Assembly: GCA_029213305.1 (NCBI GenBank)
Contig: JARGPA010000015.1
Location: forward strand, 1-64,000
DNA length: 64,000 bases
DNA from: Phycisphaerales bacterium
Lineage (GTDB): Bacteria; Planctomycetota; Phycisphaerae; Phycisphaerales; UBA1924
Direction: 5' to 3'
The translations under genes were made by a program, and so were the position numbers. The notes beneath the pieces were generated by a model. The model was not told the origin of the DNA. It worked only from the letters and a program-made list of their open reading frames with translations, and did not search any database. Positions 1 through 64,000 of the stretch are shown here, piece by piece. How positions within the stretch are numbered: position 1 is the first letter of the stretch; the number at the start of each line of letters is the position of its first letter.

Positions 1-19
1 CCATTACCGAGAACATCCC

Positions 20-511
20 ATGAATGCAATTGATATCCTCAAGTCTACTTACTCCACTAGCAGGATGGTACTCAAGAGTTATGCTGGTGACTTTACTGAT
101 GCTGAGTTGATGAACCGAGCTCACGAAAGTTGCAACCATCTCGCGTGGCAGCTGGGTCATTTGATTTCAGCCGAGTGCATGTTTGTTGATCAGCTATCAC
201 CTGGGAATGCGTACGCGTTACCAGAAGGGTTTGCGGCTCAATATGGTCGAGAAACCCAGAGCGACAACGATGCGTCGCACTTCCTTGGTACAGCCGACTA
301 TATGGATCTGATGGACAAGATTCAGGACGCAACTTTTGCCGCGCTCAACAAGACCAGCGAAGCGGAACTCGATGAAGATGCTCCAGAGATGTATCAGCCT
401 ATGTTTCCGACCAAGGGTGCGATTTGGGTACTCGTCGCAACACACAACATGATGCATGCGGGGCAGTTCGTGGCTGTTCGGCGGGCTTGTGGGAAAAGTG
501 TTGTTATTTAA
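20..511 (+). CDS. DinB-family metal-binding protein
   Basis: A 163-residue protein of the DinB/YfiT-like four-helix fold. The metal-binding histidines expected in this family are visible: His47 in the motif NHLAWQLGHLI, and two near the C-terminus in THNMMHAGQ (about residues 141 and 145). Length is normal for the family. DinB-like proteins are putative thiol-dependent hydrolases or transferases, mostly with unknown substrates, so no specific reaction can be assigned. The gene sits alone at the left edge. The next gene downstream, 190 bases away, is unrelated and far richer in AT. Confidence 0.8.
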   Translation: MNAIDILKSTYSTSRMVLKSYAGDFTDAELMNRAHESCNHLAWQLGHLISAECMFVDQLSPGNAYALPEGFAAQYGRETQSDNDASHFLGTADYMDLMDKIQDATFAALNKTSEAELDEDAPEMYQPMFPTKGAIWVLVATHNMMHAGQFVAVRRACGKSVVI

Positions 512-701
512 CCACTATCCCTAAATGCAGCACTGAAAAGAAATTAGCATAAAAATCAAGATGTTGCTCACATAATCAACATTCTAGATATTTAAAATTT
601 ATCAGGCTAAATAAATTTCCTCTTGATAGAAGGCACACCACTATTTACACTGATTGAAGTTTGCATACACTCTTATTACTTATAATACAAGGACAGGCTT
701 C

Positions 702-1220
702 ATGGCAAGATCAACACAAAATGATAGAATCAGAAGATGGCTTGAACAGTTCGACGAAAGTTCAAAAGAGTTTAGTAACGTCATGCTAAGAAATAACACC
801 GAAAGCATTTCTGTTCTACGAGACGAACACTGGGCTTCTCATCATGATTTGATAAACAACGGCATGTTTGGCGGGAAGAAGTATCCTGAATTTGAGAATT
901 ATCGAGAATTCGCAGGTCACATGGTCTCCTGCATGAAGTCACTGTTAAGAGTGTATGAACGTAATATAAATGCAGATCTCCATATCGATGCAGCAAGAGA
1001 TGCATACCGTGAAGCAGTAGCTATTTTCGCAAATATCGAAAATGCCTCACAAAATAATAATACTGCAATTGACCGTTCGTTGGTAAAAGCAACTCGTGCA
1101 TACCTCGATCGGTTAGAAATATTGCTTAGCAAGTTCTTTAAGCCAATCGGCAGAGCTGAAGCTAAAAGAAGGGTTGCAGAAAACCATTTCCGCAAATATT
1201 TAAAGGCAATATCCCTTTAA
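702..1220 (+). CDS. AT-rich hypothetical protein
   Basis: Unrecognised protein of about 172 residues, predicted to be mainly helical, basic, and without a signal peptide or membrane segment. An in-frame ATG exists at 654, but the ATG at 702 is preferred because AAGGA (689-693) lies 8 bases upstream of it; the protein then begins MARSTQNDRIRRWLEQF. The gene and its flanks (about 515-1240) are visibly richer in AT than the neighbourhood and use more AAT, AAA and ATA codons, which suggests acquisition from elsewhere. It converges on top6A with 17 bases between the stops. It could be a cytoplasmic accessory protein, but nothing in the sequence supports a function. Confidence 0.6.
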   Translation: MARSTQNDRIRRWLEQFDESSKEFSNVMLRNNTESISVLRDEHWASHHDLINNGMFGGKKYPEFENYREFAGHMVSCMKSLLRVYERNINADLHIDAARDAYREAVAIFANIENASQNNNTAIDRSLVKATRAYLDRLEILLSKFFKPIGRAEAKRRVAENHFRKYLKAISL

Positions 1221-1237
1221 ATATTACAAATCAATAA

Positions 1238-2449
1238 TCATCCTAGCCAATCCTTCGCCTTGAGTCTTGCGGGGACATATTCCTCGGTTACATATGAAAT
1301 GTCTTTGGTGATGAGGGATTCTACTTCCATTTTGAACCCGTTATTGAGCATTTGTTTGATCTCTTTTTGCCACTGCTTGTTCTTTTCGAACCAGGGGTAG
1401 GCCGCGATCTGCTTTGCTCTTTTGATGTCTCGATCGTTGAGTGAGATTTTGACATCGTCGGATAGGCCGCAACGCTCGAAGTCGATTGAGCGGATTCCGA
1501 GGTACTTTGCATCTGGGATTGCGAGTCTTGAAGATTCGAATGCGAGTGAGATGGAACCTTGCTTGATCACTGAATAGATGTAGTGTCCCCACGGATCACA
1601 ATCGAGGAGACAGTACACTGGAAGCTTGTGTTCCTTATTGAGACGATGGAGCATTCGGCGCACGCCTCGCGTTGGTTGTCCAGAACCTTCGGTAAGAATG
1701 CAGTTGTGCTTTTCCCAGAATCGATCTTCGTTAAAGCGTTGCCAAACCGTGTCTTTTTCGACATGGAGGATGAAGTCTGCTTTTACATTCTTGAACTGGA
1801 TGACTTCAGGCTCACAGATTGACGGGATTGCGTATCCGCCTGACCCCATTTTCTTGCAGTTGATTTCGTCGCCGTTATCGACGACGGTGATGTTTCCGAC
1901 CATCGTCCCGCGTTTTTTAGCGAAGATATGGAGCTCTTCTCGGAGTGATCCGAGCGACACTTCCAAATCTTCGAGGATCCCATCGGATTCTGTCTGGTCG
2001 TCGAATGTTTTCTCTTTGGTCCCTTCGATTGTGTGGAGCGATTTGTAGAACATTCCCCGAAGGGAGAGTGTTTTATCTGCGACGAGAAGTTCATCAACGG
2101 ATTTGCCGTGAAGGAGAGTCTGCATGAACTTGCGAGCTTGTCCAAGATTGAAAAGCTGTCGCGTTCCAACGGAGTCACCCATTTCAAGGATGCCTTTTTT
2201 CGCGTTCCAGTTTGTGTTGGAGGCTGCGCGGATTGGGACATCCATCTCTGGTTCTTTGTCGCTATGTACAGCTTTGACAATACCGTTAGCCATTTTGGAA
2301 AGCTTGACAGATGTCTTTTGATCACGTTTACCAGCTTTGTTCGAATCCGATGGTACGGTTCGCAATGCAGGTTCATTGTTGATCTTGCTGGTCACTTTCT
2401 TCTTAGTGACTTTCTTGACGACTTTCTTTTTGGTAATTTTTTTAGCCAT
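1238..2449 (-). CDS. top6A: DNA topoisomerase VI subunit A (Spo11-like)
   Basis: Catalytic DNA-cleaving subunit of a type IIB topoisomerase. The winged-helix 5Y-CAP domain carries the nucleophilic tyrosine in LRGMFYKS (Tyr135). A Toprim domain follows with its metal-binding acids: Glu231 in FILHVEKD, and Asp283 and Asp285 in LLDCDPWGH. The 403-residue length is close to archaeal Top6A plus an extra N-terminus: residues 1-22 are almost only Lys, Val and Thr (MAKKITKKKVVKKVTKKK). The ATG lies 3 bases after the top6B stop, so the two are surely cotranscribed and made in equal amounts for an A2B2 enzyme. The basic tail probably binds DNA non-specifically (inference). The order B then A is that of most archaea. 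Spo11 or Topo VIII are alternatives, but a full-length Top6B partner next door makes Topo VI by far the best call. Confidence 0.95.
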   Translation of the reverse strand: MAKKITKKKVVKKVTKKKVTSKINNEPALRTVPSDSNKAGKRDQKTSVKLSKMANGIVKAVHSDKEPEMDVPIRAASNTNWNAKKGILEMGDSVGTRQLFNLGQARKFMQTLLHGKSVDELLVADKTLSLRGMFYKSLHTIEGTKEKTFDDQTESDGILEDLEVSLGSLREELHIFAKKRGTMVGNITVVDNGDEINCKKMGSGGYAIPSICEPEVIQFKNVKADFILHVEKDTVWQRFNEDRFWEKHNCILTEGSGQPTRGVRRMLHRLNKEHKLPVYCLLDCDPWGHYIYSVIKQGSISLAFESSRLAIPDAKYLGIRSIDFERCGLSDDVKISLNDRDIKRAKQIAAYPWFEKNKQWQKEIKQMLNNGFKMEVESLITKDISYVTEEYVPARLKAKDWLG

Positions 2450-2452
2450 AAC

Positions 2453-4375
2453 TCAACCCCCGAACAGCCCGGAGGCAGCCTTCTTAGATGTCTTTTTACT
2501 TGTGCGTTTTTTCTTAGTCGTCTTTGATACGCGTTTCTTTTTTACTACGGGTTTTGATTCAGCGACTGAACCGTCGTCATTTGTGTCGTCAGGGATCGCA
2601 GAGTCGAGGATAATGACATCGTCGGCCTTTGCCAGTTTTCCTGCTGAGTCCTTCACAAAGTTTCCTTCATCGTCAAGCTGGGCATCTGCGATTTCGGTTT
2701 TTGCTTTCGCTTGTCTCAGCAGCGCGTCGTATAGCTCTTGGGTATCTGTACCTGTTAAGTAGTTACACGCTTTGCTGATCTCTCCGATGTAACGCTCGAA
2801 AACATCTCTCTTTTGAGCATCGCGTTTCATGCGTTGACGACGGCGGATGTATTGTCCGAGTTTGCGGCCGCACTCTTGGAGTGCGAGTGACATCTCTTTT
2901 CTAATCTCGTCATAATCCGCGATCGCATCTTTTGACTCAGATGTAAACGGGACCCAGACGCTTGCCATATGGATCATGACTACGAGTGGTCCGACGGGGA
3001 CTCCGCCTCGTGGTTGTTGCATGCCGTAGTTTTTCCAGGATGTATCGATCACTGATTTGAACGACGAACATGCAGATTGTTGGTGCAGGAGAGGTACGCG
3101 GTTGGCGTAGCGAATTACTCGTGCTTGTTGATCTCCTGGGAGATCTCCTCCGAATGCGATCGCGGCTTCGATTTGGAATGGGTTTCCTCGATAAACCGAA
3201 GGTTTTCGCGTTGAAGCAGTGTAGAACTCTGCTTTGACACCTTTGAGGAGGCCCGCGAGCATCTGCTTTACACCGATTGGGGAGAGGCAATCTGTAGGAG
3301 GGGATCGAAGCTTTGCGTTTTGGAGAGCATTGTATACTTTCTCTCCAGCCTTTGAATCCATCGTGCTGATTCGCGTAGCGCTTGTGATTGTTTTATCTTT
3401 GGATGACGCAGTGTTTGTAACTTCCTTCACAACCGAAGGAGGTACTCGACAGAACTCATGCTTGAAGAAACCTGCGAGTTGTTTCTCGTTAGTTTTATTG
3501 AGCATGGTAAGAAAAGTACCAAGCTCTACCCCATATGGATGGGGTTTGATCTCTTCAGTTTCTGGAGGAAGTTGATCGACAGTTCGTGGATACACAATCC
3601 GATCTGAATACTCCTGAGTACGAACAATTCCTTGTGCATCTGCTTCGACAGAATCCTTTGCTTCTGCAAGATCAGGATTTTCTCCAGCTTTGTCAGGTGG
3701 GATAAATGTAATCTCGCAATGAGGATTCGAAATCCCAGTTTGCTCTAAGTATGTCTCTACTGAACCTTTCCCCCTGAAGAACTTTGCTTCCATTTCAATA
3801 GAAACACGAGTCCCAGTTCCTTCTGGGAAGTCATCTGTTTCAATATCGACAGTCACCTCGGGTTTGTTCTTCGTGGTATCCATCGCAAGTTCAAGATGAT
3901 GAGCAGGCTTGTTTTTATGCGGACGAGTCGTGATGACCATCGGTTTACCAGTGGTCATCAGTCCGTACATACCCGCTGCAGAGATACCAATACCTTGTTG
4001 TCCCCGAGACATTTTGAGACGATGAAACTTCGATCCGTAGAGGAGTCGCCCAAATATGTTTTCCACTTGTTTGCGCACAATACCAGGGCCGTTATCCGTG
4101 ATAGTAACACGGTACCTCCCGGGTTTTGATGTCGCAGGTGGGGGGGATATTTCTTCAATCTTGACTTCGATTGCAGGCAAAATAGAAGCTTCTTCACATG
4201 CATCGAGAGCGTTATCGACCGCTTCTTTGACAGTTGTGAGTAGAGCTTTTCGAGGATTATCAAATCCGAGCAAGTGTCGGTTTTTAGCAAAGAACTCTGA
4301 AACTGAGATATCGCGCTGTTTAGCAGCCATAGTTTCAGCGTTTGCGCGAGATTTTGTGGATGATTTTTTAGCCAT
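2453..4375 (-). CDS. top6B: DNA topoisomerase VI subunit B (GHKL ATPase)
   Basis: ATP-gated clamp subunit of topoisomerase VI, 640 residues. The GHKL ATPase motifs are all intact: the N box EAVDNALDA (Asn55, the Mg-binding Asn), G1 box DNGPGI (Asp94) and G2 box SRGQQGIGISAAGMYG (124-138). These are followed by an H2TH-like segment and the transducer domain. The C-terminus is longer than in crenarchaeal Top6B and ends in a lysine-rich tail (about 608-640, with TSKKTSKK). A strong Shine-Dalgarno AAGGAGG stands just before the ATG. It forms a two-gene operon with top6A. In archaea Topo VI relaxes and decatenates DNA. A planctomycete would also be expected to have gyrase, so here the enzyme may act in decatenation or a specialised process (inference). 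Confidence 0.96.
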   Translation of the reverse strand: MAKKSSTKSRANAETMAAKQRDISVSEFFAKNRHLLGFDNPRKALLTTVKEAVDNALDACEEASILPAIEVKIEEISPPPATSKPGRYRVTITDNGPGIVRKQVENIFGRLLYGSKFHRLKMSRGQQGIGISAAGMYGLMTTGKPMVITTRPHKNKPAHHLELAMDTTKNKPEVTVDIETDDFPEGTGTRVSIEMEAKFFRGKGSVETYLEQTGISNPHCEITFIPPDKAGENPDLAEAKDSVEADAQGIVRTQEYSDRIVYPRTVDQLPPETEEIKPHPYGVELGTFLTMLNKTNEKQLAGFFKHEFCRVPPSVVKEVTNTASSKDKTITSATRISTMDSKAGEKVYNALQNAKLRSPPTDCLSPIGVKQMLAGLLKGVKAEFYTASTRKPSVYRGNPFQIEAAIAFGGDLPGDQQARVIRYANRVPLLHQQSACSSFKSVIDTSWKNYGMQQPRGGVPVGPLVVMIHMASVWVPFTSESKDAIADYDEIRKEMSLALQECGRKLGQYIRRRQRMKRDAQKRDVFERYIGEISKACNYLTGTDTQELYDALLRQAKAKTEIADAQLDDEGNFVKDSAGKLAKADDVIILDSAIPDDTNDDGSVAESKPVVKKKRVSKTTKKKRTSKKTSKKAASGLFGG

Positions 4376-4570
4376 ACCACCCTCCTTGGCGGTGAAAACA
4401 GGATTACGGATCCATGAATCCGATGATTAAAAGACAGGATAGCACAGAATGAGAGGGGTTTGGTGAAGTCTGGCCCCTCAAAATGCCCAGTTTACTGATG
4501 TTTTCTTTGCATTAAGATCAAACCTTTCAAGGTGACAACTGCATAGTTACCTGTATGATTGAACTCTAAG

Positions 4571-4590
4571 AACACCCTATTCATGGTGTT
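4571..4590 (+). repeat. Inverted repeat AACACC-n8-GGTGTT
   Basis: A perfect 6-base inverted repeat with an 8-base spacer (CTATTCAT), 114 bases upstream of the PEP-CTERM start codon. It could be an operator or an RNA hairpin in the leader. It lacks a T-tract, so it is not a convincing terminator. Confidence 0.4.
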
Positions 4591-4656
4591 ACTAGAGAGA
4601 GACCCAGTTCAAGGTATTAGAGAGACCTTGTCCATTCTAGGGTATTTACAAAGAAT

Positions 4657-4676
4657 GCTCATTTGTGTAAATGAGC
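4657..4676 (+). promoter_or_regulatory. Leader hairpin GCTCATTT-GTGT-AAATGAGC
   Basis: A perfect 8-base inverted repeat with a 4-base loop, ending 14 bases before the GAAGGAG ribosome binding site (4691-4697) of the PEP-CTERM gene. In RNA this would be a stable stem right upstream of the ribosome site, suited to mRNA stabilisation or translational control. As DNA it could bind a dimeric repressor. Function is inferred only from position. Confidence 0.5.
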
Positions 4677-4703
4677 GAAAAGAGTAGAGAGAAGGAGTTT
4701 CAA

Positions 4704-5417
4704 ATGAAGAATGTTATCTTTGCAGGTGCACTCGCTGCGCTCGCAGGCACTGCATCCGCAGGTGTCATCGCATCAACCAGTTTCGAAAATGCAATGGTTG
4801 ATGGTCAGTATGTAGATACTGGTGACGCGGCTACTGATCACGACTTGGTCAACAACGCAGGTCAATCAGTTGTCGATTTTATCGCTGATGGCACAGAAAT
4901 GGGCTTTGACGCATACTACCGAAATACTCGCAACGATGTAGGTTTGACCGATGGCGATTTTGTTGGTGCTACGAGTTTCACAGGCACAGTTGGTTCATAC
5001 ACAGACGGTGTTCAAGGTTACGAAATGCAAGATGCAGACGGAACCATGGGTATGTCGTTTGATACAGTAAACTTCGCAGGCGCTTGGAGTGTGAGCCTCG
5101 ACTTGTTCGTTCAAACTACAGGCTGGGAAACAGACGACAGCATCCACATCTGGGCAGAAGTTGACGGCGGATCAACAGTTGATATCCTCAACACAATTGG
5201 TTCAGATGTAAACGATCTTGGTATCGAAGGCGCTTGGATGTCACTAAACCTCGATCTCAGCGCATACACTACAGCAACATTGTTCGTTGAACTCGAATCT
5301 AACTCAGGTTCAGAATCAATCTACCTTGACAATGTTTCGTTCCGTGCAGTTCCAACTCCAGGTGCAGTTGCATTGCTCGGACTCGGTGGACTCGTTGGCG
5401 CTCGTCGTCGCCGCTGA
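4704..5417 (+). CDS. PEP-CTERM sorted surface protein
   Basis: Exported protein of about 237 residues. An upstream in-frame ATG (4671) falls inside the leader hairpin; the ATG at 4704 is preferred because GAAGGAG sits 6 bases before it and the product then starts with a clean signal peptide (MKNVIFAGALAALAGTASA). The mature part is acidic, rich in Asp, Gly, Ser and Thr, and looks like a beta-sandwich (residues about 25-210). The C-terminus VPTPGAVALLGLGGLVGAR plus three Arg is a PEP-CTERM signal: a Pro-rich motif, a hydrophobic helix and a basic stop. Such proteins are cut by an exosortase and anchored or released at the cell surface. No exosortase gene is in the window. No catalytic motif was seen, so a structural or matrix role is likely. 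Confidence 0.85.
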   Translation: MKNVIFAGALAALAGTASAGVIASTSFENAMVDGQYVDTGDAATDHDLVNNAGQSVVDFIADGTEMGFDAYYRNTRNDVGLTDGDFVGATSFTGTVGSYTDGVQGYEMQDADGTMGMSFDTVNFAGAWSVSLDLFVQTTGWETDDSIHIWAEVDGGSTVDILNTIGSDVNDLGIEGAWMSLNLDLSAYTTATLFVELESNSGSESIYLDNVSFRAVPTPGAVALLGLGGLVGARRRR

Positions 5418-5430
5418 TACTTGACTTAAC

Positions 5431-5451
5431 ACAGGCATAGGATTTGCCTGT
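5431..5451 (+). repeat. Inverted repeat ACAGGCA-n7-TGCCTGT
   Basis: A perfect 7-base inverted repeat just past the PEP-CTERM stop, without a T-run. Together with the terminator 33 bases further on it would give the transcript two 3' hairpins, possibly protecting it from exonucleases (inference). Confidence 0.45.
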
Positions 5452-5483
5452 TGGATGTATATCCAAATAATCCTGACCCACTG

Positions 5484-5512
5484 CGGGTGCTCTCGAAAGG
5501 GCACCCGTTTTT
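5484..5512 (+). terminator. Rho-independent terminator of PEP-CTERM gene
   Basis: The stem CGGGTGC / GCACCCG with a 10-base loop is followed directly by TTTTT. It ends the surface-protein transcript just before the next gene. Confidence 0.85.
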
Positions 5513-5530
5513 GTTTGATACAATGTCAAC

Positions 5531-6292
5531 ATGAGCGACACCGGAAACAACTTAAGCACGCTGCTCACGCCATGTCTTCGTTGTGGGTATCAAATCAAAT
5601 GTGTCGTTTCTGAGCAATGCTCTGAGTGTGGATACATCTATCAGAAGCGTGATGAGATCACTTCTCAACGACGATGTGATTTGGTTAAAAATCGTAAATC
5701 ACTCACCCGGACATCTTTGTTCGGCTGGCTCGCGGTCTGGATTTTTTACAGTGTCTCTGGAATGGTGGCAGTTTGGATAGTTGACTCTTCGGATGCTTTG
5801 GTGTTCAGTTTAACGATTGCCTCCGTGCTTGCCATGCTCATTGGAGGTAGTTTGCTCTTGGGGTGGATTGCGTCAAGATTTGCTCCTGAACATCAAAGAA
5901 CAATTCTTTGGATTACTTGGCTCAAAACACTTCCGATTATTCATCTCCCTTGGTTAAGTATCGCAGGATTTACAGCTGCCGGCACATTGATTTCTGTGGC
6001 CGCTTCAATCTTAATGGATGACCCAGTTGATAGTTATGAGGCAGACAAACAAGGAATCCTTGTGATGGGAATCATATTGGTCAGCTTTGTGGTTTGGACT
6101 ATCGGTATGTTTATATTGTGCTTCCTCCTAGGTGCTCGTATTCGTGAGTTATCAGATGATTATCAACTACATCGTTGTCAACCCGGGCTAGGGATGACTT
6201 GGATACTTTCGTATGTAACCTGGATTGGAGCTTGTTTAATAGGTTTTATGGGTGGTTTTCTGGGTTCAGGTGTCATTGCTTCGTTTCATTAA
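5531..6292 (+). CDS. Zinc-ribbon multi-pass membrane protein
   Basis: Unrecognised 253-residue protein. The N-terminal 40 residues carry two CxxC pairs (CLRCGY and CSECGY), a zinc ribbon like those on many small planctomycete membrane proteins. The rest has about five hydrophobic helices (around residues 58-80, 85-110, 125-160, 175-200 and 225-250). The architecture points to an inner-membrane protein with a cytoplasmic zinc finger; the role is unknown. It starts right after the terminator of the upstream gene, so its promoter must be in or beside the short interval 5513-5530 or upstream of it. Confidence 0.7.
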   Translation: MSDTGNNLSTLLTPCLRCGYQIKCVVSEQCSECGYIYQKRDEITSQRRCDLVKNRKSLTRTSLFGWLAVWIFYSVSGMVAVWIVDSSDALVFSLTIASVLAMLIGGSLLLGWIASRFAPEHQRTILWITWLKTLPIIHLPWLSIAGFTAAGTLISVAASILMDDPVDSYEADKQGILVMGIILVSFVVWTIGMFILCFLLGARIRELSDDYQLHRCQPGLGMTWILSYVTWIGACLIGFMGGFLGSGVIASFH

Positions 6293-6397
6293 TTTGTGCT
6301 TTGATTCGGTTCGTTGCCTATGCTCTATGCCCATCTCTGTAGGTGCTGAGATGGTTCAAACACTGAATACAGATCGATTTAACTGGAGAAATGGGCA

Positions 6398-6868
6398 ATG
6401 GAAACAACACTGATTATCCTCAAGCCAGACGCGGTACAACGCGGGCTCATGGGCAAGATCATTACTCGCTTTGAAGAAAAGGGACTCGCAATTGTCGGCA
6501 TGAAAATGATGACTATCTCGCAAGATCTCGCCGGCACACATTACGGCGATCATGCCGGCAAGCCATTTTATAACGGGCTTGTCTCGTTCATGACTTCATC
6601 ACCAGTCTGTGTTCTCGCAGTTCGCGGCGTTGGAGCAATCGCAATCGCACGCTCGATGATGGGTGCGACTTTCGGTTCAAAGGCTGACGCTGGAACTATC
6701 CGTGGCGATTTCGGAGTTTCTAACTCATTCAACTTGATTCACGGATCCGACTCAGCTGAAGCAGCTGCGAAGGAAATTGGATTGTTCTTCAACGAAGGAG
6801 ATATCCAAGATCTTGATCGTGCAATCGAAGGTTGGGTATACGACATGTCCGGCGGCGATCCTGAGTAA
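6398..6868 (+). CDS. ndk: Nucleoside diphosphate kinase
   Basis: Transfers the gamma-phosphate of ATP to NDPs through a phosphohistidine. The 156-residue sequence is a standard NDK: N-terminal TLIILKPDAVQRGLMGKII, and the active-site His115 in the motif SNSFNLIHGSDS. The C-terminus is slightly longer than in the E. coli enzyme (143 residues). It is a monocistronic gene with its own terminator immediately downstream. All expected nucleotide-binding residues appear to be present, so it should be active. Confidence 0.97.
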   Translation: METTLIILKPDAVQRGLMGKIITRFEEKGLAIVGMKMMTISQDLAGTHYGDHAGKPFYNGLVSFMTSSPVCVLAVRGVGAIAIARSMMGATFGSKADAGTIRGDFGVSNSFNLIHGSDSAEAAAKEIGLFFNEGDIQDLDRAIEGWVYDMSGGDPE

Positions 6869-6893
6869 TCGCTCAACAGTTCGATATACACAT

Positions 6894-6924
6894 AAAACAC
6901 TCTGTGTCATACAGAGTGTTTTTT
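6894..6924 (+). terminator. Terminator after ndk
   Basis: The long perfect stem AAAACACTCTGT / ACAGAGTGTTTT with a 5-base loop ends in a T-run. Its A-rich 5' arm also provides a T-run on the other strand, so it may work for csrA as well. Confidence 0.9.
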
Positions 6925-6960
6925 AGTTGATGAATACTTCGAAATTGAGAGTCGATTCGT

Positions 6961-7200
6961 TCAATGAACCGAAGCTGGTTTGATTTCACCGATTACAGAA
7001 GGGGAGTCATCAATTTCGATGACGATCTGGTCTGCAATCTCACGGCGATGAATTTCGACATCTCTTGGGAAGTCGAATGCAACTCGTACTCGTTCGCCTT
7101 TAACTGATGCAATGCGAACAACGCCGATCGGGTTCTTTGGATCCCCAATGACAACTTCTTCGCCTTCTCTTCTTGTGATTACCAGCATCCCTTGCTCCAT
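6961..7200 (-). CDS. csrA: CsrA-family RNA-binding regulator
   Basis: Small homodimeric translational regulator that binds GGA-containing mRNA leaders. The core MLVITRREGEEVVIGD...VKGERVRVAFDFPRDVEIHRREI matches CsrA, including the conserved HR-EI segment whose Arg contacts RNA. Compared with E. coli CsrA there is a short insertion (PKNPIG) in the second strand region, a form common in planctomycetes. Translation may start at residue 1 or at Met5 (7188), which aligns with the usual CsrA start; neither has a strong ribosome site. fliW and flagellin genes, frequent partners of csrA, are not in the window. Confidence 0.92.
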   Translation of the reverse strand: MEQGMLVITRREGEEVVIGDPKNPIGVVRIASVKGERVRVAFDFPRDVEIHRREIADQIVIEIDDSPSVIGEIKPASVH

Positions 7201-7390
7201 AACTCGCTCAAACCTTCGTTGGTTAGCTTATTCGAGTATATCACAGAGATTGGGCACGACCAAGCAAAAACGCTGCAACCTGTTCAATGGGCTTGAATTA
7301 GGTATTTGAATGCGCAGAATTGCTCAAAAGCCTATTCTAAGTGACTAACTGGGTGTCAGGAATCGGTTTAGAGGTAGGATCGAGTGCAAA

Positions 7391-7666
7391 TCAGGTCGCG
7401 TCGACAGCTTCAACGGCGGTAATTTCTGGAATTCGTTCTTTGAGATTTCGTTCAATACCAATTCTAAGAGTCATATTTGAAGATGGGCACCCGACACATG
7501 CGCCGTGCATACGAATCTTGACGACTCCTGAATCTGTTACATCAATAAGTTCGATGTCCCCTCCATCTTCTTGGACAGCAGGGCGAATTCGATCCAATAC
7601 AAACGCGACGCGTTCGTGGAGATCGTTGTTTGATTGAGTTGACGCGGTATTCGTCTGGTTCATCAT
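7391..7666 (-). CDS. Nfu/NifU C-terminal-type Fe-S scaffold
   Basis: A 91-residue protein made of one NifU C-terminal (Nfu) domain. The 4Fe-4S-binding motif CVGCPSS supplies Cys57 and Cys60, which bridge a cluster between two monomers. The surrounding VQEDGGDIELIDV...VKIRMHGAC signature is typical. It delivers Fe-S clusters to apoproteins. It lacks the A-type domain found in E. coli NfuA. It is transcribed divergently from the lipoprotein gene across a 105-base interval. Confidence 0.93.
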   Translation of the reverse strand: MMNQTNTASTQSNNDLHERVAFVLDRIRPAVQEDGGDIELIDVTDSGVVKIRMHGACVGCPSSNMTLRIGIERNLKERIPEITAVEAVDAT

Positions 7667-7771
7667 GTTGAGCTCTTCATGTCTGCGTTGCTTGATCGAT
7701 AATCAAGAGACCTGATTCTAGTTGATCGGTCAACTGGGTTCCACTAGAGAGACTCACTACACTATTGAACA

Positions 7772-9337
7772 ATGATGAAACACTACTTATCACACAAATC
7801 CTGTACAACAGGCAATCCGTTTTTTATTCTCATTCTTGTCATTCTGGGACTGATGCTCACAGGTTGTTCAACGAGCAGCACATTTACCCCAACTGGAAAT
7901 CCACTCTTGGATCTTCGAAACCCAGAATTGCTTGAGCGAGATCGGATCGCAGCTGCTGAGCTTGCATGGGGTGAGGTTGAATCAGGTGTCCGCGTTCGTG
8001 AACGAACTCGAAAAGCATTGAAGAACCTCGCATGGTCAGACTCAACAACTCCCAACTTACGGATCGCAGCATTATCACTCCTGATGTCTGATGAGTCCGA
8101 AGAAGGGAGTCAAGATTCACGCGATATGGCTCGCTTGTTGTTGCCTACTGAACGATCTCCCGATGCAGTTCGGGTTCTTGCAGATCGTGCAGTTAAAAAT
8201 GGTTGGGATGAACTCGTCCCTGCGTTGGTCCGCAGTTACGCAAGAGTAAGTCCAAACGTGCCTGATGTCGATCGAGATGAACGAAAAGCATTAGAGTCAC
8301 TTCGTCCTGGTATGGAAATCGAGCGAATCGTATTCGAAGTATTCTTGCGCCCAACTGTTGGTACAGAAGATGTTCGAGAACAAGCAGTACTTCGGTTGAG
8401 CCAAAGAACACGCGATGATGCATGGGGACTACTTGCTCGATTAGATCAAAGCGGCGACCTTCGTCGTCAATTTATCCAATCAAGTCTCAATACAGATGTT
8501 GAAGAGGAATCCCGAGTACTCGTGGGTGATCTACGAGCAGCAATGAATGAGCTTGGGGTGCTTCCAAACTCAGCACTCGAAATCCAATGGTTGAGTAACC
8601 TTCGTAGACACACTGATTCACGCAACCAACGACTCAATGAAATATGGTGGAATCAAGTTTCACAAGTGATTTCAAGACTAAACAGCAATCAACGCGAGGG
8701 AGTTACACTCAGACATCTCGAGGCAATTCGATGGGCAGACGTGAATCGCCCTGCATGGCTCAGCCTTGATCGTGATTCACTCTATGGCGTAGTCTCAGAA
8801 CGAATGAGCACACGAGTTCATCACAAACGCAAACATCAAAAAGGCGAACCTCGTCGAATGGAGCGTGTCAATGATTGGAAAAATGAACTTCAATGGGTAG
8901 ATCTGTTAACAATATTAGTTGTTGATGATTCACTCAAAAATCCAGTTGTAGTTGACCAAATTTTTAGACAACGAACACTCGACAAAAAAGATACATCCAC
9001 AGAATACGGCGGAGTAATCGAAGTAGATGGAGATACTGGTTTCCGTGCGGTGCTGTATCGTCCGCGTTCGAGAGATCGGATAGATGACAAGCGATTTGTT
9101 GCTTCAGGTGACATGTTCCTATTCTCTGATCGATCACTTACTCATTACCATTTCCATGTGAACAACAGGAACAACACTCAGTATGCCGGGCCTTCAGCTG
9201 CGGATTTGTTCCATACAAATCAAGCAGGACGTACGAGTTTGGTTTTCACATCATTGGGTAAACACGAGTTGAATGTAGACTTGTATCAACCTAATGGAGT
9301 TGTAGTTGATCTTGGACAACTGGTTGAACCTGAGTAA
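7772..9337 (+). CDS. Planctomycete lipoprotein of unknown function
   Basis: A 521-residue protein with a lipoprotein signal peptide: a basic N-terminus, a hydrophobic stretch (residues 17-29) and the lipobox LTGC (lipidated Cys32). The mature N-terminal half (about 50-360) is helical and Leu/Arg-rich and resembles HEAT-like repeats. The C-terminal part (about 395-521) looks like a beta-domain with a conspicuous His/Asn-rich segment (LTHYHFHVNNRNNTQYAG). No catalytic motif was identified. It is probably an envelope scaffold or sensor facing the periplasm (inference). A TAGAGAGAC box (7745-7753) lies 19 bases upstream of the start. Confidence 0.75.
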   Translation: MMKHYLSHKSCTTGNPFFILILVILGLMLTGCSTSSTFTPTGNPLLDLRNPELLERDRIAAAELAWGEVESGVRVRERTRKALKNLAWSDSTTPNLRIAALSLLMSDESEEGSQDSRDMARLLLPTERSPDAVRVLADRAVKNGWDELVPALVRSYARVSPNVPDVDRDERKALESLRPGMEIERIVFEVFLRPTVGTEDVREQAVLRLSQRTRDDAWGLLARLDQSGDLRRQFIQSSLNTDVEEESRVLVGDLRAAMNELGVLPNSALEIQWLSNLRRHTDSRNQRLNEIWWNQVSQVISRLNSNQREGVTLRHLEAIRWADVNRPAWLSLDRDSLYGVVSERMSTRVHHKRKHQKGEPRRMERVNDWKNELQWVDLLTILVVDDSLKNPVVVDQIFRQRTLDKKDTSTEYGGVIEVDGDTGFRAVLYRPRSRDRIDDKRFVASGDMFLFSDRSLTHYHFHVNNRNNTQYAGPSAADLFHTNQAGRTSLVFTSLGKHELNVDLYQPNGVVVDLGQLVEPE

Positions 9338-9489
9338 ATTGAACTTGTCAATTCATGCTTTGGGTGTCTGAATCTTCGCAATTAAGCTGACGATTTTCAG
9401 AATCTTTTTTCACAAACATGCCCTATCGAGTTTAAACTGTGGTTGCGTAAAAATCGCCCCTAGTGTTGCTGGAAGCCGGTTTTGGTGTG

Positions 9490-10713
9490 ATGCTACACTC
9501 GTTTGTGAAACTATCTGAAACAGAACAACGAGTTGCCGATGTGATCGCTCAGCGATCTTCTTTTCTTCTTGAAGATTTGAGATTACATGTTGGGATTCCA
9601 ACAGGTGGAAACAACCAACCAGCGATCGAAGAGACTCGTGAACGGTTCGGTATACGCTTGCAAGAACTTGGTGCCAAAACACATTTAATTCAACCTGATT
9701 CTAAACCTGAGTGGTTACTCGGAGGCGAATCTGGTGCGTATATGCCTCCAACTGCTGTGTGTGAGCGACTCAATGGTGCATCAAATGGACGAGTGATGAT
9801 CGCAGGTCATCTAGATACAGTTCACGATCCAAATGGGGACTTCCTTGATCTCAACATTGCTCCAGGAGGTAAAACGGCAATCGGTCCTGGATGTGTTGAC
9901 ATGAAAGGTGGTCTGGTAATCGCAGTTGCGGCGCTCGAAGCATTAGAAGAATGTGGAGTACCTGCAAACTGGACATTCACCTTGAATGGTGATGAAGAAA
10001 CCGGAACATATCACTCTGAAAATGCATTACGCGAACAAGCAAAGTTACACGATTTTGGGCTTGCACTTGAACCAGCACTACCCGGAGGTGAACTCGCGAT
10101 TGAACGCATGGGCTCAGGCCAGTTCATGATCGAAACAATAGGAAAGAGTGCTCATGTCGGACGAGCATTCACAGAAGGTCGATCTGCGGTTATAGAGCTC
10201 GCACGATGTATTTTGGAATCCTCAAAGTTCCCAGAACCTGATCGTGGGAAGATCTTGAATATCGGACCACTGAAGGGTGGGGTTGCGACGAACGCAGTCC
10301 CGGATTCTGCAGCTGCGTGGGGGAATGTCCGCTTTGCAGACAACTCAATTGCCGATGAGTTAGCAGTGCAACTTGATGCTTTACAAACTGATCAGGGCGA
10401 AATCCCAGGAGTAATCGTTCGACGAAGTTTTAATCGTCCTGCGAAACCGTTGATTCCAGAAGTTGAAGCATTGGGATTGCGTGCACGATCTGTTGCAGAA
10501 GCATTGGGACAAAAACTACCCTTTGCATCGACAGGTGGAGTTTGCGACGGCAATGTATTGCAAAGCGCAGGACTCCCAACAATTGACACCCTCGGAGTCC
10601 GAGGCGGCGGGTTACATACACCCGATGAATGGATTGATTTGACAAGTCTTGTTGAACGCTGTCAGTTACTTGCGATTTTGGTTGCAAGATTGTCTGCAGG
10701 CGGTTCCGAGTAG
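9490..10713 (+). CDS. M20 zinc peptidase / N-acyl-amino-acid deacylase
   Basis: Dinuclear zinc hydrolase of the M20 family, closest in style to glutamate carboxypeptidase (CPG2). The ligand set is complete: AGHLDTVHD (His, Asp), the bridging Asp in GPGCVDMKGG, the catalytic Glu pair in NGDEETGT, Glu in ALEP and the final His in GGGLHTPDEW. The lid domain lies between residues about 190 and 310. A GTG at 9463 would extend the frame by nine residues; the ATG at 9490 is preferred, though no ribosome site marks either. It ends 30 bases before the class III aminotransferase of an AST-like cluster. It may therefore deacylate N-succinylglutamate in place of AstE (inference). Confidence 0.88.
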   Translation: MLHSFVKLSETEQRVADVIAQRSSFLLEDLRLHVGIPTGGNNQPAIEETRERFGIRLQELGAKTHLIQPDSKPEWLLGGESGAYMPPTAVCERLNGASNGRVMIAGHLDTVHDPNGDFLDLNIAPGGKTAIGPGCVDMKGGLVIAVAALEALEECGVPANWTFTLNGDEETGTYHSENALREQAKLHDFGLALEPALPGGELAIERMGSGQFMIETIGKSAHVGRAFTEGRSAVIELARCILESSKFPEPDRGKILNIGPLKGGVATNAVPDSAAAWGNVRFADNSIADELAVQLDALQTDQGEIPGVIVRRSFNRPAKPLIPEVEALGLRARSVAEALGQKLPFASTGGVCDGNVLQSAGLPTIDTLGVRGGGLHTPDEWIDLTSLVERCQLLAILVARLSAGGSE

Positions 10714-10743
10714 ATTCGTAGTTTTAAATGACAGGAGTTGAAC

Positions 10744-12189
10744 ATGACATCAATAACAAGTACCGGTACCGTTGGAAACGAGCTTCTACACGATGAGAAG
10801 ATTCATTCTGCATTCAACTCGATTGTAGAACAAGTCGCTGCTTACTCAGCACAGATTACAGATACTCGACCTGCAAATCTTGATATTGCAGATGATTTCA
10901 AAGCAATGCTCTTTGAAGCAGGAAAAATCAAAGGGCGCCCTTTGATGTACCCAAGCATCTCGTCAGGAGTTGGCAATGGAGCACTCTGCGAAATGGCAGA
11001 TGGTTCCGTGAAGTGGGACATGCTCACTGGTATTGGTGTTCACTTTCTAGGACACTCAAACCCCAAAGTAATCAAAGCTCAACTCGACGCAGCACTTCTT
11101 GATACAACCAAGCACGGAAACCTTCAAACATCGTTTGATGCAGTAACCTTCGGACAACGGCTTGTTAAGCATGCATCTAAGTCATCAAAATTAGCTCATG
11201 CTTTTATTACAACTTCAGGCGCGATGGCAAACGAGAGTGCGATTAAAGTGTGTTACCAGAAGCATGCTCCTGCAAGTAGAGTCCTTGCATTCGAGAACTG
11301 TTTCATGGGCCGAAGTGTTACCATGGCACAAATCGGAGATAGTGCAGGCGGCCGACAAGGCGTACCACTTTCAACTCTCGTAGATTATGTCCCATTCTGG
11401 AACAAGGATCGTGCAGATGCAATGGGTGGAGCAACGAAGTTTATTGATTACACAATCAAGAGACTCGAACGCTACAACACTCGATACGCTGGGCAAATCT
11501 CCACTTTCATCTTTGAGCTTGTTCAAGGAGAAGGTGGATTCAATGTTTCAAACCCAGACTATCTGAAAGCTTTAATGGAGTTCTGTAGAGCAAACCGTAT
11601 CGCGGTTTGGGCCGACGAAATTCAATCCTTCGGCCGAACAGAACAAATGTTTGCATACGAATACTACGGCCTCGGCGAATACATCGATGTCTTGACAGTT
11701 GGCAAAATGACACAAGCTTGTGCAACCATGTTTACTGAGGAATACAATCCGAAACCGGGCCTACTCTCAGGGACTTTCACTGGTGCGACTGTTGATTTTA
11801 CAGTTGGGAATGTATTACTTGATGAACTAGCTTCAGAAGGGAACTACGGCCCTGAAGGCAAGTTCGCACAACATCAACGCGAGTTCAGAAAACAAGTTGA
11901 TGCATTAGTCGCGAAACATCCAGATTGGTTCCCAGAAACAGAAGGCATTGATGGATTCGCAGGCGGCGTCGGCGGCATGATGCGATTCACTCCATTTGGC
12001 GGAAACAAAGCAAAGATAGGAAAGATCTGTCGAACTGCTTATGACGAAGGCGTGATTTGTTTCTATTGCGGCCATGGACCATTCCATGTGCGTATGTTAC
12101 CGCCATTGCCTGTGATGAAGATGGAAGATTGGCCTCGTGTGTTCGAATGTCTTGAACGAGCAATGGCGAAAGTCGCATCGGGGAGCTAA
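10744..12189 (+). CDS. Class III aminotransferase (AstC-like role)
   Basis: PLP-dependent aminotransferase of fold type I, 481 residues. The cofactor lysine is Lys321 in TVGKMTQA, preceded by the PLP-ring Asp in VWADEIQSFGRT. The motif GAMANESAIKVCYQKH matches the phosphate-binding loop. ATG 10744 is chosen over the TTG at 10738 because AGGAG (10733-10737) is correctly spaced for it. It lies 2 bases upstream of astA and upstream of astD, which points to succinylornithine 2-oxoglutarate transamination giving succinylglutamate semialdehyde (inference from context). The sequence resembles lysine-epsilon or ornithine-type class III enzymes more than canonical AstC/ArgD, so the substrate is not certain. 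Confidence 0.87.
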   Translation: MTSITSTGTVGNELLHDEKIHSAFNSIVEQVAAYSAQITDTRPANLDIADDFKAMLFEAGKIKGRPLMYPSISSGVGNGALCEMADGSVKWDMLTGIGVHFLGHSNPKVIKAQLDAALLDTTKHGNLQTSFDAVTFGQRLVKHASKSSKLAHAFITTSGAMANESAIKVCYQKHAPASRVLAFENCFMGRSVTMAQIGDSAGGRQGVPLSTLVDYVPFWNKDRADAMGGATKFIDYTIKRLERYNTRYAGQISTFIFELVQGEGGFNVSNPDYLKALMEFCRANRIAVWADEIQSFGRTEQMFAYEYYGLGEYIDVLTVGKMTQACATMFTEEYNPKPGLLSGTFTGATVDFTVGNVLLDELASEGNYGPEGKFAQHQREFRKQVDALVAKHPDWFPETEGIDGFAGGVGGMMRFTPFGGNKAKIGKICRTAYDEGVICFYCGHGPFHVRMLPPLPVMKMEDWPRVFECLERAMAKVASGS

Positions 12190-12191
12190 AT

Positions 12192-13418
12192 ATGCCTAAA
12201 AGCGCACCTATGTATGTCATCCGGCGAGCGATGGCGAGCGATCTTCCGACACTTCATAAGTTGTCGAAGATGGTTCATTTCATCAACTTGCCACCAGACC
12301 AGGAAATCATCTCTGGTAAAATTCGCAACTCTCGCAAGAGCTTTACGCGTGCAGCTCGTGATGCGAAATCCGTTCACAAACCCAAAGCTACCGCTGCTTC
12401 TGGTGGGCTATCAGAGAAGACTGCACTTGCGGATATTTTCATGTTTGTCCTAGAAGAGATGAATACTGAAGGTTGTATTGGTACAAGCCAACTCGTATCT
12501 CAGATGGGTGGAGTTGGGCATCCTAACGTTTGTTTCAAACTGGAACAACGGGAGAAATATACCAACGATTTGAAGTTTGGAACGAAACATACCGTTGCTC
12601 GTGTTCATCTTGATGAAAGCGGACCAACTGAGCTGGGCGGATTAATCTTGCAGCCTTCATTCCGCGGACACAAGATGAAACTTGGCCGCTTTGTCGCACT
12701 TGTTCGTTTTCATTTCCTTGCACTACATCGAAAAATGTTCAGACCAACAATTCTTGCAGAACTGATGGCTCCGATCTCGAGTGATGGAACTTCTCTTGTG
12801 TGGGACACTCTAGGACGAAGATTTATTCCTTTGAGCTATGAAGAAGCAGATCGGTTCTGTCAGTATTCTCGCGAGTTTATGACTGAACTATTACCTGAGG
12901 GTGATATCCATTTATCGTTGCTACCCCCTCAAGCAAGAGCACAGATCGGTGAGGTTGGTCCCGAAACACTCCCTGCGAGGAGGATGCTCGAGAGGCTGGG
13001 ATTTGAATACAACGGATTCGTTGATCCATTTGATGGTGGCCCGTATGTCACTGCAAATACTGATGAAATTCAAATTGTAAAAGACACCTTCAAAGCAAAC
13101 ATTGGAGCAACAATCCATCACGATCAAACTGATCAAGTTGGAATCGTTTCTGTATTAAATAACGAAGGTGATTTTCGCGCGATACAAACTGCGTTCCAAG
13201 TAGATCGTTCAGGAAAACTACGTCTTACATCAGAAGCAGTAGTTGCGTTACATGCAGAAGTCGGCGCAGAAGCAGGATGCACTCCAATGCGTGTCCCGAT
13301 CGAACCAGGACGAGGTAGCAAACGTACCAAATCTGTGACTAAAAAAACATCATCAAAGAAGAAGACATCCAAAAAAACCTCAAAGAAGAAAACTGCTCGC
13401 CGCAGTGCTTCTTCGTGA
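12192..13418 (+). CDS. astA: Arginine/ornithine N-succinyltransferase
   Basis: Transfers succinyl from succinyl-CoA to the alpha-amino group of arginine or ornithine, the first step of the AST pathway. The GNAT-like AstA fold is clear: the N-terminal YVIRRAMASDLPTLHKLSK, the central FVALVRFHFLALHRKMF and AELMAP, and the C-terminal signature ARRMLERLGFEYNGF followed by DPFDGGPYV. The enzyme core (about 345 residues) matches family length. An unusual lysine-rich tail follows (about 373-408), with the repeat KKTSKKTSKK, similar to the tail of Top6B. It sits 2 bases after the aminotransferase stop. Because no astB is present, ornithine rather than arginine may be the true substrate (inference). 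Confidence 0.92.
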   Translation: MPKSAPMYVIRRAMASDLPTLHKLSKMVHFINLPPDQEIISGKIRNSRKSFTRAARDAKSVHKPKATAASGGLSEKTALADIFMFVLEEMNTEGCIGTSQLVSQMGGVGHPNVCFKLEQREKYTNDLKFGTKHTVARVHLDESGPTELGGLILQPSFRGHKMKLGRFVALVRFHFLALHRKMFRPTILAELMAPISSDGTSLVWDTLGRRFIPLSYEEADRFCQYSREFMTELLPEGDIHLSLLPPQARAQIGEVGPETLPARRMLERLGFEYNGFVDPFDGGPYVTANTDEIQIVKDTFKANIGATIHHDQTDQVGIVSVLNNEGDFRAIQTAFQVDRSGKLRLTSEAVVALHAEVGAEAGCTPMRVPIEPGRGSKRTKSVTKKTSSKKKTSKKTSKKKTARRSASS

Positions 13419-13461
13419 TAGAGATAGTTTTACATATATTAAAACATGAAGGTGGTGCCCG

Positions 13462-15012
13462 ATGAGTACATCATTGAACCATGAACTCGTACCTGTTGCT
13501 CGAAACTTGATCAATGGGCAGTGGATTGATATTCCAGGCAATCAAATCGTTTCAACAATGCCCGCTGACCCCGATACGGTAGTATGGCAAGGCACAACTC
13601 TACCGACTCAAATGAGTGAAGCAATTCAATCCGCTCGATCTGCATCATCGAAATGGGCATCTTGGCCGATCGCAAACCGCATCAAGGTTCTCCGTCGTTT
13701 CCAAGAAATTGCAAAGTCACGTTCCGAACAACTCGGGGATCTTGTATCTGACGAAACCGGAAAAGCGCTTTGGGAATCACGAGCTGAAGCAGGATTGATC
13801 GCTGCAAAAGTTGACATCACACTCGAAGAAGGAGAGTACACCGGACGCCATCGAGTAACACCATTTTCGTTTGCGCTCAATGAAACAAAAGAAGCACATT
13901 GTCTCTTCAAACCTCATGGAATATTAGCTGTTGTTGGGCCATTCAATTTTCCTGCACATCTTCCCAACGGACATATTCTTCCCGCGTTACTCACAGGAAA
14001 CACAATTGTTTTCAAACCTTCTGACAAAGCACCCGCAGTGGGGCAGTTCCTCTGCGAAATGTACCAAGAAGCACTCGAAGCCGAAGGGGCGCCCACAGGT
14101 GTTCTCAATATGGTCCATGGTCAGGTGAAAGAATCAGTAGAGCTTTGTTCAAGTGAGGAAGTAGATGGAGTTCTGTTCACAGGTTCGTGGGCTGCTGGCC
14201 GATCGATTTTAGAAGCAAACCTTGATCAACCAGGCAAAATCATCGCACTTGAAATGGGTGGGAACAACCCGGCGATTATTATGCCTGATGCAGATCTACA
14301 TCAAGCAATTGTTGAAGTAACCCGATGCGCTTTCAATACAACCGGTCAAAGATGCACAAGCACCCGAAGATTGATTGTACATAAAGATGTAGCAGATAGA
14401 GTTGTACCAGCATTATTGAAAGCAGCTTCAAACTTAATAATCGGAGAACCTCGATCCACGGATCCTGTCTTTATGGGGCCGATCATTTCTGAAGACGCCA
14501 TGAACTCTGTTCTCTCGTTCCAGTCAAAGCTTCAAGCAACCGGCGGAAGAATCTTGATGGAATCTACACAGATTCCCGATCTCAAAGGCTGGTACATCAC
14601 TCCAGGTATTGTTGAAGTTGATCGTTTCACGATAGATACTGATGACTGTGGTTGTGACGAAGAAGTCTTCGGACCATTACTCAGGATTAGTATCGTGGAT
14701 TCGTTTGAAGACGCGATCACACAAGCAAACGCAACCCGATATGGTTTAAGCGCAGCAATCTTTACTCAAGATAGTGCTTTGAAAGATCGTTTTGTTCTTG
14801 AATGTCGTGCTGGGTGCCTCAACATCAACTGTGGAACTGCAGGAGCAAGTTCCAAACTCCCATTCGGCGGCCTAGGTCAATCAGGAAATCATCGTCCAGC
14901 AGGAGCATTCGCACTTGATTACACAGCTTACCCAGTTGCAAGCATGGTCGAAAACGGGAATGCTTGTATGATCCCAAGTGGGATGCGCATGGAAAAAAGC
15001 TGGATCGAATAA
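13462..15012 (+). CDS. astD: Succinylglutamate semialdehyde dehydrogenase
   Basis: NAD(P)-dependent aldehyde dehydrogenase of 516 residues that oxidises N-succinylglutamate 5-semialdehyde. The catalytic Glu lies in ALEMGGNNPAII and the nucleophilic Cys in NTTGQRCTSTRR. The cofactor loop VVGPFNFPAHLPNGHI and the end motif KLPFGGLGQSGNHRPAG are characteristic of AstD within the ALDH superfamily. It follows astA after 43 bases. That gap holds an AT-rich inverted repeat (13427-13445, GTTTTA / TAAAAC) that could be an operator or a weak internal promoter. It is the last gene of the succinyltransferase cluster. Confidence 0.93.
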   Translation: MSTSLNHELVPVARNLINGQWIDIPGNQIVSTMPADPDTVVWQGTTLPTQMSEAIQSARSASSKWASWPIANRIKVLRRFQEIAKSRSEQLGDLVSDETGKALWESRAEAGLIAAKVDITLEEGEYTGRHRVTPFSFALNETKEAHCLFKPHGILAVVGPFNFPAHLPNGHILPALLTGNTIVFKPSDKAPAVGQFLCEMYQEALEAEGAPTGVLNMVHGQVKESVELCSSEEVDGVLFTGSWAAGRSILEANLDQPGKIIALEMGGNNPAIIMPDADLHQAIVEVTRCAFNTTGQRCTSTRRLIVHKDVADRVVPALLKAASNLIIGEPRSTDPVFMGPIISEDAMNSVLSFQSKLQATGGRILMESTQIPDLKGWYITPGIVEVDRFTIDTDDCGCDEEVFGPLLRISIVDSFEDAITQANATRYGLSAAIFTQDSALKDRFVLECRAGCLNINCGTAGASSKLPFGGLGQSGNHRPAGAFALDYTAYPVASMVENGNACMIPSGMRMEKSWIE

Positions 15013-15031
15013 CTGAATATACTCTTAACGA

Positions 15032-15844
15032 TTAACCTTGCTGTTGACGAAGGTTTAAAATGAGCTCAACTTGCCCAATCGGTTGCTTAAGTTCATGTGC
15101 AATTTCAATATTGGTCATGCCAGAATCCGCAAGACTTAATACTCTAGACTTGAACTGTGTGGTAGGATCAACAAGCGGTTCATCTTGCTTTGGAGGTTCT
15201 GGAGCAGAAGCAGGTTCAATGCGACCTGCAACTCTAGATTGACGCTCTTGATAATCTTGTTCGAGTCGAGCACGATCAAGAAGAGTTGGATCAATCGTTC
15301 TCGAAGCAGGAACCGTCGTTGGAGAATCGGTTGCATTATCGAACTCTGGTTCGACAAATGGTGCAGGCTTAGTTCCTGCGATTGAACGATTCAATACATT
15401 GAGTTTCCGGTCTGCTTCTTCGATTAGCAGTTCCAAACGGGCTGCTTTGTTATCAAGAATTGCACCGAGTCGGCGCGCCATTTCCTCAGCGTCAACCATT
15501 GCTTTGGTTGAAGGCGTAATCGAAGATTGAGCTTGAGCGTGGATGTCAGCAATTCGACTTGAAGGGGAACCCTGAGTATTCATTCTGCGGCGATTCGCTT
15601 GAGTATTCTTACGAAGCACCCTCATAAGCAGGATGACCATCAGAAAAACGCCCGCAAAGAGAAGTACATTGGGCAAAAGTGACTCAGAAGCAGATAAACG
15701 ATCCAATAAACGATCAAATGCGACTGGTTCTTTCGTTTGAATCCCAGCTTGTGAATCCTCTTGCGATAACGAGGCGGATTCTTGGTCAGAATCGAGCTGG
15801 GAAGCGTTCGTTTTAGATTGTGGCTCTGTTGGTCCGAGTTGCAC
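15032..15844 (-). CDS. Single-pass membrane protein, DUF6115-like C-terminus
   Basis: A 270-residue protein: a Gln/Ser-rich N-terminus (1-55), one membrane helix (about 58-78, LLPNVLLFAGVFLMVILLM), a coiled-coil-like segment (about 120-155) and a C-terminal helix-turn-helix-like module (about 235-270: LADSGMTNIEIAHELKQ then VELILNL). That last module resembles DUF6115 proteins, which are small membrane-tethered proteins often near motility or envelope genes. The start is GTG, supported by AGGAG five bases upstream. It is convergent with astD and divergent from tilS. Function is unknown. Confidence 0.65.
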   Translation of the reverse strand: MQLGPTEPQSKTNASQLDSDQESASLSQEDSQAGIQTKEPVAFDRLLDRLSASESLLPNVLLFAGVFLMVILLMRVLRKNTQANRRRMNTQGSPSSRIADIHAQAQSSITPSTKAMVDAEEMARRLGAILDNKAARLELLIEEADRKLNVLNRSIAGTKPAPFVEPEFDNATDSPTTVPASRTIDPTLLDRARLEQDYQERQSRVAGRIEPASAPEPPKQDEPLVDPTTQFKSRVLSLADSGMTNIEIAHELKQPIGQVELILNLRQQQG

Positions 15845-15905
15845 CGTTTACTCCTGATTTGTCTGACGGTTCGACTGAACGATTGTATCACAGTATCATC
15901 TCAGC

Positions 15906-16979
15906 GTGTGTGATGTACCACAACCAATCTACGAAGATGGATTCCAAGGGACGATTTCTAAGAATCATCCCTTCTCGGCGCGGATCCTGCGCCGTTGGAG
16001 AGCTCTCACAGGAGGTAAATCTGTCCGTGATGAGGATCGTAGAACCTTGATTGCTTGTTCTGGGGGCGCTGATTCAATCGCACTCGCTGCAGTTCTTGCA
16101 TCTGTTCGTCCACGCCCAATCATCGGGCATGTTCTCCATGATATCCGGAATGATGGATCAGCAGAGCTAGATCGGGATGTTGCAAAGAAACTTGCAGACA
16201 TAATGGGGTGCAGTTTCTTAGAGTTAAATGTAAAAGTGAAAGAACAATCTGGGAATCTTGAAAACAACGCACGATCCGCTCGATATCAAGCATTGTGCAA
16301 AATGGCCGACGAATCTGGTTTGAACTTTATTGTGTCTGGACATCATGCAGATGATCAACTTGAAACTGTGTTGATGCGCTTGATTCGAGGGACAAGTGTT
16401 CGCGGTTTAGGAGGCGTACATCCTTCGAGACCGATTGGAAACCAAACCTTGATCCGTCCGATGCTTGATACCACGAGAGAAGAGATTGAATCTTTCTGCG
16501 TAGAGCACTCTCTTCAATGGAGAGAAGATGCAACGAATAAAGATATTGGATATCTCAGAAACCGACTCAGACATGAAGTGATTCCAGTTCTGCAATCAAT
16601 TGAACCACACATTGCGTCGAAAGCCGCAAAGTTAAGCGCATCGAGTCAATCAATAAGTATTGCGTTTACGAAACTCGTTGAAGATCTTTTCGATCTTCAT
16701 AACAAAACGATTGAATCAGAGTGGTGTTGGAATCGAAAGAGTTTACGAACTCAACCAGATGCAGTGCTTGTCGAGTTGGTTTTTTACTTTGCACGCAGAG
16801 TTCTTGAATCAAAGGGTATCGATACAATCAATCAGCGTTCGATTGATATGTTTGTCCAAGGCGTGAAATCTGATGTTACAGAGCCGCGATCGTATCGAGT
16901 TGGACCTATGGTTATATTGGTTCGAGCAAATTCAGTACAGATGATAAATCCATCATCACATGGTAATCAGGAGTTGTGA
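15906..16979 (+). CDS. tilS: tRNA(Ile)-lysidine synthase
   Basis: Adds lysine to C34 of the AUA-reading tRNA-Ile, making lysidine. The ATP-pyrophosphatase loop SGGADS (about residue 51) is intact, and VSGHHADDQLETVLMRLIRG and YLRNRLRHEVIPVL are strong TilS signatures. At 357 residues it has the catalytic and helical linker domains but little of the C-terminal TilS domain, so it is a short form. The start is a GTG without a clear ribosome site; the N-terminal 45 residues before the PP-loop are poorly conserved, so the start is uncertain. The stop lies 1 base before the next gene, implying cotranscription. Confidence 0.93.
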   Translation: MCDVPQPIYEDGFQGTISKNHPFSARILRRWRALTGGKSVRDEDRRTLIACSGGADSIALAAVLASVRPRPIIGHVLHDIRNDGSAELDRDVAKKLADIMGCSFLELNVKVKEQSGNLENNARSARYQALCKMADESGLNFIVSGHHADDQLETVLMRLIRGTSVRGLGGVHPSRPIGNQTLIRPMLDTTREEIESFCVEHSLQWREDATNKDIGYLRNRLRHEVIPVLQSIEPHIASKAAKLSASSQSISIAFTKLVEDLFDLHNKTIESEWCWNRKSLRTQPDAVLVELVFYFARRVLESKGIDTINQRSIDMFVQGVKSDVTEPRSYRVGPMVILVRANSVQMINPSSHGNQEL

Positions 16980-16980
16980 A

Positions 16981-17358
16981 ATGAGTACGACAGGTTTAGA
17001 AATTGCATTAGTTGGACATTGTGGGCCGGACTCATTTGCGCTCCAAAGCTCAGTAATGGGATTTGTTCCGGGATCAGTTGTCCATCGTTTAGATTCACTC
17101 GAGCAACTAAACAAGATGATGCCTCAACTGTCATTGCTCTTGGTGAATCGAGTTCTCGATGGACAGTTTGCAAACACATCGGGGATTGACCTTATTCGTG
17201 AACTCAATCCTGAGTCACCACCTGCAATGTTGATATCGAACTTTCCTGAATCGCTACAGGAAGCGGTTGAAGCAGGAGGCGTCATGGGATTTGGTAAACG
17301 AGGCATGCGATCAGCAGAAGCAGAACAAGCACTCAAGAACGCATTAAATCTTGGGTAA
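16981..17358 (+). CDS. Degenerate receiver-like domain protein
   Basis: A stand-alone protein of 125 residues with the alternating strand-helix pattern of a CheY-like receiver. The conserved Lys (Lys106 in GFGKRGM) and the beta-4 Ser (LISNF) are visible. The phosphoacceptor Asp at the end of beta-3 is Asn or Arg here (LLLVNRVLDG), and the acidic pair after beta-1 is replaced by Gly-His-Cys. It therefore probably cannot be phosphorylated in the usual way. ATG 16981 is set by AGGAG 7 bases upstream. It lies between tilS and the M24 aminopeptidase, in tight spacing with both. The likely role is a protein-protein adaptor (inference). Confidence 0.65.
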   Translation: MSTTGLEIALVGHCGPDSFALQSSVMGFVPGSVVHRLDSLEQLNKMMPQLSLLLVNRVLDGQFANTSGIDLIRELNPESPPAMLISNFPESLQEAVEAGGVMGFGKRGMRSAEAEQALKNALNLG

Positions 17359-17380
17359 CACATATCGAGGAGTTGGAGAC

Positions 17381-18601
17381 ATGGATAGCGCAATCAAGCT
17401 AAGTGAATATCAGGGCAGACGAAAGAAAATTCTCTCAAAGCTCAAGGGAGCAGTTGGGATTGTATTTGCAGGCGACGGGTCTCCACCGTTATTGGGTGAA
17501 TGGTTGCCCGACATGAACTTCAAATATCTCACAGGTATTGATGATGAACCAGGGGCAATGGTCTTTTTCGATCCATCTAACCCAGATGCTCGAAAGCGCA
17601 TTATCCTGTTGCTCAAACCTGTCAATCCTGAGATTGATGTCTGGGATGGATATCGTGATCTCGTGTCTGAGAAGCTTCGCAATGAAACCGGATTTGATAC
17701 TGTAATGCGAACTTATGCGTTACCAAGACTGATGACAGAAGCTGCTCAACGCACAAAGCGATTAGCATGCTTGCATCCGCTCGCAGCGTATTCCCAACCA
17801 GTAACTTCTGATCTTGAACTGTTCCGAAAAGTTACTGCCCGAATCCCAGGATGTTCTATCGAAGATCAATCAGACTTAATCACTTCAATGAGACTCGTCA
17901 AGAGTCCTGCAGAAGTGAAACAGATTAAAAAAGCAATCGCAGCAACCGCTCACGGTATTGAGTGTGTGATGAGTAAACTTGGTGACGATGTACCGGAACG
18001 TGATCTTCACAACGCGCTTATTGGAGGTTTCGCTTCCATGGGATCTATGCGAAACGCGTTTAATCCAATTATTGGTTCTGGCCACAATGGGACAGTACTT
18101 CATTACAAAGCAAACAACTGTATCGCAAACAAGGGGGATGTATTCGTACTAGATAGCGGCGCAGATATCGGTGGATACGCATCGGATATCACACGAACTC
18201 TGCCAGTCTCCGGCAAGTTTACCAAAGAACAAGCTGCCCTCTACAACATTGTACTCAAAGCTCAGAAAGCAGCAATCAAAGCTGTTAAACCCGGAGCAAC
18301 AATGGCTCAAGCAGACGCGGCTTCACGCAAGGTTATTCAAGATGCAGGGTACGGTGATTATTACCCACATAGCATCGGACACCATATGGGTCTCGAGACA
18401 CATGACCCTTCACCAATGGTTCCACTCAAAGAAGGTATGGTTGTCACAATCGAACCAGGAATATACATCCCAGACAAAAACATTGGTATTCGAATCGAAG
18501 ACGACATACTCGTTACAAAAACAGGCTCGCGGAATCTCTCTTCTATGATTCCCAAAACCATTGATGAAATAGAAACTGCGATTCGAGCCGCTAGGAAATA
18601 A
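17381..18601 (+). CDS. Xaa-Pro aminopeptidase (M24B)
   Basis: Dinuclear metalloaminopeptidase that removes an N-terminal residue preceding proline. The N-terminal creatinase-like domain (1-165) begins with an AMP_N motif (RRKKILSKL, then LTGID). The catalytic pita-bread domain holds the metal ligands Asp258 and Asp269 (DSGADIGGYASDITRT), a His in HSIGHHMGLETHD, Glu in TIEPGIYI and Glu in GIRIEDD. The ATG at 17381 has a nearby GAGGAG; a longer reading from 17351 overlaps the previous gene and is unlikely. It is the third gene of the tilS cluster and ends at a terminator. Confidence 0.93.
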   Translation: MDSAIKLSEYQGRRKKILSKLKGAVGIVFAGDGSPPLLGEWLPDMNFKYLTGIDDEPGAMVFFDPSNPDARKRIILLLKPVNPEIDVWDGYRDLVSEKLRNETGFDTVMRTYALPRLMTEAAQRTKRLACLHPLAAYSQPVTSDLELFRKVTARIPGCSIEDQSDLITSMRLVKSPAEVKQIKKAIAATAHGIECVMSKLGDDVPERDLHNALIGGFASMGSMRNAFNPIIGSGHNGTVLHYKANNCIANKGDVFVLDSGADIGGYASDITRTLPVSGKFTKEQAALYNIVLKAQKAAIKAVKPGATMAQADAASRKVIQDAGYGDYYPHSIGHHMGLETHDPSPMVPLKEGMVVTIEPGIYIPDKNIGIRIEDDILVTKTGSRNLSSMIPKTIDEIETAIRAARK

Positions 18602-18626
18602 TCAGACTGACATTTAGTTCTTTACT

Positions 18627-19259
18627 TCAGCCCGCAAGTTCACGGGCTGTTTTTATAAGCTCTTCCATCTGATCAGGATCAGAATAGCGATAGAGTTTAA
18701 TCACATGACGATCAGGCCCGAGCAAAATGAGAGTTGAAGGGTGATCTATGTTTCGGAATCCGTCATCTGAGTTGAGTTCTCCGAGTTCAAAGTTCATACC
18801 CATCAACAAGATCGTGATCATTTCCGGATCACCAGTTGTGAACTTCCAACGACTTGGATCCGCGCCAAACGCCCCAGCATAGGTTTTAATCTTCTGAGGC
18901 GTATCAACTTCTGGGTCGATGGAAATACTAAGGAGTTTTAAACTTGTGTCTTCTGTCGCATTCTGGATTTCACGCATCGCTGCAGACATACCTGGACAAA
19001 TTAGAGGACACGAAGTGTAGAAAAAATCAACTACTGTATATTCACCATCAAGAATAGATTCTGTAACTTCTTGCTCGTTTATATCTGTAAGCGTGAATGT
19101 TGGTATAAACAACTCAGAGTATGGATTCTCGCCTTCAAGAAGTGTTGGCGCTGATGACATCTTTGATTGTTGTGGCTTAGCAATAGACCAAAATACAGCG
19201 ATTCCTATAAATGTTAAGCACATCAAGATAATGGATCGGAAAAATATTTTGGGGTTCAT
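18627..19259 (-). CDS. SCO1/SenC copper chaperone
   Basis: Thioredoxin-fold protein that delivers copper to the CuA site of cytochrome c oxidase. The Cu-binding motif is CPLICP (Cys84 and Cys88), with the distal ligand His173 in IDHPSTLILL. An N-terminal membrane anchor (residues 7-27) places the domain in the periplasm. At 210 residues it is normal length. It is the last gene of a four-gene minus-strand operon with ctaB and an ABC transporter, which supports a role in oxidase assembly. Confidence 0.93.
   Translation of the reverse strand: MNPKIFFRSIILMCLTFIGIAVFWSIAKPQQSKMSSAPTLLEGENPYSELFIPTFTLTDINEQEVTESILDGEYTVVDFFYTSCPLICPGMSAAMREIQNATEDTSLKLLSISIDPEVDTPQKIKTYAGAFGADPSRWKFTTGDPEMITILLMGMNFELGELNSDDGFRNIDHPSTLILLGPDRHVIKLYRYSDPDQMEELIKTARELAG
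18628..18654 (+). terminator. Terminator after the M24 aminopeptidase
   Basis: The stem CAGCCCG / CGGGCTG with an 8-base loop and TTTTT. It overlaps the last codons of the convergent sco gene, so the coding end of sco doubles as the terminator. Confidence 0.85.
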
Positions 19260-19277
19260 GATTACTCCACTCTATTA

Positions 19278-20045
19278 CTAGCTGTTTGTTCGTTTCGTTC
19301 GGGAGATCGTTGCAGTCGCAACAATGATTCCAAACAATGCAAATCCGATCGAAATTACCCATGCGATCAGAGAGTTGTAACTGGTATCCATCCCAAGTGA
19401 AGAGCGAATCGAAATATGCGCCCATGTCAACGGATTTGCAAGAGCGACAATCTTGAGCCACCCCGCAGAGTCCTCGACCGGAAATATTGCTCCAGAGACT
19501 AACCACATCGGCATCAAGATTGCATTCATCACGCCGTGAAACCCTTGAGTTGAATCAACCGCCCATGCAAGCGCCAACCCAAGCCCAATAAGTGCAACAG
19601 AGATACACACCAATCCTGCAATCGCGCCCAATACTCCAACAGGAGTGATTGTTACTCCAAGAAATGGAAGAGTCAGGAGAACAATCAAAGCTTGTACAAT
19701 TGCGAGGAATGAACCTGCGCTGATCTTGGAGAGTGCAATCGACCAACGCGGAGTTGGAGAGACCAATGCTGCTCTGAGTACCCCGTCGTGCCGATCTTGA
19801 ATAAGTGATATTGATGCAAATATAGATGCGAACATCACAGTTAATGAAGCCATCCCCGGGATTGTGTAAGCGCCGATCTTTGCGTCAGATTGAGCAACTG
19901 AACCAATCGAGTTTGAAAATCCGCCGACGATAAAAATCCAGATTAACAATGGGGTAGCCACTGATGCGATGATACGTGACGGCTGACGAGTTTGACGAAT
20001 AAGTTCTCGCTTTGCGAGTGCACATGTTGCCCGAGTCCCAATCAT
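19278..20045 (-). CDS. ABC-2 type transporter permease
   Basis: A 255-residue integral membrane protein with about six hydrophobic helices, in the ABC-2 permease pattern (cytoplasmic basic N-terminus ELIRQTRQPSRI, then helices, with a re-entrant region near SAGSFLAIVQALIVLLTLPF). Its start overlaps the ATPase stop by 4 bases (ATGA), so translation is coupled. Together they form an exporter. Placement between ctaB and sco1 suggests a substrate needed for heme-copper oxidase assembly or copper handling; that is inference. Confidence 0.9.
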   Translation of the reverse strand: MIGTRATCALAKRELIRQTRQPSRIIASVATPLLIWIFIVGGFSNSIGSVAQSDAKIGAYTIPGMASLTVMFASIFASISLIQDRHDGVLRAALVSPTPRWSIALSKISAGSFLAIVQALIVLLTLPFLGVTITPVGVLGAIAGLVCISVALIGLGLALAWAVDSTQGFHGVMNAILMPMWLVSGAIFPVEDSAGWLKIVALANPLTWAHISIRSSLGMDTSYNSLIAWVISIGFALFGIIVATATISRTKRTNS

Positions 20046-20956
20046 GAGAGGACTCCTGAGTCTGATTCACTTACTACTGATTGAGCGTAGAAGGTATATA
20101 CATCAGAAAGTGCAGGAGGTGCGATGGTAATCTCTGCAGAGCCAATAGGACATGATGATGCAAATGCCGCATCTGCGTTTTTACCAATAATGAGATGCCC
20201 CAACGAAAGGTACTCAATGTTGTTTTGTGAGAGCCAACGACAAACATCATCAGCATCAGAATCTGATTTCACATTGACACGGATGATTCGATCGCCGAAG
20301 GTTGTTTTTAAAGCATTTGGAGAATCATCTATGATTTTTTTACCATCTCTGATCATGACAACACGATCTGCATGATCCGCTTCTTCGGTGAGATGTGTCG
20401 CAAGAATTACAGTCATACCATATTGTTTGCGAGTTCGATCTATTGTTTCCCAGAATCCTCTACGAGCATCAATATCGAGTCCAGTCGTTGGTTCATCGAG
20501 CAATAAGACACTTGGATGTGGGATCAGAGCCCTCGCAAGGTCTGCTCTGCGAATGAGTCCACCCGAAAGATGCCGAACTTGATCATTGAGTCGATCTGAG
20601 ATACCTAGTTCATTTGCAATGTCTTCAACTCGCTGATTGATCTCGTTTTTGGGAAGGTTATGCAATGCTCCTGCAACCATGAGATTCTCACGGATAGTGA
20701 GCAACTCATCGAGCGCAGGTGTCTGAAACACGATTGAAACTGACTCGCGTGATGATGGAGTAATAACTTCGCCTGACCCTGGGATAATGGACTGCGAGAT
20801 CACATTGAGAAGAGTCGACTTGCCTGCGCCATTTGGCCCGAGCAATGCAAGCATTTCCCTGTCTGCTTGGAGTGAAAAAGAGTCAAGAGCAATTCGCTCA
20901 GCTGATTTAGAGGAATGGTAAACAACCCGGATTTCTTTGAGATTGATCGAGCTCAT
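20042..20956 (-). CDS. ABC transporter ATP-binding protein
   Basis: A 304-residue ATPase of the ABC-2/NodI-CcmA type. Walker A is GPNGAGKSTL (about residue 39), the signature is LSGGLIRRADLARAL, Walker B is VLLLDEPTTGLD and the switch His is in ILATHLTEEADHAD. A C-terminal extension of about 90 residues follows the nucleotide-binding domain, as in drug- and copper-linked ABC-2 exporters. It overlaps ctaB by 4 bases upstream and the permease by 4 bases downstream, so all three are translationally coupled. Confidence 0.94.
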   Translation of the reverse strand: MSSINLKEIRVVYHSSKSAERIALDSFSLQADREMLALLGPNGAGKSTLLNVISQSIIPGSGEVITPSSRESVSIVFQTPALDELLTIRENLMVAGALHNLPKNEINQRVEDIANELGISDRLNDQVRHLSGGLIRRADLARALIPHPSVLLLDEPTTGLDIDARRGFWETIDRTRKQYGMTVILATHLTEEADHADRVVMIRDGKKIIDDSPNALKTTFGDRIIRVNVKSDSDADDVCRWLSQNNIEYLSLGHLIIGKNADAAFASSCPIGSAEITIAPPALSDVYTFYAQSVVSESDSGVLS

Positions 20957-21963
20957 TGAATAAAATCTCGTATTGTCGCTTCCATAACTAACACGATCAA
21001 GTAGATTGGTAAATGAACAATTGAACCAAAGAACAATTTACGAGCAGCTTGATCTGTTCGTGTAAATGCGAATCGCAAGCTCAGGTATACGAGAAGTGAT
21101 CCAAACAGTACAGCGGCTGCTGCAGTAAACATCCCTGTGAGTTCGGGAATGATCCAAAGTGGTGCAAGACCACATGGTATCAGTAATGCTGAAGTTGCAA
21201 TCATCGTTGCAGCCGTATGGTTTCCAATCGGATCAACAATCGGGAGCATTCTAAATCCCCCAGCCTTGTAATCCTCTCTCCCCATCCAAGCAATCGCAAA
21301 GAAATGGGGGAGTTGCCATACAAACATCAATGTAAAGAGCATCAACCCTATTGGTTCTATCAGCAAATCAAATCCAGATGCTGGAGCAACCGGGGTTATC
21401 CCGATCGCTGTAGTTCCTATCATCGTGGGAAGCGCGCCTGGTACTGCGCCAATCAAGGTATTGGTGACAGTGATTGGTTTGAGAGGCGTGTAGATTAATA
21501 CATACGACGCAGCTGTCACAAGCGCAACAAACGCAGGAATAATGCCGCAGGTCACCCAAAGAATCAGTGTCCCAATGATGGTCATCGCAAGTCCAAAGTT
21601 GAGTACAAACTTCGAAGAGAGTCGATTCGATGGAATCGGGCGCACCTTTGTTCTATTCATTAATGCATCACGATCAGACTCGTACCACATATTGAGTGCA
21701 TTCGCACCCCCTGATGAGATTGCAGTCCCTGCGATTGTCCCAACAATGAGCTTTGTCCACAGCGCCCACCCAGTCAGATCATAATGTAATCCTGCAAGGA
21801 GAAGTCCTACAAGGGAAGTAATCGTGACGAGTTTAGTGATACCTGGCTTTGTCAGTTCTTTGCATGCAGAATAAACAGAAACTGACATCGAATCCTCTGC
21901 GATATCACAGTTCTCATCCGTTGTCGCTACAGGTTCAGTTTGCATGTTTGTATTCACCGTCAA
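20953..21963 (-). CDS. ctaB: Protoheme IX farnesyltransferase (heme O synthase)
   Basis: Membrane UbiA-family prenyltransferase that converts heme B to heme O for cytochrome oxidase. The first Asp-rich region is clear: NMWYESDRDALMNRTKVRP, with the Asn and paired Asp that bind the prenyl diphosphate Mg. About nine hydrophobic helices span the rest; the soluble N-terminal 30 residues are variable. At 336 residues it is slightly longer than E. coli CyoE. First gene of the operon with the ABC exporter and sco1. The oxidase subunits and ctaA are not in the window. Confidence 0.95.
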   Translation of the reverse strand: MTVNTNMQTEPVATTDENCDIAEDSMSVSVYSACKELTKPGITKLVTITSLVGLLLAGLHYDLTGWALWTKLIVGTIAGTAISSGGANALNMWYESDRDALMNRTKVRPIPSNRLSSKFVLNFGLAMTIIGTLILWVTCGIIPAFVALVTAASYVLIYTPLKPITVTNTLIGAVPGALPTMIGTTAIGITPVAPASGFDLLIEPIGLMLFTLMFVWQLPHFFAIAWMGREDYKAGGFRMLPIVDPIGNHTAATMIATSALLIPCGLAPLWIIPELTGMFTAAAAVLFGSLLVYLSLRFAFTRTDQAARKLFFGSIVHLPIYLIVLVMEATIRDFIQ

Positions 21964-21994
21964 TGATAGTCCAATTGAGATGATTCAACAGCTA

Positions 21995-23170
21995 TTAATC
22001 CGAAGAAGCTGGAACGAGTGCTTCGATCCAGACAGGAAAATGATCAGACGGAAACTCAAGTTCCCCTTCAGGGAGACGCCATACCCCAGAGTTCATGATT
22101 CTGATATCTACTGAAGGAAGCACATAATCAACCCGTAGTCGAAAGTGTGCAGTATCCGTTGAATCAAGTCCTTTGATTTTGAGTTCCGAACTTGGAAATA
22201 CGTCATCCGCAATCTTAGAAGAAGTGAGCAACTGGGTTATGATAACTCGATCAAGCGAACTTCCATCAGTTGGATCTGCATTGAGATCTCCAAGAATCAC
22301 AAACAGTTCTCCTTCATCTAATCCCCCGTATTGAGCGTTATCGTCGTAAAGCTTTGGATCATTATCGATATATTGACGGATAAGTTTTATCTCATCAAGA
22401 TTTCGACGCTTGTTTCTTGCTTCAGGACCGTCAAATGCAGGAGGGGTTGGATGTGAAATCAATGCATGAATTACTTGCCCATTCGGTAAACGAATAGGAA
22501 TATCAGCAAAAGTCTTCGATGCAAGACGAAAGACTTCCCACTCGTCAGGAGTGTACCAAGAAGATCCATCAGGATTCATTGGAGCAGAATGGCCTTCCAG
22601 GTCTTTCCAAAGGAAGTTTTGGAAGGTACGGATGTTCTCTTCCTGAATATTCAATCTTGGATCAACAAGAAGAGCCATACCGTACTGACCTGGGAATGTA
22701 CCAAAACCGTAACAGTCATTGCCGTACACTCGCCCGGCGTCTGTTTGCTCCTTGGTCTGCTTTGGAGGGCTCGCGTCAATAAATCCTGATTTATCCAGAT
22801 CAAATCCAGAGTGAAATCCAGTATTCGTATACGGCGTAAATGTATCAAAAGTGATCGGCTTAAGCCCATCTGCTTGTGGCACAGACAAATAGAGTCGAAC
22901 AAAGCGATCTGCGTTTGATTCTTCTTGTCCAATTCGAGTGGTAAGCTCGGAAAGAAGTATCACATTGGGACGAATTCGTTGAATGATGGCTGCGATTTGC
23001 TTGAGTCGAGGATCCTCTGCAGTATCAAGATCTTGGGATCTCACATCCTCGATATTGAATGTTGATATGCGCAATACAGTCGGCTTGGGCTCGACAGAGT
23101 ATGAAACCGTCGAAAATAGACAAATGTAGAGCAGCGTGAGGAACAGATTCTGAGTTCGTGTGACTATCAT
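21995..23170 (-). CDS. Secreted endonuclease/exonuclease/phosphatase-family hydrolase
   Basis: A 391-residue protein with an N-terminal signal peptide (about 1-26) followed by an EEP (DNase I-like) domain. The expected motifs appear in order: STFNIED (Asn), a Glu in LLSELT, LGDLNADP (Asp and Asn), RVDYVLP and the terminal SDHFPVW (Asp-His). These form a metal-dependent phosphodiesterase or phosphatase site. Export suggests scavenging of phosphate or nucleic acid outside the cell; the substrate cannot be told. It ends 31 bases from ctaB but is probably a separate unit upstream of it. Confidence 0.88.
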   Translation of the reverse strand: MIVTRTQNLFLTLLYICLFSTVSYSVEPKPTVLRISTFNIEDVRSQDLDTAEDPRLKQIAAIIQRIRPNVILLSELTTRIGQEESNADRFVRLYLSVPQADGLKPITFDTFTPYTNTGFHSGFDLDKSGFIDASPPKQTKEQTDAGRVYGNDCYGFGTFPGQYGMALLVDPRLNIQEENIRTFQNFLWKDLEGHSAPMNPDGSSWYTPDEWEVFRLASKTFADIPIRLPNGQVIHALISHPTPPAFDGPEARNKRRNLDEIKLIRQYIDNDPKLYDDNAQYGGLDEGELFVILGDLNADPTDGSSLDRVIITQLLTSSKIADDVFPSSELKIKGLDSTDTAHFRLRVDYVLPSVDIRIMNSGVWRLPEGELEFPSDHFPVWIEALVPASSD

Positions 23171-23223
23171 GGATAGATTGAAGCCCGCTCGGTATCAGAA
23201 TTCGAGCTAAGGCCGATGTATTT

Positions 23224-23297
<74 letters not shown>

Positions 23298-23328
23298 TTC
23301 TTTAACCACTGTGTCCCTATGATTCTGG

Positions 23329-24741
23329 ATGCAAACAGCACCCCAAACCGACACGATCTTTTCAAACAATCAATCACCAATTAAGAGCAATATCCTCGAA
23401 GCAATCGGGAATACGCCTTTGGTCGAACTACATAAAGTTCCAGAACCTGACTCTGCAACAGTTTATGCAAAATGCGAGTATATGAATCCTGCAGGTTCGA
23501 TCAAAGATCGAATGGCGTTTTACATCATTTCTCGAGCTGAACAAGAGGGTCTACTCAAACCTGGAGGCACAATCGTAGAAAACACATCCGGGAATACTGG
23601 GATGGGTGCCGCGATGGTCGCCGCCGTGAAGGGTTACAAAGCCGTATTCACAATGCCTGATAAAATGAGTCAGGAAAAAATCGATGGCCTTCGTGCGTAT
23701 GGCGCACAAGTCATCATTACTCCAACAGATGTCCCCGGTGATTCTCCTGATCACTATGTCAATGTCGCAAAGCGTGTCGCAGAAGAAACACCAAATTCCT
23801 TCTACATGGATCAATACCATTCTCAATGGAATATTGATGCTCACGAACTATCAACTGGAAAAGAACTGTATGAACAAACCGGAGGCGATGTAGACGCGAT
23901 CGTCATCGGGACTGGAACAGGGGGTTCAGTATCTGGAATCGGACGATATTTCAAGAAAATGGGATCGAAGGCGAAGATCATCGGCGTCGATCCACTTGGA
24001 TCTGTCCATTATCACTTCTTCCATACTGGAACTATGTCAACCCCATATGTATACAAGGTTGAAGGCCTCGGCGAAGACATCCTATGTAAAGCATTCGATA
24101 CTTCAGTTGTTGATGAGATGTACCAAGTCAATGACTATGAGTGTTTCACAACTGCTCGTCGATTGACGCGAGAAGAAGGCATCTTCTGTGGCGGTTCATC
24201 AGGAGGGATGGTTCACATCGCATGTAAAATTGCGAAGGAAATGGGACCTGGTAAGAAAATAATCGCAATCTGTCCGGATTCGGGCACTCGATATGTAACT
24301 AAGTATCTATCCGACGAATGGATGAAGATGCATGGGTTTATGGAACCTGAGAAGGGTCTTGGTGTTATTGAAGATTTGATTGATTCTTCACGCAATGTCG
24401 TGACTGTTTGCGATACCGATTCAGTTGACACAGTTATCGAAGCATTACGAAGCAACGGTATTTCACAAGTCCCAGTTGTCGATGGCAATGGGAAACCTAA
24501 CGGTATCGTCCATGAAGTCGATATCCTTCGAGGACTCCAAGACGGATCAATTCAAGCAGACTCGAAGATTGCTCCGATCGCACATGAAATTGCAGGCGTG
24601 CTCCATCCAAAAGCACGAGTAGAAGAACTATACGGCATCTTCGAAACGGATCATGTCGCAATCGTTATCGACGGCACCAAGATTATGGGTGTCGTATCCA
24701 AGATCGATCTGATCGAACATCTCACTAAACTCAACGCATAA
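23329..24741 (+). CDS. Cystathionine beta-synthase with CBS pair
   Basis: PLP enzyme that condenses homocysteine and serine to cystathionine. The fold type II catalytic domain holds the cofactor Lys59 (NPAGSIKDRMA), the substrate loop ENTSGNTGMG and the phosphate loop GTGTGGSVSGIG. It is followed by SSGGMVHIA and, from about residue 345, two CBS motifs that may bind an adenosyl ligand, as in eukaryotic CBS. The 470-residue size and the CBS pair favour CBS over cysteine synthase. It is paired with cystathionine gamma-lyase 30 bases downstream, giving a reverse transsulfuration operon. It starts close behind the tRNA gene, so the two may share a promoter. Confidence 0.93.
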   Translation: MQTAPQTDTIFSNNQSPIKSNILEAIGNTPLVELHKVPEPDSATVYAKCEYMNPAGSIKDRMAFYIISRAEQEGLLKPGGTIVENTSGNTGMGAAMVAAVKGYKAVFTMPDKMSQEKIDGLRAYGAQVIITPTDVPGDSPDHYVNVAKRVAEETPNSFYMDQYHSQWNIDAHELSTGKELYEQTGGDVDAIVIGTGTGGSVSGIGRYFKKMGSKAKIIGVDPLGSVHYHFFHTGTMSTPYVYKVEGLGEDILCKAFDTSVVDEMYQVNDYECFTTARRLTREEGIFCGGSSGGMVHIACKIAKEMGPGKKIIAICPDSGTRYVTKYLSDEWMKMHGFMEPEKGLGVIEDLIDSSRNVVTVCDTDSVDTVIEALRSNGISQVPVVDGNGKPNGIVHEVDILRGLQDGSIQADSKIAPIAHEIAGVLHPKARVEELYGIFETDHVAIVIDGTKIMGVVSKIDLIEHLTKLNA

Positions 24742-24771
24742 TTTATTGAATTAGAGAACAAAGGATTTTCT

Positions 24772-25929
24772 ATGGAAGTTTCCCAAAACCATTCATTTGG
24801 TACTCGTGCTATTCATGCTGGACAGCGTCCAGATCCCACTACTGGCGCGATTATGACTCCGATCTATCAGACTTCGACATATGTTCAACAATCACCCGGA
24901 AAAATCATTGGAGAATACGATTATTCACGAGCAGCAAACCCGACCCGTGCTGCTCTAGAAGCGAATCTCGCAGATCTCGAAGGAGGCAAATTCGGATTAT
25001 GCTTCTCCTCAGGTGTCGCAGCAACAGGCGTTGTCCTTCATCTGTTGAGCGCTGGAGACAAGGTTCTCCTAGGTGATGATGTGTACGGCGGAACTAATCG
25101 ATTGTTCCATCGTGTATTTGCACAACTTGGAATTGAAACCGTATTAGTTGACATGACTGATATAGAAGCATTAAAAAGCGCTCTGGACGATCGGGTTAAA
25201 CTGATCTGGTTAGAAACCCCAACCAACCCAACACTTAAAATCACTGATATCAAGGCAGTGAGTGAAGTTGCAAAATCAAACAATGTCATCCTCGCGGTCG
25301 ACAACACATTTGCGACTCCGTATCTTCAAAACCCATTGTCACTTGGTGCAGACATCGTTTGTCACTCAACAACAAAGTACATTGGAGGTCACTCCGATTC
25401 TATTGGCGGCGCATTGATCACAAATGATCCTGATCTCCACCAAAGACTCAAGTTTATCCAACTCTCCGAAGGCGCAGTTCCTGGAATCATGGAATGCTTT
25501 TTACTTCTTCGTTCCACAAAGACACTTCATGTTCGAATGCAACGCCATTGTGAAAACGCAGAGAGAGTTGCAACGCACCTAAATACACATCCAAAGGTAG
25601 AAAAAGTTATCTATCCAGGATTACCTTCACATCCACAACATGAACTCGCGAAATCACAAATGAGCGGGTTCGGCGGAATGATCACAATTTACATCAAAGG
25701 TGGTTTAGAAGAATCAAGAGCAATGCTCGAGAAAACAAGGTTCTTCGCATGTGCTGAATCTCTAGGCGGAGTTGAGTCACTGATTGAGCATCCCGCGATC
25801 ATGACACATGCATCTGTGCCAGTTGATCAACGGGCAAAGCTCGGGATCACTGATAACTTGATTCGTCTAAGTGTTGGAATCGAAGGAGTCGATGATCTGA
25901 TCGCAGATCTCGATCAAGCACTCGGATAA
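24772..25929 (+). CDS. Cystathionine gamma-lyase / Cys-Met metabolism PLP enzyme
   Basis: A 385-residue enzyme of the Cys/Met metabolism family. The PLP lysine is Lys202 in HSTTKYIGGHSD. The N-terminus has GTRAIHAGQRPDPTTGA and YDYSRAANPTRAALE, and the PLP-phosphate region SSGVAATG. Following CBS in one transcript, it most likely cleaves cystathionine to cysteine, 2-oxobutyrate and ammonia. Family members with gamma-synthase activity look almost the same, so the direction rests on the CBS partner. A strong terminator follows. Confidence 0.9.
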   Translation: MEVSQNHSFGTRAIHAGQRPDPTTGAIMTPIYQTSTYVQQSPGKIIGEYDYSRAANPTRAALEANLADLEGGKFGLCFSSGVAATGVVLHLLSAGDKVLLGDDVYGGTNRLFHRVFAQLGIETVLVDMTDIEALKSALDDRVKLIWLETPTNPTLKITDIKAVSEVAKSNNVILAVDNTFATPYLQNPLSLGADIVCHSTTKYIGGHSDSIGGALITNDPDLHQRLKFIQLSEGAVPGIMECFLLLRSTKTLHVRMQRHCENAERVATHLNTHPKVEKVIYPGLPSHPQHELAKSQMSGFGGMITIYIKGGLEESRAMLEKTRFFACAESLGGVESLIEHPAIMTHASVPVDQRAKLGITDNLIRLSVGIEGVDDLIADLDQALG

Positions 25930-25952
25930 GCAATCATTAAATTTTAACTATT

Positions 25953-25982
25953 AAAAAAGACAGGCAAATACCTGTCTTTTTT
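25953..25982 (+). terminator. Terminator after the transsulfuration operon
   Basis: The stem AAAAAAGACAGG / CCTGTCTTTTTT with a 6-base loop is flanked by an A-run and a T-run, so it can work in both directions for the convergent CGL and Msr genes. Confidence 0.92.
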
Positions 25983-26001
25983 ATTACATAAAGGTTTTTA
26001 C

Positions 26002-27063
26002 TCACTCTGGGATCGCACAGTGACCGCCATTGCGTAAGTGATAGTCCTGATGGTATTCTTCTGCTTTGTAAAACTTAGGAGCAGCCATGATCTCTGTTGT
26101 GATCTTCTTTGAGCTCCATTTCCCTTCTTTCTGTTGAGCATCAATGAAATCTTGGGCAACTTTCATCTGTTGATCATCAGTTGGAAAAATCATAGAACGA
26201 TATTGCGACCCGTAATCCGGGCCTTGACGATTGCCCTGTGTTGGGTTATGAATCTTGAAGAAAAATGCGAGTAGTTCATCGTAGCTAACAACCGCAGGAT
26301 CGTATTTGATTTCCACAGACTCTGCATGCCCCGATGTTCCAGAGCAGACTTCTTTGTACGATGGATTTGTATCGTCTCCACCTTGGTAACCTGAGATTGC
26401 ATCATGAACCCCAGGGATCTGTGAGAATCGGTCTTCAACGCCCCAGAAACATCCCCCGGCGAAGTAGGCGGTTTTCAAACTGCTCGCCGCCGGACTCCCT
26501 GGTAGAGGGTTTCCGTCTTCAACGAAATCGAGAGAGATTGAGTTAACACAAAATCGAAGACCTGTTGGCTTAGGTCCGTCAGGGAAAACATGACCAAGAT
26601 GAGCGCTGCATCGAGCACACAAAATTTCAGTTCGTGTCATCCCAAATGAAGAATCATCAAGCTCAGATACATGCTCAGGATCAACTGGTTGGAAAAAACT
26701 AGGCCAACCAGTACCTGACTTAAACTTCGAATCAGATTTAAACAAAGGCAAATCACACAAACGACAGATGTAAGTGCCATCGAGTTTGTTGTCGACAAGA
26801 TTGCCGCAGAATGCAGGTTCAGTGCCTTTTTTAAGAATCACTTTCGCTTCTTCTGGGGAAAGCTTCTTCGCTTTTTCTTGAATCTCACTCTCAGTGAGAG
26901 GGGTGATATCAAAACCTAACTGTGATAACTTCTTGTCTTGCATCGAGGGTGCTTTCTCTGCGGCATTGGTTGATTTATACTCTGGCGCTTTGATCAGGCC
27001 GAACCCGATGACAAATGTCATCGAAGTGACTGCAATCAGTGCGATTACTCTGTTGATTATCAT
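26002..27063 (-). CDS. Secreted MsrB-MsrA fusion methionine sulfoxide reductase
   Basis: Bifunctional repair enzyme, 353 residues. After a signal peptide or membrane anchor (about 5-24), an MsrB domain (about 55-180) carries the structural zinc Cys100, Cys103, Cys149 and Cys152 and the catalytic Cys172 in LRFCVNS, for the R-sulfoxide. An MsrA domain follows (about 198-353) with the catalytic Cys205 in GGCFWG, and the substrate motif EEYHQDY near the end, for the S-sulfoxide. The order is B then A, unlike the A-B order of neisserial PilB. Export implies repair of oxidised envelope proteins. No fused thioredoxin is present, so a periplasmic reductant must come from elsewhere. Confidence 0.95.
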   Translation of the reverse strand: MIINRVIALIAVTSMTFVIGFGLIKAPEYKSTNAAEKAPSMQDKKLSQLGFDITPLTESEIQEKAKKLSPEEAKVILKKGTEPAFCGNLVDNKLDGTYICRLCDLPLFKSDSKFKSGTGWPSFFQPVDPEHVSELDDSSFGMTRTEILCARCSAHLGHVFPDGPKPTGLRFCVNSISLDFVEDGNPLPGSPAASSLKTAYFAGGCFWGVEDRFSQIPGVHDAISGYQGGDDTNPSYKEVCSGTSGHAESVEIKYDPAVVSYDELLAFFFKIHNPTQGNRQGPDYGSQYRSMIFPTDDQQMKVAQDFIDAQQKEGKWSSKKITTEIMAAPKFYKAEEYHQDYHLRNGGHCAIPE

Positions 27064-27240
27064 TCGTTTTCCTCAACATGGGTGAAAGAGATGTTTGCTA
27101 TAAGTAAACACCCGTTTAGGATAGATTATTCGTTCTCAATGTAGATTTAGATACATCACAGATAAATCGTACTCAAAAATAAGCTACTTTGTTCGTGTAG
27201 ACCCTGAGAGTATTGAGAAGAGTATGAAAAAGGATGAGAT

Positions 27241-28446
27241 ATGCGGACTTTGATCACTTTGTTGCTGTTGTTGAGTTTGAATCAAACATTACTCGCAATC
27301 GATGATGTACAAAAACCTGTTGATACTGAATCTTTCACATTTGTCGCATTTGGTGATCGCACTGGGGGACCTGAAATTGGAATTAAGGTGCTCGAAGAAG
27401 CCGTTGAAATGACAAATTGGCTCGATCCTGATCTCGTCATGACAGTGGGGGATCTCGTAGAAGGCAAATCAACCCGAAGTGAATGGATTTCACAACATGA
27501 TGAGTTTATCTCGATCATGAATCAACTTGAAATGAACTGGTATCCAGTTGCAGGAAATCATGATGTTTACCCAGCGAAAAGAGGGGGCGAATCAAACACC
27601 GGTTTATACGAACAACACTTTGGGCCGTTAATCTACAGCTTTGATCACAAGTTTGCACATTTCGTCGTTCTCTTTACTGACGAACAAATGGATTACCACG
27701 ATCCGAGTAACAGCCAGAATATGTCCCAAGAGCAGATGGATTGGTTACGCGATGATTTATCAAATACGAATGCGAAGCAAATCTTTGTTTTTCTTCATCA
27801 TCCACGATGGACCGAAGAATATAAGGGTTGTAACTGGGATCAAGTACACGAGATATTCGCAAAAGATGGGCGTTCGACCACGATCGTCGGCGGACACATA
27901 CACACATTACGTGATGATGGAATGCGCGACAATGTCCATTATCTCACCCTTGCAACAACAGGTGGTTGGCCAAAGAGAGGGTTTGATCACGCGACAATCC
28001 ATCACTTAACCCAGTTCCAGGTACGAAAAGAACAAGTGTCAATTGTCCATATCCCAGTTGGATCGATTCTTCCTAGTGATGCATATCCAGGTATCGAGTT
28101 TGATGACATTCGAGCGCTCCATAAGAGAGATTGGTTTTCTGGGTTTGGACACTTCGCACGTGACCAGTTCGATATTGAGATCGAACTTACAAACATCACT
28201 TCAAAAGAAATGAGTTACAAAGTTGGAATCCAACACGCTCACGGCTGGCGAGTAGAACCTGAATATGTTGAAGTGACTATTCCTTCTGGAGCACTTGAGA
28301 CAGTGACTCTTGAGTTGATCTCAGAAGGCGGAACAACTCTCAATCCAGTTGAAGTGATTGTGCGAGCATATTACCCACATCAATCTGGAGAAAATCAACC
28401 AGTCTCAATCCATAAAGAAATTCTACTAAACGATGATTCAGGCTGA
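27241..28446 (+). CDS. Secreted calcineurin-like phosphoesterase
   Basis: A 401-residue protein with a signal peptide (1-19). The metallophosphoesterase motifs occur in order: FGDRTGG, VGDLVEG, AGNHDVY, FLHHPRW and VGGHIHT. Together they bind two metals. The last 130 residues look like a beta-sandwich (VGIQHAHGWRVEPEYVEV...VTLELISEGG), probably a carbohydrate- or protein-binding module. Likely a periplasmic phosphatase or phosphodiesterase; substrate unknown. A 177-base divergent region separates it from msrBA. Its 3' end overlaps the convergent metallopeptidase-like gene by 9 bases. Confidence 0.9.
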   Translation: MRTLITLLLLLSLNQTLLAIDDVQKPVDTESFTFVAFGDRTGGPEIGIKVLEEAVEMTNWLDPDLVMTVGDLVEGKSTRSEWISQHDEFISIMNQLEMNWYPVAGNHDVYPAKRGGESNTGLYEQHFGPLIYSFDHKFAHFVVLFTDEQMDYHDPSNSQNMSQEQMDWLRDDLSNTNAKQIFVFLHHPRWTEEYKGCNWDQVHEIFAKDGRSTTIVGGHIHTLRDDGMRDNVHYLTLATTGGWPKRGFDHATIHHLTQFQVRKEQVSIVHIPVGSILPSDAYPGIEFDDIRALHKRDWFSGFGHFARDQFDIEIELTNITSKEMSYKVGIQHAHGWRVEPEYVEVTIPSGALETVTLELISEGGTTLNPVEVIVRAYYPHQSGENQPVSIHKEILLNDDSG

Positions 28447-28992
28447 TCTCAACACCCTGGGTTCAACGTAGGGGAGTAACTCTTCGGGTATCTTTTTTAA
28501 CCCTCTCCGAAGTGCTTTTTCAACAGCATAGTTCAATGAATCATGCATTCGTTCGTGCACTCGATCTGTCACATTAAGTTCGAGCTCATGCATTTTGTCG
28601 ATTGAAAACTTCCACGCGTAAAACTCTTCGAGACATCTGGGTTTGTATGTGCCAAATCCAATTGCATGATGCCCAATTTCATGTAAAAAAATCGCTGCTG
28701 ACATCGGACCTTTGGGCTTTGGAGATTCGAGTAACTTTGACACAGATCCATCCCGATATGTGACTTGCCATGCAACACCTGACATGGAGGATCTCCATTT
28801 GCGAACACGAACTCCATACTCCAGAAGCATCTGTTTGGTAATTTGCTCATATTTGAGCTGCATCCCTGTCGGCGCGGATTTTCTCTTTGAGTTGGTCCGA
28901 ACGATCACCGTAGGTGTCGATTGTTTTCTTCGACGAGGTTTCTTTCGAGATGTTGTTGGGATCAATAAATCCCAAAGAGTCAATCTATTCAT
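28438..28992 (-). CDS. HExxH putative zinc-binding protein
   Basis: Unrecognised 184-residue protein. The N-terminal 40 residues are basic and Ser/Thr-rich (SRKKPRRRKQ). The centre has the zincin motif FLHEIGHHA (His104, Glu105, His108), followed by EEFYAW at 122-127, which could give the third ligand. It has no signal peptide. The start overlaps the fmt stop by 8 bases, so it is translationally coupled to def-fmt, and its end overlaps the phosphoesterase gene on the other strand. It could be a small cytoplasmic metalloprotease, or a protein using the zincin fold for another role. Confidence 0.7.
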   Translation of the reverse strand: MNRLTLWDLLIPTTSRKKPRRRKQSTPTVIVRTNSKRKSAPTGMQLKYEQITKQMLLEYGVRVRKWRSSMSGVAWQVTYRDGSVSKLLESPKPKGPMSAAIFLHEIGHHAIGFGTYKPRCLEEFYAWKFSIDKMHELELNVTDRVHERMHDSLNYAVEKALRRGLKKIPEELLPYVEPRVLRSA

Positions 28993-29938
28993 ATTGCACT
29001 GTTGGGAGAGAGTTACCTAAGAGTTTTTCACCCGCTTGAACTGATCGACCATTTGCAAATGATTTCCAGTCCATTGATCGTTTACCTGCAGGTTGAACCA
29101 TCAGTAGTTGTATTACGTTCTTGTCGCCGCAAACAACATACCCATTGTCAGCATCGACGATCGTCCCTGCTGGTTCTTGGGAAAGAATATCAATGGGTTT
29201 CGATTGATTAATCTTGATTTTCTCATCGCGAAACCCCACTGTAATGCTTGGCCATGGGTTGAGACCGTTGATTCTTGATGAAACAAGTCGTGCAGGATGT
29301 GAGAAGTCAACAACTCCGTCAGACTTTGACATCTTCGAGGCAATCGTGACTTGAGATGGATCTTGTGTTAAGTATTCAACTTGATTATTGAAATGATCTT
29401 CGAGGACTTTCGCAATCAAATCAGGACCATCGTTTGAAAGTTGATCGTGCAACATCGCGGCGGTGAAATCAGATGGAATTTCACAATAAGACTGAGCAAG
29501 TACTGCTCCTGCATCCATCTCTTTATCGATGGTGATGACCGAGTTTCCAGTTGATTGATCTCCAGCCACGATTGCGGAGTTGATTGGAGAAGCTCCACGC
29601 CAACGAGGGAGACGGCTCGCGTGGAGATTAATCGCAAATCGATCTGCGATCAGTCTCGACCCAAGGTATTGGCCGTACGCGATGATAACCCATGCGTCTG
29701 CGTTCCAAGAACGCACTGTATCTCGTACCACTGGATCATTGATCTTCTCAGGTTTAATGATTGGAACATCAGGTAGATTCTCGCTTGCCCATTGTCCTAT
29801 AGGGGTCGGGGTGATTTTCGATCCGCGTCCTGCTTTCCGATCTGGTTGGGTGACAATACCAGTAACATTATGATCACGAGCAAGACGCTCGAGTGTAGGT
29901 ACGCCGAAAGCGCCTGAACCAAGAAAGATCACATCCAT
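28985..29938 (-). CDS. fmt: Methionyl-tRNA formyltransferase
   Basis: Formylates Met-tRNAfMet using 10-formyl-tetrahydrofolate. The N-terminal Rossmann-like domain starts with FLGSGAFGVPTLERL. The folate and catalytic region holds INLHASRLPRWRGASPI (Asn and His of the catalytic set) and ITIDKEMDAGAVLAQ with its conserved Asp. The C-terminal OB-like domain (about 205-310) binds the tRNA. At 317 residues it is full length. It follows def by 20 bases in the usual def-fmt order. Confidence 0.96.
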   Translation of the reverse strand: MDVIFLGSGAFGVPTLERLARDHNVTGIVTQPDRKAGRGSKITPTPIGQWASENLPDVPIIKPEKINDPVVRDTVRSWNADAWVIIAYGQYLGSRLIADRFAINLHASRLPRWRGASPINSAIVAGDQSTGNSVITIDKEMDAGAVLAQSYCEIPSDFTAAMLHDQLSNDGPDLIAKVLEDHFNNQVEYLTQDPSQVTIASKMSKSDGVVDFSHPARLVSSRINGLNPWPSITVGFRDEKIKINQSKPIDILSQEPAGTIVDADNGYVVCGDKNVIQLLMVQPAGKRSMDWKSFANGRSVQAGEKLLGNSLPTVQYE

Positions 29939-29958
29939 GTGTTCGTCCCTTTTCTTTC

Positions 29959-30534
29959 TTAGCGTTTGGCCGCTTTTTCCATCTGCTTAATTCTTGATCG
30001 ATTCTTAAATCGAGACATTTGATTCATCTTATCAAGAATGAGGACTCCATCGAGATGATCGATCTCATGTTGCCAACATCGAGCGAGCAACCCAGATGCT
30101 CGCATAGTTACTTCTTGTCCATCTAGCGTGATTGCTTTCACTGTCACAATTGCAGGCCTTTGCACTTCCCCAGTGATTCCAGGAAGAGATAGGCACCCTT
30201 CTTCGTAAGGTTCAAGTTCGCCGGCAAATTCGATAATCTCTGGATTGATAAATATTTGAGGCGAATCACAAGAGATTGGCAGATCAGGATCTGTTTCCTC
30301 TTGGTCATCTTCTGAGTCAAGATTCGGATCCGCAGGGACATGCGCTACGAACATTCGCCAAGAAAGCCCGATCTGGGGAGCAGCGAGTCCGATACCCTGA
30401 GCTCCTTTCATCAGATCGATCATCCGTAAGGCAACTGCACGAACTTCATCGTTGAGTTCGATAGGTTCAGCCTTCATTCGGAGGACTTCTGTGGGGTAGA
30501 GCTCGATTCGGAGTTTTTCTGGATTGATCGTCAT
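29959..30534 (-). CDS. def: Peptide deformylase
   Basis: Removes the N-formyl group from new proteins. All three motifs are intact: GIGLAAPQIG, EGCLSLPG (metal Cys) and QHEIDHLDG (two metal His and the catalytic Glu). An acidic insertion of about 15 residues (DSEDDQEETDPD, around 75-92) sits between motifs 1 and 2, longer than in E. coli. It is first in the def-fmt-HExxH operon and divergent from the TPR gene. Confidence 0.97.
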   Translation of the reverse strand: MTINPEKLRIELYPTEVLRMKAEPIELNDEVRAVALRMIDLMKGAQGIGLAAPQIGLSWRMFVAHVPADPNLDSEDDQEETDPDLPISCDSPQIFINPEIIEFAGELEPYEEGCLSLPGITGEVQRPAIVTVKAITLDGQEVTMRASGLLARCWQHEIDHLDGVLILDKMNQMSRFKNRSRIKQMEKAAKR

Positions 30535-30639
30535 TGATAGATCGTATGACCGAAGATTGAGGTTGTGGCGGAATCAGCCTTCCTGAGCGTTCATTCCGCG
30601 TATACTTGGTGACTATTGAGCGTTCAGGAGGAATGTGCC

Positions 30640-32121
30640 TTGGCCATGTTTGGTAAAAAGAATAAGAATGACGACAGCGCTGTAACCGAAACCCCGGTTG
30701 TCGAAGCTTTCTCACCCAAGAAAGCAAAGTCGTTTTTTGATCATGCAAAGACGGTTCACGAATCTGGGAATTACGAATATGCAATGCAATGCTGGCTCAA
30801 CGGTCTTGGAAAAGACCCGACTTCCATGTATGGACTCAACGCATTTCTCAAGTCCTCAGAAATCTACTCAGTAGAGAATCCCAAAAAGAGCAGTAAAGAC
30901 ACGAAAAAAGCAATTTCAAGCACCAAAGGAGATGTCGGGAAGTACCTTTCTGCACTACTCGACTTTGGTCTCGCTCGATTCGATCTGGGTAATGCCGTAA
31001 AAGCGACTTCTGCAGCTGCAAAGATCTCCCTTAAAGAACCCGTCACGATGCTCGGGGAACATGCACTCAAACTCATTCAAAACGACCCCAAGGCGAAGAA
31101 AGACTCGTATGTCAAACTCTTGGATGCTTTTGAATCAGTAGGCGCGTTTAAACTCGCAGCCATCGCTGGTGAATCCGCATGTCGTCTCGATGCTGCTGAC
31201 GGAGATCTCCAAGTCCGAGTACGAAACATGCTCGCACAGAGCACAATGTCCTCAGGTGGGTATGACAACGATGAAGAGGGTGGTTTCCGTAAAAATATCC
31301 GAGATGCTGATAAACAACTCGAACTTGAACAACAAGATTCACTTGCTAAAACAGATTCCACGAAAGATGCAATCGTAGAAACGACAGAAGCAGAATACAT
31401 TGCTCGTCCAGATGATCTTCCGACCCTGTCCAAATATGCAACTGCTCTATTAGAACGAAACAAGGGCTCTGATGGCCTCAAAGCACTCAATCTGTACACC
31501 AAAGCTTACAAAGCAAGCGGCGAGTTCAGGTATCGCAAACAAGCGGGCGAAATTCAAGTGTTGCGTGCGAGTAGAACACTTGCGAAATATGCTGCTCAAG
31601 CGAAAGCAAACCCTACAGATGAAGAGATAACAAGCAAGTACGCAAAAGCACAAACGCAGTTTGAGAAACTTCAGCTCAATGAACTGAAACTACAGGTTGA
31701 GAACTACCCTACTGATTTAGGGCTCAAATACAAACTAGGCAAAATCCTATTCCAAAAAGAAGAGTATCAGGATGCAATTGAGCAGTTCCAGATTGCTCAA
31801 AATGACCCGAAGCTCCGTCGTGATGTCTTGAACTTGATGGCTCAATCGTTCCGTAAACTTGACGGCTGGGAAGATGCTGCGATTACAACCTTTGATCAAG
31901 CATTCGATGGTATTTCAGATGAAACTTCTGATCTTGGAATGGATATCCGATATGGACTGATGGATGCACTCCAAGCAAAGGCTGCGAAAGATCAAGATCT
32001 AGAATCAGCAACACGCGCAGACAAACTCGCGGCGGGACTAGCGATTCAACAGTTCAACTACCGTGATGTGCGTGAACGAAGAGAACAGATTAAAGCATTG
32101 ATCGCAGAGATTAAGTCTTAA
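30640..32121 (+). CDS. TPR-repeat protein
   Basis: A soluble protein of about 494 residues, Lys- and Ala-rich, built of tetratricopeptide-like helices (around 35-75, 250-300 and 355-440; for example LGLKYKLGKILFQKEEYQDAIEQF). It has no signal peptide. A TTG start at 30640 is favoured because AGGAGGA (30626-30632) lies about 7 bases before it; the ATG at 30646 would be 13 bases away. It precedes kdsB by 17 bases. TPR proteins usually assemble complexes; the partner is unknown. Confidence 0.8.
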   Translation: MAMFGKKNKNDDSAVTETPVVEAFSPKKAKSFFDHAKTVHESGNYEYAMQCWLNGLGKDPTSMYGLNAFLKSSEIYSVENPKKSSKDTKKAISSTKGDVGKYLSALLDFGLARFDLGNAVKATSAAAKISLKEPVTMLGEHALKLIQNDPKAKKDSYVKLLDAFESVGAFKLAAIAGESACRLDAADGDLQVRVRNMLAQSTMSSGGYDNDEEGGFRKNIRDADKQLELEQQDSLAKTDSTKDAIVETTEAEYIARPDDLPTLSKYATALLERNKGSDGLKALNLYTKAYKASGEFRYRKQAGEIQVLRASRTLAKYAAQAKANPTDEEITSKYAKAQTQFEKLQLNELKLQVENYPTDLGLKYKLGKILFQKEEYQDAIEQFQIAQNDPKLRRDVLNLMAQSFRKLDGWEDAAITTFDQAFDGISDETSDLGMDIRYGLMDALQAKAAKDQDLESATRADKLAAGLAIQQFNYRDVRERREQIKALIAEIKS

Positions 32122-32138
32122 ATCGGAGCTGAGATTCG

Positions 32139-32879
32139 ATGAGCATTGTGGGGATTATTCCAGCTCGGTTTGAATCAACTCGACTTCCGGGCAAGGTTCT
32201 TCTCAGTGATACAGGGAAGCCCCTGATTGTCCATGTTGTTGAATCGGTTCAAAGATCTACTCGATTAGATCGAGTTGTCGTGGCTGCAGACACCCAAGAA
32301 ATCTGTAAAGTGCTCACAGATCTTGATATCGAAGTCGTTCTGACGGACCCATCACACCCTAATGGAACATCTCGACTTGCAGAAGCAGCACAAATCCTTG
32401 GGCTTGATCTTGATGACATTATCGTCAATGTTCAAGGTGATGAACCAGAGCTCGATCCAAAGTTGATTGACTCTGCAGTTGATGCTTTCGTTCTATCTGG
32501 AGTGGAGATGGGGACCTTAGCGTCTCCTCTACAGGATGGTGATGATGTTTCAAATCCGAATCTAGTCAAAGTTGTTACTCGCAAGGCACAAGATGGAGTT
32601 GATCGAGCGATCTACTTCTCAAGATCCCCAGTCCCATTCGATAGAGATTCGCAGGGAGTTGATTGGCTAAAGCATGCGGGGATATATGTCTATCGCAGGC
32701 AGTTCTTAGACCAGTTTGTGAGTTGGCCAATTTCCCGACTTGAATCTGTGGAACAGCTCGAACAACTGCGTGCGATTGAAGCAGGAGTAGAAATCGCTGT
32801 TGCGATTTGCCCGTTTGTCCACAAAGGTATTGACACTCCCGAAGACTACCGGGCGTTTTGTGCCCGTATTACGCAATAA
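32139..32879 (+). CDS. kdsB: CMP-KDO synthetase
   Basis: Activates 3-deoxy-manno-octulosonate with CTP for lipopolysaccharide core synthesis. The nucleotide loop IIPARFESTRLPGKVL is diagnostic, as are NGTSRLAEA and IIVNVQGDEPEL with the Mg-binding Asp. At 246 residues it is standard length. The next gene, pyrG, makes CTP, the co-substrate. Its presence supports an LPS-bearing outer membrane. Confidence 0.95.
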   Translation: MSIVGIIPARFESTRLPGKVLLSDTGKPLIVHVVESVQRSTRLDRVVVAADTQEICKVLTDLDIEVVLTDPSHPNGTSRLAEAAQILGLDLDDIIVNVQGDEPELDPKLIDSAVDAFVLSGVEMGTLASPLQDGDDVSNPNLVKVVTRKAQDGVDRAIYFSRSPVPFDRDSQGVDWLKHAGIYVYRRQFLDQFVSWPISRLESVEQLEQLRAIEAGVEIAVAICPFVHKGIDTPEDYRAFCARITQ

Positions 32880-32948
32880 ATTATCCAGAATTTCATAAGA
32901 ATCCGCAACTGAGTTGCACGCTGGGTATCGGAGTTGTTACGATCAGTT

Positions 32949-34910
32949 ATGCCCAATCAAAGCGACGCCGCAGACGGTCAAGATTCATCGAATCATGCAT
33001 CATCCACTCCGGTCTCAACACCACCGGGTGATACTGTCGGCACAAATCTTCTCGCTGAAGCAGGTGAGCGCTCAATGACGAACTCGGAGTATTATTCTCC
33101 GATTCCAGACGGCTACAAAAAAGGCAACCATAAATATGTCGTAATCCTCGGCACAGTAATGTCGGGTCTTGGGAAGGGCATCTTCTCGTCTTCGATGGCA
33201 AAAGTCCTCAAAGACAAAGGGTTACGAGTTGCACCGATCAAATGCGAGGGATATCTCAACATTGATTCAGGAACACTCAACCCATATCGACATGGAGAGG
33301 TATTTGTCTTAGATGACGGAACCGAATGCGATATGGATCTTGGTACTTACGAGCGAATGCTCAACCAGAATCTCACGAAACGAAACTTCGTAACCTCAGG
33401 TCAGATCTACTCAGAGATTCTCGATCGTGAACGCCAAGGGGTATATCTCGGACGAGATGTCCAGATGATCCCACATGTTACCGGCGAAGTTAAACGCAAA
33501 CTCCGGGAACTCGCTTTGAGAGGAGACGGAGAAGGTCCTGCAGATGTTGTATTCGTAGAAGTCGGCGGCACAGTAGGCGATTACGAAAACGGGTTTTACA
33601 TCGAAGCTCTTCGTGAACTTGCATTTGAAGAAGGTCCTGGGAGTGTCTGCTTTGTCGCATTGACATATGTCATCGAACCCAAAGCACTCGGGGAACAAAA
33701 ATCAAAGGCGGCCCAACTCGGTATCAAACGTTTGATGGAATCTGGAATCCAACCTCACCTCATTGCATGTCGAGCAAGTAACCCTGCAGAATCAAAGGTG
33801 ATGGAAAAAATCGCGATGTTCTCCAATGTACCCAAGAACCGAGTGTTCTCAATGCATGATCGCGACAGCATCTACACGATTCCTGATGAAATGAGAAATG
33901 AAGGACTCGATCGCGAGATTCTCTCTATTCTTGATCTTCATAATCGTGTAGACGCAATGCAAGAAGATAAATCTCGCAGACAATGGGGATCATTCGTAGA
34001 GGGATTGGTTGCGCCTAAAAACTACACAATTAAAGTCGCCGTCGCCGGCAAATACGCAGATCTAATGGATGCATACGCGTCAATCCAGAAATCTCTTGAA
34101 CACTGCGCTGCTCATTTCCGTTGTCGAATAAGACAAGAATGGATCGACACGACTGATATCTCTGATTCGAATGTCGCACAACAACTTGATGGTTTTGACG
34201 GCGTAATTGTCCCAGGTGGATTCGGTTCTAGAGGAGTCGAAGGCAAAATCTCAGTAGTGAAGTACTGTAGAGAATCGGGGATGCCATACCTTGGGATTTG
34301 TCTCGGATTCCAAGTCGCTGTCATCGAGTTCGCGAGAAATGTACTCGGTATCAAAGATGCATATTCAACTGAGTTTGATCCTATGTGTGGATCCCCATTA
34401 ATTTCAGAACTCCCTGACCAGAAGAAAATCGAAGGACTCGGGGGCACAATGCGTTTGGGAGCTCAAGATGTACAAATCACTCCTGATTCTCTCGCAGCAT
34501 TCCTCGCAGGTGGGAAACGATCGATCCATGAACGATTCAGACATCGGTACGAAGTAGATCCTTCATTTATTGATCAACTTGAAGCAGGCGGGCTCGTATT
34601 CTCAGGCCGACACCCTGAACAACCAATTATGCAGATTTTGGAACTTCCATCATCCGCTCAATCTGTTGGACATGATGACAATGAAAACGGACCAACTACT
34701 CATCCATATTTCATCGGAGCCCAGTTTCACCCAGAACTGACTTCTCGACCTCTGACCCCACAACCAATGTTCATGGGACTTGTTGCCGCGTCATTAGCAG
34801 GCAAATACGAGTCAGATGAGTCTGAATGGAACACTCTATATTCAGGGAATGCGGCATTACGGACATGGTTGTACACACGGAAAAATGGAAAAACGCAACC
34901 TACATCGTAA
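32949..34910 (+). CDS. pyrG: CTP synthase
   Basis: Makes CTP from UTP, ATP and glutamine. The synthase domain starts with KYVVILGTVMSGLGKGI and contains the conserved segments CEGYLNIDSGTLNPYRHGE and EVGGTVGDYEN. The C-terminal class I glutaminase has the nucleophile in GICLGFQ (Phe where Met is usual) and the His-Glu pair in QFHPEL. From ATG 32949 the protein has an extra, low-complexity N-terminus of about 45 residues. An ATG at 33075 with AGGTGAG upstream would remove most of it and is a real alternative. The gene follows kdsB, its metabolic consumer. Confidence 0.94.
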   Translation: MPNQSDAADGQDSSNHASSTPVSTPPGDTVGTNLLAEAGERSMTNSEYYSPIPDGYKKGNHKYVVILGTVMSGLGKGIFSSSMAKVLKDKGLRVAPIKCEGYLNIDSGTLNPYRHGEVFVLDDGTECDMDLGTYERMLNQNLTKRNFVTSGQIYSEILDRERQGVYLGRDVQMIPHVTGEVKRKLRELALRGDGEGPADVVFVEVGGTVGDYENGFYIEALRELAFEEGPGSVCFVALTYVIEPKALGEQKSKAAQLGIKRLMESGIQPHLIACRASNPAESKVMEKIAMFSNVPKNRVFSMHDRDSIYTIPDEMRNEGLDREILSILDLHNRVDAMQEDKSRRQWGSFVEGLVAPKNYTIKVAVAGKYADLMDAYASIQKSLEHCAAHFRCRIRQEWIDTTDISDSNVAQQLDGFDGVIVPGGFGSRGVEGKISVVKYCRESGMPYLGICLGFQVAVIEFARNVLGIKDAYSTEFDPMCGSPLISELPDQKKIEGLGGTMRLGAQDVQITPDSLAAFLAGGKRSIHERFRHRYEVDPSFIDQLEAGGLVFSGRHPEQPIMQILELPSSAQSVGHDDNENGPTTHPYFIGAQFHPELTSRPLTPQPMFMGLVAASLAGKYESDESEWNTLYSGNAALRTWLYTRKNGKTQPTS

Positions 34911-34929
34911 CTAAACATTCACATGAGAT

Positions 34930-35604
34930 TTAACTCCGGTTGTGAACCTGTAACTGATGTGATACATCTTTTAATATGAGTGCACTTAGTCGATCCGGGT
35001 ATCCAAGTGTGACGGATGTGTTATGAACTAGAGTTTGCGCGTGTAGATTTGCTGACAGACTCAATTCTGGATCAGCACTCATCGAAGCAAAGCTAACAAA
35101 AACATGTGCACCCCAAGGACGATTGATTCCATTGTCTGGCTGTAGTTCATGTATATGCCACTGGACTGCATTCATGCAACGATCAATAAGCACAGAGGAT
35201 TGAGAACTGTTCGCGTAGTTCCAAAGTGCGTGGAGCGAACAAAGCTCAACCATTGTTCGATACTCGATTGCAAGATTTTCTGAATCACTAACTAACGGCC
35301 CAGAGGGCTCAACGAGATCCAGAGCAATAGCTTCAGTGAGATTCCCAGAATGAGTTAACCACCAAAGTTGCTCGTCGAGTGCGTCGGATTGAATTGACTC
35401 CGATTGTACATTGAAAATATGACTGAGAAACGGGCGATCAGTTGCACGCCGATTGCCGTACTCATCCGTAAAGTTCTCAATAAACCTCGTTTTTTCTGAT
35501 TCACTCTTCTCGAATGGCATGTCCAAGAGTACAGGACTGATCAGTGAATCAATAAACTGTACCCATTGTTCATTTGAAGGCAATTTTGGTTGATTTGTGT
35601 TCAC
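34930..35604 (-). CDS. Hypothetical helical protein
   Basis: Unrecognised 224-residue soluble protein, acidic and mostly helical. The central stretch has several conserved-looking residues (EYRTMVELCSLHALWNYA, then WHIHELQPDNGINRPWGAHVF). It has no signal peptide or membrane helix. It lies convergent to pyrG and divergent from panC. It could be an enzyme of helical-toroid type, judging by the periodic Trp/His/Leu pattern, but that is weak. Confidence 0.6.
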   Translation of the reverse strand: MNTNQPKLPSNEQWVQFIDSLISPVLLDMPFEKSESEKTRFIENFTDEYGNRRATDRPFLSHIFNVQSESIQSDALDEQLWWLTHSGNLTEAIALDLVEPSGPLVSDSENLAIEYRTMVELCSLHALWNYANSSQSSVLIDRCMNAVQWHIHELQPDNGINRPWGAHVFVSFASMSADPELSLSANLHAQTLVHNTSVTLGYPDRLSALILKDVSHQLQVHNRS

Positions 35605-35664
35605 ATAAAATCGTAGCCTCGCAATTGCTGTCTACACTCGATTTTACGATTGAAAGGTTGCACA

Positions 35665-36513
35665 GTGCGAATACTGGAAACGCCAGACTTTGAAATGACA
35701 AACAACTGCGTGCTTGTACCCACGATGGGTGCACTTCACGGCGGGCATACTTCATTAATTCAAGCGGCAGTCCGACGCGCACGGATCGAAGGTGTCCCCA
35801 GCGCGGTTTCAATCTTTGTGAACCCGAAACAGTTTAATGAACAATCTGATTTCGATCAATATCCAGACAGGATGAACGATGATATCGCAATCTGTAAAGA
35901 GCAAGGCGTTGATATCGTTTTCAATCCATCCGTTGATGTGGTCTATCCTCAACATCAAGATGTGCTCTCAAACGTCATTATCCCTGAGATTGCTTCGAAA
36001 CCTGGTTTAGAAGATTTGTATCGGCCGGGGCACTTCGAAGGGGTATGCAAAGTTGTTTCTCGCTTGTTTGATCTCTGCAACCCATCTGCAGCGGTGTTTG
36101 GAGAAAAAGATTGGCAACAACTCCAATGCATCAGAACGATGTCAAAACTACAGAATCGTTCTCTTGAGATGATTCCCGCTCAGACTGTTCGAGAAGATTC
36201 TGGCCTTGCGATGAGTTCAAGGAACTTAAACTTGTCAGATGAAGCAAGAATACAAGCAGTTGCATTGAGTCAAGCTTTGTTCAGTTCATCACATGTCAAT
36301 ACACCTGAGCTTGCTCAATCACTCATGAGAGAGATGCTTGAGAACAACGGAATCATTCCTGAGTATGCAGTGATCCGTCCTTCTGCGACATTGATGCCCA
36401 TTCCTGATCCCGCCGTACCATTTCATAAACCATGTAGAGCATTAATTGCGGCAATGGTGGGGGGAGTTCGATTAATTGACAATGCCCCTTGGACTCCTGT
36501 TGCATACGCTTAA
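35665..36513 (+). CDS. panC: Pantothenate synthetase
   Basis: Joins pantoate and beta-alanine using ATP. The motif VPTMGALHGGHTSLI holds the ATP-binding HxGH, and VSIFVNPKQFNE, FGEKDWQQL and MSSRNLNL (KMSKS-like) follow. GTG at 35665 is chosen over TTG 35650 because AAAGG stands about 8 bases before it; the product is about 282 residues, the family norm. It is followed by gcvT after a 32-base gap. Confidence 0.95.
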   Translation: MRILETPDFEMTNNCVLVPTMGALHGGHTSLIQAAVRRARIEGVPSAVSIFVNPKQFNEQSDFDQYPDRMNDDIAICKEQGVDIVFNPSVDVVYPQHQDVLSNVIIPEIASKPGLEDLYRPGHFEGVCKVVSRLFDLCNPSAAVFGEKDWQQLQCIRTMSKLQNRSLEMIPAQTVREDSGLAMSSRNLNLSDEARIQAVALSQALFSSSHVNTPELAQSLMREMLENNGIIPEYAVIRPSATLMPIPDPAVPFHKPCRALIAAMVGGVRLIDNAPWTPVAYA

Positions 36514-36545
36514 GGGTACATTTATTTCTGATTCCGAGGTAACAA

Positions 36546-37685
36546 ATGACAGATCAAGCAACACTCAAACAATCTCCGCTCCATTCGTATCATGAAGATT
36601 ACGATGCTCAAATTGTGGAGTATGCAGGATGGGAAATGCCCATTAAGTACGCCACATCCATTAAGGATGAGCATGTTCATACTCGTGAGAGTGGATCGTT
36701 GTTTGATGTATCTCATATGGGTCGGTTATCTTTGAAAGGCAAAGACGCAGCTCGATTGCTTGAACATATTTGTTCTCGCAAAATCGGTTCAATGGCCGAA
36801 GGACAATGTCGATATTCATTGATTTGCAATCAACAAGGTGGAGTTCTTGATGATGTGATCGCAAACCGACTCGGAGAGAACGAGTTTTTAGTTGTTGTCA
36901 ACGCGTCGAATCGAACAAAGATTGTGAATCATATTGAGTCTGTTATCAGTAATCGTGGATTCGCTGTAAAGCTCGAAGATCGCACAGAAAAGACGGCGAT
37001 GATCGCGATGCAAGGCCCAAAGGTGATGGAGCTTCTTGGAAAAGTTTCTTCAGAAATTTCTGAACTCAAACGATACCGATTCTTTGTCAAAAACATGATG
37101 ATCATGAAAATCATGATTGCTCGAACTGGTTATACCGGTGAAGACGGCGTCGAAGTCATCCTCCCAGCCTCAGCAGTTGGAATGGCAATCAAGATGATGA
37201 TGAAAGAACTAAAAACTCCTGAAAACGAAGAGATCATTCGTCCTTGTGGTTTAGGAGCCCGTGATACACTTCGTCTTGAAGCAGGCATGCCGCTTTATGG
37301 CCACGAGCTTGGTGAAGATATCTGTGCGCTCTCTTGTGGCGTAGATTTCGTAATCGCACTCGACAAATCCGTCGAAGAGCAAGGCGAGATGTTCATCGGG
37401 CAAGAAGCACTCATTTCTATCAGAGACGCAGGTGGCCCAGAAACAAAACTCGTGGGGTTGGAAATAGATTCCAAAAGAACAGCGCGACAAGGTATGTCAA
37501 TCCTTGCAGATGGTGAAGCAGTCGGAACAATATCATCTGGGTGCATGAGCCCGACCCTTGGGAAATCAATCGCAATGGGATTTGTTCCATCCTCAATGAA
37601 CTCATTGGGTACCAAGTTCAGTATCGATTCCGGACGCACACAACTTGACGCAACGGTGGTTGAACTCCCGTTCTACAAACGATAA
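36546..37685 (+). CDS. gcvT: Aminomethyltransferase (glycine cleavage T protein)
   Basis: Moves the methylene group from H-protein-bound glycine to tetrahydrofolate. The N-terminus has EYAGWEMPIKYA and LFDVSHMGRL; the folate site Asp is in YTGEDGVEV; GLGARDTLRLEAGMPLYGHE is the classical signature. At 379 residues it is full length. gcvH and gcvP are not adjacent, so the complex is encoded at separate places. GAGGT stands 6 bases before the ATG. A run of Met/Ile/Lys (about 181-190) interrupts the middle of the protein, a minor local oddity. Confidence 0.94.
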   Translation: MTDQATLKQSPLHSYHEDYDAQIVEYAGWEMPIKYATSIKDEHVHTRESGSLFDVSHMGRLSLKGKDAARLLEHICSRKIGSMAEGQCRYSLICNQQGGVLDDVIANRLGENEFLVVVNASNRTKIVNHIESVISNRGFAVKLEDRTEKTAMIAMQGPKVMELLGKVSSEISELKRYRFFVKNMMIMKIMIARTGYTGEDGVEVILPASAVGMAIKMMMKELKTPENEEIIRPCGLGARDTLRLEAGMPLYGHELGEDICALSCGVDFVIALDKSVEEQGEMFIGQEALISIRDAGGPETKLVGLEIDSKRTARQGMSILADGEAVGTISSGCMSPTLGKSIAMGFVPSSMNSLGTKFSIDSGRTQLDATVVELPFYKR

Positions 37686-37738
37686 TCAGTTCAACAAGAA
37701 AATAATTCCAAACCAAGTGCTCGTGTAAAACGTGCCAA

Positions 37739-38467
37739 TTATTCTGTATCTGCAGAGTTCTTCAAGTTAGGCAAGTTCTGCTCAACCCACCCTGCAGTAG
37801 TGTGACGTACGATGGTGCCAGTAGCTTCGTAGATTACTTGTTCTGCGATATTGGTGCAATGATCACCCATTAAAACAGCTTGATTGATAATCGCGTGGAG
37901 AGAGAATGCAGTATCCACACCCATACGTCCATCTGCAACCCGTGATTCTGCATCACGAGCAATGAGCTCATGAAACGCTAGTGTGTTCCCTTCACACGCG
38001 AGCACACTCTTTGCTTTGTCGGCGTTTGTGTTTTTAAATGCTTTGACCGTATCTCTCAGAATCCCCACAATTGAGTTCGTCATCACTCTCGTCGTTTTCG
38101 GGAAGAGGGAATCTCGATCTCCGAGTGTAATCACAAGTTGAGCAATAGCAGTTGTAGAATCCGCGATCCGTTCGAGCTCATTGTTCACTTTCACTGCGGT
38201 CAATAAAGATCTGATCATCGCTGGCTCGATCGGACATGCGACTTTGGTCGCAAGTGTGAGCATATCGACTGCATCACGCTCGATTTCGATATCTGCTTGA
38301 TCTACTTCATCATCCCGTTGCATAAGCAGAGCTGCTTTTCCAGCGTCACGGTTGTAGATCGTTTCAAATGTCTGTTCTGTGATATCAATGACGAGTTCGC
38401 CTTGGTCTACAAGACGACTGCGAACACGAGCTAATCTGCATTGAAACTGATCTGGAGTGATTGTCAT
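37739..38467 (-). CDS. phoU: PhoU-type phosphate regulator
   Basis: A 242-residue protein with two PhoU three-helix repeats. The metal-binding motifs are visible as VKVNNELERIADSTTAIA (first repeat) and AVLMGDHCTNIAEQVIY (second repeat). PhoU links the Pst transporter to PhoR and moderates phosphate uptake. No pst or phoBR genes are near, so it is an orphan copy here. It is divergent from eno. Confidence 0.92.
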   Translation of the reverse strand: MTITPDQFQCRLARVRSRLVDQGELVIDITEQTFETIYNRDAGKAALLMQRDDEVDQADIEIERDAVDMLTLATKVACPIEPAMIRSLLTAVKVNNELERIADSTTAIAQLVITLGDRDSLFPKTTRVMTNSIVGILRDTVKAFKNTNADKAKSVLACEGNTLAFHELIARDAESRVADGRMGVDTAFSLHAIINQAVLMGDHCTNIAEQVIYEATGTIVRHTTAGWVEQNLPNLKNSADTE

Positions 38468-38608
38468 TTGATCAATTGTCCGTATGTGCGATGAAGAATC
38501 TGAATACAGGCCGATGAATCAACTCAGGATAGCCGATTTTAAGTCGACTTGCTCACTCATCGACATATCCTTACATAAATCGTTCACTTCTTTCCTCAGA
38601 ACTCATGA

Positions 38609-39928
<1,320 letters not shown>

Positions 39929-39983
39929 ATTGAAGAAAACAATGAATTGCATCCTTCACGCGATTGGAATGTATTGATACACG

Positions 39984-41036
39984 ATGAGTGATCGCCAATG
40001 GAAATCTTCATACGACGATGACGGAAATGGGGATCGTTTAGCGAAACTCAAAGCGATTCTTTCTCGAATCTTTGGAGATGGTGAAAACCCATTTGCTTGG
40101 GGTTTTACTTTGTTTCGTGTATTTGGGATCCGATTCCGAATCCATCTTCTTTTTATTGTGTATTTACTCAGCGAACTGATTTTCACTGTTCCAGGGAACC
40201 GTGATGGTTTTGCTTTTGTTTGGCCTCGTCTTGTCGCGATGCTCACTTTGGTGATGATTCATGAGATTGCCCACTGCATGATCTGTCGTAGAGTTGGAGG
40301 CGAATCAGACGAGATTATGCTTTGGCCTTTGGGTGGATTCGCTCATTGCGTGATCCCAGATGATTGGAAATCCGAACTGCGAGTCGCTCTTGCAGGACCG
40401 TTGAGTAATGTCATTCTAATTCCTGTATTCGGTATACCTCTATATCTACTCACTCAGAGCAGTTCCTTCCTGGCATTTAATCCGATTTTACTTGGGGGGA
40501 ACACAACAGTCTCTACATTACCATCAGGCGAAACCACTTGGTGGCTCATCCTCCTAAGCTCGTTCTATGCAATGAACTGGACATTGGTGATCTTCAATCT
40601 ATTGATCCCAATGTTTCCACTGGACTCTGCACGAATTCTGTATTCGCTACTTTGGCGCAGAACGACATCCTCGAAAGCAATGTGGCAAACAGTCAACATC
40701 GGACTCGGGGTCGCAACCCTAGTCGGGCTCATCGGGATTATTATGCAGGATGGGAAAATCCTCCTTGCAATCGCGATCCTGAGCGGGATCGCTTGCTCAA
40801 TGAAGAGACGACGGCTTCAATTTCTCCAATACGGAGATTCGATCCCAGGATTGAATAATGAAGGGGAATCATGGAAATCGGGGCCTGTGGTGGATGAGGA
40901 CGATCAAGAAATCATCTCCCAATCTGAGGTAGATCGCATTCTTGCTAAGATATCATCCTCTGGGATAGAATCTTTATCTCGCAAGGAACGGCGAAGTCTC
41001 AAGCGGGCAACAGAAACAAGCCGAAAATCCCAATAG
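39984..41036 (+). CDS. M50 site-2 protease family membrane protein
   Basis: A 350-residue intramembrane zinc protease. The motif MIHEIAH gives His93, Glu94 and His97; the third ligand is Asp214 in NLLIPMFPLDSAR. About six hydrophobic helices are present. It has no PDZ or CBS domain. The cytoplasmic C-terminus ends in SEVDRILAKISSSGIESLSRKERRSL, nearly the same motif that ends the rhomboid protease encoded immediately downstream. The tail resembles DUF6576-type motifs. The two proteases are probably cotranscribed (42-base gap). Confidence 0.9.
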   Translation: MSDRQWKSSYDDDGNGDRLAKLKAILSRIFGDGENPFAWGFTLFRVFGIRFRIHLLFIVYLLSELIFTVPGNRDGFAFVWPRLVAMLTLVMIHEIAHCMICRRVGGESDEIMLWPLGGFAHCVIPDDWKSELRVALAGPLSNVILIPVFGIPLYLLTQSSSFLAFNPILLGGNTTVSTLPSGETTWWLILLSSFYAMNWTLVIFNLLIPMFPLDSARILYSLLWRRTTSSKAMWQTVNIGLGVATLVGLIGIIMQDGKILLAIAILSGIACSMKRRRLQFLQYGDSIPGLNNEGESWKSGPVVDEDDQEIISQSEVDRILAKISSSGIESLSRKERRSLKRATETSRKSQ

Positions 41037-41078
41037 GTCAACAGAAACAAGTTCAGACCTCATTCTTGGAGATGGTCT

Positions 41079-41984
41079 ATGGGTATTTATGATCGTGATT
41101 ATGTCAACTCAGATCGCGGGATGGGAAGATCTTCATCCGGGCCAGGTCAACACGTCTTTGCTCGAGCACCGGGTTGGACTGTTACGACTTGGATCATCGT
41201 GATCAATGTTGTGATCTACTTCTTATCCGTAACTGTTCTCAGCTCACTCTTCGATATCGGACAACTCTCTGTCTATCAAGCTTTCCAAAGACTGGAAGTC
41301 TGGCGTCTGATCACCTTCCAGTTCCTCCATGATCCAAACTCGATCATGCATGTCCTGTTCAATATGTTCGGGATGTGGGTATTTGGACCAATGGTTGAGC
41401 AATATCTTGGACGAAAAAAATACCTCGCGTTTTATCTCATGTGTGGACTCTCAGGAGGAATGCTTTTCATTCTTCTAAATCTCATCGGCGCTTATACCCC
41501 ATTGCAGATATTGAAGGACGGCTTCCAAACCCCTCTCATCGGAGCATCTGCAGGGGTGTTCGGTGTCATCGTTGCATGTGCATATGTTTCTCCAAACTCA
41601 GTGATTCAACTACTTTTTCCTCCGATCCCTATGAAGATGAAGACCTTTGCGTATGGATATGTCGCATTTGCTCTCGTCAGTTTATTGATGGGTTCTCACA
41701 ATGCCGGCGGCGAAGCTGCACATGTTGGTGGCGCAGTCGCAGGTTTCTTTTTCATCCGTAAATCACATCTGCTTACTGATTTCTTCGATGTCTTCGGCGA
41801 TAGTCGCTCGAAGGGTAAGTCATCACGAAAAACACAACACCGCGGATATAGACGAAGCTCGCCGGAGATCCCTACAGAATCCGAGATCGACAAGATATTG
41901 GACAAAGTGAAACAACACGGACTTGCTTCATTAAGTGATAAAGAGAAAAAGAAACTCTCAGATGCGAGCAAGATTGCGGATTGA
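41079..41984 (+). CDS. Rhomboid-family intramembrane serine protease
   Basis: A 301-residue protein with six membrane helices. The catalytic dyad is Ser157 in IGASAGVFG and His215 in EAAHVGGAVAG; the structural motif HVLFNMFGMWVFG occurs in helix 2. A soluble C-terminal tail follows, ending in SEIDKILDKVKQHGLASLSDKEKKKL, the same motif as in the preceding M50 protease. All active-site residues are present. Substrates are unknown. Confidence 0.95.
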   Translation: MGIYDRDYVNSDRGMGRSSSGPGQHVFARAPGWTVTTWIIVINVVIYFLSVTVLSSLFDIGQLSVYQAFQRLEVWRLITFQFLHDPNSIMHVLFNMFGMWVFGPMVEQYLGRKKYLAFYLMCGLSGGMLFILLNLIGAYTPLQILKDGFQTPLIGASAGVFGVIVACAYVSPNSVIQLLFPPIPMKMKTFAYGYVAFALVSLLMGSHNAGGEAAHVGGAVAGFFFIRKSHLLTDFFDVFGDSRSKGKSSRKTQHRGYRRSSPEIPTESEIDKILDKVKQHGLASLSDKEKKKLSDASKIAD

Positions 41985-42031
41985 TTCGATGAATCTCGGC
42001 TAATTCTCGTAGTCTGTGCTATCTTTTCCCG

Positions 42032-43306
42032 ATGTCACAACCACTTACATATGAGATTAAAGCCCGATCTGGATACGCAAGAGTTGGCCGAGTTGAAACT
42101 CTTCACGGCGGATTCGATACTCCTGCTTTTATGCCTGTTGGTACAAGAGCTAGCGTGAAAGGAATTCTGCCTGAGCAAGTTGCTCAAGGCGGGGCTCAGA
42201 TCCTCCTCAACAACACTTATCATCTCATGCTTCGTCCTGGTTCTGAACTGATCCGCGACATGGGAGGTGTCCACAAATTCATGAATTGGGATGGACCAAT
42301 CCTGACTGACTCAGGTGGGTATCAAGCATACTCGATGGCGGACATCAACGCGATTGATGAAGACGGCGTGTCATTCAAGTCAATCCTTGATGGTTCAATG
42401 GTTCGTCTTAACCCTGAAATAGCAATGCGAGTTCAAAATGAACTCGGTCCTGATATCATGATGGCGTTTGATGATTGCCCGCCTTCGGTTGATCCTGATA
42501 GTGGGGAAGTGAATCAACCAAGATTAAGCAACGCGACGCGCAGAGATACCAAGAAAATGTCCACTTACGATCATCACGCCCGATTGGTTGTCGCCAATGA
42601 GCGAACGGTTCGTTGGCTTGATCGATGCAAAGCTTCGCATTCGCGCCCGTCTGAACAATCCCTCTTTGGAATCATCCAAGGCGGAGCAGATATGTCCATG
42701 CGTGATTGGTCCGTAGAACATATTTGTAACATTGATCTACCCGGGTATGCAATCGGAGGAGTCGCAGTTGGGGAATCAACTGAGGATATCGCTCGAATTG
42801 TGAGGCATACTGCACCCCAGATGCCTGAGTCAAAACCACGATACCTGATGGGTGTGGGTTACGAGCACGATATCACAATGGCGGTTCTAGCAGGGATTGA
42901 CATGTTTGATTGTGTGCTTCCCACTCGCAACGGCCGCAATGCAAACGGATTTACAACTGAACCAGGAAGGAACGGGCAAATCCGTCTCCGAAATGCACAG
43001 TTTGCAAAGGATCCTCTCCCGATTGAACCTGGATGCGATTGTCAGGCATGTAACCCAAGCCAGTACGGCTGGAAGACTCCAGACGGGCAACCGTTTAGTA
43101 GGGGATACATTCGCCATCTTTTCCAAGCAGGTGAAATGCTCGGACCGATTCTTGTGACACTTCATAATCTTCGATTCTTTCAACGCTTGACTCATGACCT
43201 TCGAGAAGCGATCAGTACCGATGATTGGGAGGCGTTTGTGTGCAAACGGCCTCATTTGGCTCCCATCGTACATGAACGACTTACAATTTCTCCACAGGGA
43301 TCATGA
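42032..43306 (+). CDS. tgt: tRNA-guanine (queuine) transglycosylase
   Basis: Exchanges G34 of GUN-anticodon tRNAs for preQ1. The substrate loop is LTDSGGYQAYS (Tyr in place of the usual Phe), the nucleophile Asp is in MFDCVLPTRNGRN, and the zinc ligands are Cys335, Cys337 and Cys340 (CDCQAC) with His378 (VTLHNLRF). The spacing from the third Cys to the His is 12 residues longer than in the Zymomonas enzyme (Cys323 to His349), due to an insertion around NPSQYGWKTPDGQP. At 424 residues it is longer than typical (about 375). It precedes yajC and secDF, the classical tgt-yajC-secDF order. Confidence 0.96.
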   Translation: MSQPLTYEIKARSGYARVGRVETLHGGFDTPAFMPVGTRASVKGILPEQVAQGGAQILLNNTYHLMLRPGSELIRDMGGVHKFMNWDGPILTDSGGYQAYSMADINAIDEDGVSFKSILDGSMVRLNPEIAMRVQNELGPDIMMAFDDCPPSVDPDSGEVNQPRLSNATRRDTKKMSTYDHHARLVVANERTVRWLDRCKASHSRPSEQSLFGIIQGGADMSMRDWSVEHICNIDLPGYAIGGVAVGESTEDIARIVRHTAPQMPESKPRYLMGVGYEHDITMAVLAGIDMFDCVLPTRNGRNANGFTTEPGRNGQIRLRNAQFAKDPLPIEPGCDCQACNPSQYGWKTPDGQPFSRGYIRHLFQAGEMLGPILVTLHNLRFFQRLTHDLREAISTDDWEAFVCKRPHLAPIVHERLTISPQGS

Positions 43307-43432
43307 AACAGGTTCGCCTAAAGCCCCACTTAGAGACAATACCCGTCCTATCATCCAGACCATGATCGGGACGACTCCATTTGGGGGTGGATCCCGGTTC
43401 GTCATGGATAGACATGGATTGAAAGGTTCGAT

Positions 43433-43903
43433 ATGACCAATGAAATCGGCTTGCCGCTGATCTATATGAATACAACACTCGGCCAACTCGTAGGCAGCGA
43501 CACTGTTGCTACACCAGGTGCGACTCAAGCACCCGGTACGACAGGCGCACCTGCTGGTGCAGCACCGGCAGGGGGGAGTAATATCTTTTTCTTTGCGATC
43601 ATCATGATGGTCGGAATGTTCCTGATTATGTCTATGTCAGGCCGAAAGGAAAAGAAGAAGCGTGCACAGATGCTTTCTTCGATCACTAAGAAGGACAAAA
43701 TCCGTACCGCAGGTGGGATCATCGGGACCATTATTGAGTTGAAAGATGATGAAGTCCTCATTGAAACTGATCGCTCATCTCACACCCGACTCTGGCTCGC
43801 ACGCGGCTCGATTTCTACTGTCTTGGATTCATCAAAGCGTCCAAGCGAATCGACCGAATCAAAAGAAGAAACCGGATTCGAAGCTGAATCTGTAAACGCA
43901 TAA
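43433..43903 (+). CDS. yajC: Preprotein translocase subunit YajC
   Basis: Small single-span inner-membrane partner of SecDF. After an Ala/Gly/Pro/Thr-rich N-terminus (about residues 20-45) a hydrophobic helix (about 47-64) leads into the conserved soluble domain: KKRAQMLSSITKKDKIRTAGGIIGTI. At 156 residues it is longer than E. coli YajC (110) because of the N-terminal linker and an acidic C-terminus. It lies between tgt and secDF as in many bacteria. Confidence 0.93.
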   Translation: MTNEIGLPLIYMNTTLGQLVGSDTVATPGATQAPGTTGAPAGAAPAGGSNIFFFAIIMMVGMFLIMSMSGRKEKKKRAQMLSSITKKDKIRTAGGIIGTIIELKDDEVLIETDRSSHTRLWLARGSISTVLDSSKRPSESTESKEETGFEAESVNA

Positions 43904-43983
43904 TTTGTTGAACTGGAATACAGTTTTTCGTTGAATAATTGGGTTGATAATAAAAGACTCCAATACGCTGGAGAGGTTAATAC

Positions 43984-46900
43984 ATGCGACACTACGTCCG
44001 CAACATGACGATCGCGATTGCGATGTTGATTCTCGCCTTTGTCGCGTCGAATCCACCTGCCGAGAAAATCGGACTTGGTAAGGATCTTCGCGGCGGTGCT
44101 TCACTGATCTACTCTGTAGAAATCAGTTCCACCGAAACTGCAGGCGAAGTAATCCCGCAGGTGATCGATGTGCTCAAGAAGCGTATCGACCCGAATGGTT
44201 TGTTTGAGATTTCGATTGTTCGTCAAGGACAAGATCGAATCGAGATCACGATGCCATTGCCTTCGGATCATGTCAAAGAGCTCAAAGCAGCGTTTGTTGA
44301 AGAGCTTTCAAAGCTTTCAATTACATCAATTGATCCTGATGATTTTGAACGAATGATGCGTTTACCTGCTGATGAACGCGAGGCAGAACTCAAACGAGTC
44401 GGCGCTGCAAGCGATTCTGTTTATCAAATTCTGCTTAAATCAGCTGCAGCTTATGACCTCTCAAAGCAGTTGCGAAGTCAACTCGACATCATGAGTCTTA
44501 ACACGGACATTGATGAGACAACCCTCGATGCTCTCGTAGGACAAGTTGCTCAAGCAGAACTCGATTACGAGCTCGCGAGAGATGAAACACTCGCAACTGC
44601 GATTTCCCCAGAATCTATTAAGCGTGCTCTTGAACAGTCGAAGGTTGAAAAAACTCTCAAAGACGGCGATGATTACATCGTTATCCCTAGCCCACGTGAA
44701 CGATCCCTCGATCGGATCCGCGAGCAATACCCAGAAATCGGTGATCAACTCGAAACAGTCATCGCGGCATATGACTTGTACTCTGAGAATCGAAACTCTC
44801 TCGATGATACTGCAGATCTCAAAAGACTCGTTCAAGCAGCGGGTGTTCTGAGTTTCCGCATTACCGCAGATCCATCTGGACGTGGAAACACCGGTTTCAC
44901 TCATCCTGAGGAAACTCGTTTGCGCGAACTCTTTAAGGAAAAGGGACCCAAACAGGCTGGCACGAGAGATGCTCGTTGGTTCAAAATCAATAAACCCGAT
45001 TCATGGTACAGCTCTGTCTCTGCTTACGAATCCATGATCGCAAACCCAGCGCAGTACTTCTATAGCTACGGCGGCACTGGGTATGTTGTTGAAGAATACA
45101 ACAACGACTACTACATGCTTGCTTGGGACTCTCGCGGCTTACGAATGACCCAAGAAGAGGGTCGATGGAAAGTTGCACGAGCTTACCAATCTGCAGACCA
45201 ACTCGGTCGTCCTGCGATTGGATTCCAGATGAATCAATCAGGTGCACTCCGAATGGGTGCACTTACAGGCGACAATGTCGGCGCTCATATGGCTGTGCTG
45301 CTTGACGATGAGGTCTTTACTGCTCCAACGCTCAACGCTCGAATTACCAATCAAGGTATCATCGAGGGTGAGTTTACAATGGATGAGATCAACTATGTCA
45401 TCCGTGTTCTAGGTGCAGGTTCACTCCAAGCGAAGTTATCTCCTGAACCACTTTCAGAGAACATTATCGCTCCTGAGCTTGGACAAGACAACCTAGTTCA
45501 AGGCGTCAATGCAGGCAAATTGGCGCTCATTATCGTGTCAGTATTCATGGTTGTGTATTACTTTGGATATGGTTTAGTCGCAGTTCTATGTCTCACGGCG
45601 AACGCTCTCTTGATCCTTGGAGCTTTGGCACTCTCTCGTGCATCTTTGACACTCCCTGGTATCGCAGGAATCATCCTGACTTTCGGTATGGCGGTTGACG
45701 CGAATGTACTAATCTACGAGCGTATCCGTGAAGAGCTCAACGGCGGACTCGATCTGCGCCAAGCAGTAAAAATCGGTTATGCAAAAGCACTCAGTTCTAT
45801 TGTCGACGGCAACGTTACCAACTTGATCGTCTGTCTTGTACTTGCAAATGTCGGGACTCAAGAAATCCGAGGATTTGCGATCACTCTCGGAATCGGTGTT
45901 GTCTGTACCATGATCAGTGCGTTGTTTATCAACCATCTCATCATGTCCACATTGGTCGACAGACTCAAGATTCGCAAGATGGCTATGTTACCTATGGCTG
46001 TCAAACCTATTGAGCGAATGCTCAAACCCAAGATTAACTGGATTTCATTACGATGGATCACAGGGTTCATCTCATTGGGACTTGTATCTCTGGGTATCTC
46101 AATGGTTGTCTTTGAAGGCGCCAATATGCTCGACACGGAGTTCCGTGGGGGTACACAGGTCACACTGACCTTTAAGGACAGTGATACCGATGACGGCACC
46201 AAAATGACAATGGAACGCGCAGGTGTCATCGAGAGAGTCCAAGCACTCGGAGAAGATACCACTCTTGCTCCATTAAGAAATGCGGAAGTCACTCCGGTTA
46301 ACCCACAAAGCGATGGCGTTACATCGGATACCTTTATTATTAAAACCACTGCGACCAATCGAAACGATATTGGTACTGCGATTACAAGAACATTCCAGGA
46401 TTACCTTGATGTGCCGCCACCTCTTGAGTTTGAGTACTCACTCGCTCAAAAATCCGCGGATGCACCTGTGTACCCTGTACTTGAGGATCGTCTTGGTGAT
46501 GTTATTGCTCGTCCTGATTTCAGAAATGATGTTTCTGCATTCTCAGGAGGCGTTGCGGTTTATCTACAGAATATGTCGCCTACGCAATCGCTTGAGCAAC
46601 TAAAGAATCGTCTTGCGATTACTCGTCAAAAAGATGACTTCACTGATGTTGTCGGTCGTAAGACGGCCTTGATAATTACTGAAGGCAACGAAGACGCAGT
46701 TATATCGTTTGCTCTTCTTGCGCTCGATCCTGGATTAGATTTCTTTGCAAATCCTGACGCATGGAGATCAGAAGTCGCTCAACGCGAATGGGATCTCATT
46801 CGCGCATCACTCGCGGATTCATCTGATCAGTTGAGTGTTCAATCATTCTCCCCAGCAATTGCAGAAAACTTCCGGGCGACAGCCTTCGCAGCAGTGCTCT

Positions 46901-47472
46901 TGTCATTACTCTTGATCCTGATCTATATCTGGGTTCGATTTGGTTCAGTGCGGTATTCGCTTGCTGCGATCGTCGCATTGACTCACGACGTTCTTGTTGT
47001 GATTGGTTTGATTGCACTTTCAGAGATCATTTATGACATTCCTTCAATGAATGGAATTACTCAGGCGCTCATGATTGAACCGTTCAAGATTGACCTAAAC
47101 CTGGTGGCGGCCCTCCTGACAATCATTGGTTACTCTCTAAATGACACGATCGTCATTATGGACCGTATCCGTGAGAACCGAGGGAAACTTTCATACGCAT
47201 CCAAGGAAGTCATTAACAGATCGATCAACGAGACTGTATCCCGTACTTTGATCACATCGGGCACAACCATTCTGGCTGTATTCCTGTTGTATGTGTACGG
47301 TGGACAAGGTGTCCATGCGTTCAGTTTCGCGTTGCTCGTTGGTGTGATGATCGGTACATACTCATCTGTCGCGATTGCTTCTCCAATGGTTTGGGCTCGC
47401 AAAAAAGATATCAGCATGCGTAGAGAAGCGGAAGCGGAACTACTTGCAGCTGAGGATTCTGCGACTTCTTGA
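43984..47472 (+). CDS. secDF: SecD-SecF fusion protein
   Basis: Proton-driven partner of SecYEG that pulls exported proteins through on the periplasmic side. Residues 1-675 are SecD: helix 1, GKDLRGGASLIYSV, a periplasmic P1 domain to about 505, then five helices including GMAVDANVLIYERIREEL. Residues about 690-1162 are SecF: MLDTEFRGGTQVT, then helices with IGYSLNDTIVIMDRIRENR. At 1162 residues it is far longer than Bacillus SecDF (about 737). Much of the extra length is in the SecF periplasmic domain (about 716-960, roughly 250 residues against about 100 in E. coli). Confidence 0.96.
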   Translation: MRHYVRNMTIAIAMLILAFVASNPPAEKIGLGKDLRGGASLIYSVEISSTETAGEVIPQVIDVLKKRIDPNGLFEISIVRQGQDRIEITMPLPSDHVKELKAAFVEELSKLSITSIDPDDFERMMRLPADEREAELKRVGAASDSVYQILLKSAAAYDLSKQLRSQLDIMSLNTDIDETTLDALVGQVAQAELDYELARDETLATAISPESIKRALEQSKVEKTLKDGDDYIVIPSPRERSLDRIREQYPEIGDQLETVIAAYDLYSENRNSLDDTADLKRLVQAAGVLSFRITADPSGRGNTGFTHPEETRLRELFKEKGPKQAGTRDARWFKINKPDSWYSSVSAYESMIANPAQYFYSYGGTGYVVEEYNNDYYMLAWDSRGLRMTQEEGRWKVARAYQSADQLGRPAIGFQMNQSGALRMGALTGDNVGAHMAVLLDDEVFTAPTLNARITNQGIIEGEFTMDEINYVIRVLGAGSLQAKLSPEPLSENIIAPELGQDNLVQGVNAGKLALIIVSVFMVVYYFGYGLVAVLCLTANALLILGALALSRASLTLPGIAGIILTFGMAVDANVLIYERIREELNGGLDLRQAVKIGYAKALSSIVDGNVTNLIVCLVLANVGTQEIRGFAITLGIGVVCTMISALFINHLIMSTLVDRLKIRKMAMLPMAVKPIERMLKPKINWISLRWITGFISLGLVSLGISMVVFEGANMLDTEFRGGTQVTLTFKDSDTDDGTKMTMERAGVIERVQALGEDTTLAPLRNAEVTPVNPQSDGVTSDTFIIKTTATNRNDIGTAITRTFQDYLDVPPPLEFEYSLAQKSADAPVYPVLEDRLGDVIARPDFRNDVSAFSGGVAVYLQNMSPTQSLEQLKNRLAITRQKDDFTDVVGRKTALIITEGNEDAVISFALLALDPGLDFFANPDAWRSEVAQREWDLIRASLADSSDQLSVQSFSPAIAENFRATAFAAVLLSLLLILIYIWVRFGSVRYSLAAIVALTHDVLVVIGLIALSEIIYDIPSMNGITQALMIEPFKIDLNLVAALLTIIGYSLNDTIVIMDRIRENRGKLSYASKEVINRSINETVSRTLITSGTTILAVFLLYVYGGQGVHAFSFALLVGVMIGTYSSVAIASPMVWARKKDISMRREAEAELLAAEDSATS

Positions 47473-47541
47473 TCTGTATTGGTAATCCACTAATCCATCC
47501 GATAGACTATTTCAGAGGAATTGGTCATCGAGGTTGATGGT

Positions 47542-48228
47542 ATGGATGAACGCTCATCTCGAATTTTTTTCGGACTCTGCATGCTCGTACTGGTATGGAT
47601 CGGTGTCTATTGGATGTGGCAACCAAATCGGGAGCAAAGCCCGATTATCACATTTGAACAACCTCCAGTTGAGATGAATGACTCTGATTCACCTGACTCA
47701 GACCCTGAATCCAACGAACCTGAATCAATAGTTGATTCGCCTCAGATTGACAACAACACCAATAATCCTGCTGAGGAAGAAACATCTGATCAACCTCGTG
47801 TGATCGCCCCTGAATTTATTGAACATATTGTCGCACCCAATGAAGTTCTTCAAACGATCGCAAAGCACTATTTTGGATCAATTGATGATTGGCCTGTGAT
47901 TGCAAAGGCAAACCCAAGGGTGGACCCTCAGAAGCTCAAAGCGGGGATGATCTTACGAATTCCGAAAGATAAGAACAACATACAGGGTGTTCTTGAAAAC
48001 AATGAAACAGTCGCAGGAGTAATCGAATCACATACAAATCCTGAATCAAAGGTCATTGAATATGTCGTTCGATCAGGGGATTCTTTATCTCTGATATCCA
48101 AGCGGATCTACGGCTCAACCCGATACGCAGGATTTATCTACGAATCCAATCGCGATACTTTGCGATCCATTGATTCAATCTCAGTAGGGCAACTTCTGAG
48201 GCTTCCTCCAATACCTGAAGATGATTGA
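47542..48228 (+). CDS. Membrane-anchored protein with two LysM domains
   Basis: About 228 residues: a short cytoplasmic N-terminus, a membrane helix (about 7-25), a long acidic Asp/Glu/Pro/Ser linker (about 40-95) and two LysM-type modules: HIVAPNEVLQTIAKHYFG...ILRIP (about 97-145) and YVVRSGDSLSLISKRIYG...LLRLP (about 175-225). LysM binds N-acetylglucosamine chains, so the protein probably spans from inner membrane to peptidoglycan. ATG 47542 is preferred: GAGGT lies 7 bases upstream, and the TTG at 47521 is too close to the earlier GAGGA. Confidence 0.85.
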   Translation: MDERSSRIFFGLCMLVLVWIGVYWMWQPNREQSPIITFEQPPVEMNDSDSPDSDPESNEPESIVDSPQIDNNTNNPAEEETSDQPRVIAPEFIEHIVAPNEVLQTIAKHYFGSIDDWPVIAKANPRVDPQKLKAGMILRIPKDKNNIQGVLENNETVAGVIESHTNPESKVIEYVVRSGDSLSLISKRIYGSTRYAGFIYESNRDTLRSIDSISVGQLLRLPPIPEDD

Positions 48229-48264
48229 GACAGATTGAGTATCTCTAGTGACCTACAATCGTCT

Positions 48265-49314
48265 ATGGCATCTCAAAAACCATCAGAATCTGTTTATATT
48301 GTGACCGGCGGCGCGGGGTTCATCGGCTCCAACCTTGTCGCGACACTTCTACGCAACGAACCAAATGCGATGATCTATGTCGTTGATGATTTCCGCACTG
48401 GGTCATACGCAAATATTGTCGAAGCGTGCGAACGGAATGGGGTTGGACCTTTCCGAGGATCTGTCCTTTCTGATTCTGTGTCTGACTTGAACTGGCAACC
48501 CGCGCTCTTGGGACTCCAACCCAAAGCTGTATTCCATCTTGCGGCAATTACTGATACGCTTGAGTTTGATGAGAAGAAGATGATCTCGGAGAATACCGAG
48601 CCCTTCACTGATATTCTCGAAGCATGTGTCGAGTGTAATGTGCCATTGGTTTATGCCTCAAGTGCAGCAACCTATGGCTCCCCAAAGGTTGCAGACGATC
48701 GAGTTCCATTCCCACTCGATGCAGCAGGAATGCCTAACAATGTATACGGATTTTCAAAGTGGCTGATGGATGTAGAAGTCTTTCGATTCTTTGAACAAAG
48801 ACTCTCAGCAAATGAATCATTACCCCATGTCGTTGGGCTCAGATACTTCAATGTCTTTGGTCCGGGAGAATCTCGCAAAGGCAAAATGGCGTCGATGGTT
48901 CTTCATTTGACGAATCAAATTCTCGATGGACAGCGTCCCAAGCTTTTTAAAGTCGGAGAACATGAACGAGATCAAGTGTTTGTTGATGATGTAGTCAACT
49001 GCACGATCGCAGGAGCAAATCCCAATGCGAAACCCGGGGTTTACAATCTAGGATCAGGTCAAACAACTTCATTCAACGATATTGTCGATGCAATCAACGA
49101 AGCACTAGGGATGAATGTCGCTGCGGAATACTTTGACATGCCTGAAAAGATGGTTTCTACTTATCAACACTATACCTGTGCTGATATGAGCGAAACAAAG
49201 AACGGGCTCAACTGGGTGCCCGCCTGGTCACCAATCGACGCGATGATTCGATATGCTCGTCAAATCGCATCTGAGCGAACAAGCTCAAGCAGCGTTACAT
49301 CAACTCATGGTTAA
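48265..49314 (+). CDS. ADP-glycero-manno-heptose 6-epimerase-like SDR
   Basis: Extended short-chain dehydrogenase of about 349 residues. The NAD loop is [12 protein letters not shown], the catalytic Tyr-Lys pair is in YGFSK and the Ser in YASSAATYG. The strings [27 protein letters not shown] and [19 protein letters not shown] match HldD/RfaD, which makes ADP-L-glycero-D-manno-heptose for LPS core. The TTG at 48235 would add ten residues; ATG 48265 is preferred because the Rossmann start then has normal spacing. No ribosome site supports either. Other sugar epimerases of the family cannot be ruled out. Confidence 0.82.
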
Positions 49315-49331
49315 TTGAAGGAAAAGTGCTC

Positions 49332-50303
49332 ATGCCCATCAAGAGAGTATTAGTAACCGGCGGCGCGGGATTCTTAGGGAGTCACCTCTGCGAGCGATTG
49401 GTAGGGGAGGGTCATGATGTTATCTGTCTAGACAACTTCTTTACTTCCCAAAAATCGAATGTTTTACATCTGCTCAACTACAACAACTTTGAACTCATTC
49501 GACATGATGTGACTCATCCGATTTGGCTTGAAGTTGATGAAGTGTACAACCTCGCCTGCCCAGCTGCGCCAGGGCATTACCAATACAACCCTATCAAGAC
49601 AATGAAGACTTCGGTGATGGGCGCAATCAATACCTTGGGTATGGCAAAACGATGCGGAGCAAAGATCCTCCAAGCTTCAACTTCAGAAGTTTACGGCGAC
49701 CCAACGGTGCATCCGCAACCAGAATCGTATAGAGGCAATGTAAACCCAATCGGTCCTCGGGCGTGCTATGACGAAGGAAAACGAGCTGCAGAGACTCTAT
49801 TTTCCGATTACCATCGACAGCATGGATTGAATATTCGAGTTGCTCGCATTTTTAACACATACGGGCCTCGAATGCATCCGTTTGACGGGCGCGTCGTTTC
49901 AAACTTTATACTCCAAGCATTGCAGAATCAGGACATTACAATCTTTGGAGATGGATCTCAATCTCGATCATTCTGTTACCGCGATGATTTAGTTGATGGA
50001 TTGCTTCGTCTCATGAACACAGAGGATGGAGTCTACGAACCAGTGAATATTGGGAATCCCACTGAGTTTACAATCTTGCAACTCGCACAACGAGTGATCG
50101 AACTAACAAACTCATCCAGTAAACTCGTGTATGCACCACTTCCAGAAGATGATCCGCTACAGAGACAACCTGATATTAGCAAAGCAAAGCGACTCCTCGG
50201 GTGGTCTCCAACAGTGGAACTCGATCAAGGTCTCGAACGCACTATCTCTTACTTTGCGGCGATTGATCTAAGTGATTATCGTCCCCCTTCTCCCAACTAT
50301 TAG
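49332..50303 (+). CDS. UDP-glucuronate decarboxylase (UDP-xylose synthase)
   Basis: Extended SDR of about 323 residues that converts UDP-glucuronate to UDP-xylose. The signatures are [55 protein letters not shown] (catalytic Tyr and Lys) and [11 protein letters not shown], all typical of UXS. AAGGA 9 bases upstream supports ATG 49332 over GTG 49326. It follows the heptose epimerase and likely serves surface polysaccharide synthesis. Confidence 0.93.
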
Positions 50304-50378
50304 TGAGAATGGAGAGACTGAGTGCGGTTTTTTCTTAGACAACGAGCAGAGTCTCTTCAACTCTGTTAGAATCATGAC

Positions 50379-51092
50379 ATGATCGTTCCCCGGTTCCCAC
50401 AGGATCGTTGTGTTATTCTCTCTGATGGCGGAGTTGAATCCTTGTTAGCATGCGCCATGGCTCATGAGCAACAGCAACTCGCTAACCATCAGTCATCCAT
50501 TATCCTCCCCTCATGGTGGGAATGGACACAAGAGATCGACATGATGATCTCAGCAGTTGATCCTGCGATTGTCCAACAAGCAGGAACTTATGGGCTTGAT
50601 GTGTTTCCACATGATGCTGTCTATCCCCCTGATGACGAAATAGCACTGTCACAATCCCGTCTAGGAGCAATCCAGTCTCGGATTCTCCTAGAAGCGGCAC
50701 AAATAGCATTGAGAGCAGGAATCCGCCGTGTTGTATGGCCGATCCGCATTATGCGTCCTGAAATGAACATCGGTATGGACTCAGTCGTTGATGAAATTGC
50801 AAACACAATCGATCGAGCAGTGCTTGCTTCCAGATTAGCATCAGTCGATGCGAATGAAGCATCTGCAGTTGAAGTCGTAATTGAAACACCATTTGTTGAT
50901 CTTTCAAATGGACAAGCACTGGATCTCGTTCGTGATATGTCTATCCCACTTGATACTTGTTGGTGGTATGGAGCTCGTTCGCTTCCGAATGCTCAAGATC
51001 GCTTTGAATACTGGTCAAGAATGAGCTTGCGTTCTTCGTCTCAATTAGAACATAAACCACGAGCTTCGGCCACTCCATCTCAGTTCAGTTAG
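50379..51092 (+). CDS. QueC-like protein with degenerate PP-loop
   Basis: A 237-residue protein with the outline of 7-cyano-7-deazaguanine synthase (QueC). The N-terminal VILSDGGVESLLACAMA stands where QueC has LSGGxDS, so the first Ser is Asp and the Asp is Glu (Asp16, Glu20). Near the end, TPFVDLSNGQALDLVRDM and TCWWYG match the QueC segment TPL-DL-K-E and T-SCY, but the four-Cys zinc site is missing. The protein is probably not an active QueC. It may be a paralogue with another role, in a window that also has tgt. It sits between the UXS gene and proS. Confidence 0.7.
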   Translation: MIVPRFPQDRCVILSDGGVESLLACAMAHEQQQLANHQSSIILPSWWEWTQEIDMMISAVDPAIVQQAGTYGLDVFPHDAVYPPDDEIALSQSRLGAIQSRILLEAAQIALRAGIRRVVWPIRIMRPEMNIGMDSVVDEIANTIDRAVLASRLASVDANEASAVEVVIETPFVDLSNGQALDLVRDMSIPLDTCWWYGARSLPNAQDRFEYWSRMSLRSSSQLEHKPRASATPSQFS

Positions 51093-51162
51093 AGATATAA
51101 ACTCTTGTATATCGCCGTTTTCTGTTGGGCAGCACAGAGATCGGTGCGTAAACTTGGGCGAT

Positions 51163-53004
51163 ATGTCAACAATCAAAACAAACATCCAAGCTTCGCGTCC
51201 TAAGTACCTCTCCCCAACGAGAGGCTGTGTCCAGTTATGGTCTCAGACGATGATCCCGACGACTCGTGAAGCACCCGGAGATGCACAAACGCCTTCTCAT
51301 ATCTTTCTGACTCGCGCAGGATATATCCGTCGAGTTGGAGCAGGAATCTATAACTATCTACCTCTCGCGTGGCGTTCACTCAAGAAAATCTCTGCAATCG
51401 TTCGCGATGAGATGGATCAAGCAGGCGCATCAGAAATGTTGATGCCCGCATTGATGCCTGTAGAACTCTATAGCGGCACAAAGCGTGATGTAGATTATGG
51501 CGACTTGCTCTTCACACTCGAAGATCGTCATGGCCGAAAAGCTGCACTCGGTCCTACACATGAAGAAGTGATTACTGATTTGATGTGTTCATCATTGAAC
51601 TCATACAAGCAGTTCCCGTTGAACTTGTACCAGATACAAACGAAGTTCCGTGACGAGTTTCGCCCTCGTGCGGGATTGTTGCGATGTCGTGAGTTCATCA
51701 TGAAGGATGCATACTCATTCCATTTAGATCTGGAAGGCGATGCGGGACTTAATACTACTTACGACAAAATGTACCAAGCGTACACAAACATCTTCACTCG
51801 ATGTGGTCTCGATTTCTCAGCGGTTGAAGCTGAAGCTGGACCAATCGGTGGTTCAGCTTCCCACGAGTTCATGGTCAACTGTGAATCAGGAGAAGATACA
51901 ATTCTCGTGTGTCCCGAGACTGGATATGCCGCGAATGTGGAAAAAGCTGAGATTGGTCCGCGTGATTGGAGTTTCGATGTCACATCCGATGTGGAAATTA
52001 CTATGCATCATACCCCAGGAATGCCAGGCATTGAAGGGGTTGCAGATCACCTTGGGGTGACTGCTGCAGGCATGCTCAAATCAATCGTGATGAGAACTAC
52101 TGAAGACACCCCTCGTTGGGTTGTTGCAGTTGTCCGTGGAGATCACGAAGTAAACGAAGCAAAGGTCCGTGATGCAGTAGGAACAAGTGTCGAGCTTGCT
52201 CCAGAAGCAGAAGCTCAAGCAGCGGGGTTCTCAATCGGTTATGTATCACCAAGAGCAACAGAAACGATCGAGTCTATCTTAGTAGTTGATCCTGATACAC
52301 TCCACGATGCAAACTGGGCAACAGGTGCAGATGAGAAGGATCATCATGTTACTGGATTCAACTGGGCTCGTGACATGTCAACATCGATCGCAGCAGACAA
52401 AGTAAAAGTTGCAGATATCAGAAATGCTCATGCAGGTGACCCATCGCCTCGCGCGAAAGGTGTTCTACTGGTTGAACGCAAGGGAATTGAAGTTGGTCAT
52501 ATTTTCAAACTTGGAACAAAATATTCCGATGCAATGGGACTCAATGTTCTCGATAAAAACCAGAAGAAACAAAGCGTCATCATGGGTTGTTACGGGATCG
52601 GTGTTTCAAGAACACTCTCAGCGTGTGTTGAAATGTCCAACGATGATAACGGCATAATTTGGCCCGCGTCGATTGCTCCATATCATGCGCAGATCATCGT
52701 GATTAAACCAAAAGAAGAAGGCGTACTCGAGGAAGCAAACAAACTCGCGAGCGAGCTTGCAGAGCAAGGAATCGATGTACTCATTGACGATAGAGACGAG
52801 CGCCCTGGACCTAAGTTCAAGGATGCTGATCTCGTTGGACTACCAGTGCGATTTATCATTTCGCCCAAAACGATCGAAGCAAATTCTGTAGAGTTCAAAG
52901 CACGGCTTGATGCAGGAAAAGCTCAGATGATTGATCGAAACGATGCAATCCAATCAGCGCTTGACTCACTGGCAACTGCTCAGAACCGCCGAATAGCGGA
53001 TTGA
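51163..53004 (+). CDS. proS: Prolyl-tRNA synthetase
   Basis: Class II aminoacyl-tRNA synthetase of about 613 residues, the bacterial type with an editing insertion. Motif 1 region: GAGIYNYLPLAWRSLKKI; motif 2: FRDEFRPRAGLLRCREFIMKD; motif 3: CYGIGVSRTLSA. The INS editing domain (about 240-400) lies between motifs 2 and 3, with the GxxxP-like segment of the deacylase at VSPRATET. The anticodon domain ends the protein. The ATG at 51163 is taken rather than the upstream TTG. Confidence 0.96.
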   Translation: MSTIKTNIQASRPKYLSPTRGCVQLWSQTMIPTTREAPGDAQTPSHIFLTRAGYIRRVGAGIYNYLPLAWRSLKKISAIVRDEMDQAGASEMLMPALMPVELYSGTKRDVDYGDLLFTLEDRHGRKAALGPTHEEVITDLMCSSLNSYKQFPLNLYQIQTKFRDEFRPRAGLLRCREFIMKDAYSFHLDLEGDAGLNTTYDKMYQAYTNIFTRCGLDFSAVEAEAGPIGGSASHEFMVNCESGEDTILVCPETGYAANVEKAEIGPRDWSFDVTSDVEITMHHTPGMPGIEGVADHLGVTAAGMLKSIVMRTTEDTPRWVVAVVRGDHEVNEAKVRDAVGTSVELAPEAEAQAAGFSIGYVSPRATETIESILVVDPDTLHDANWATGADEKDHHVTGFNWARDMSTSIAADKVKVADIRNAHAGDPSPRAKGVLLVERKGIEVGHIFKLGTKYSDAMGLNVLDKNQKKQSVIMGCYGIGVSRTLSACVEMSNDDNGIIWPASIAPYHAQIIVIKPKEEGVLEEANKLASELAEQGIDVLIDDRDERPGPKFKDADLVGLPVRFIISPKTIEANSVEFKARLDAGKAQMIDRNDAIQSALDSLATAQNRRIAD

Positions 53005-53060
53005 TTTCGTCATTTCCGACTTGACAAAATCACGCATATTGAGGATGATCAATCTCCTAA

Positions 53061-53077
53061 CCACCTAATCATGGTGG
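53061..53077 (+). repeat. Inverted repeat CCACC-TAATCAT-GGTGG
   Basis: A perfect 5-base inverted repeat, 52 bases upstream of the S8 protease start and followed by GGG and TTTG repeats. It could be a weak terminator for proS or a leader hairpin. Its core resembles the repeat at 4571-4590 upstream of the PEP-CTERM gene. Confidence 0.4.
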
Positions 53078-53128
53078 GGGTTTGTTTGTATGAACCCAAC
53101 TCTGAACTTGGAACTGGAGTACATCTCA

Positions 53129-56100
53129 ATGAAATCCGTTACACGCACAGTCTGCACACTGCGCTTGGCAGTTGCACTTACCGTTGCTGCTGGCGCTGCG
53201 GCATCCGTCTCAGCACAGGGTGTTCAAAGCCCACAAACAACATCCCTCAAGTGGAACAGCGGGGCCATCGAGCGTGTCCGTCCAATGAGTGTCCAACAGA
53301 TCGAACAAACCCTCGGTGAGCTCTCAGATACAGTTGAGTCAAAGCGAATCTTAGTTCATCTTGGATACCAACTTGATCAATCACAGAAGAATCTACTCCA
53401 TAACTCTGGATTGAACCTGACAACTTCTTTAGGTTCAACAAGTTACTTTGCAACACTTTCCCCGAACGCGGATATAGCTCAAATCGCGCGTACTGGATTG
53501 GTTTCCGTTTCCCAAATTCAGTTACACCAAAAGCTTCATATTGATCTTCAAGGAGGACTCATCCATCCATGGATGCTTTCACAGGATGATGTTCAAAAAT
53601 TTACATCTCTTCGTGAACTCTCTGATATTGGAGTGATGACGAATGAAGATCTCGCTGCTCAAGATTTGAATCCAACTGTGATTGTTGTTGTGATGCTTCA
53701 TGATGATGCAGATCGCGCAGCTGAAGGTGCTCGTCTTGCTCAACAGTTCAACGGCGAAGTTATATCCCAAGTAAAATCAGTAAACTCAATCATCCTTGCA
53801 ATCAAACCAAATCAAATTGAAAGTGTTGCTTCTGATGATTCAGTGATGTGGGTTGAACCACCGTTGCCTCAGATGAGTGAACTCAATGCGTCTAATCGAG
53901 TTCTCGTAGGTGCAGACACACTTAATTCGAACCCATATAACCTAGACGGATCAGGCGTTGATGTCATGGTCTATGACGGCGGGCAAGTGTTCGGACACAA
54001 CGATTTCGGTTCACGATTAACCATCGGCGCATCTGATACGGATGGGATTTCAAATCATGCTACCCATGTTGCAGGCACCATCGGTGGCGATGGCTCAGGC
54101 AACTTTAACAATCGGGGTATGGCACCAGGTGTAGACATCATCTCGTACGGGTTCCAGCAAGAAGGCGGTTTGATGGAAGGGTTCTTGTACACCGATCCGG
54201 GTGATCTTGAAGCAGATTACACAGAAGCAATTGTTACTTACGGCGCAGATATCTCGAACAACTCAATCGGAACCAATACTGCTCCAAACGGATACCCGTG
54301 TGATTGGACAGGGAACTACGGAGTTACGAGTGCTCTGATCGATTCTGTTGCAAGAGGTTCAGTTGATGGTCCTTTCCGAATCGTATGGGCAAACGGAAAC
54401 GAGCGTCAAACTACTCGTTGTTTCGGCGACGACAACGGGAACTTTGGGGAGTTCTTTTCTACTGCTCCTCCAGCGTGTGCAAAGAATCACATCACAGTTG
54501 GATCTGTAGATTCTGATACTGATCTTACAAGCTCGTTCTCGTCGTGGGGGCCGACAGATGATGGTCGAATCAAACCTGATATCTCCGCACCTGGTTGTCA
54601 AGCAGGCGGAGATGGAGGCGTAACTTCAACAAGCTCTTCAGGTTCATATACTACTCTGTGTGGAACTTCGATGGCGTCACCAACAACCGCAGGTATCTCT
54701 GCACTAATACTCGAACAATATAGAGCGACATTCCCAGATCGTAATGATTTGATGAATGCGACACTGAAATCCTTGCTTGCAAATAGCGCAATGGATCGCG
54801 GCGAAGCGGGACCTGACTACAAATATGGGTATGGTTCTATCCGAGGCGTTGCAGCGATTGATACAGTGATTGCAGAAAATGTAATTGAGTCAGAAGTTGC
54901 TCAGGGCGGAGTGTATCGCGGGATCATCATCGTTGGTGAAGGCGAAACCGAACTCAAAGTGACTATCGCATGGGATGATGCACCTGCAGCCCCGAATGTG
55001 ACGACCGCATTAGTTAACGATCTTGATCTTCGGATTATCGATGCTGGAGGCACCCCATATCTTCCATGGACTCTGAATCCTGCAGACCCTGGGGCAGCTG
55101 CGGTCCAGAACACTTCTGATCATCTGAATAATATCGAGCAAGTTGCGATTTTGAATCCTGCTCCTGGTGCATATACCGTGGAAGTGACTGGTTTTAATAT
55201 TGCTCAAGGACCAGTTCAAACCTTTGGTTTGTCTTCATCAACAACTCTGATCAACTGCTCATCTGCAGGGATCATCGGAATGGGTGGTAATCTCTTCCCA
55301 TGTGACGGTAGTACATCCGTGCAGGTTGTGGACTGTGATCTGAATACATCTGACTCTGTTGTAGATACTGTAGATGTTACGATTGATTCTGATGCTTCAC
55401 ACACAGGACCAATCACTTTGACACTGGTGGAAACTGCTCCAGAATCCGCAACATTCACGGGATCGTTCACATTCTCAGATCTTGACAAGGGTGCAGATAT
55501 CCATGTTAGTGAAGGCGCAACACTTACAGCAACTTACCTAGATCTAGATGATGGCGAAGGCAACATTGTTTCAGTGATGGCATCAGCATCGATCGATTGT
55601 ACTGCACCAACTCTAACAAGTACCTCAGTCTCGAATCTTGAGCCTCGGAGTGCTTCAGTAGATGCAACAACAGACGAACCAACGAAGATAACTGTGAACT
55701 ACGGAACCAGTGTCTTTGCTCTCAACAACTTTGTTGAATCTGGTTCATTTTCGAACTCACATAGTGTCAATATCAACGGTTTGACAGACGAGACTTCGTA
55801 TGTCTACACGATTGACATTGAAGACCAAGCAGGGAACATGTCCTACGACGACAATGGCGGAGTTGGATATGCATTCACAACTCCTGATGTTCCAGACTTC
55901 TTCACAGAGCAGTTTGCATCTGGTCTTGATCTCGAAGGTATCTCATTGACATTGACTCCTAACGGTTCCGTCGATGGATATGCCGCGACAGTTCTACCAC
56001 TCGATGGGGGAATACTCCCGTTCGAACCTACGAATGGGTCTGCACTTCCGTTGTCTGATGATGATTCAGAAACTGTATCAGTTACTGGTGGAAACACTGT

Positions 56101-56662
56101 CTCTTTGTACGGCGAAACTTACACAAGCTTCAGTGTTGGATCAAATGGTTACATCACTCTTGGATCATCAGATACTGATTACACAGAATCTCTTGATGAT
56201 CACTTTGATCTGCCTCGAATCTCGGGTCTCTTTGATGACCTGAATCCATCATCCGCAGGTACGGTATATGCTCAACAACTTGCTGATCGAATGGTAGTGA
56301 GTTACGACAATGTCACCGAGTACAGCAACTCAAACAACAACACTTTCCAGATCGAGCTCCACTTTGATGGCACAATCGTCATCTCGTGGGAAAATATCGA
56401 TTCAAGTGATGCGATTTGTGGTATCTCTAAAGGTGATGGCCTCGACCCTGACTTCCTAATGTCAGATCTGTCTACTTATATGGCGCCGAGTACTTGTGCT
56501 GCAGACATCAACGGTGATGGGGATCTGAACTTCTTCGATGTATCAGCGTACTTATCTGCGTTTGGAGCAGCTGATCTCATTGCTGATTTCAACGGCGACG
56601 GGGAGCTCAACTTCTTTGATGTCTCCGCATTCGTCACAGCCCTTAATGCGGGTTGTCCATAA
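53129..56662 (+). CDS. Secreted subtilase with dockerin-like C-terminal repeats
   Basis: Exported serine protease of about 1177 residues. ATG 53129 gives a clear signal peptide (MKSVTRTVCTLRLAVALTV, cleaved near ASVSAQG) with TGGAG upstream; the earlier ATG at 53090 adds an unlikely leader. A long propeptide (about 30-255) precedes the S8 domain: Asp283 in VMVYDGG, His313 in HATHVAG and Ser514 in CGTSMASP. Next come a P-domain-like region (about 590-690), beta-sandwich modules (about 690-890), a nidogen-like domain (about 900-1110) and two EF-hand/dockerin-like repeats (DINGDGDLNFFDVSAYL and DFNGDGELNFFDVSAFV). The repeats probably bind calcium and tether the enzyme. It is likely a surface or extracellular protease for protein breakdown. 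Confidence 0.93.
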   Translation: MKSVTRTVCTLRLAVALTVAAGAAASVSAQGVQSPQTTSLKWNSGAIERVRPMSVQQIEQTLGELSDTVESKRILVHLGYQLDQSQKNLLHNSGLNLTTSLGSTSYFATLSPNADIAQIARTGLVSVSQIQLHQKLHIDLQGGLIHPWMLSQDDVQKFTSLRELSDIGVMTNEDLAAQDLNPTVIVVVMLHDDADRAAEGARLAQQFNGEVISQVKSVNSIILAIKPNQIESVASDDSVMWVEPPLPQMSELNASNRVLVGADTLNSNPYNLDGSGVDVMVYDGGQVFGHNDFGSRLTIGASDTDGISNHATHVAGTIGGDGSGNFNNRGMAPGVDIISYGFQQEGGLMEGFLYTDPGDLEADYTEAIVTYGADISNNSIGTNTAPNGYPCDWTGNYGVTSALIDSVARGSVDGPFRIVWANGNERQTTRCFGDDNGNFGEFFSTAPPACAKNHITVGSVDSDTDLTSSFSSWGPTDDGRIKPDISAPGCQAGGDGGVTSTSSSGSYTTLCGTSMASPTTAGISALILEQYRATFPDRNDLMNATLKSLLANSAMDRGEAGPDYKYGYGSIRGVAAIDTVIAENVIESEVAQGGVYRGIIIVGEGETELKVTIAWDDAPAAPNVTTALVNDLDLRIIDAGGTPYLPWTLNPADPGAAAVQNTSDHLNNIEQVAILNPAPGAYTVEVTGFNIAQGPVQTFGLSSSTTLINCSSAGIIGMGGNLFPCDGSTSVQVVDCDLNTSDSVVDTVDVTIDSDASHTGPITLTLVETAPESATFTGSFTFSDLDKGADIHVSEGATLTATYLDLDDGEGNIVSVMASASIDCTAPTLTSTSVSNLEPRSASVDATTDEPTKITVNYGTSVFALNNFVESGSFSNSHSVNINGLTDETSYVYTIDIEDQAGNMSYDDNGGVGYAFTTPDVPDFFTEQFASGLDLEGISLTLTPNGSVDGYAATVLPLDGGILPFEPTNGSALPLSDDDSETVSVTGGNTVSLYGETYTSFSVGSNGYITLGSSDTDYTESLDDHFDLPRISGLFDDLNPSSAGTVYAQQLADRMVVSYDNVTEYSNSNNNTFQIELHFDGTIVISWENIDSSDAICGISKGDGLDPDFLMSDLSTYMAPSTCAADINGDGDLNFFDVSAYLSAFGAADLIADFNGDGELNFFDVSAFVTALNAGCP

Positions 56663-56686
56663 GAGAATCTGAGATTGGAACTTTCG

Positions 56687-56715
56687 AAGGCCGAGGCATG
56701 ATCCTCGGCCTTTTT
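56687..56715 (+). terminator. Terminator after the subtilase gene
   Basis: The 10-base perfect stem AAGGCCGAGG / CCTCGGCCTT with a 6-base loop and T-run is a strong rho-independent terminator. Confidence 0.93.
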
Positions 56716-56762
56716 CATGGAATCTCTGAATCCTCAAGGGCACTCAATGTCTATCATGCGGC

Positions 56763-58076
56763 ATGAAAATGCCTACCAAAGTCAATGTCCTGCTGATCGG
56801 TGGAGGAGCTCGTGAACATGCTCTTGCAGTAGGTATCTCACGTTCCAACCATTTAGGCAAGCTCTTTGCCACAGATATGGGGAACCCAGGGATTGCAGAA
56901 ATCGCAGACCCTATTGATGTCCCCGTGCTAGGCAAAGAGCTCTATCGACTTGTCCAGTTCTGTGATCGTGAATCTATTGATTTGATCGTCATTGGCCCAG
57001 AAGACCCATTGGCAGATGGATGGGCAGATACATTGAGTAAACGTGCAGATGGGTCTCCACGACTCGTCTTCGGCCCTGGCGCTAAAGGTGCACAACTTGA
57101 AGCGGATAAAGGATACGCGAAGCAAATGATGAAGGCTGCTTCCATTCCAACTGCAGAAGGTAGAGTATTTTCCCATTACGAACACGCAGAGGAATACCTT
57201 AAAACTCGTGACGAAATCTTTGTGATTAAAGCGACTGGACTTGCAAAGGGGAAGGGTGTCATTGTCCCCAAAACGAACGAAGATGGTATCAAAGCAGTTC
57301 ACGAGATGATTGAGAAACGAGCATTTGGAGATGCAGGTAAACAAGTTCTGCTCGAAGAAAAACTCAACGGCACAGAAGTCTCTGTTTTAGCATTACTTGA
57401 CGGGCACAACATCCTTGTACTTCCACCATGTCAAGATCATAAGCGTCTCTCAGATGGAGATGCTGGACCAAACACTGGGGGGATGGGCGCGTTCTGTCCT
57501 GCAGAAACGATCGACGATCGTACCATGCAACAGATTGAATCTGAAGTCCTGGTTCCGATCGCGGATGTGCTCCGCCGAGACGAAATCGACTTCAAAGGCG
57601 TGCTATACGCAGGGATCATGCTCACTCCTGCGGGGCCCAAGGTCCTTGAGTTCAATGTTCGCTTTGGAGATCCTGAATGCCAACCATTGATCACTCGTCT
57701 TGAATCCGATCTGATTGAACTACTTTGGGCAACTGCATCTGGGAATCTCGACAATGTCGATGTGAAGTTCTCAACAAAGTACTCAGTTTGTCTTGTACTT
57801 GCGTCTAAAGGATACCCTGAATCACCCGAAACAGGATTCGATATCACTGGGATCGAAGATGCTCAAGAAATGGACGATGTCGAAGTATTTCACGCTGGTA
57901 CGAAGAGTATCAATGGGAACTTTGTTACCGCTGGCGGTCGAGTCTTGTCTGTCTGTGGACTCGGTGACACAATGGAGCTTGCAAGAGAACGAGCGTATGA
58001 AGCAGCGTCGAAGATACACTTTGAAGGAATGCAGTTGAGAAGCGACATCGCGCTCAACGCACCCGTTCACTCATAA
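56763..58076 (+). CDS. purD: Phosphoribosylamine-glycine ligase
   Basis: ATP-grasp enzyme of purine synthesis (GAR synthetase), 437 residues. N-terminal VLLIGGGAREHAL; substrate motifs DLIVIGPEDPLADG; ATP-grasp core KATGLAKGKGVIV; and the Mg site FNVRFGDPECQ, with NTGGMGAFCP. All are standard. A second Met at position 3 is an equal start candidate. It is a single gene here; no other pur genes are adjacent. It ends 1 base from the convergent DUF4340-like gene. Confidence 0.96.
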   Translation: MKMPTKVNVLLIGGGAREHALAVGISRSNHLGKLFATDMGNPGIAEIADPIDVPVLGKELYRLVQFCDRESIDLIVIGPEDPLADGWADTLSKRADGSPRLVFGPGAKGAQLEADKGYAKQMMKAASIPTAEGRVFSHYEHAEEYLKTRDEIFVIKATGLAKGKGVIVPKTNEDGIKAVHEMIEKRAFGDAGKQVLLEEKLNGTEVSVLALLDGHNILVLPPCQDHKRLSDGDAGPNTGGMGAFCPAETIDDRTMQQIESEVLVPIADVLRRDEIDFKGVLYAGIMLTPAGPKVLEFNVRFGDPECQPLITRLESDLIELLWATASGNLDNVDVKFSTKYSVCLVLASKGYPESPETGFDITGIEDAQEMDDVEVFHAGTKSINGNFVTAGGRVLSVCGLGDTMELARERAYEAASKIHFEGMQLRSDIALNAPVHS

Positions 58077-58077
58077 T

Positions 58078-59466
58078 CTATCGAACTCGCTTGCTCGCAA
58101 CTGCGGTCAGCCATGCACCGGTTGCCGTCGCCTCTTCTGAGACACACGCCCAAACAATGTGGGTTCCATTATCAAGTTCTTTCATAAAAAGCACTCTCAT
58201 ACCTGATTCCGTAGAATCGAGTGAGACAGTGAACTCTTCAAGTAGTTGATCATCTGAGCGATTAAAATGAATTGATCCAATCGGGATCACATCAGTGTCT
58301 GCTGGAAGTATTTTAACAAATCTTGCTTGATCTTGAGTGAGTACTTTGATGACACGATTGATCGAATCTGTATTGAGACTATCTGCTGCTAGTCCATCAA
58401 TAACCCAACTATCCATTGAACGATCCGCGATCAGACGAGCTCGGCCGTCTTTGCCCATCACTTTCAACTTCCGGACATCAACACTGCTCCATTCGCTTGG
58501 AGTCTTGGAGATATATGCTTCTGGGCTTGATGTAAGATCCGCGAGTTGCTTTGATTCGATCTTAAAAAGTAGTTCTCTATCCCCTTGCGAGAGCAATGCG
58601 TAAACAAGTGACCCATTGATATCCGCTCTAGTCCCGATCTTGATAGTAGATTCCAACTCCGAGGCCACCAGTTGAATCGTTGCGATTGGATTTGCAATAC
58701 CAGAAGTTGCAGTATCAATCGGTTCGTCGATGAACTCAGTTGATTCAAGCGAGAGAAGGATCTTCGCGAGATTATTGATTGCTTCTCTATCGCCATGCGC
58801 TTGGATTGGGGACTGTACTGACCAACCCCGAGGCGAATAATCGAGCGAAACTTGAGAACCGCCTGCATTGAGACCAATTGATTTCAATGATGAGACAGGG
58901 ATATCAAACAAACGCTTTGATCGCCAACTCAACATGCTGACATTGATGAAAGAGTCTGCAATACTCTTTTCCAACTTGCCAAACCATCTCTTCGAAGCAA
59001 CTCCTTCAGGATCTCGTTCTTCAACGCGGACTGCTGTGAATCCTCCGGATGATTCCGAGCCAAAGGTGAGTTTAATTGATGAATCATCTTTTTGGGTGAT
59101 CGATACTTCTCCTGCAGGTTCAGAAAGTTGATCTATTTCTGTTGTTGTAATTGCTGCAGTTGCTAATGCTCGTATGCCGCCTCTTGCACGATTCGAATCT
59201 ACTCTCCAGTGCAAATCATCACCACTTTGTGACACCCAGTGGATCATCCATTGGCCCGAGTTGGCACTATCGAACTCAACAATCTCGAACTCTTCTCCAA
59301 CTCTGCGCTCAATCTGCTTTGTTTGCGCGGAATCGAATACCAAAGTTGACACTGTTGGTTGGCTCTGGGAATTTGAAACTTGTCTTTGAGTTGCTCGAAT
59401 CAGCAGCATCCCTGCTCCTAGGGCTCCTGCGATAAAAATCCAGATGATGAGTGTTTTCATGGACAT
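58078..59466 (-). CDS. DUF4340-like membrane-anchored protein
   Basis: A 462-residue protein with one N-terminal membrane helix (about 4-24) and a large periplasmic part of repeated beta-alpha elements. Segments such as RLIADRSMDSWVIDG and AQARFVKILPAD-like text (DQARFVKILP) resemble DUF4340 proteins, which often accompany gliding/ABC-2 (GldG-like) transporters. No such transporter is next to it here. The assignment rests on overall pattern and is moderate. Function is unknown. Confidence 0.6.
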   Translation of the reverse strand: MSMKTLIIWIFIAGALGAGMLLIRATQRQVSNSQSQPTVSTLVFDSAQTKQIERRVGEEFEIVEFDSANSGQWMIHWVSQSGDDLHWRVDSNRARGGIRALATAAITTTEIDQLSEPAGEVSITQKDDSSIKLTFGSESSGGFTAVRVEERDPEGVASKRWFGKLEKSIADSFINVSMLSWRSKRLFDIPVSSLKSIGLNAGGSQVSLDYSPRGWSVQSPIQAHGDREAINNLAKILLSLESTEFIDEPIDTATSGIANPIATIQLVASELESTIKIGTRADINGSLVYALLSQGDRELLFKIESKQLADLTSSPEAYISKTPSEWSSVDVRKLKVMGKDGRARLIADRSMDSWVIDGLAADSLNTDSINRVIKVLTQDQARFVKILPADTDVIPIGSIHFNRSDDQLLEEFTVSLDSTESGMRVLFMKELDNGTHIVWACVSEEATATGAWLTAVASKRVR

Positions 59467-59499
59467 GGCACTATCATATCGTCAGATCATGGAGGCGGG

Positions 59500-60216
59500 G
59501 TGTACACTTTGCCGACAAACAACAGAATGAATCATTCACACAGAAATTCTAATCGGCCATTGATCGCGATCACCTCAGATTTGATGATCAGGAAGGATCG
59601 ACCGACCGCTTTTTTGAGGATGAGTTATGTGAATGCGATTGAGAACGCGGGTGGAACTCCTGTTGTTTTGCCTCCAATTGAGAATCCCTCAACAGAGCTT
59701 CTCACAAGGTTTGATGGTTTCATCCTATCTGGAGGCGACGATCCACACATGGAACCCTTTGGGATTCCCACCCATCCCAAAGCAACCTTAGTCCTCAAAG
59801 AACGACAATCATTTGAATATACCTTGTTGAAATTTCTTAACGACTCTCCAGACACGCCGTTACTTTGTATTTGTCTCGGTATGCAGATGCTTGCACTCTC
59901 TCGAGGCGGAGCATTGAATCAACACTTAGAAGACACCCATCCTGATTCCCATTCAATCCATATGGGACAAGCTCATAGTATTGATTCCACAGACGAATCA
60001 ACTATCTCATCTGGAATTGTTTGGTCGAGTCATCATCAAGCAATTGAACACGCAGGAGACTTGCGTGTTCTTGCAAGATCCAAAGACGGAGTAATCGAAG
60101 CAATCGACGATCCATCTAGATCATTTACCCTCGGAGTACAATGGCACCCAGAGCGCACTGAAAATTCCGAACTTGGAACAAACTTATTCGAACGACTCGT
60201 TGAAGCTTCGTCATAA
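59500..60216 (+). CDS. C26-type glutamine amidotransferase-like hydrolase
   Basis: A 238-residue class I glutaminase-fold enzyme of the gamma-glutamyl-GABA hydrolase (PuuD-like) group. The nucleophile Cys is in LLCICLGMQML, the oxyanion and substrate loop is FILSGGDDPHM, and the catalytic His-Glu is in GVQWHPERT. It acts as a stand-alone gamma-glutamyl hydrolase on an unknown gamma-glutamyl amine. A GTG start at 59500 is supported by GGAGG 4 bases before; a later ATG (59527) is possible. The promoter is shared with the divergent DUF4340-like gene. Confidence 0.9.
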   Translation: MYTLPTNNRMNHSHRNSNRPLIAITSDLMIRKDRPTAFLRMSYVNAIENAGGTPVVLPPIENPSTELLTRFDGFILSGGDDPHMEPFGIPTHPKATLVLKERQSFEYTLLKFLNDSPDTPLLCICLGMQMLALSRGGALNQHLEDTHPDSHSIHMGQAHSIDSTDESTISSGIVWSSHHQAIEHAGDLRVLARSKDGVIEAIDDPSRSFTLGVQWHPERTENSELGTNLFERLVEASS

Positions 60217-60231
60217 GACCAATGCTTCTTG

Positions 60232-61170
60232 CTAGAACGGGAGGGTCGGGCCTCGGGCGAGCTGATCGGAGTTCGATACCCCCAGCGTCTTGTATATTTC
60301 TAATGTCGCACTCGAAGTATTCAAAGTATAAAAATGAATCCCATCGACATTGTGATCGAGTAGATCTCTACATTGCTCAGTTGCCCAGTGAACTCCAACT
60401 CGGCGGATTGCATCTGCAGAACCGTCTGTACGTCGGACCATCCGAAGAAGAGGGGCAGGGAAACGCATGCCGGCAGCGAGCTCAGACATCCGTTTCATCC
60501 CCGCGATAGATTGAATGGGCATGACTCCAGCAATGATCGGGATCCGAATCCCTGACATTTCACAACGATCTCGAAAATCGTAAAGATCTCGATTATCAAA
60601 GAACATTTGCGTGATAATGTAATCTGCGCCAGCATCAACTTTTGCTTTGAGATAGTCCATCTCCTCGAGCCGATTTGGGGTGCCTGGATGTCCTTCGGGA
60701 AAACCCGCAACTCCAATCCCGAATCCAGGAAATTTTTTATTCCCAGCGTGTTGTTCACTTCGTTGTTGAATATACGCAACGAGTTGAGACGCATTCGAGA
60801 ATCGATCTGATCCCCAATCATGCTCTTGATCACCTGGTGCATCGCCTCGAAGTGCGAGGATACTCAGAATGCTTCTTTCTGCATACCCATCTATTATTGT
60901 GCGAATTTCATCTTCTGAATGCTTTACGCATGTCAGATGAGGAACAGTGACGATCCCGGTTTGTTCACTAACTCGATGAACCAAATCACGAGTTAATTGT
61001 CTTGTTGATCCGCCTGCGCCATAAGTAACACTCACAAAGGAGGGTCCTAGATGCTCGAGCTTTACAATATGATCAAAGAGCTTCTCAGCGCCTTGCTCAG
61101 ATTTGGGAGGGAAAAACTCAAATGAAAAAGTTGTTCCTGAATCGCGGATGATGTCTCTGAAATGCTTCAT
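60232..61170 (-). CDS. metF: Methylenetetrahydrofolate reductase
   Basis: FAD-dependent enzyme that reduces 5,10-methylene-THF to 5-methyl-THF for methionine synthesis. The TIM-barrel landmarks are [17 protein letters not shown] (catalytic Glu), [30 protein letters not shown] and [10 protein letters not shown]. At 312 residues it is normal. A strong GGAGG stands 4 bases before the ATG. Methyl-THF made here feeds homocysteine remethylation, opposite in flux to the CBS/CGL route in this window. Confidence 0.96.
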
Positions 61171-61292
61171 GCAACCTCCAAAGCGGCGGAGCGATCCAAC
61201 GCGAATGTTCGTCCGATTATATGTCGGCTTTCTGTCGTCTGAGGGTAGAGAGATTCAGTAAATCCAAGCTCTCTGTGAACCAAATGAGTTTT

Positions 61293-61311
61293 ATGCAACG
61301 ATTGGTTGCAT
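61293..61311 (+). promoter_or_regulatory. Leader hairpin ATGCAAC-GATTG-GTTGCAT
   Basis: A perfect 7-base inverted repeat with a 5-base loop, ending 20 bases before the pseudopilin-like start. It may be an operator or a translational hairpin; no T-run follows, so it is not a terminator. Confidence 0.4.
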
Positions 61312-61331
61312 ATCGACGAATAAGCTACCTG

Positions 61332-62267
61332 ATGCAATCTACAAAATCTACAGTCACTCGCAATGCATTCACGCTCATTGAGCTGTTGGTTGTCATTGCA
61401 ATTATTGCTTTGCTCATCGGGATTTTGCTCCCTGCACTCGCGTCTGCTCGCAAGAGTGCACAATCCATTCTTTGTAGCTCTCGGATGAGACAAGTCGCGA
61501 CAGGCTGGCAAATGTACGCCGACTCCAACAAGGATATCTCTGTCCCAGCTCAGCCCGGGCGATTCGATGAAGAGTCTCGTAACATATATCCGCTTGGAAA
61601 CGGTGATCAATATCGTCCCCGTTGGTTTGCGTTGATTGGCGCCGCGGCTGGTTTTGACGCGTTTGCAAATCCGAGTGAGAACAGAGAAGATGAACATACG
61701 ATGACAGTTGATGGATCGGAAGTCTTTCTGTGTCCAGTAGTTCCTGAATGGAACAACACTCGGAACTATGCATTCGGGTATAACCATCATTTTTTGGGGA
61801 ATGCGAGATTTGTTAATAACAATGAATCCGGAGGCAGAATTAACTTCCCGGTGCGAGCACCCTCGATCAATGCATCGTCGACAGTCATGTTTGCGGATTC
61901 GATGGGAACCGCGGCGGGCAAAGCGACGAGCGCTCGCACTCAAAACCGGAACGACGGATCTCGTGATCTCGAAATCAACGCGATGGGCGGGCACGGCTAC
62001 GCGCTTGATCCGCCTTTGATGAGTGACAACTCGGACTATGCTGATCGACGGAATCGGTCCCCTGAACATCGTTCTGCACCTGACGCACGACATCTTGGAC
62101 GAACGAACGCGGCATTCTGTGATGGGCACATCGAATCCGCTCGACTTGAAGACTTGGGGTACATCGTAAACCCGAATGGATCTGTCGCTGCTTTGAACGC
62201 TCGAGCGAGCAATGCACTCTTTAGTGGGACCAATACAAACAAGGAACCCCCTTTGTTGTATCGATAA
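61332..62267 (+). CDS. Type II pseudopilin-like protein with H-x9-DG tail
   Basis: A protein of about 311 residues starting with a prepilin leader: [18 protein letters not shown], where the Ala-Phe bond is the expected peptidase site. The hydrophobic helix runs to [15 protein letters not shown]. The C-terminal half has the planctomycete H-x9-DG signature ([13 protein letters not shown]). ATG 61332 is preferred over the upstream in-frame codons because it gives the usual short leader. Such proteins occur in many copies in planctomycetes and are thought to be surface pseudopilins or substrates of a T2SS-like system. Confidence 0.9.
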
Positions 62268-62405
62268 CCCATTTTGTTTGTAGGATAGTCGGTAAAGATC
62301 GGTGTTTTTTAGTACAATCTGCTTTCTGAACGAATCAATCATCGTTACACTCGATTGATAGAAAAATCGCATTCGTTTTGATACGCGAGGGGCCGGAGTA
62401 AGAAC

Positions 62406-63203
62406 ATGTTTGCAGAACTTTCTGCTCGTGATGTCCACGAGTGCCATCAGATAGCTTCCAAATGCAGAGATTTGGGCGCCGATGTCGATGCTTGGCGACA
62501 CATGTTGCTTGCGGATCTTCGTCGAGTTGTTGGTGCTCAAGTAATCATCAACTCCGAAATTGAGAACTTTGGAACTGCAAATGAGGACGATACCCGATTC
62601 ATTGCACTTCATCGTGCAGGATGGATTTCGGAAGAAGCGGAAACCCGATGGAGAGACTACGCGCAATCTATCCCTGTTGAGCGCACTCCTGAATACCCTT
62701 ATCTGTCTAAGTTTTCTGGCCAAACGATGGTTCTCTCTAGAGATCAAATTTGGGGTCGAGAAACTTGGTATCGTTCGCACACTTTCAACGAGATCCATCG
62801 GGAGTGCGGAATTGATGACTATGTCATTTCGATCTGCCCAACAAACATCCCCGGACGATGCACAACACTTTGGCTTCACAAAGGAGTCGGATCGCGAGAT
62901 TTTTCGACTCGTGAGCAAGGGATAATTTCGCTGATCCATATGACGATCAACAATGAAATAGGCACATATCTTGCAGCCGCGGATGAACCAAAGCTCAGCT
63001 CGTTGACAACTCGACGACTTGAAGTCCTTGCAAGATTGATTGAAGGCGATTCTGAGAAACAAATCGCGTTCCATTTTGGTGTTGGAAAAGCAACGATCCA
63101 TGATCATATTCTTGCAATTTATCGGCACTTCGAAGTCTCCTCGCGCGGAGAGCTTCTCGCGAAGTTCATTGGCCGAGCTCGTCCGACTCACGAATCGAAT
63201 TGA
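62406..63203 (+). CDS. LuxR-type transcriptional regulator
   Basis: A 265-residue regulator with a C-terminal LuxR/FixJ helix-turn-helix: LTTRRLEVLARLIEGDSEKQIA and GVGKATIHDHILAIYRHF (about 200-255). The N-terminal 190 residues form a sensor-like alpha/beta domain without a receiver Asp; the ligand is unknown, and it might be a GAF-like fold. Its own terminator follows. It may control the flanking pseudopilin-like or exported-protein genes (inference). Confidence 0.85.
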   Translation: MFAELSARDVHECHQIASKCRDLGADVDAWRHMLLADLRRVVGAQVIINSEIENFGTANEDDTRFIALHRAGWISEEAETRWRDYAQSIPVERTPEYPYLSKFSGQTMVLSRDQIWGRETWYRSHTFNEIHRECGIDDYVISICPTNIPGRCTTLWLHKGVGSRDFSTREQGIISLIHMTINNEIGTYLAAADEPKLSSLTTRRLEVLARLIEGDSEKQIAFHFGVGKATIHDHILAIYRHFEVSSRGELLAKFIGRARPTHESN

Positions 63204-63236
63204 TCGATTTAGAAATCTTAAATCAACAAAATCATT

Positions 63237-63263
63237 ACCCCCACCAAAGAGTGGGGGTGTTTT
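63237..63263 (+). terminator. Terminator after the luxR-type gene
   Basis: The perfect stem ACCCCCAC / GTGGGGGT with a 6-base loop, then GTTTT. Confidence 0.88.
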
Positions 63264-63356
63264 ATGCTCATAACCCTCGAAGATACTTGTGTTGAAAGGG
63301 AGTCTCCCTAGAACATGAAACCAGGTACTGAGAAATACAACAGGAGAAATAAAACG

Positions 63357-64000
63357 ATGAACAAAGCACAGCTTATTGCAACAATCGCTGGAGCAACACT
63401 CGCAATCGCAAGTAGCGCCAACGCAGAAACCCTGATCTTCGCCGGGAACCATGGAGTTATTCACGAACTCGATACAGTTACAGGTGCAGTAACCTTCCGC
63501 GGTGTGTGCTCGGGACCAGTCAGTTCGATGATCGTAAACGATAACACGCTCTACCTCGGAGATCACAATGGAACTGTGTACGCGTACGACATCGATACCA
63601 ACTTCGTTGTTGACGCATTCTCTGTACCATCCGATGCAAACGCGATGGCTTGGCTCGCTGATCAACTTGTCGTTGCAGATTCCTCTGGAGAGATTAACTA
63701 CATCGATGCAACAACACACGAAGTAATCGATACTACAACTGCTCCTGGAACTGATGTTACAGCGATGGGAATCGACGCAGGCGGATTGTTCGTCGGCGGC
63801 CAATCCAGTATCGCGCTTCGCACCCATATCGGACAAGATGATTACGAGTTTTTCGCAGCATGTGGATCGCTCATTAACTCGATCGCATTCGGATCTGACG
63901 AAATGTACCTCGGTGGTATCGCTTTCGGAGGCGCGGAATCCGGCACAGTATACATCTTTGATAAGTTCGCAGGCGGGATCGTCTACACAGGAACTCATGG
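63357..64000 (+). CDS. Secreted beta-propeller-like protein (partial)
   Basis: An open frame running off the right edge; at least 214 codons are present without a stop. AGGAG (63342-63346) stands upstream of the ATG. It has a clear signal peptide (MNKAQLIATIAGATLAIAS, cut near SANAE). The mature part shows repeated short strands of about 40 residues, such as NTLYLGDHNGTVYAYD, DQLVVADSSGEINYID and EMYLGGIAFGG, which look like blades of a WD40- or PQQ-like propeller. The C-terminus, where a PEP-CTERM or dockerin tail might be, is outside the window. Function is unknown. Confidence 0.85.
   Translation, partial: MNKAQLIATIAGATLAIASSANAETLIFAGNHGVIHELDTVTGAVTFRGVCSGPVSSMIVNDNTLYLGDHNGTVYAYDIDTNFVVDAFSVPSDANAMAWLADQLVVADSSGEINYIDATTHEVIDTTTAPGTDVTAMGIDAGGLFVGGQSSIALRTHIGQDDYEFFAACGSLINSIAFGSDEMYLGGIAFGGAESGTVYIFDKFAGGIVYTGTH

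Follow-up and report, generated by a model that had tools for sequence, protein, structure and literature searches.

A putative variant of the arginine succinyltransferase pathway in Phycisphaerae, with AstB and a ureohydrolase in alternation

Results and discussion

The operon and its conservation

The window, by which we mean the whole stretch of 64,000 nucleotides analysed here, comes from a Phycisphaerales genome of 2.93 Mb (38 contigs, 92% complete). Four genes on the same strand, separated by 30, 2 and 43 bp, encode an M20 metallohydrolase, a class III aminotransferase (AT3), AstA and an AstD-like dehydrogenase (Table 1), which bears out the tight run reported in the preliminary description of this DNA. 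The ORF tool places the start of AT3 at a TTG (10738); an AGGAG motif lies upstream of the ATG at 10744. The best NCBIfam models for the dehydrogenase were PRK09457 (482.8 of the 514 bits required) and TIGR03240 (458.8 of 579), both below cut-off, and its catalytic-cysteine motif GQRCT is conserved. Elsewhere in the window, at 4671-5417, lies a gene for an exported protein with a C-terminal PEP-CTERM-like tail (PTPGAVALLGLGGLVGARRRR), a type of tail common in planctomycetes.

Table 1. Features of the ast-like operon in the window
Feature	Position	Strand	Match or remark
M20 metallohydrolase (CPG2-like, PRK07338-like)	9490..10713	+	Pfam Peptidase_M20 and M20_dimer
Class III aminotransferase (AT3)	10744..12189	+	PF00202, 145.8 bits
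AstA, arginine/ornithine N2-succinyltransferase	12192..13418	+	PF04958, 266.5 bits
AstD-like succinylglutamate-semialdehyde dehydrogenase	13462..15012	+	Pfam Aldedh; PRK09457 and TIGR03240 nearest
Junction of astD and the next gene, C11 (C11 on the minus strand)	15013..15031	.	No ureohydrolase (URE) gene; flank synteny

The order M20-AT3-AstA-AstD, whose conservation the preliminary description had proposed to check, recurs in dozens of relatives, at identities down to 38% (28 Phycisphaerae loci), and is therefore not a chance arrangement. It is kept in the families f1, f2, f4, f5 and f6, and AstA is present in 50 of the 61 Phycisphaerae genomes of our first survey.

Search of the genome for AstB and AstE

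The preliminary description saw neither AstB nor AstE and suggested a search of the whole genome for both, their discovery elsewhere being what would refute its reading. For AstB the statement holds for the operon and fails for the genome, where a full-length copy lies on another contig (G000:C34:121303-122622; PF04996, 652 bits). This protein scored 592 bits with TIGR03241, above the cut-off, and its Glu/His/Cys triad is intact in the alignment, with all of E174, H248 and C365 conserved (E. coli AstB numbering). For AstE the statement stands genome-wide: a profile search of the 92%-complete genome with PF04952 gave no match, TIGR03242 gave only a partial match of 44 bits (cut-off 305.65), and AstE above the cut-off was found in none of the 61 Phycisphaerae genomes searched.

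At its own locus (L085, 2793-8629) astB comes after a set of metal ABC transporter genes, for a binding protein, an ATPase and two permeases, the gap to the last permease gene being 8 bp. A homologous permease gene adjoins astB in nine other genomes of the genus. Ureohydrolases require manganese and AstB does not, so the pairing of astB with a metal transporter may exceed chance.

An M20 hydrolase as probable replacement of AstE

The best of all NCBIfam models for the M20 protein was PRK07338 (NF005602), at 298.5 bits and thus below the cut-off of 357, and its nearest solved structures are those of carboxypeptidase G2 (CPG2). CPG2 frees glutamate from N-acyl glutamates. H107, D109, D137, E169, E170, E194 and H376 were invariant in an alignment of 13 sequences from Phycisphaerae, Legionella and Sphingomonas. 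Hydrolases of the same NCBIfam type stand beside astA and astB, with no astE in the operon, in Legionella adelaidensis (hydrolase-astA-astD-astB) and Sphingomonas parapaucimobilis (hydrolase-astA-astB); they score 549 and 546 bits with PRK07338, above the cut-off of this model, which carries only the name 'hydrolase'. Unlike the window, these Legionella and Sphingomonadales operons lack AT3 and include astB, and their M20 proteins are 31-33% identical to that of the window. The recurrence of this M20 type in their ast operons indicates that the replacement of AstE is wider than the window.

The suggestion that a CPG2-like M20 enzyme stands in for AstE is thus strengthened by the missing AstE, the linkage to astA and astD and the same enzyme type in two proteobacterial groups, and we predict that it cleaves N-succinylglutamate to glutamate and succinate. 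Sequence is a poor guide to the substrates of M20 enzymes, and with the window protein below its equivalog cut-off it might instead act on dipeptides, folate-like compounds or acetylornithine, leaving succinylglutamate to an unrecognised enzyme. We regard this as unlikely in view of the linkage of M20 to astA and astD across the Phycisphaerae families examined, the same linkage in the two proteobacterial groups whose operons lack astE, and the glutamate-releasing activity of its nearest characterised relative. A literature search combining succinylarginine and M20 returned only papers whose titles look unrelated.

AT3, a candidate succinylornithine transaminase

AT3 scored 74.6 bits with the AstC model TIGR03246, which requires 610, and 120 bits with the ArgD model TIGR00707, which requires 410. 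It is outside both families by these cut-offs, and we propose it as a candidate N2-succinylornithine transaminase in the place of AstC; almost all the relatives examined keep it linked to AstA. The genome encodes two other clear class III aminotransferases (L087 and L088), one in a cluster resembling pyrimidine degradation, with dihydropyrimidinase, ureidopropionase and a transporter, and another next to a lysine aminomutase-like gene and CoA-transferase subunits. Plasmid searches with AT3 returned distant transaminases only.

ArgD above the model cut-off was found neither in the genome nor in its family, and in E. coli the substrates of ArgD and AstC overlap. AT3 and the M20 enzyme might for these reasons fill the ArgD and ArgE roles in arginine biosynthesis as much as they serve catabolism. 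Biosynthesis has no use for AstA or the oxidative AstD, however, and AT3 reaches only about 119 bits with the ArgD model, so we give this reading very little credence and retain the catabolic one.

The slot after astD is shared by a ureohydrolase and AstB

In genomes of families f1 and f2, the slot directly after astD is occupied by a gene for a PF00491 ureohydrolase, here called URE. In one f6 genome (G140) the order is M20-AT3-AstA-AstD-AstB, and AstB also follows AstD in three further genomes (G133, G049 and G060). The window shares the synteny NDK-HYP-M20-AT3-AstA-AstD-(URE)-C11-TilS-RR-PepP with locus L099, in which URE, at 10764-11798, lies between AstD and C11; only 19 bp separate these two genes in the window, and URE is thus cleanly present or absent between identical flanks. 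Another URE gene is that of L100, at 6276-7250. Six other loci (L199, L021, L023, L090, L104 and L233) have URE in the same place and keep part of the flanks of the window.

We compared the distribution of AstB and URE in the 61 genomes and in a second survey of 251 genomes of the order with a completeness of at least 85%; most are metagenome-assembled, so that absence calls inherit assembly gaps. AstB was present in 29 of the 61; its carriers are almost the whole of the window's genus, family f2 and part of f5 and f6. The other genera of the window's family in this sample, 16 in number, gave no AstB, and neither did f4. All 21 AstB-less genomes of those genera and f4 carry URE, 53-87% identical to the copy in G039; in 13 of the 21 the URE gene is only a few kilobases from astA-astD on one contig. 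Among the 50 genomes with AstA, 27 had AstB only, 21 URE only, two neither (one of them 56% complete) and none both; nine of the 11 without AstA had neither. In the second survey URE was present in 109 genomes and AstB in 91, with one genome carrying both where 39.5 would be expected under independence (Fisher 2e-29, a value inflated by shared ancestry and, in its raw form, weakened by the incompleteness of the assemblies).

AstB is present, in place of URE, in 20 of the 21 genomes of the window's genus, and three genera contain both states, namely g38 (one genome with URE, six with AstB), g90 (nine and four) and g121 (three and one). A tree of the operon proteins, concatenated, has supported branches that require four or more changes between URE and AstB; the AstA tree requires three or more. 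Mutual exclusion, a common operon slot and repeated switches are thus all observed for URE as an analogue of AstB. The operon tree places the window's genus among genera that carry URE, and the AstB proteins of its family are scattered in the AstB tree, with moderate support. For these two reasons we infer as the likely direction that the genus lost URE and acquired an unlinked astB, and this would explain why the operon of the window appears without astB.

Two genomes depart from the pattern. The only genome of the 251 with both genes (G245; L233, 7957-9027, and L234, 9820-11211) may have been caught in transition, or else its assembly is contaminated. Another (G057, L068), although 98% complete, has the M20-AT3-AstA-AstD operon and neither AstB nor URE; its second step may be solved in a third way, or its route may start from ornithine only.

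A proposed modified AST pathway from arginine to glutamate and succinate

AstA, AstB and a protein close to AstD are present in the genome, but AstC and AstE fall short in the curated-model searches, and we therefore class the system as a variant of the AST pathway. In the proposed pathway AstA would convert arginine to N2-succinylarginine, from which the unlinked AstB would form N2-succinylornithine, 2 NH3 and CO2; AT3 would then yield succinylglutamate semialdehyde, AstD succinylglutamate, and the M20 hydrolase glutamate and succinate. The AstC step would be carried out by a distant enzyme and the AstE step by an unrelated one. In related genera URE, encoded right behind astD, would take over from AstB by hydrolysing N2-succinylarginine to succinylornithine and urea; the window's genus would have lost URE from this slot and use the unlinked astB instead. 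We consider it reasonably probable that the operon thus provides all but one of the five steps of a modified AST pathway, with URE serving the second step in relatives and astB in the window's genus, even with M20 and AstD below their NCBIfam equivalog cut-offs and AT3 far from AstC. Every substrate and activity named here is a prediction, as is the route as a whole from arginine to glutamate and succinate.

The preliminary description had instead read the four genes as an ornithine succinyltransferase route without AstB. A genome with full-length AstB has no need of an ornithine-only route, and neither of its two PF00491 proteins is a RocF arginase by NCBIfam scoring, one being agmatinase-like and the other HutG-like. 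The notion of an operon working without AstB fails for this genome and has some merit for its relatives, many of which lack AstB but have the ureohydrolase in its place. The unlinked position of astB would suit an ornithine route in the window, as would the ornithine-dedicated partial ast operons of Acinetobacter described in PMC12375414. Nevertheless, the near-constant presence of AstB in the genus, in replacement of URE, the failure to find a RocF-type arginase in the genome and the occurrence of AstA there as a single copy in profile searches make this route distinctly improbable.

What URE may do

The nearest solved structures to URE are 3-guanidinopropionase, proclavaminate amidinohydrolase and guanidinobutyrase, with which it shares the metal ligands and the catalytic His and Glu. 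It differs from all three in its own GPLNT motif, in having Val or Ala at a conserved Asn position and in its linkage to ast genes. URE scored 196-197 bits with the agmatinase model TIGR01230, above the cut-off of 174.3; separate agmatinase-like paralogues (L197 and L216) pass as well, so that this match leaves the substrate of URE unsettled. With the RocF model TIGR01229 it reached 59-72 bits (cut-off 227.6), and the canonical arginase motif DxNTP...SGNxHG is absent from its alignment. Alignment and NCBIfam scores together led us to reject the PF00491 proteins beside the operon as RocF arginases.

Proclavaminate amidinohydrolase has as its substrate an arginine derivative substituted at N2 (PMC6097109), which sets a precedent for action on succinylarginine. 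Judged by its sequence and setting, URE is probably an N2-succinylarginine ureohydrolase that yields succinylornithine and urea, and the best reading is that the two unrelated enzymes AstB and URE do the same job. The main alternative is that URE is an arginase in the AstB-less relatives, forming ornithine and urea from arginine, with AstA then succinylating ornithine; it also requires the substrate of AstA to change at each switch between URE and AstB. URE belongs to the ureohydrolase family and adjoins the operon, an ornithine-specific relative of AstA is known (AstO of Acinetobacter baumannii), and AstA of E. coli and of Pseudomonas aeruginosa uses both substrates, the last two points as stated in PMC12375414.

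Against an arginase stands, besides the RocF score, a difference at two residues. In canonical arginases we take Asn130 to bind the alpha-carboxylate and Asp183 the alpha-amino group; URE has Val or Ala at the former position and part of a GPLN stretch at the latter. This argument is weak, because plant-type arginases differ there too. The AstA proteins of URE and AstB genomes are moreover interleaved in the AstA tree, and no alignment column was found that differs fully between the URE and AstB lineages, which favours an unchanged AstA substrate and hence action of URE after AstA. On balance, we think the arginase reading, with the changes in AstA that it entails, rather doubtful, and fairly clearly prefer URE acting after AstA to an arginase acting before it. 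Under either reading URE is predicted to stand in for AstB in bringing arginine into the pathway.

Comparison with known systems

Compared with astCADBE of E. coli, the window has homologues of AstA and AstD in the operon and a true AstB in the genome, and the first, second and fourth steps are expected to follow the same chemistry. AstC is exchanged for a distant class III aminotransferase and AstE for an M20 enzyme, and AstB is unlinked; in many relatives AstB is replaced by the ureohydrolase. The astNOP genes of A. baumannii likewise form a partial ast operon around an AstA homologue (AstO), with ornithine entering below AstB. Unlike the window, A. baumannii also has a complete astCADBE with AstE, and the excerpted text of that report (PMC12375414) describes no M20 enzyme or ureohydrolase with astNOP.

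In the papers searched, no reaction of the URE type on succinylarginine is known. Searches joining succinylarginine with ureohydrolase, or succinylornithine with agmatinase, found no papers in the collection used, although such work may exist elsewhere in the literature. Gap filling of the GapMind type (PMC9007349) covers citrullinase, and its text mentions neither astA nor a desuccinylase.

The evidence leans, by a little, towards an AST pathway of a second kind, which releases urea. In it an N2-succinylarginine ureohydrolase, now automatically annotated as agmatinase, would have swapped repeatedly with AstB within one bacterial order, in operons that also employ an M20 enzyme as desuccinylase and a succinylornithine transaminase of a new type. 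This version has probably gone unrecognised. If it exists, the AST pathway would be modular, three of its five steps being open to enzymes that are distant or unrelated, and genomes that at present score as lacking AstB, AstC or AstE would count as degraders of arginine. For the ureohydrolase superfamily, URE would represent a new reaction hidden under the agmatinase name, and the choice between AstB and URE would set whether arginine nitrogen leaves as ammonia or as urea.

Variation in AstA

In the window AstA, E. coli L125 is conserved and E. coli H229 is replaced by Gly256 (12957-12959). H229 is the proposed catalytic histidine of proteobacterial AstA, including that of Acinetobacter. In nearly all AstA proteins of families f1, f2 and f4 the position holds Gly, Ser or Asn, whichever second-step enzyme is present. 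With the proposed catalytic residue replaced in this way, the mechanism and substrate of AstA could differ in the Phycisphaerae clade, a point against the pathway proposed above.

Four genomes of the window's genus (G004, G007, G006 and G003) carry a strongly divergent AstA, about 30% identical to that of the window (L081, 3490-4773; L082, 6980-8317; L083, 6806-8092; L084, 5724-6995). The M20, AT3 and AstD proteins around it are 70-80% identical, and the residue corresponding to E. coli L125 is Asn. The pattern suggests that a single gene of the operon has been replaced in situ or has changed very rapidly.
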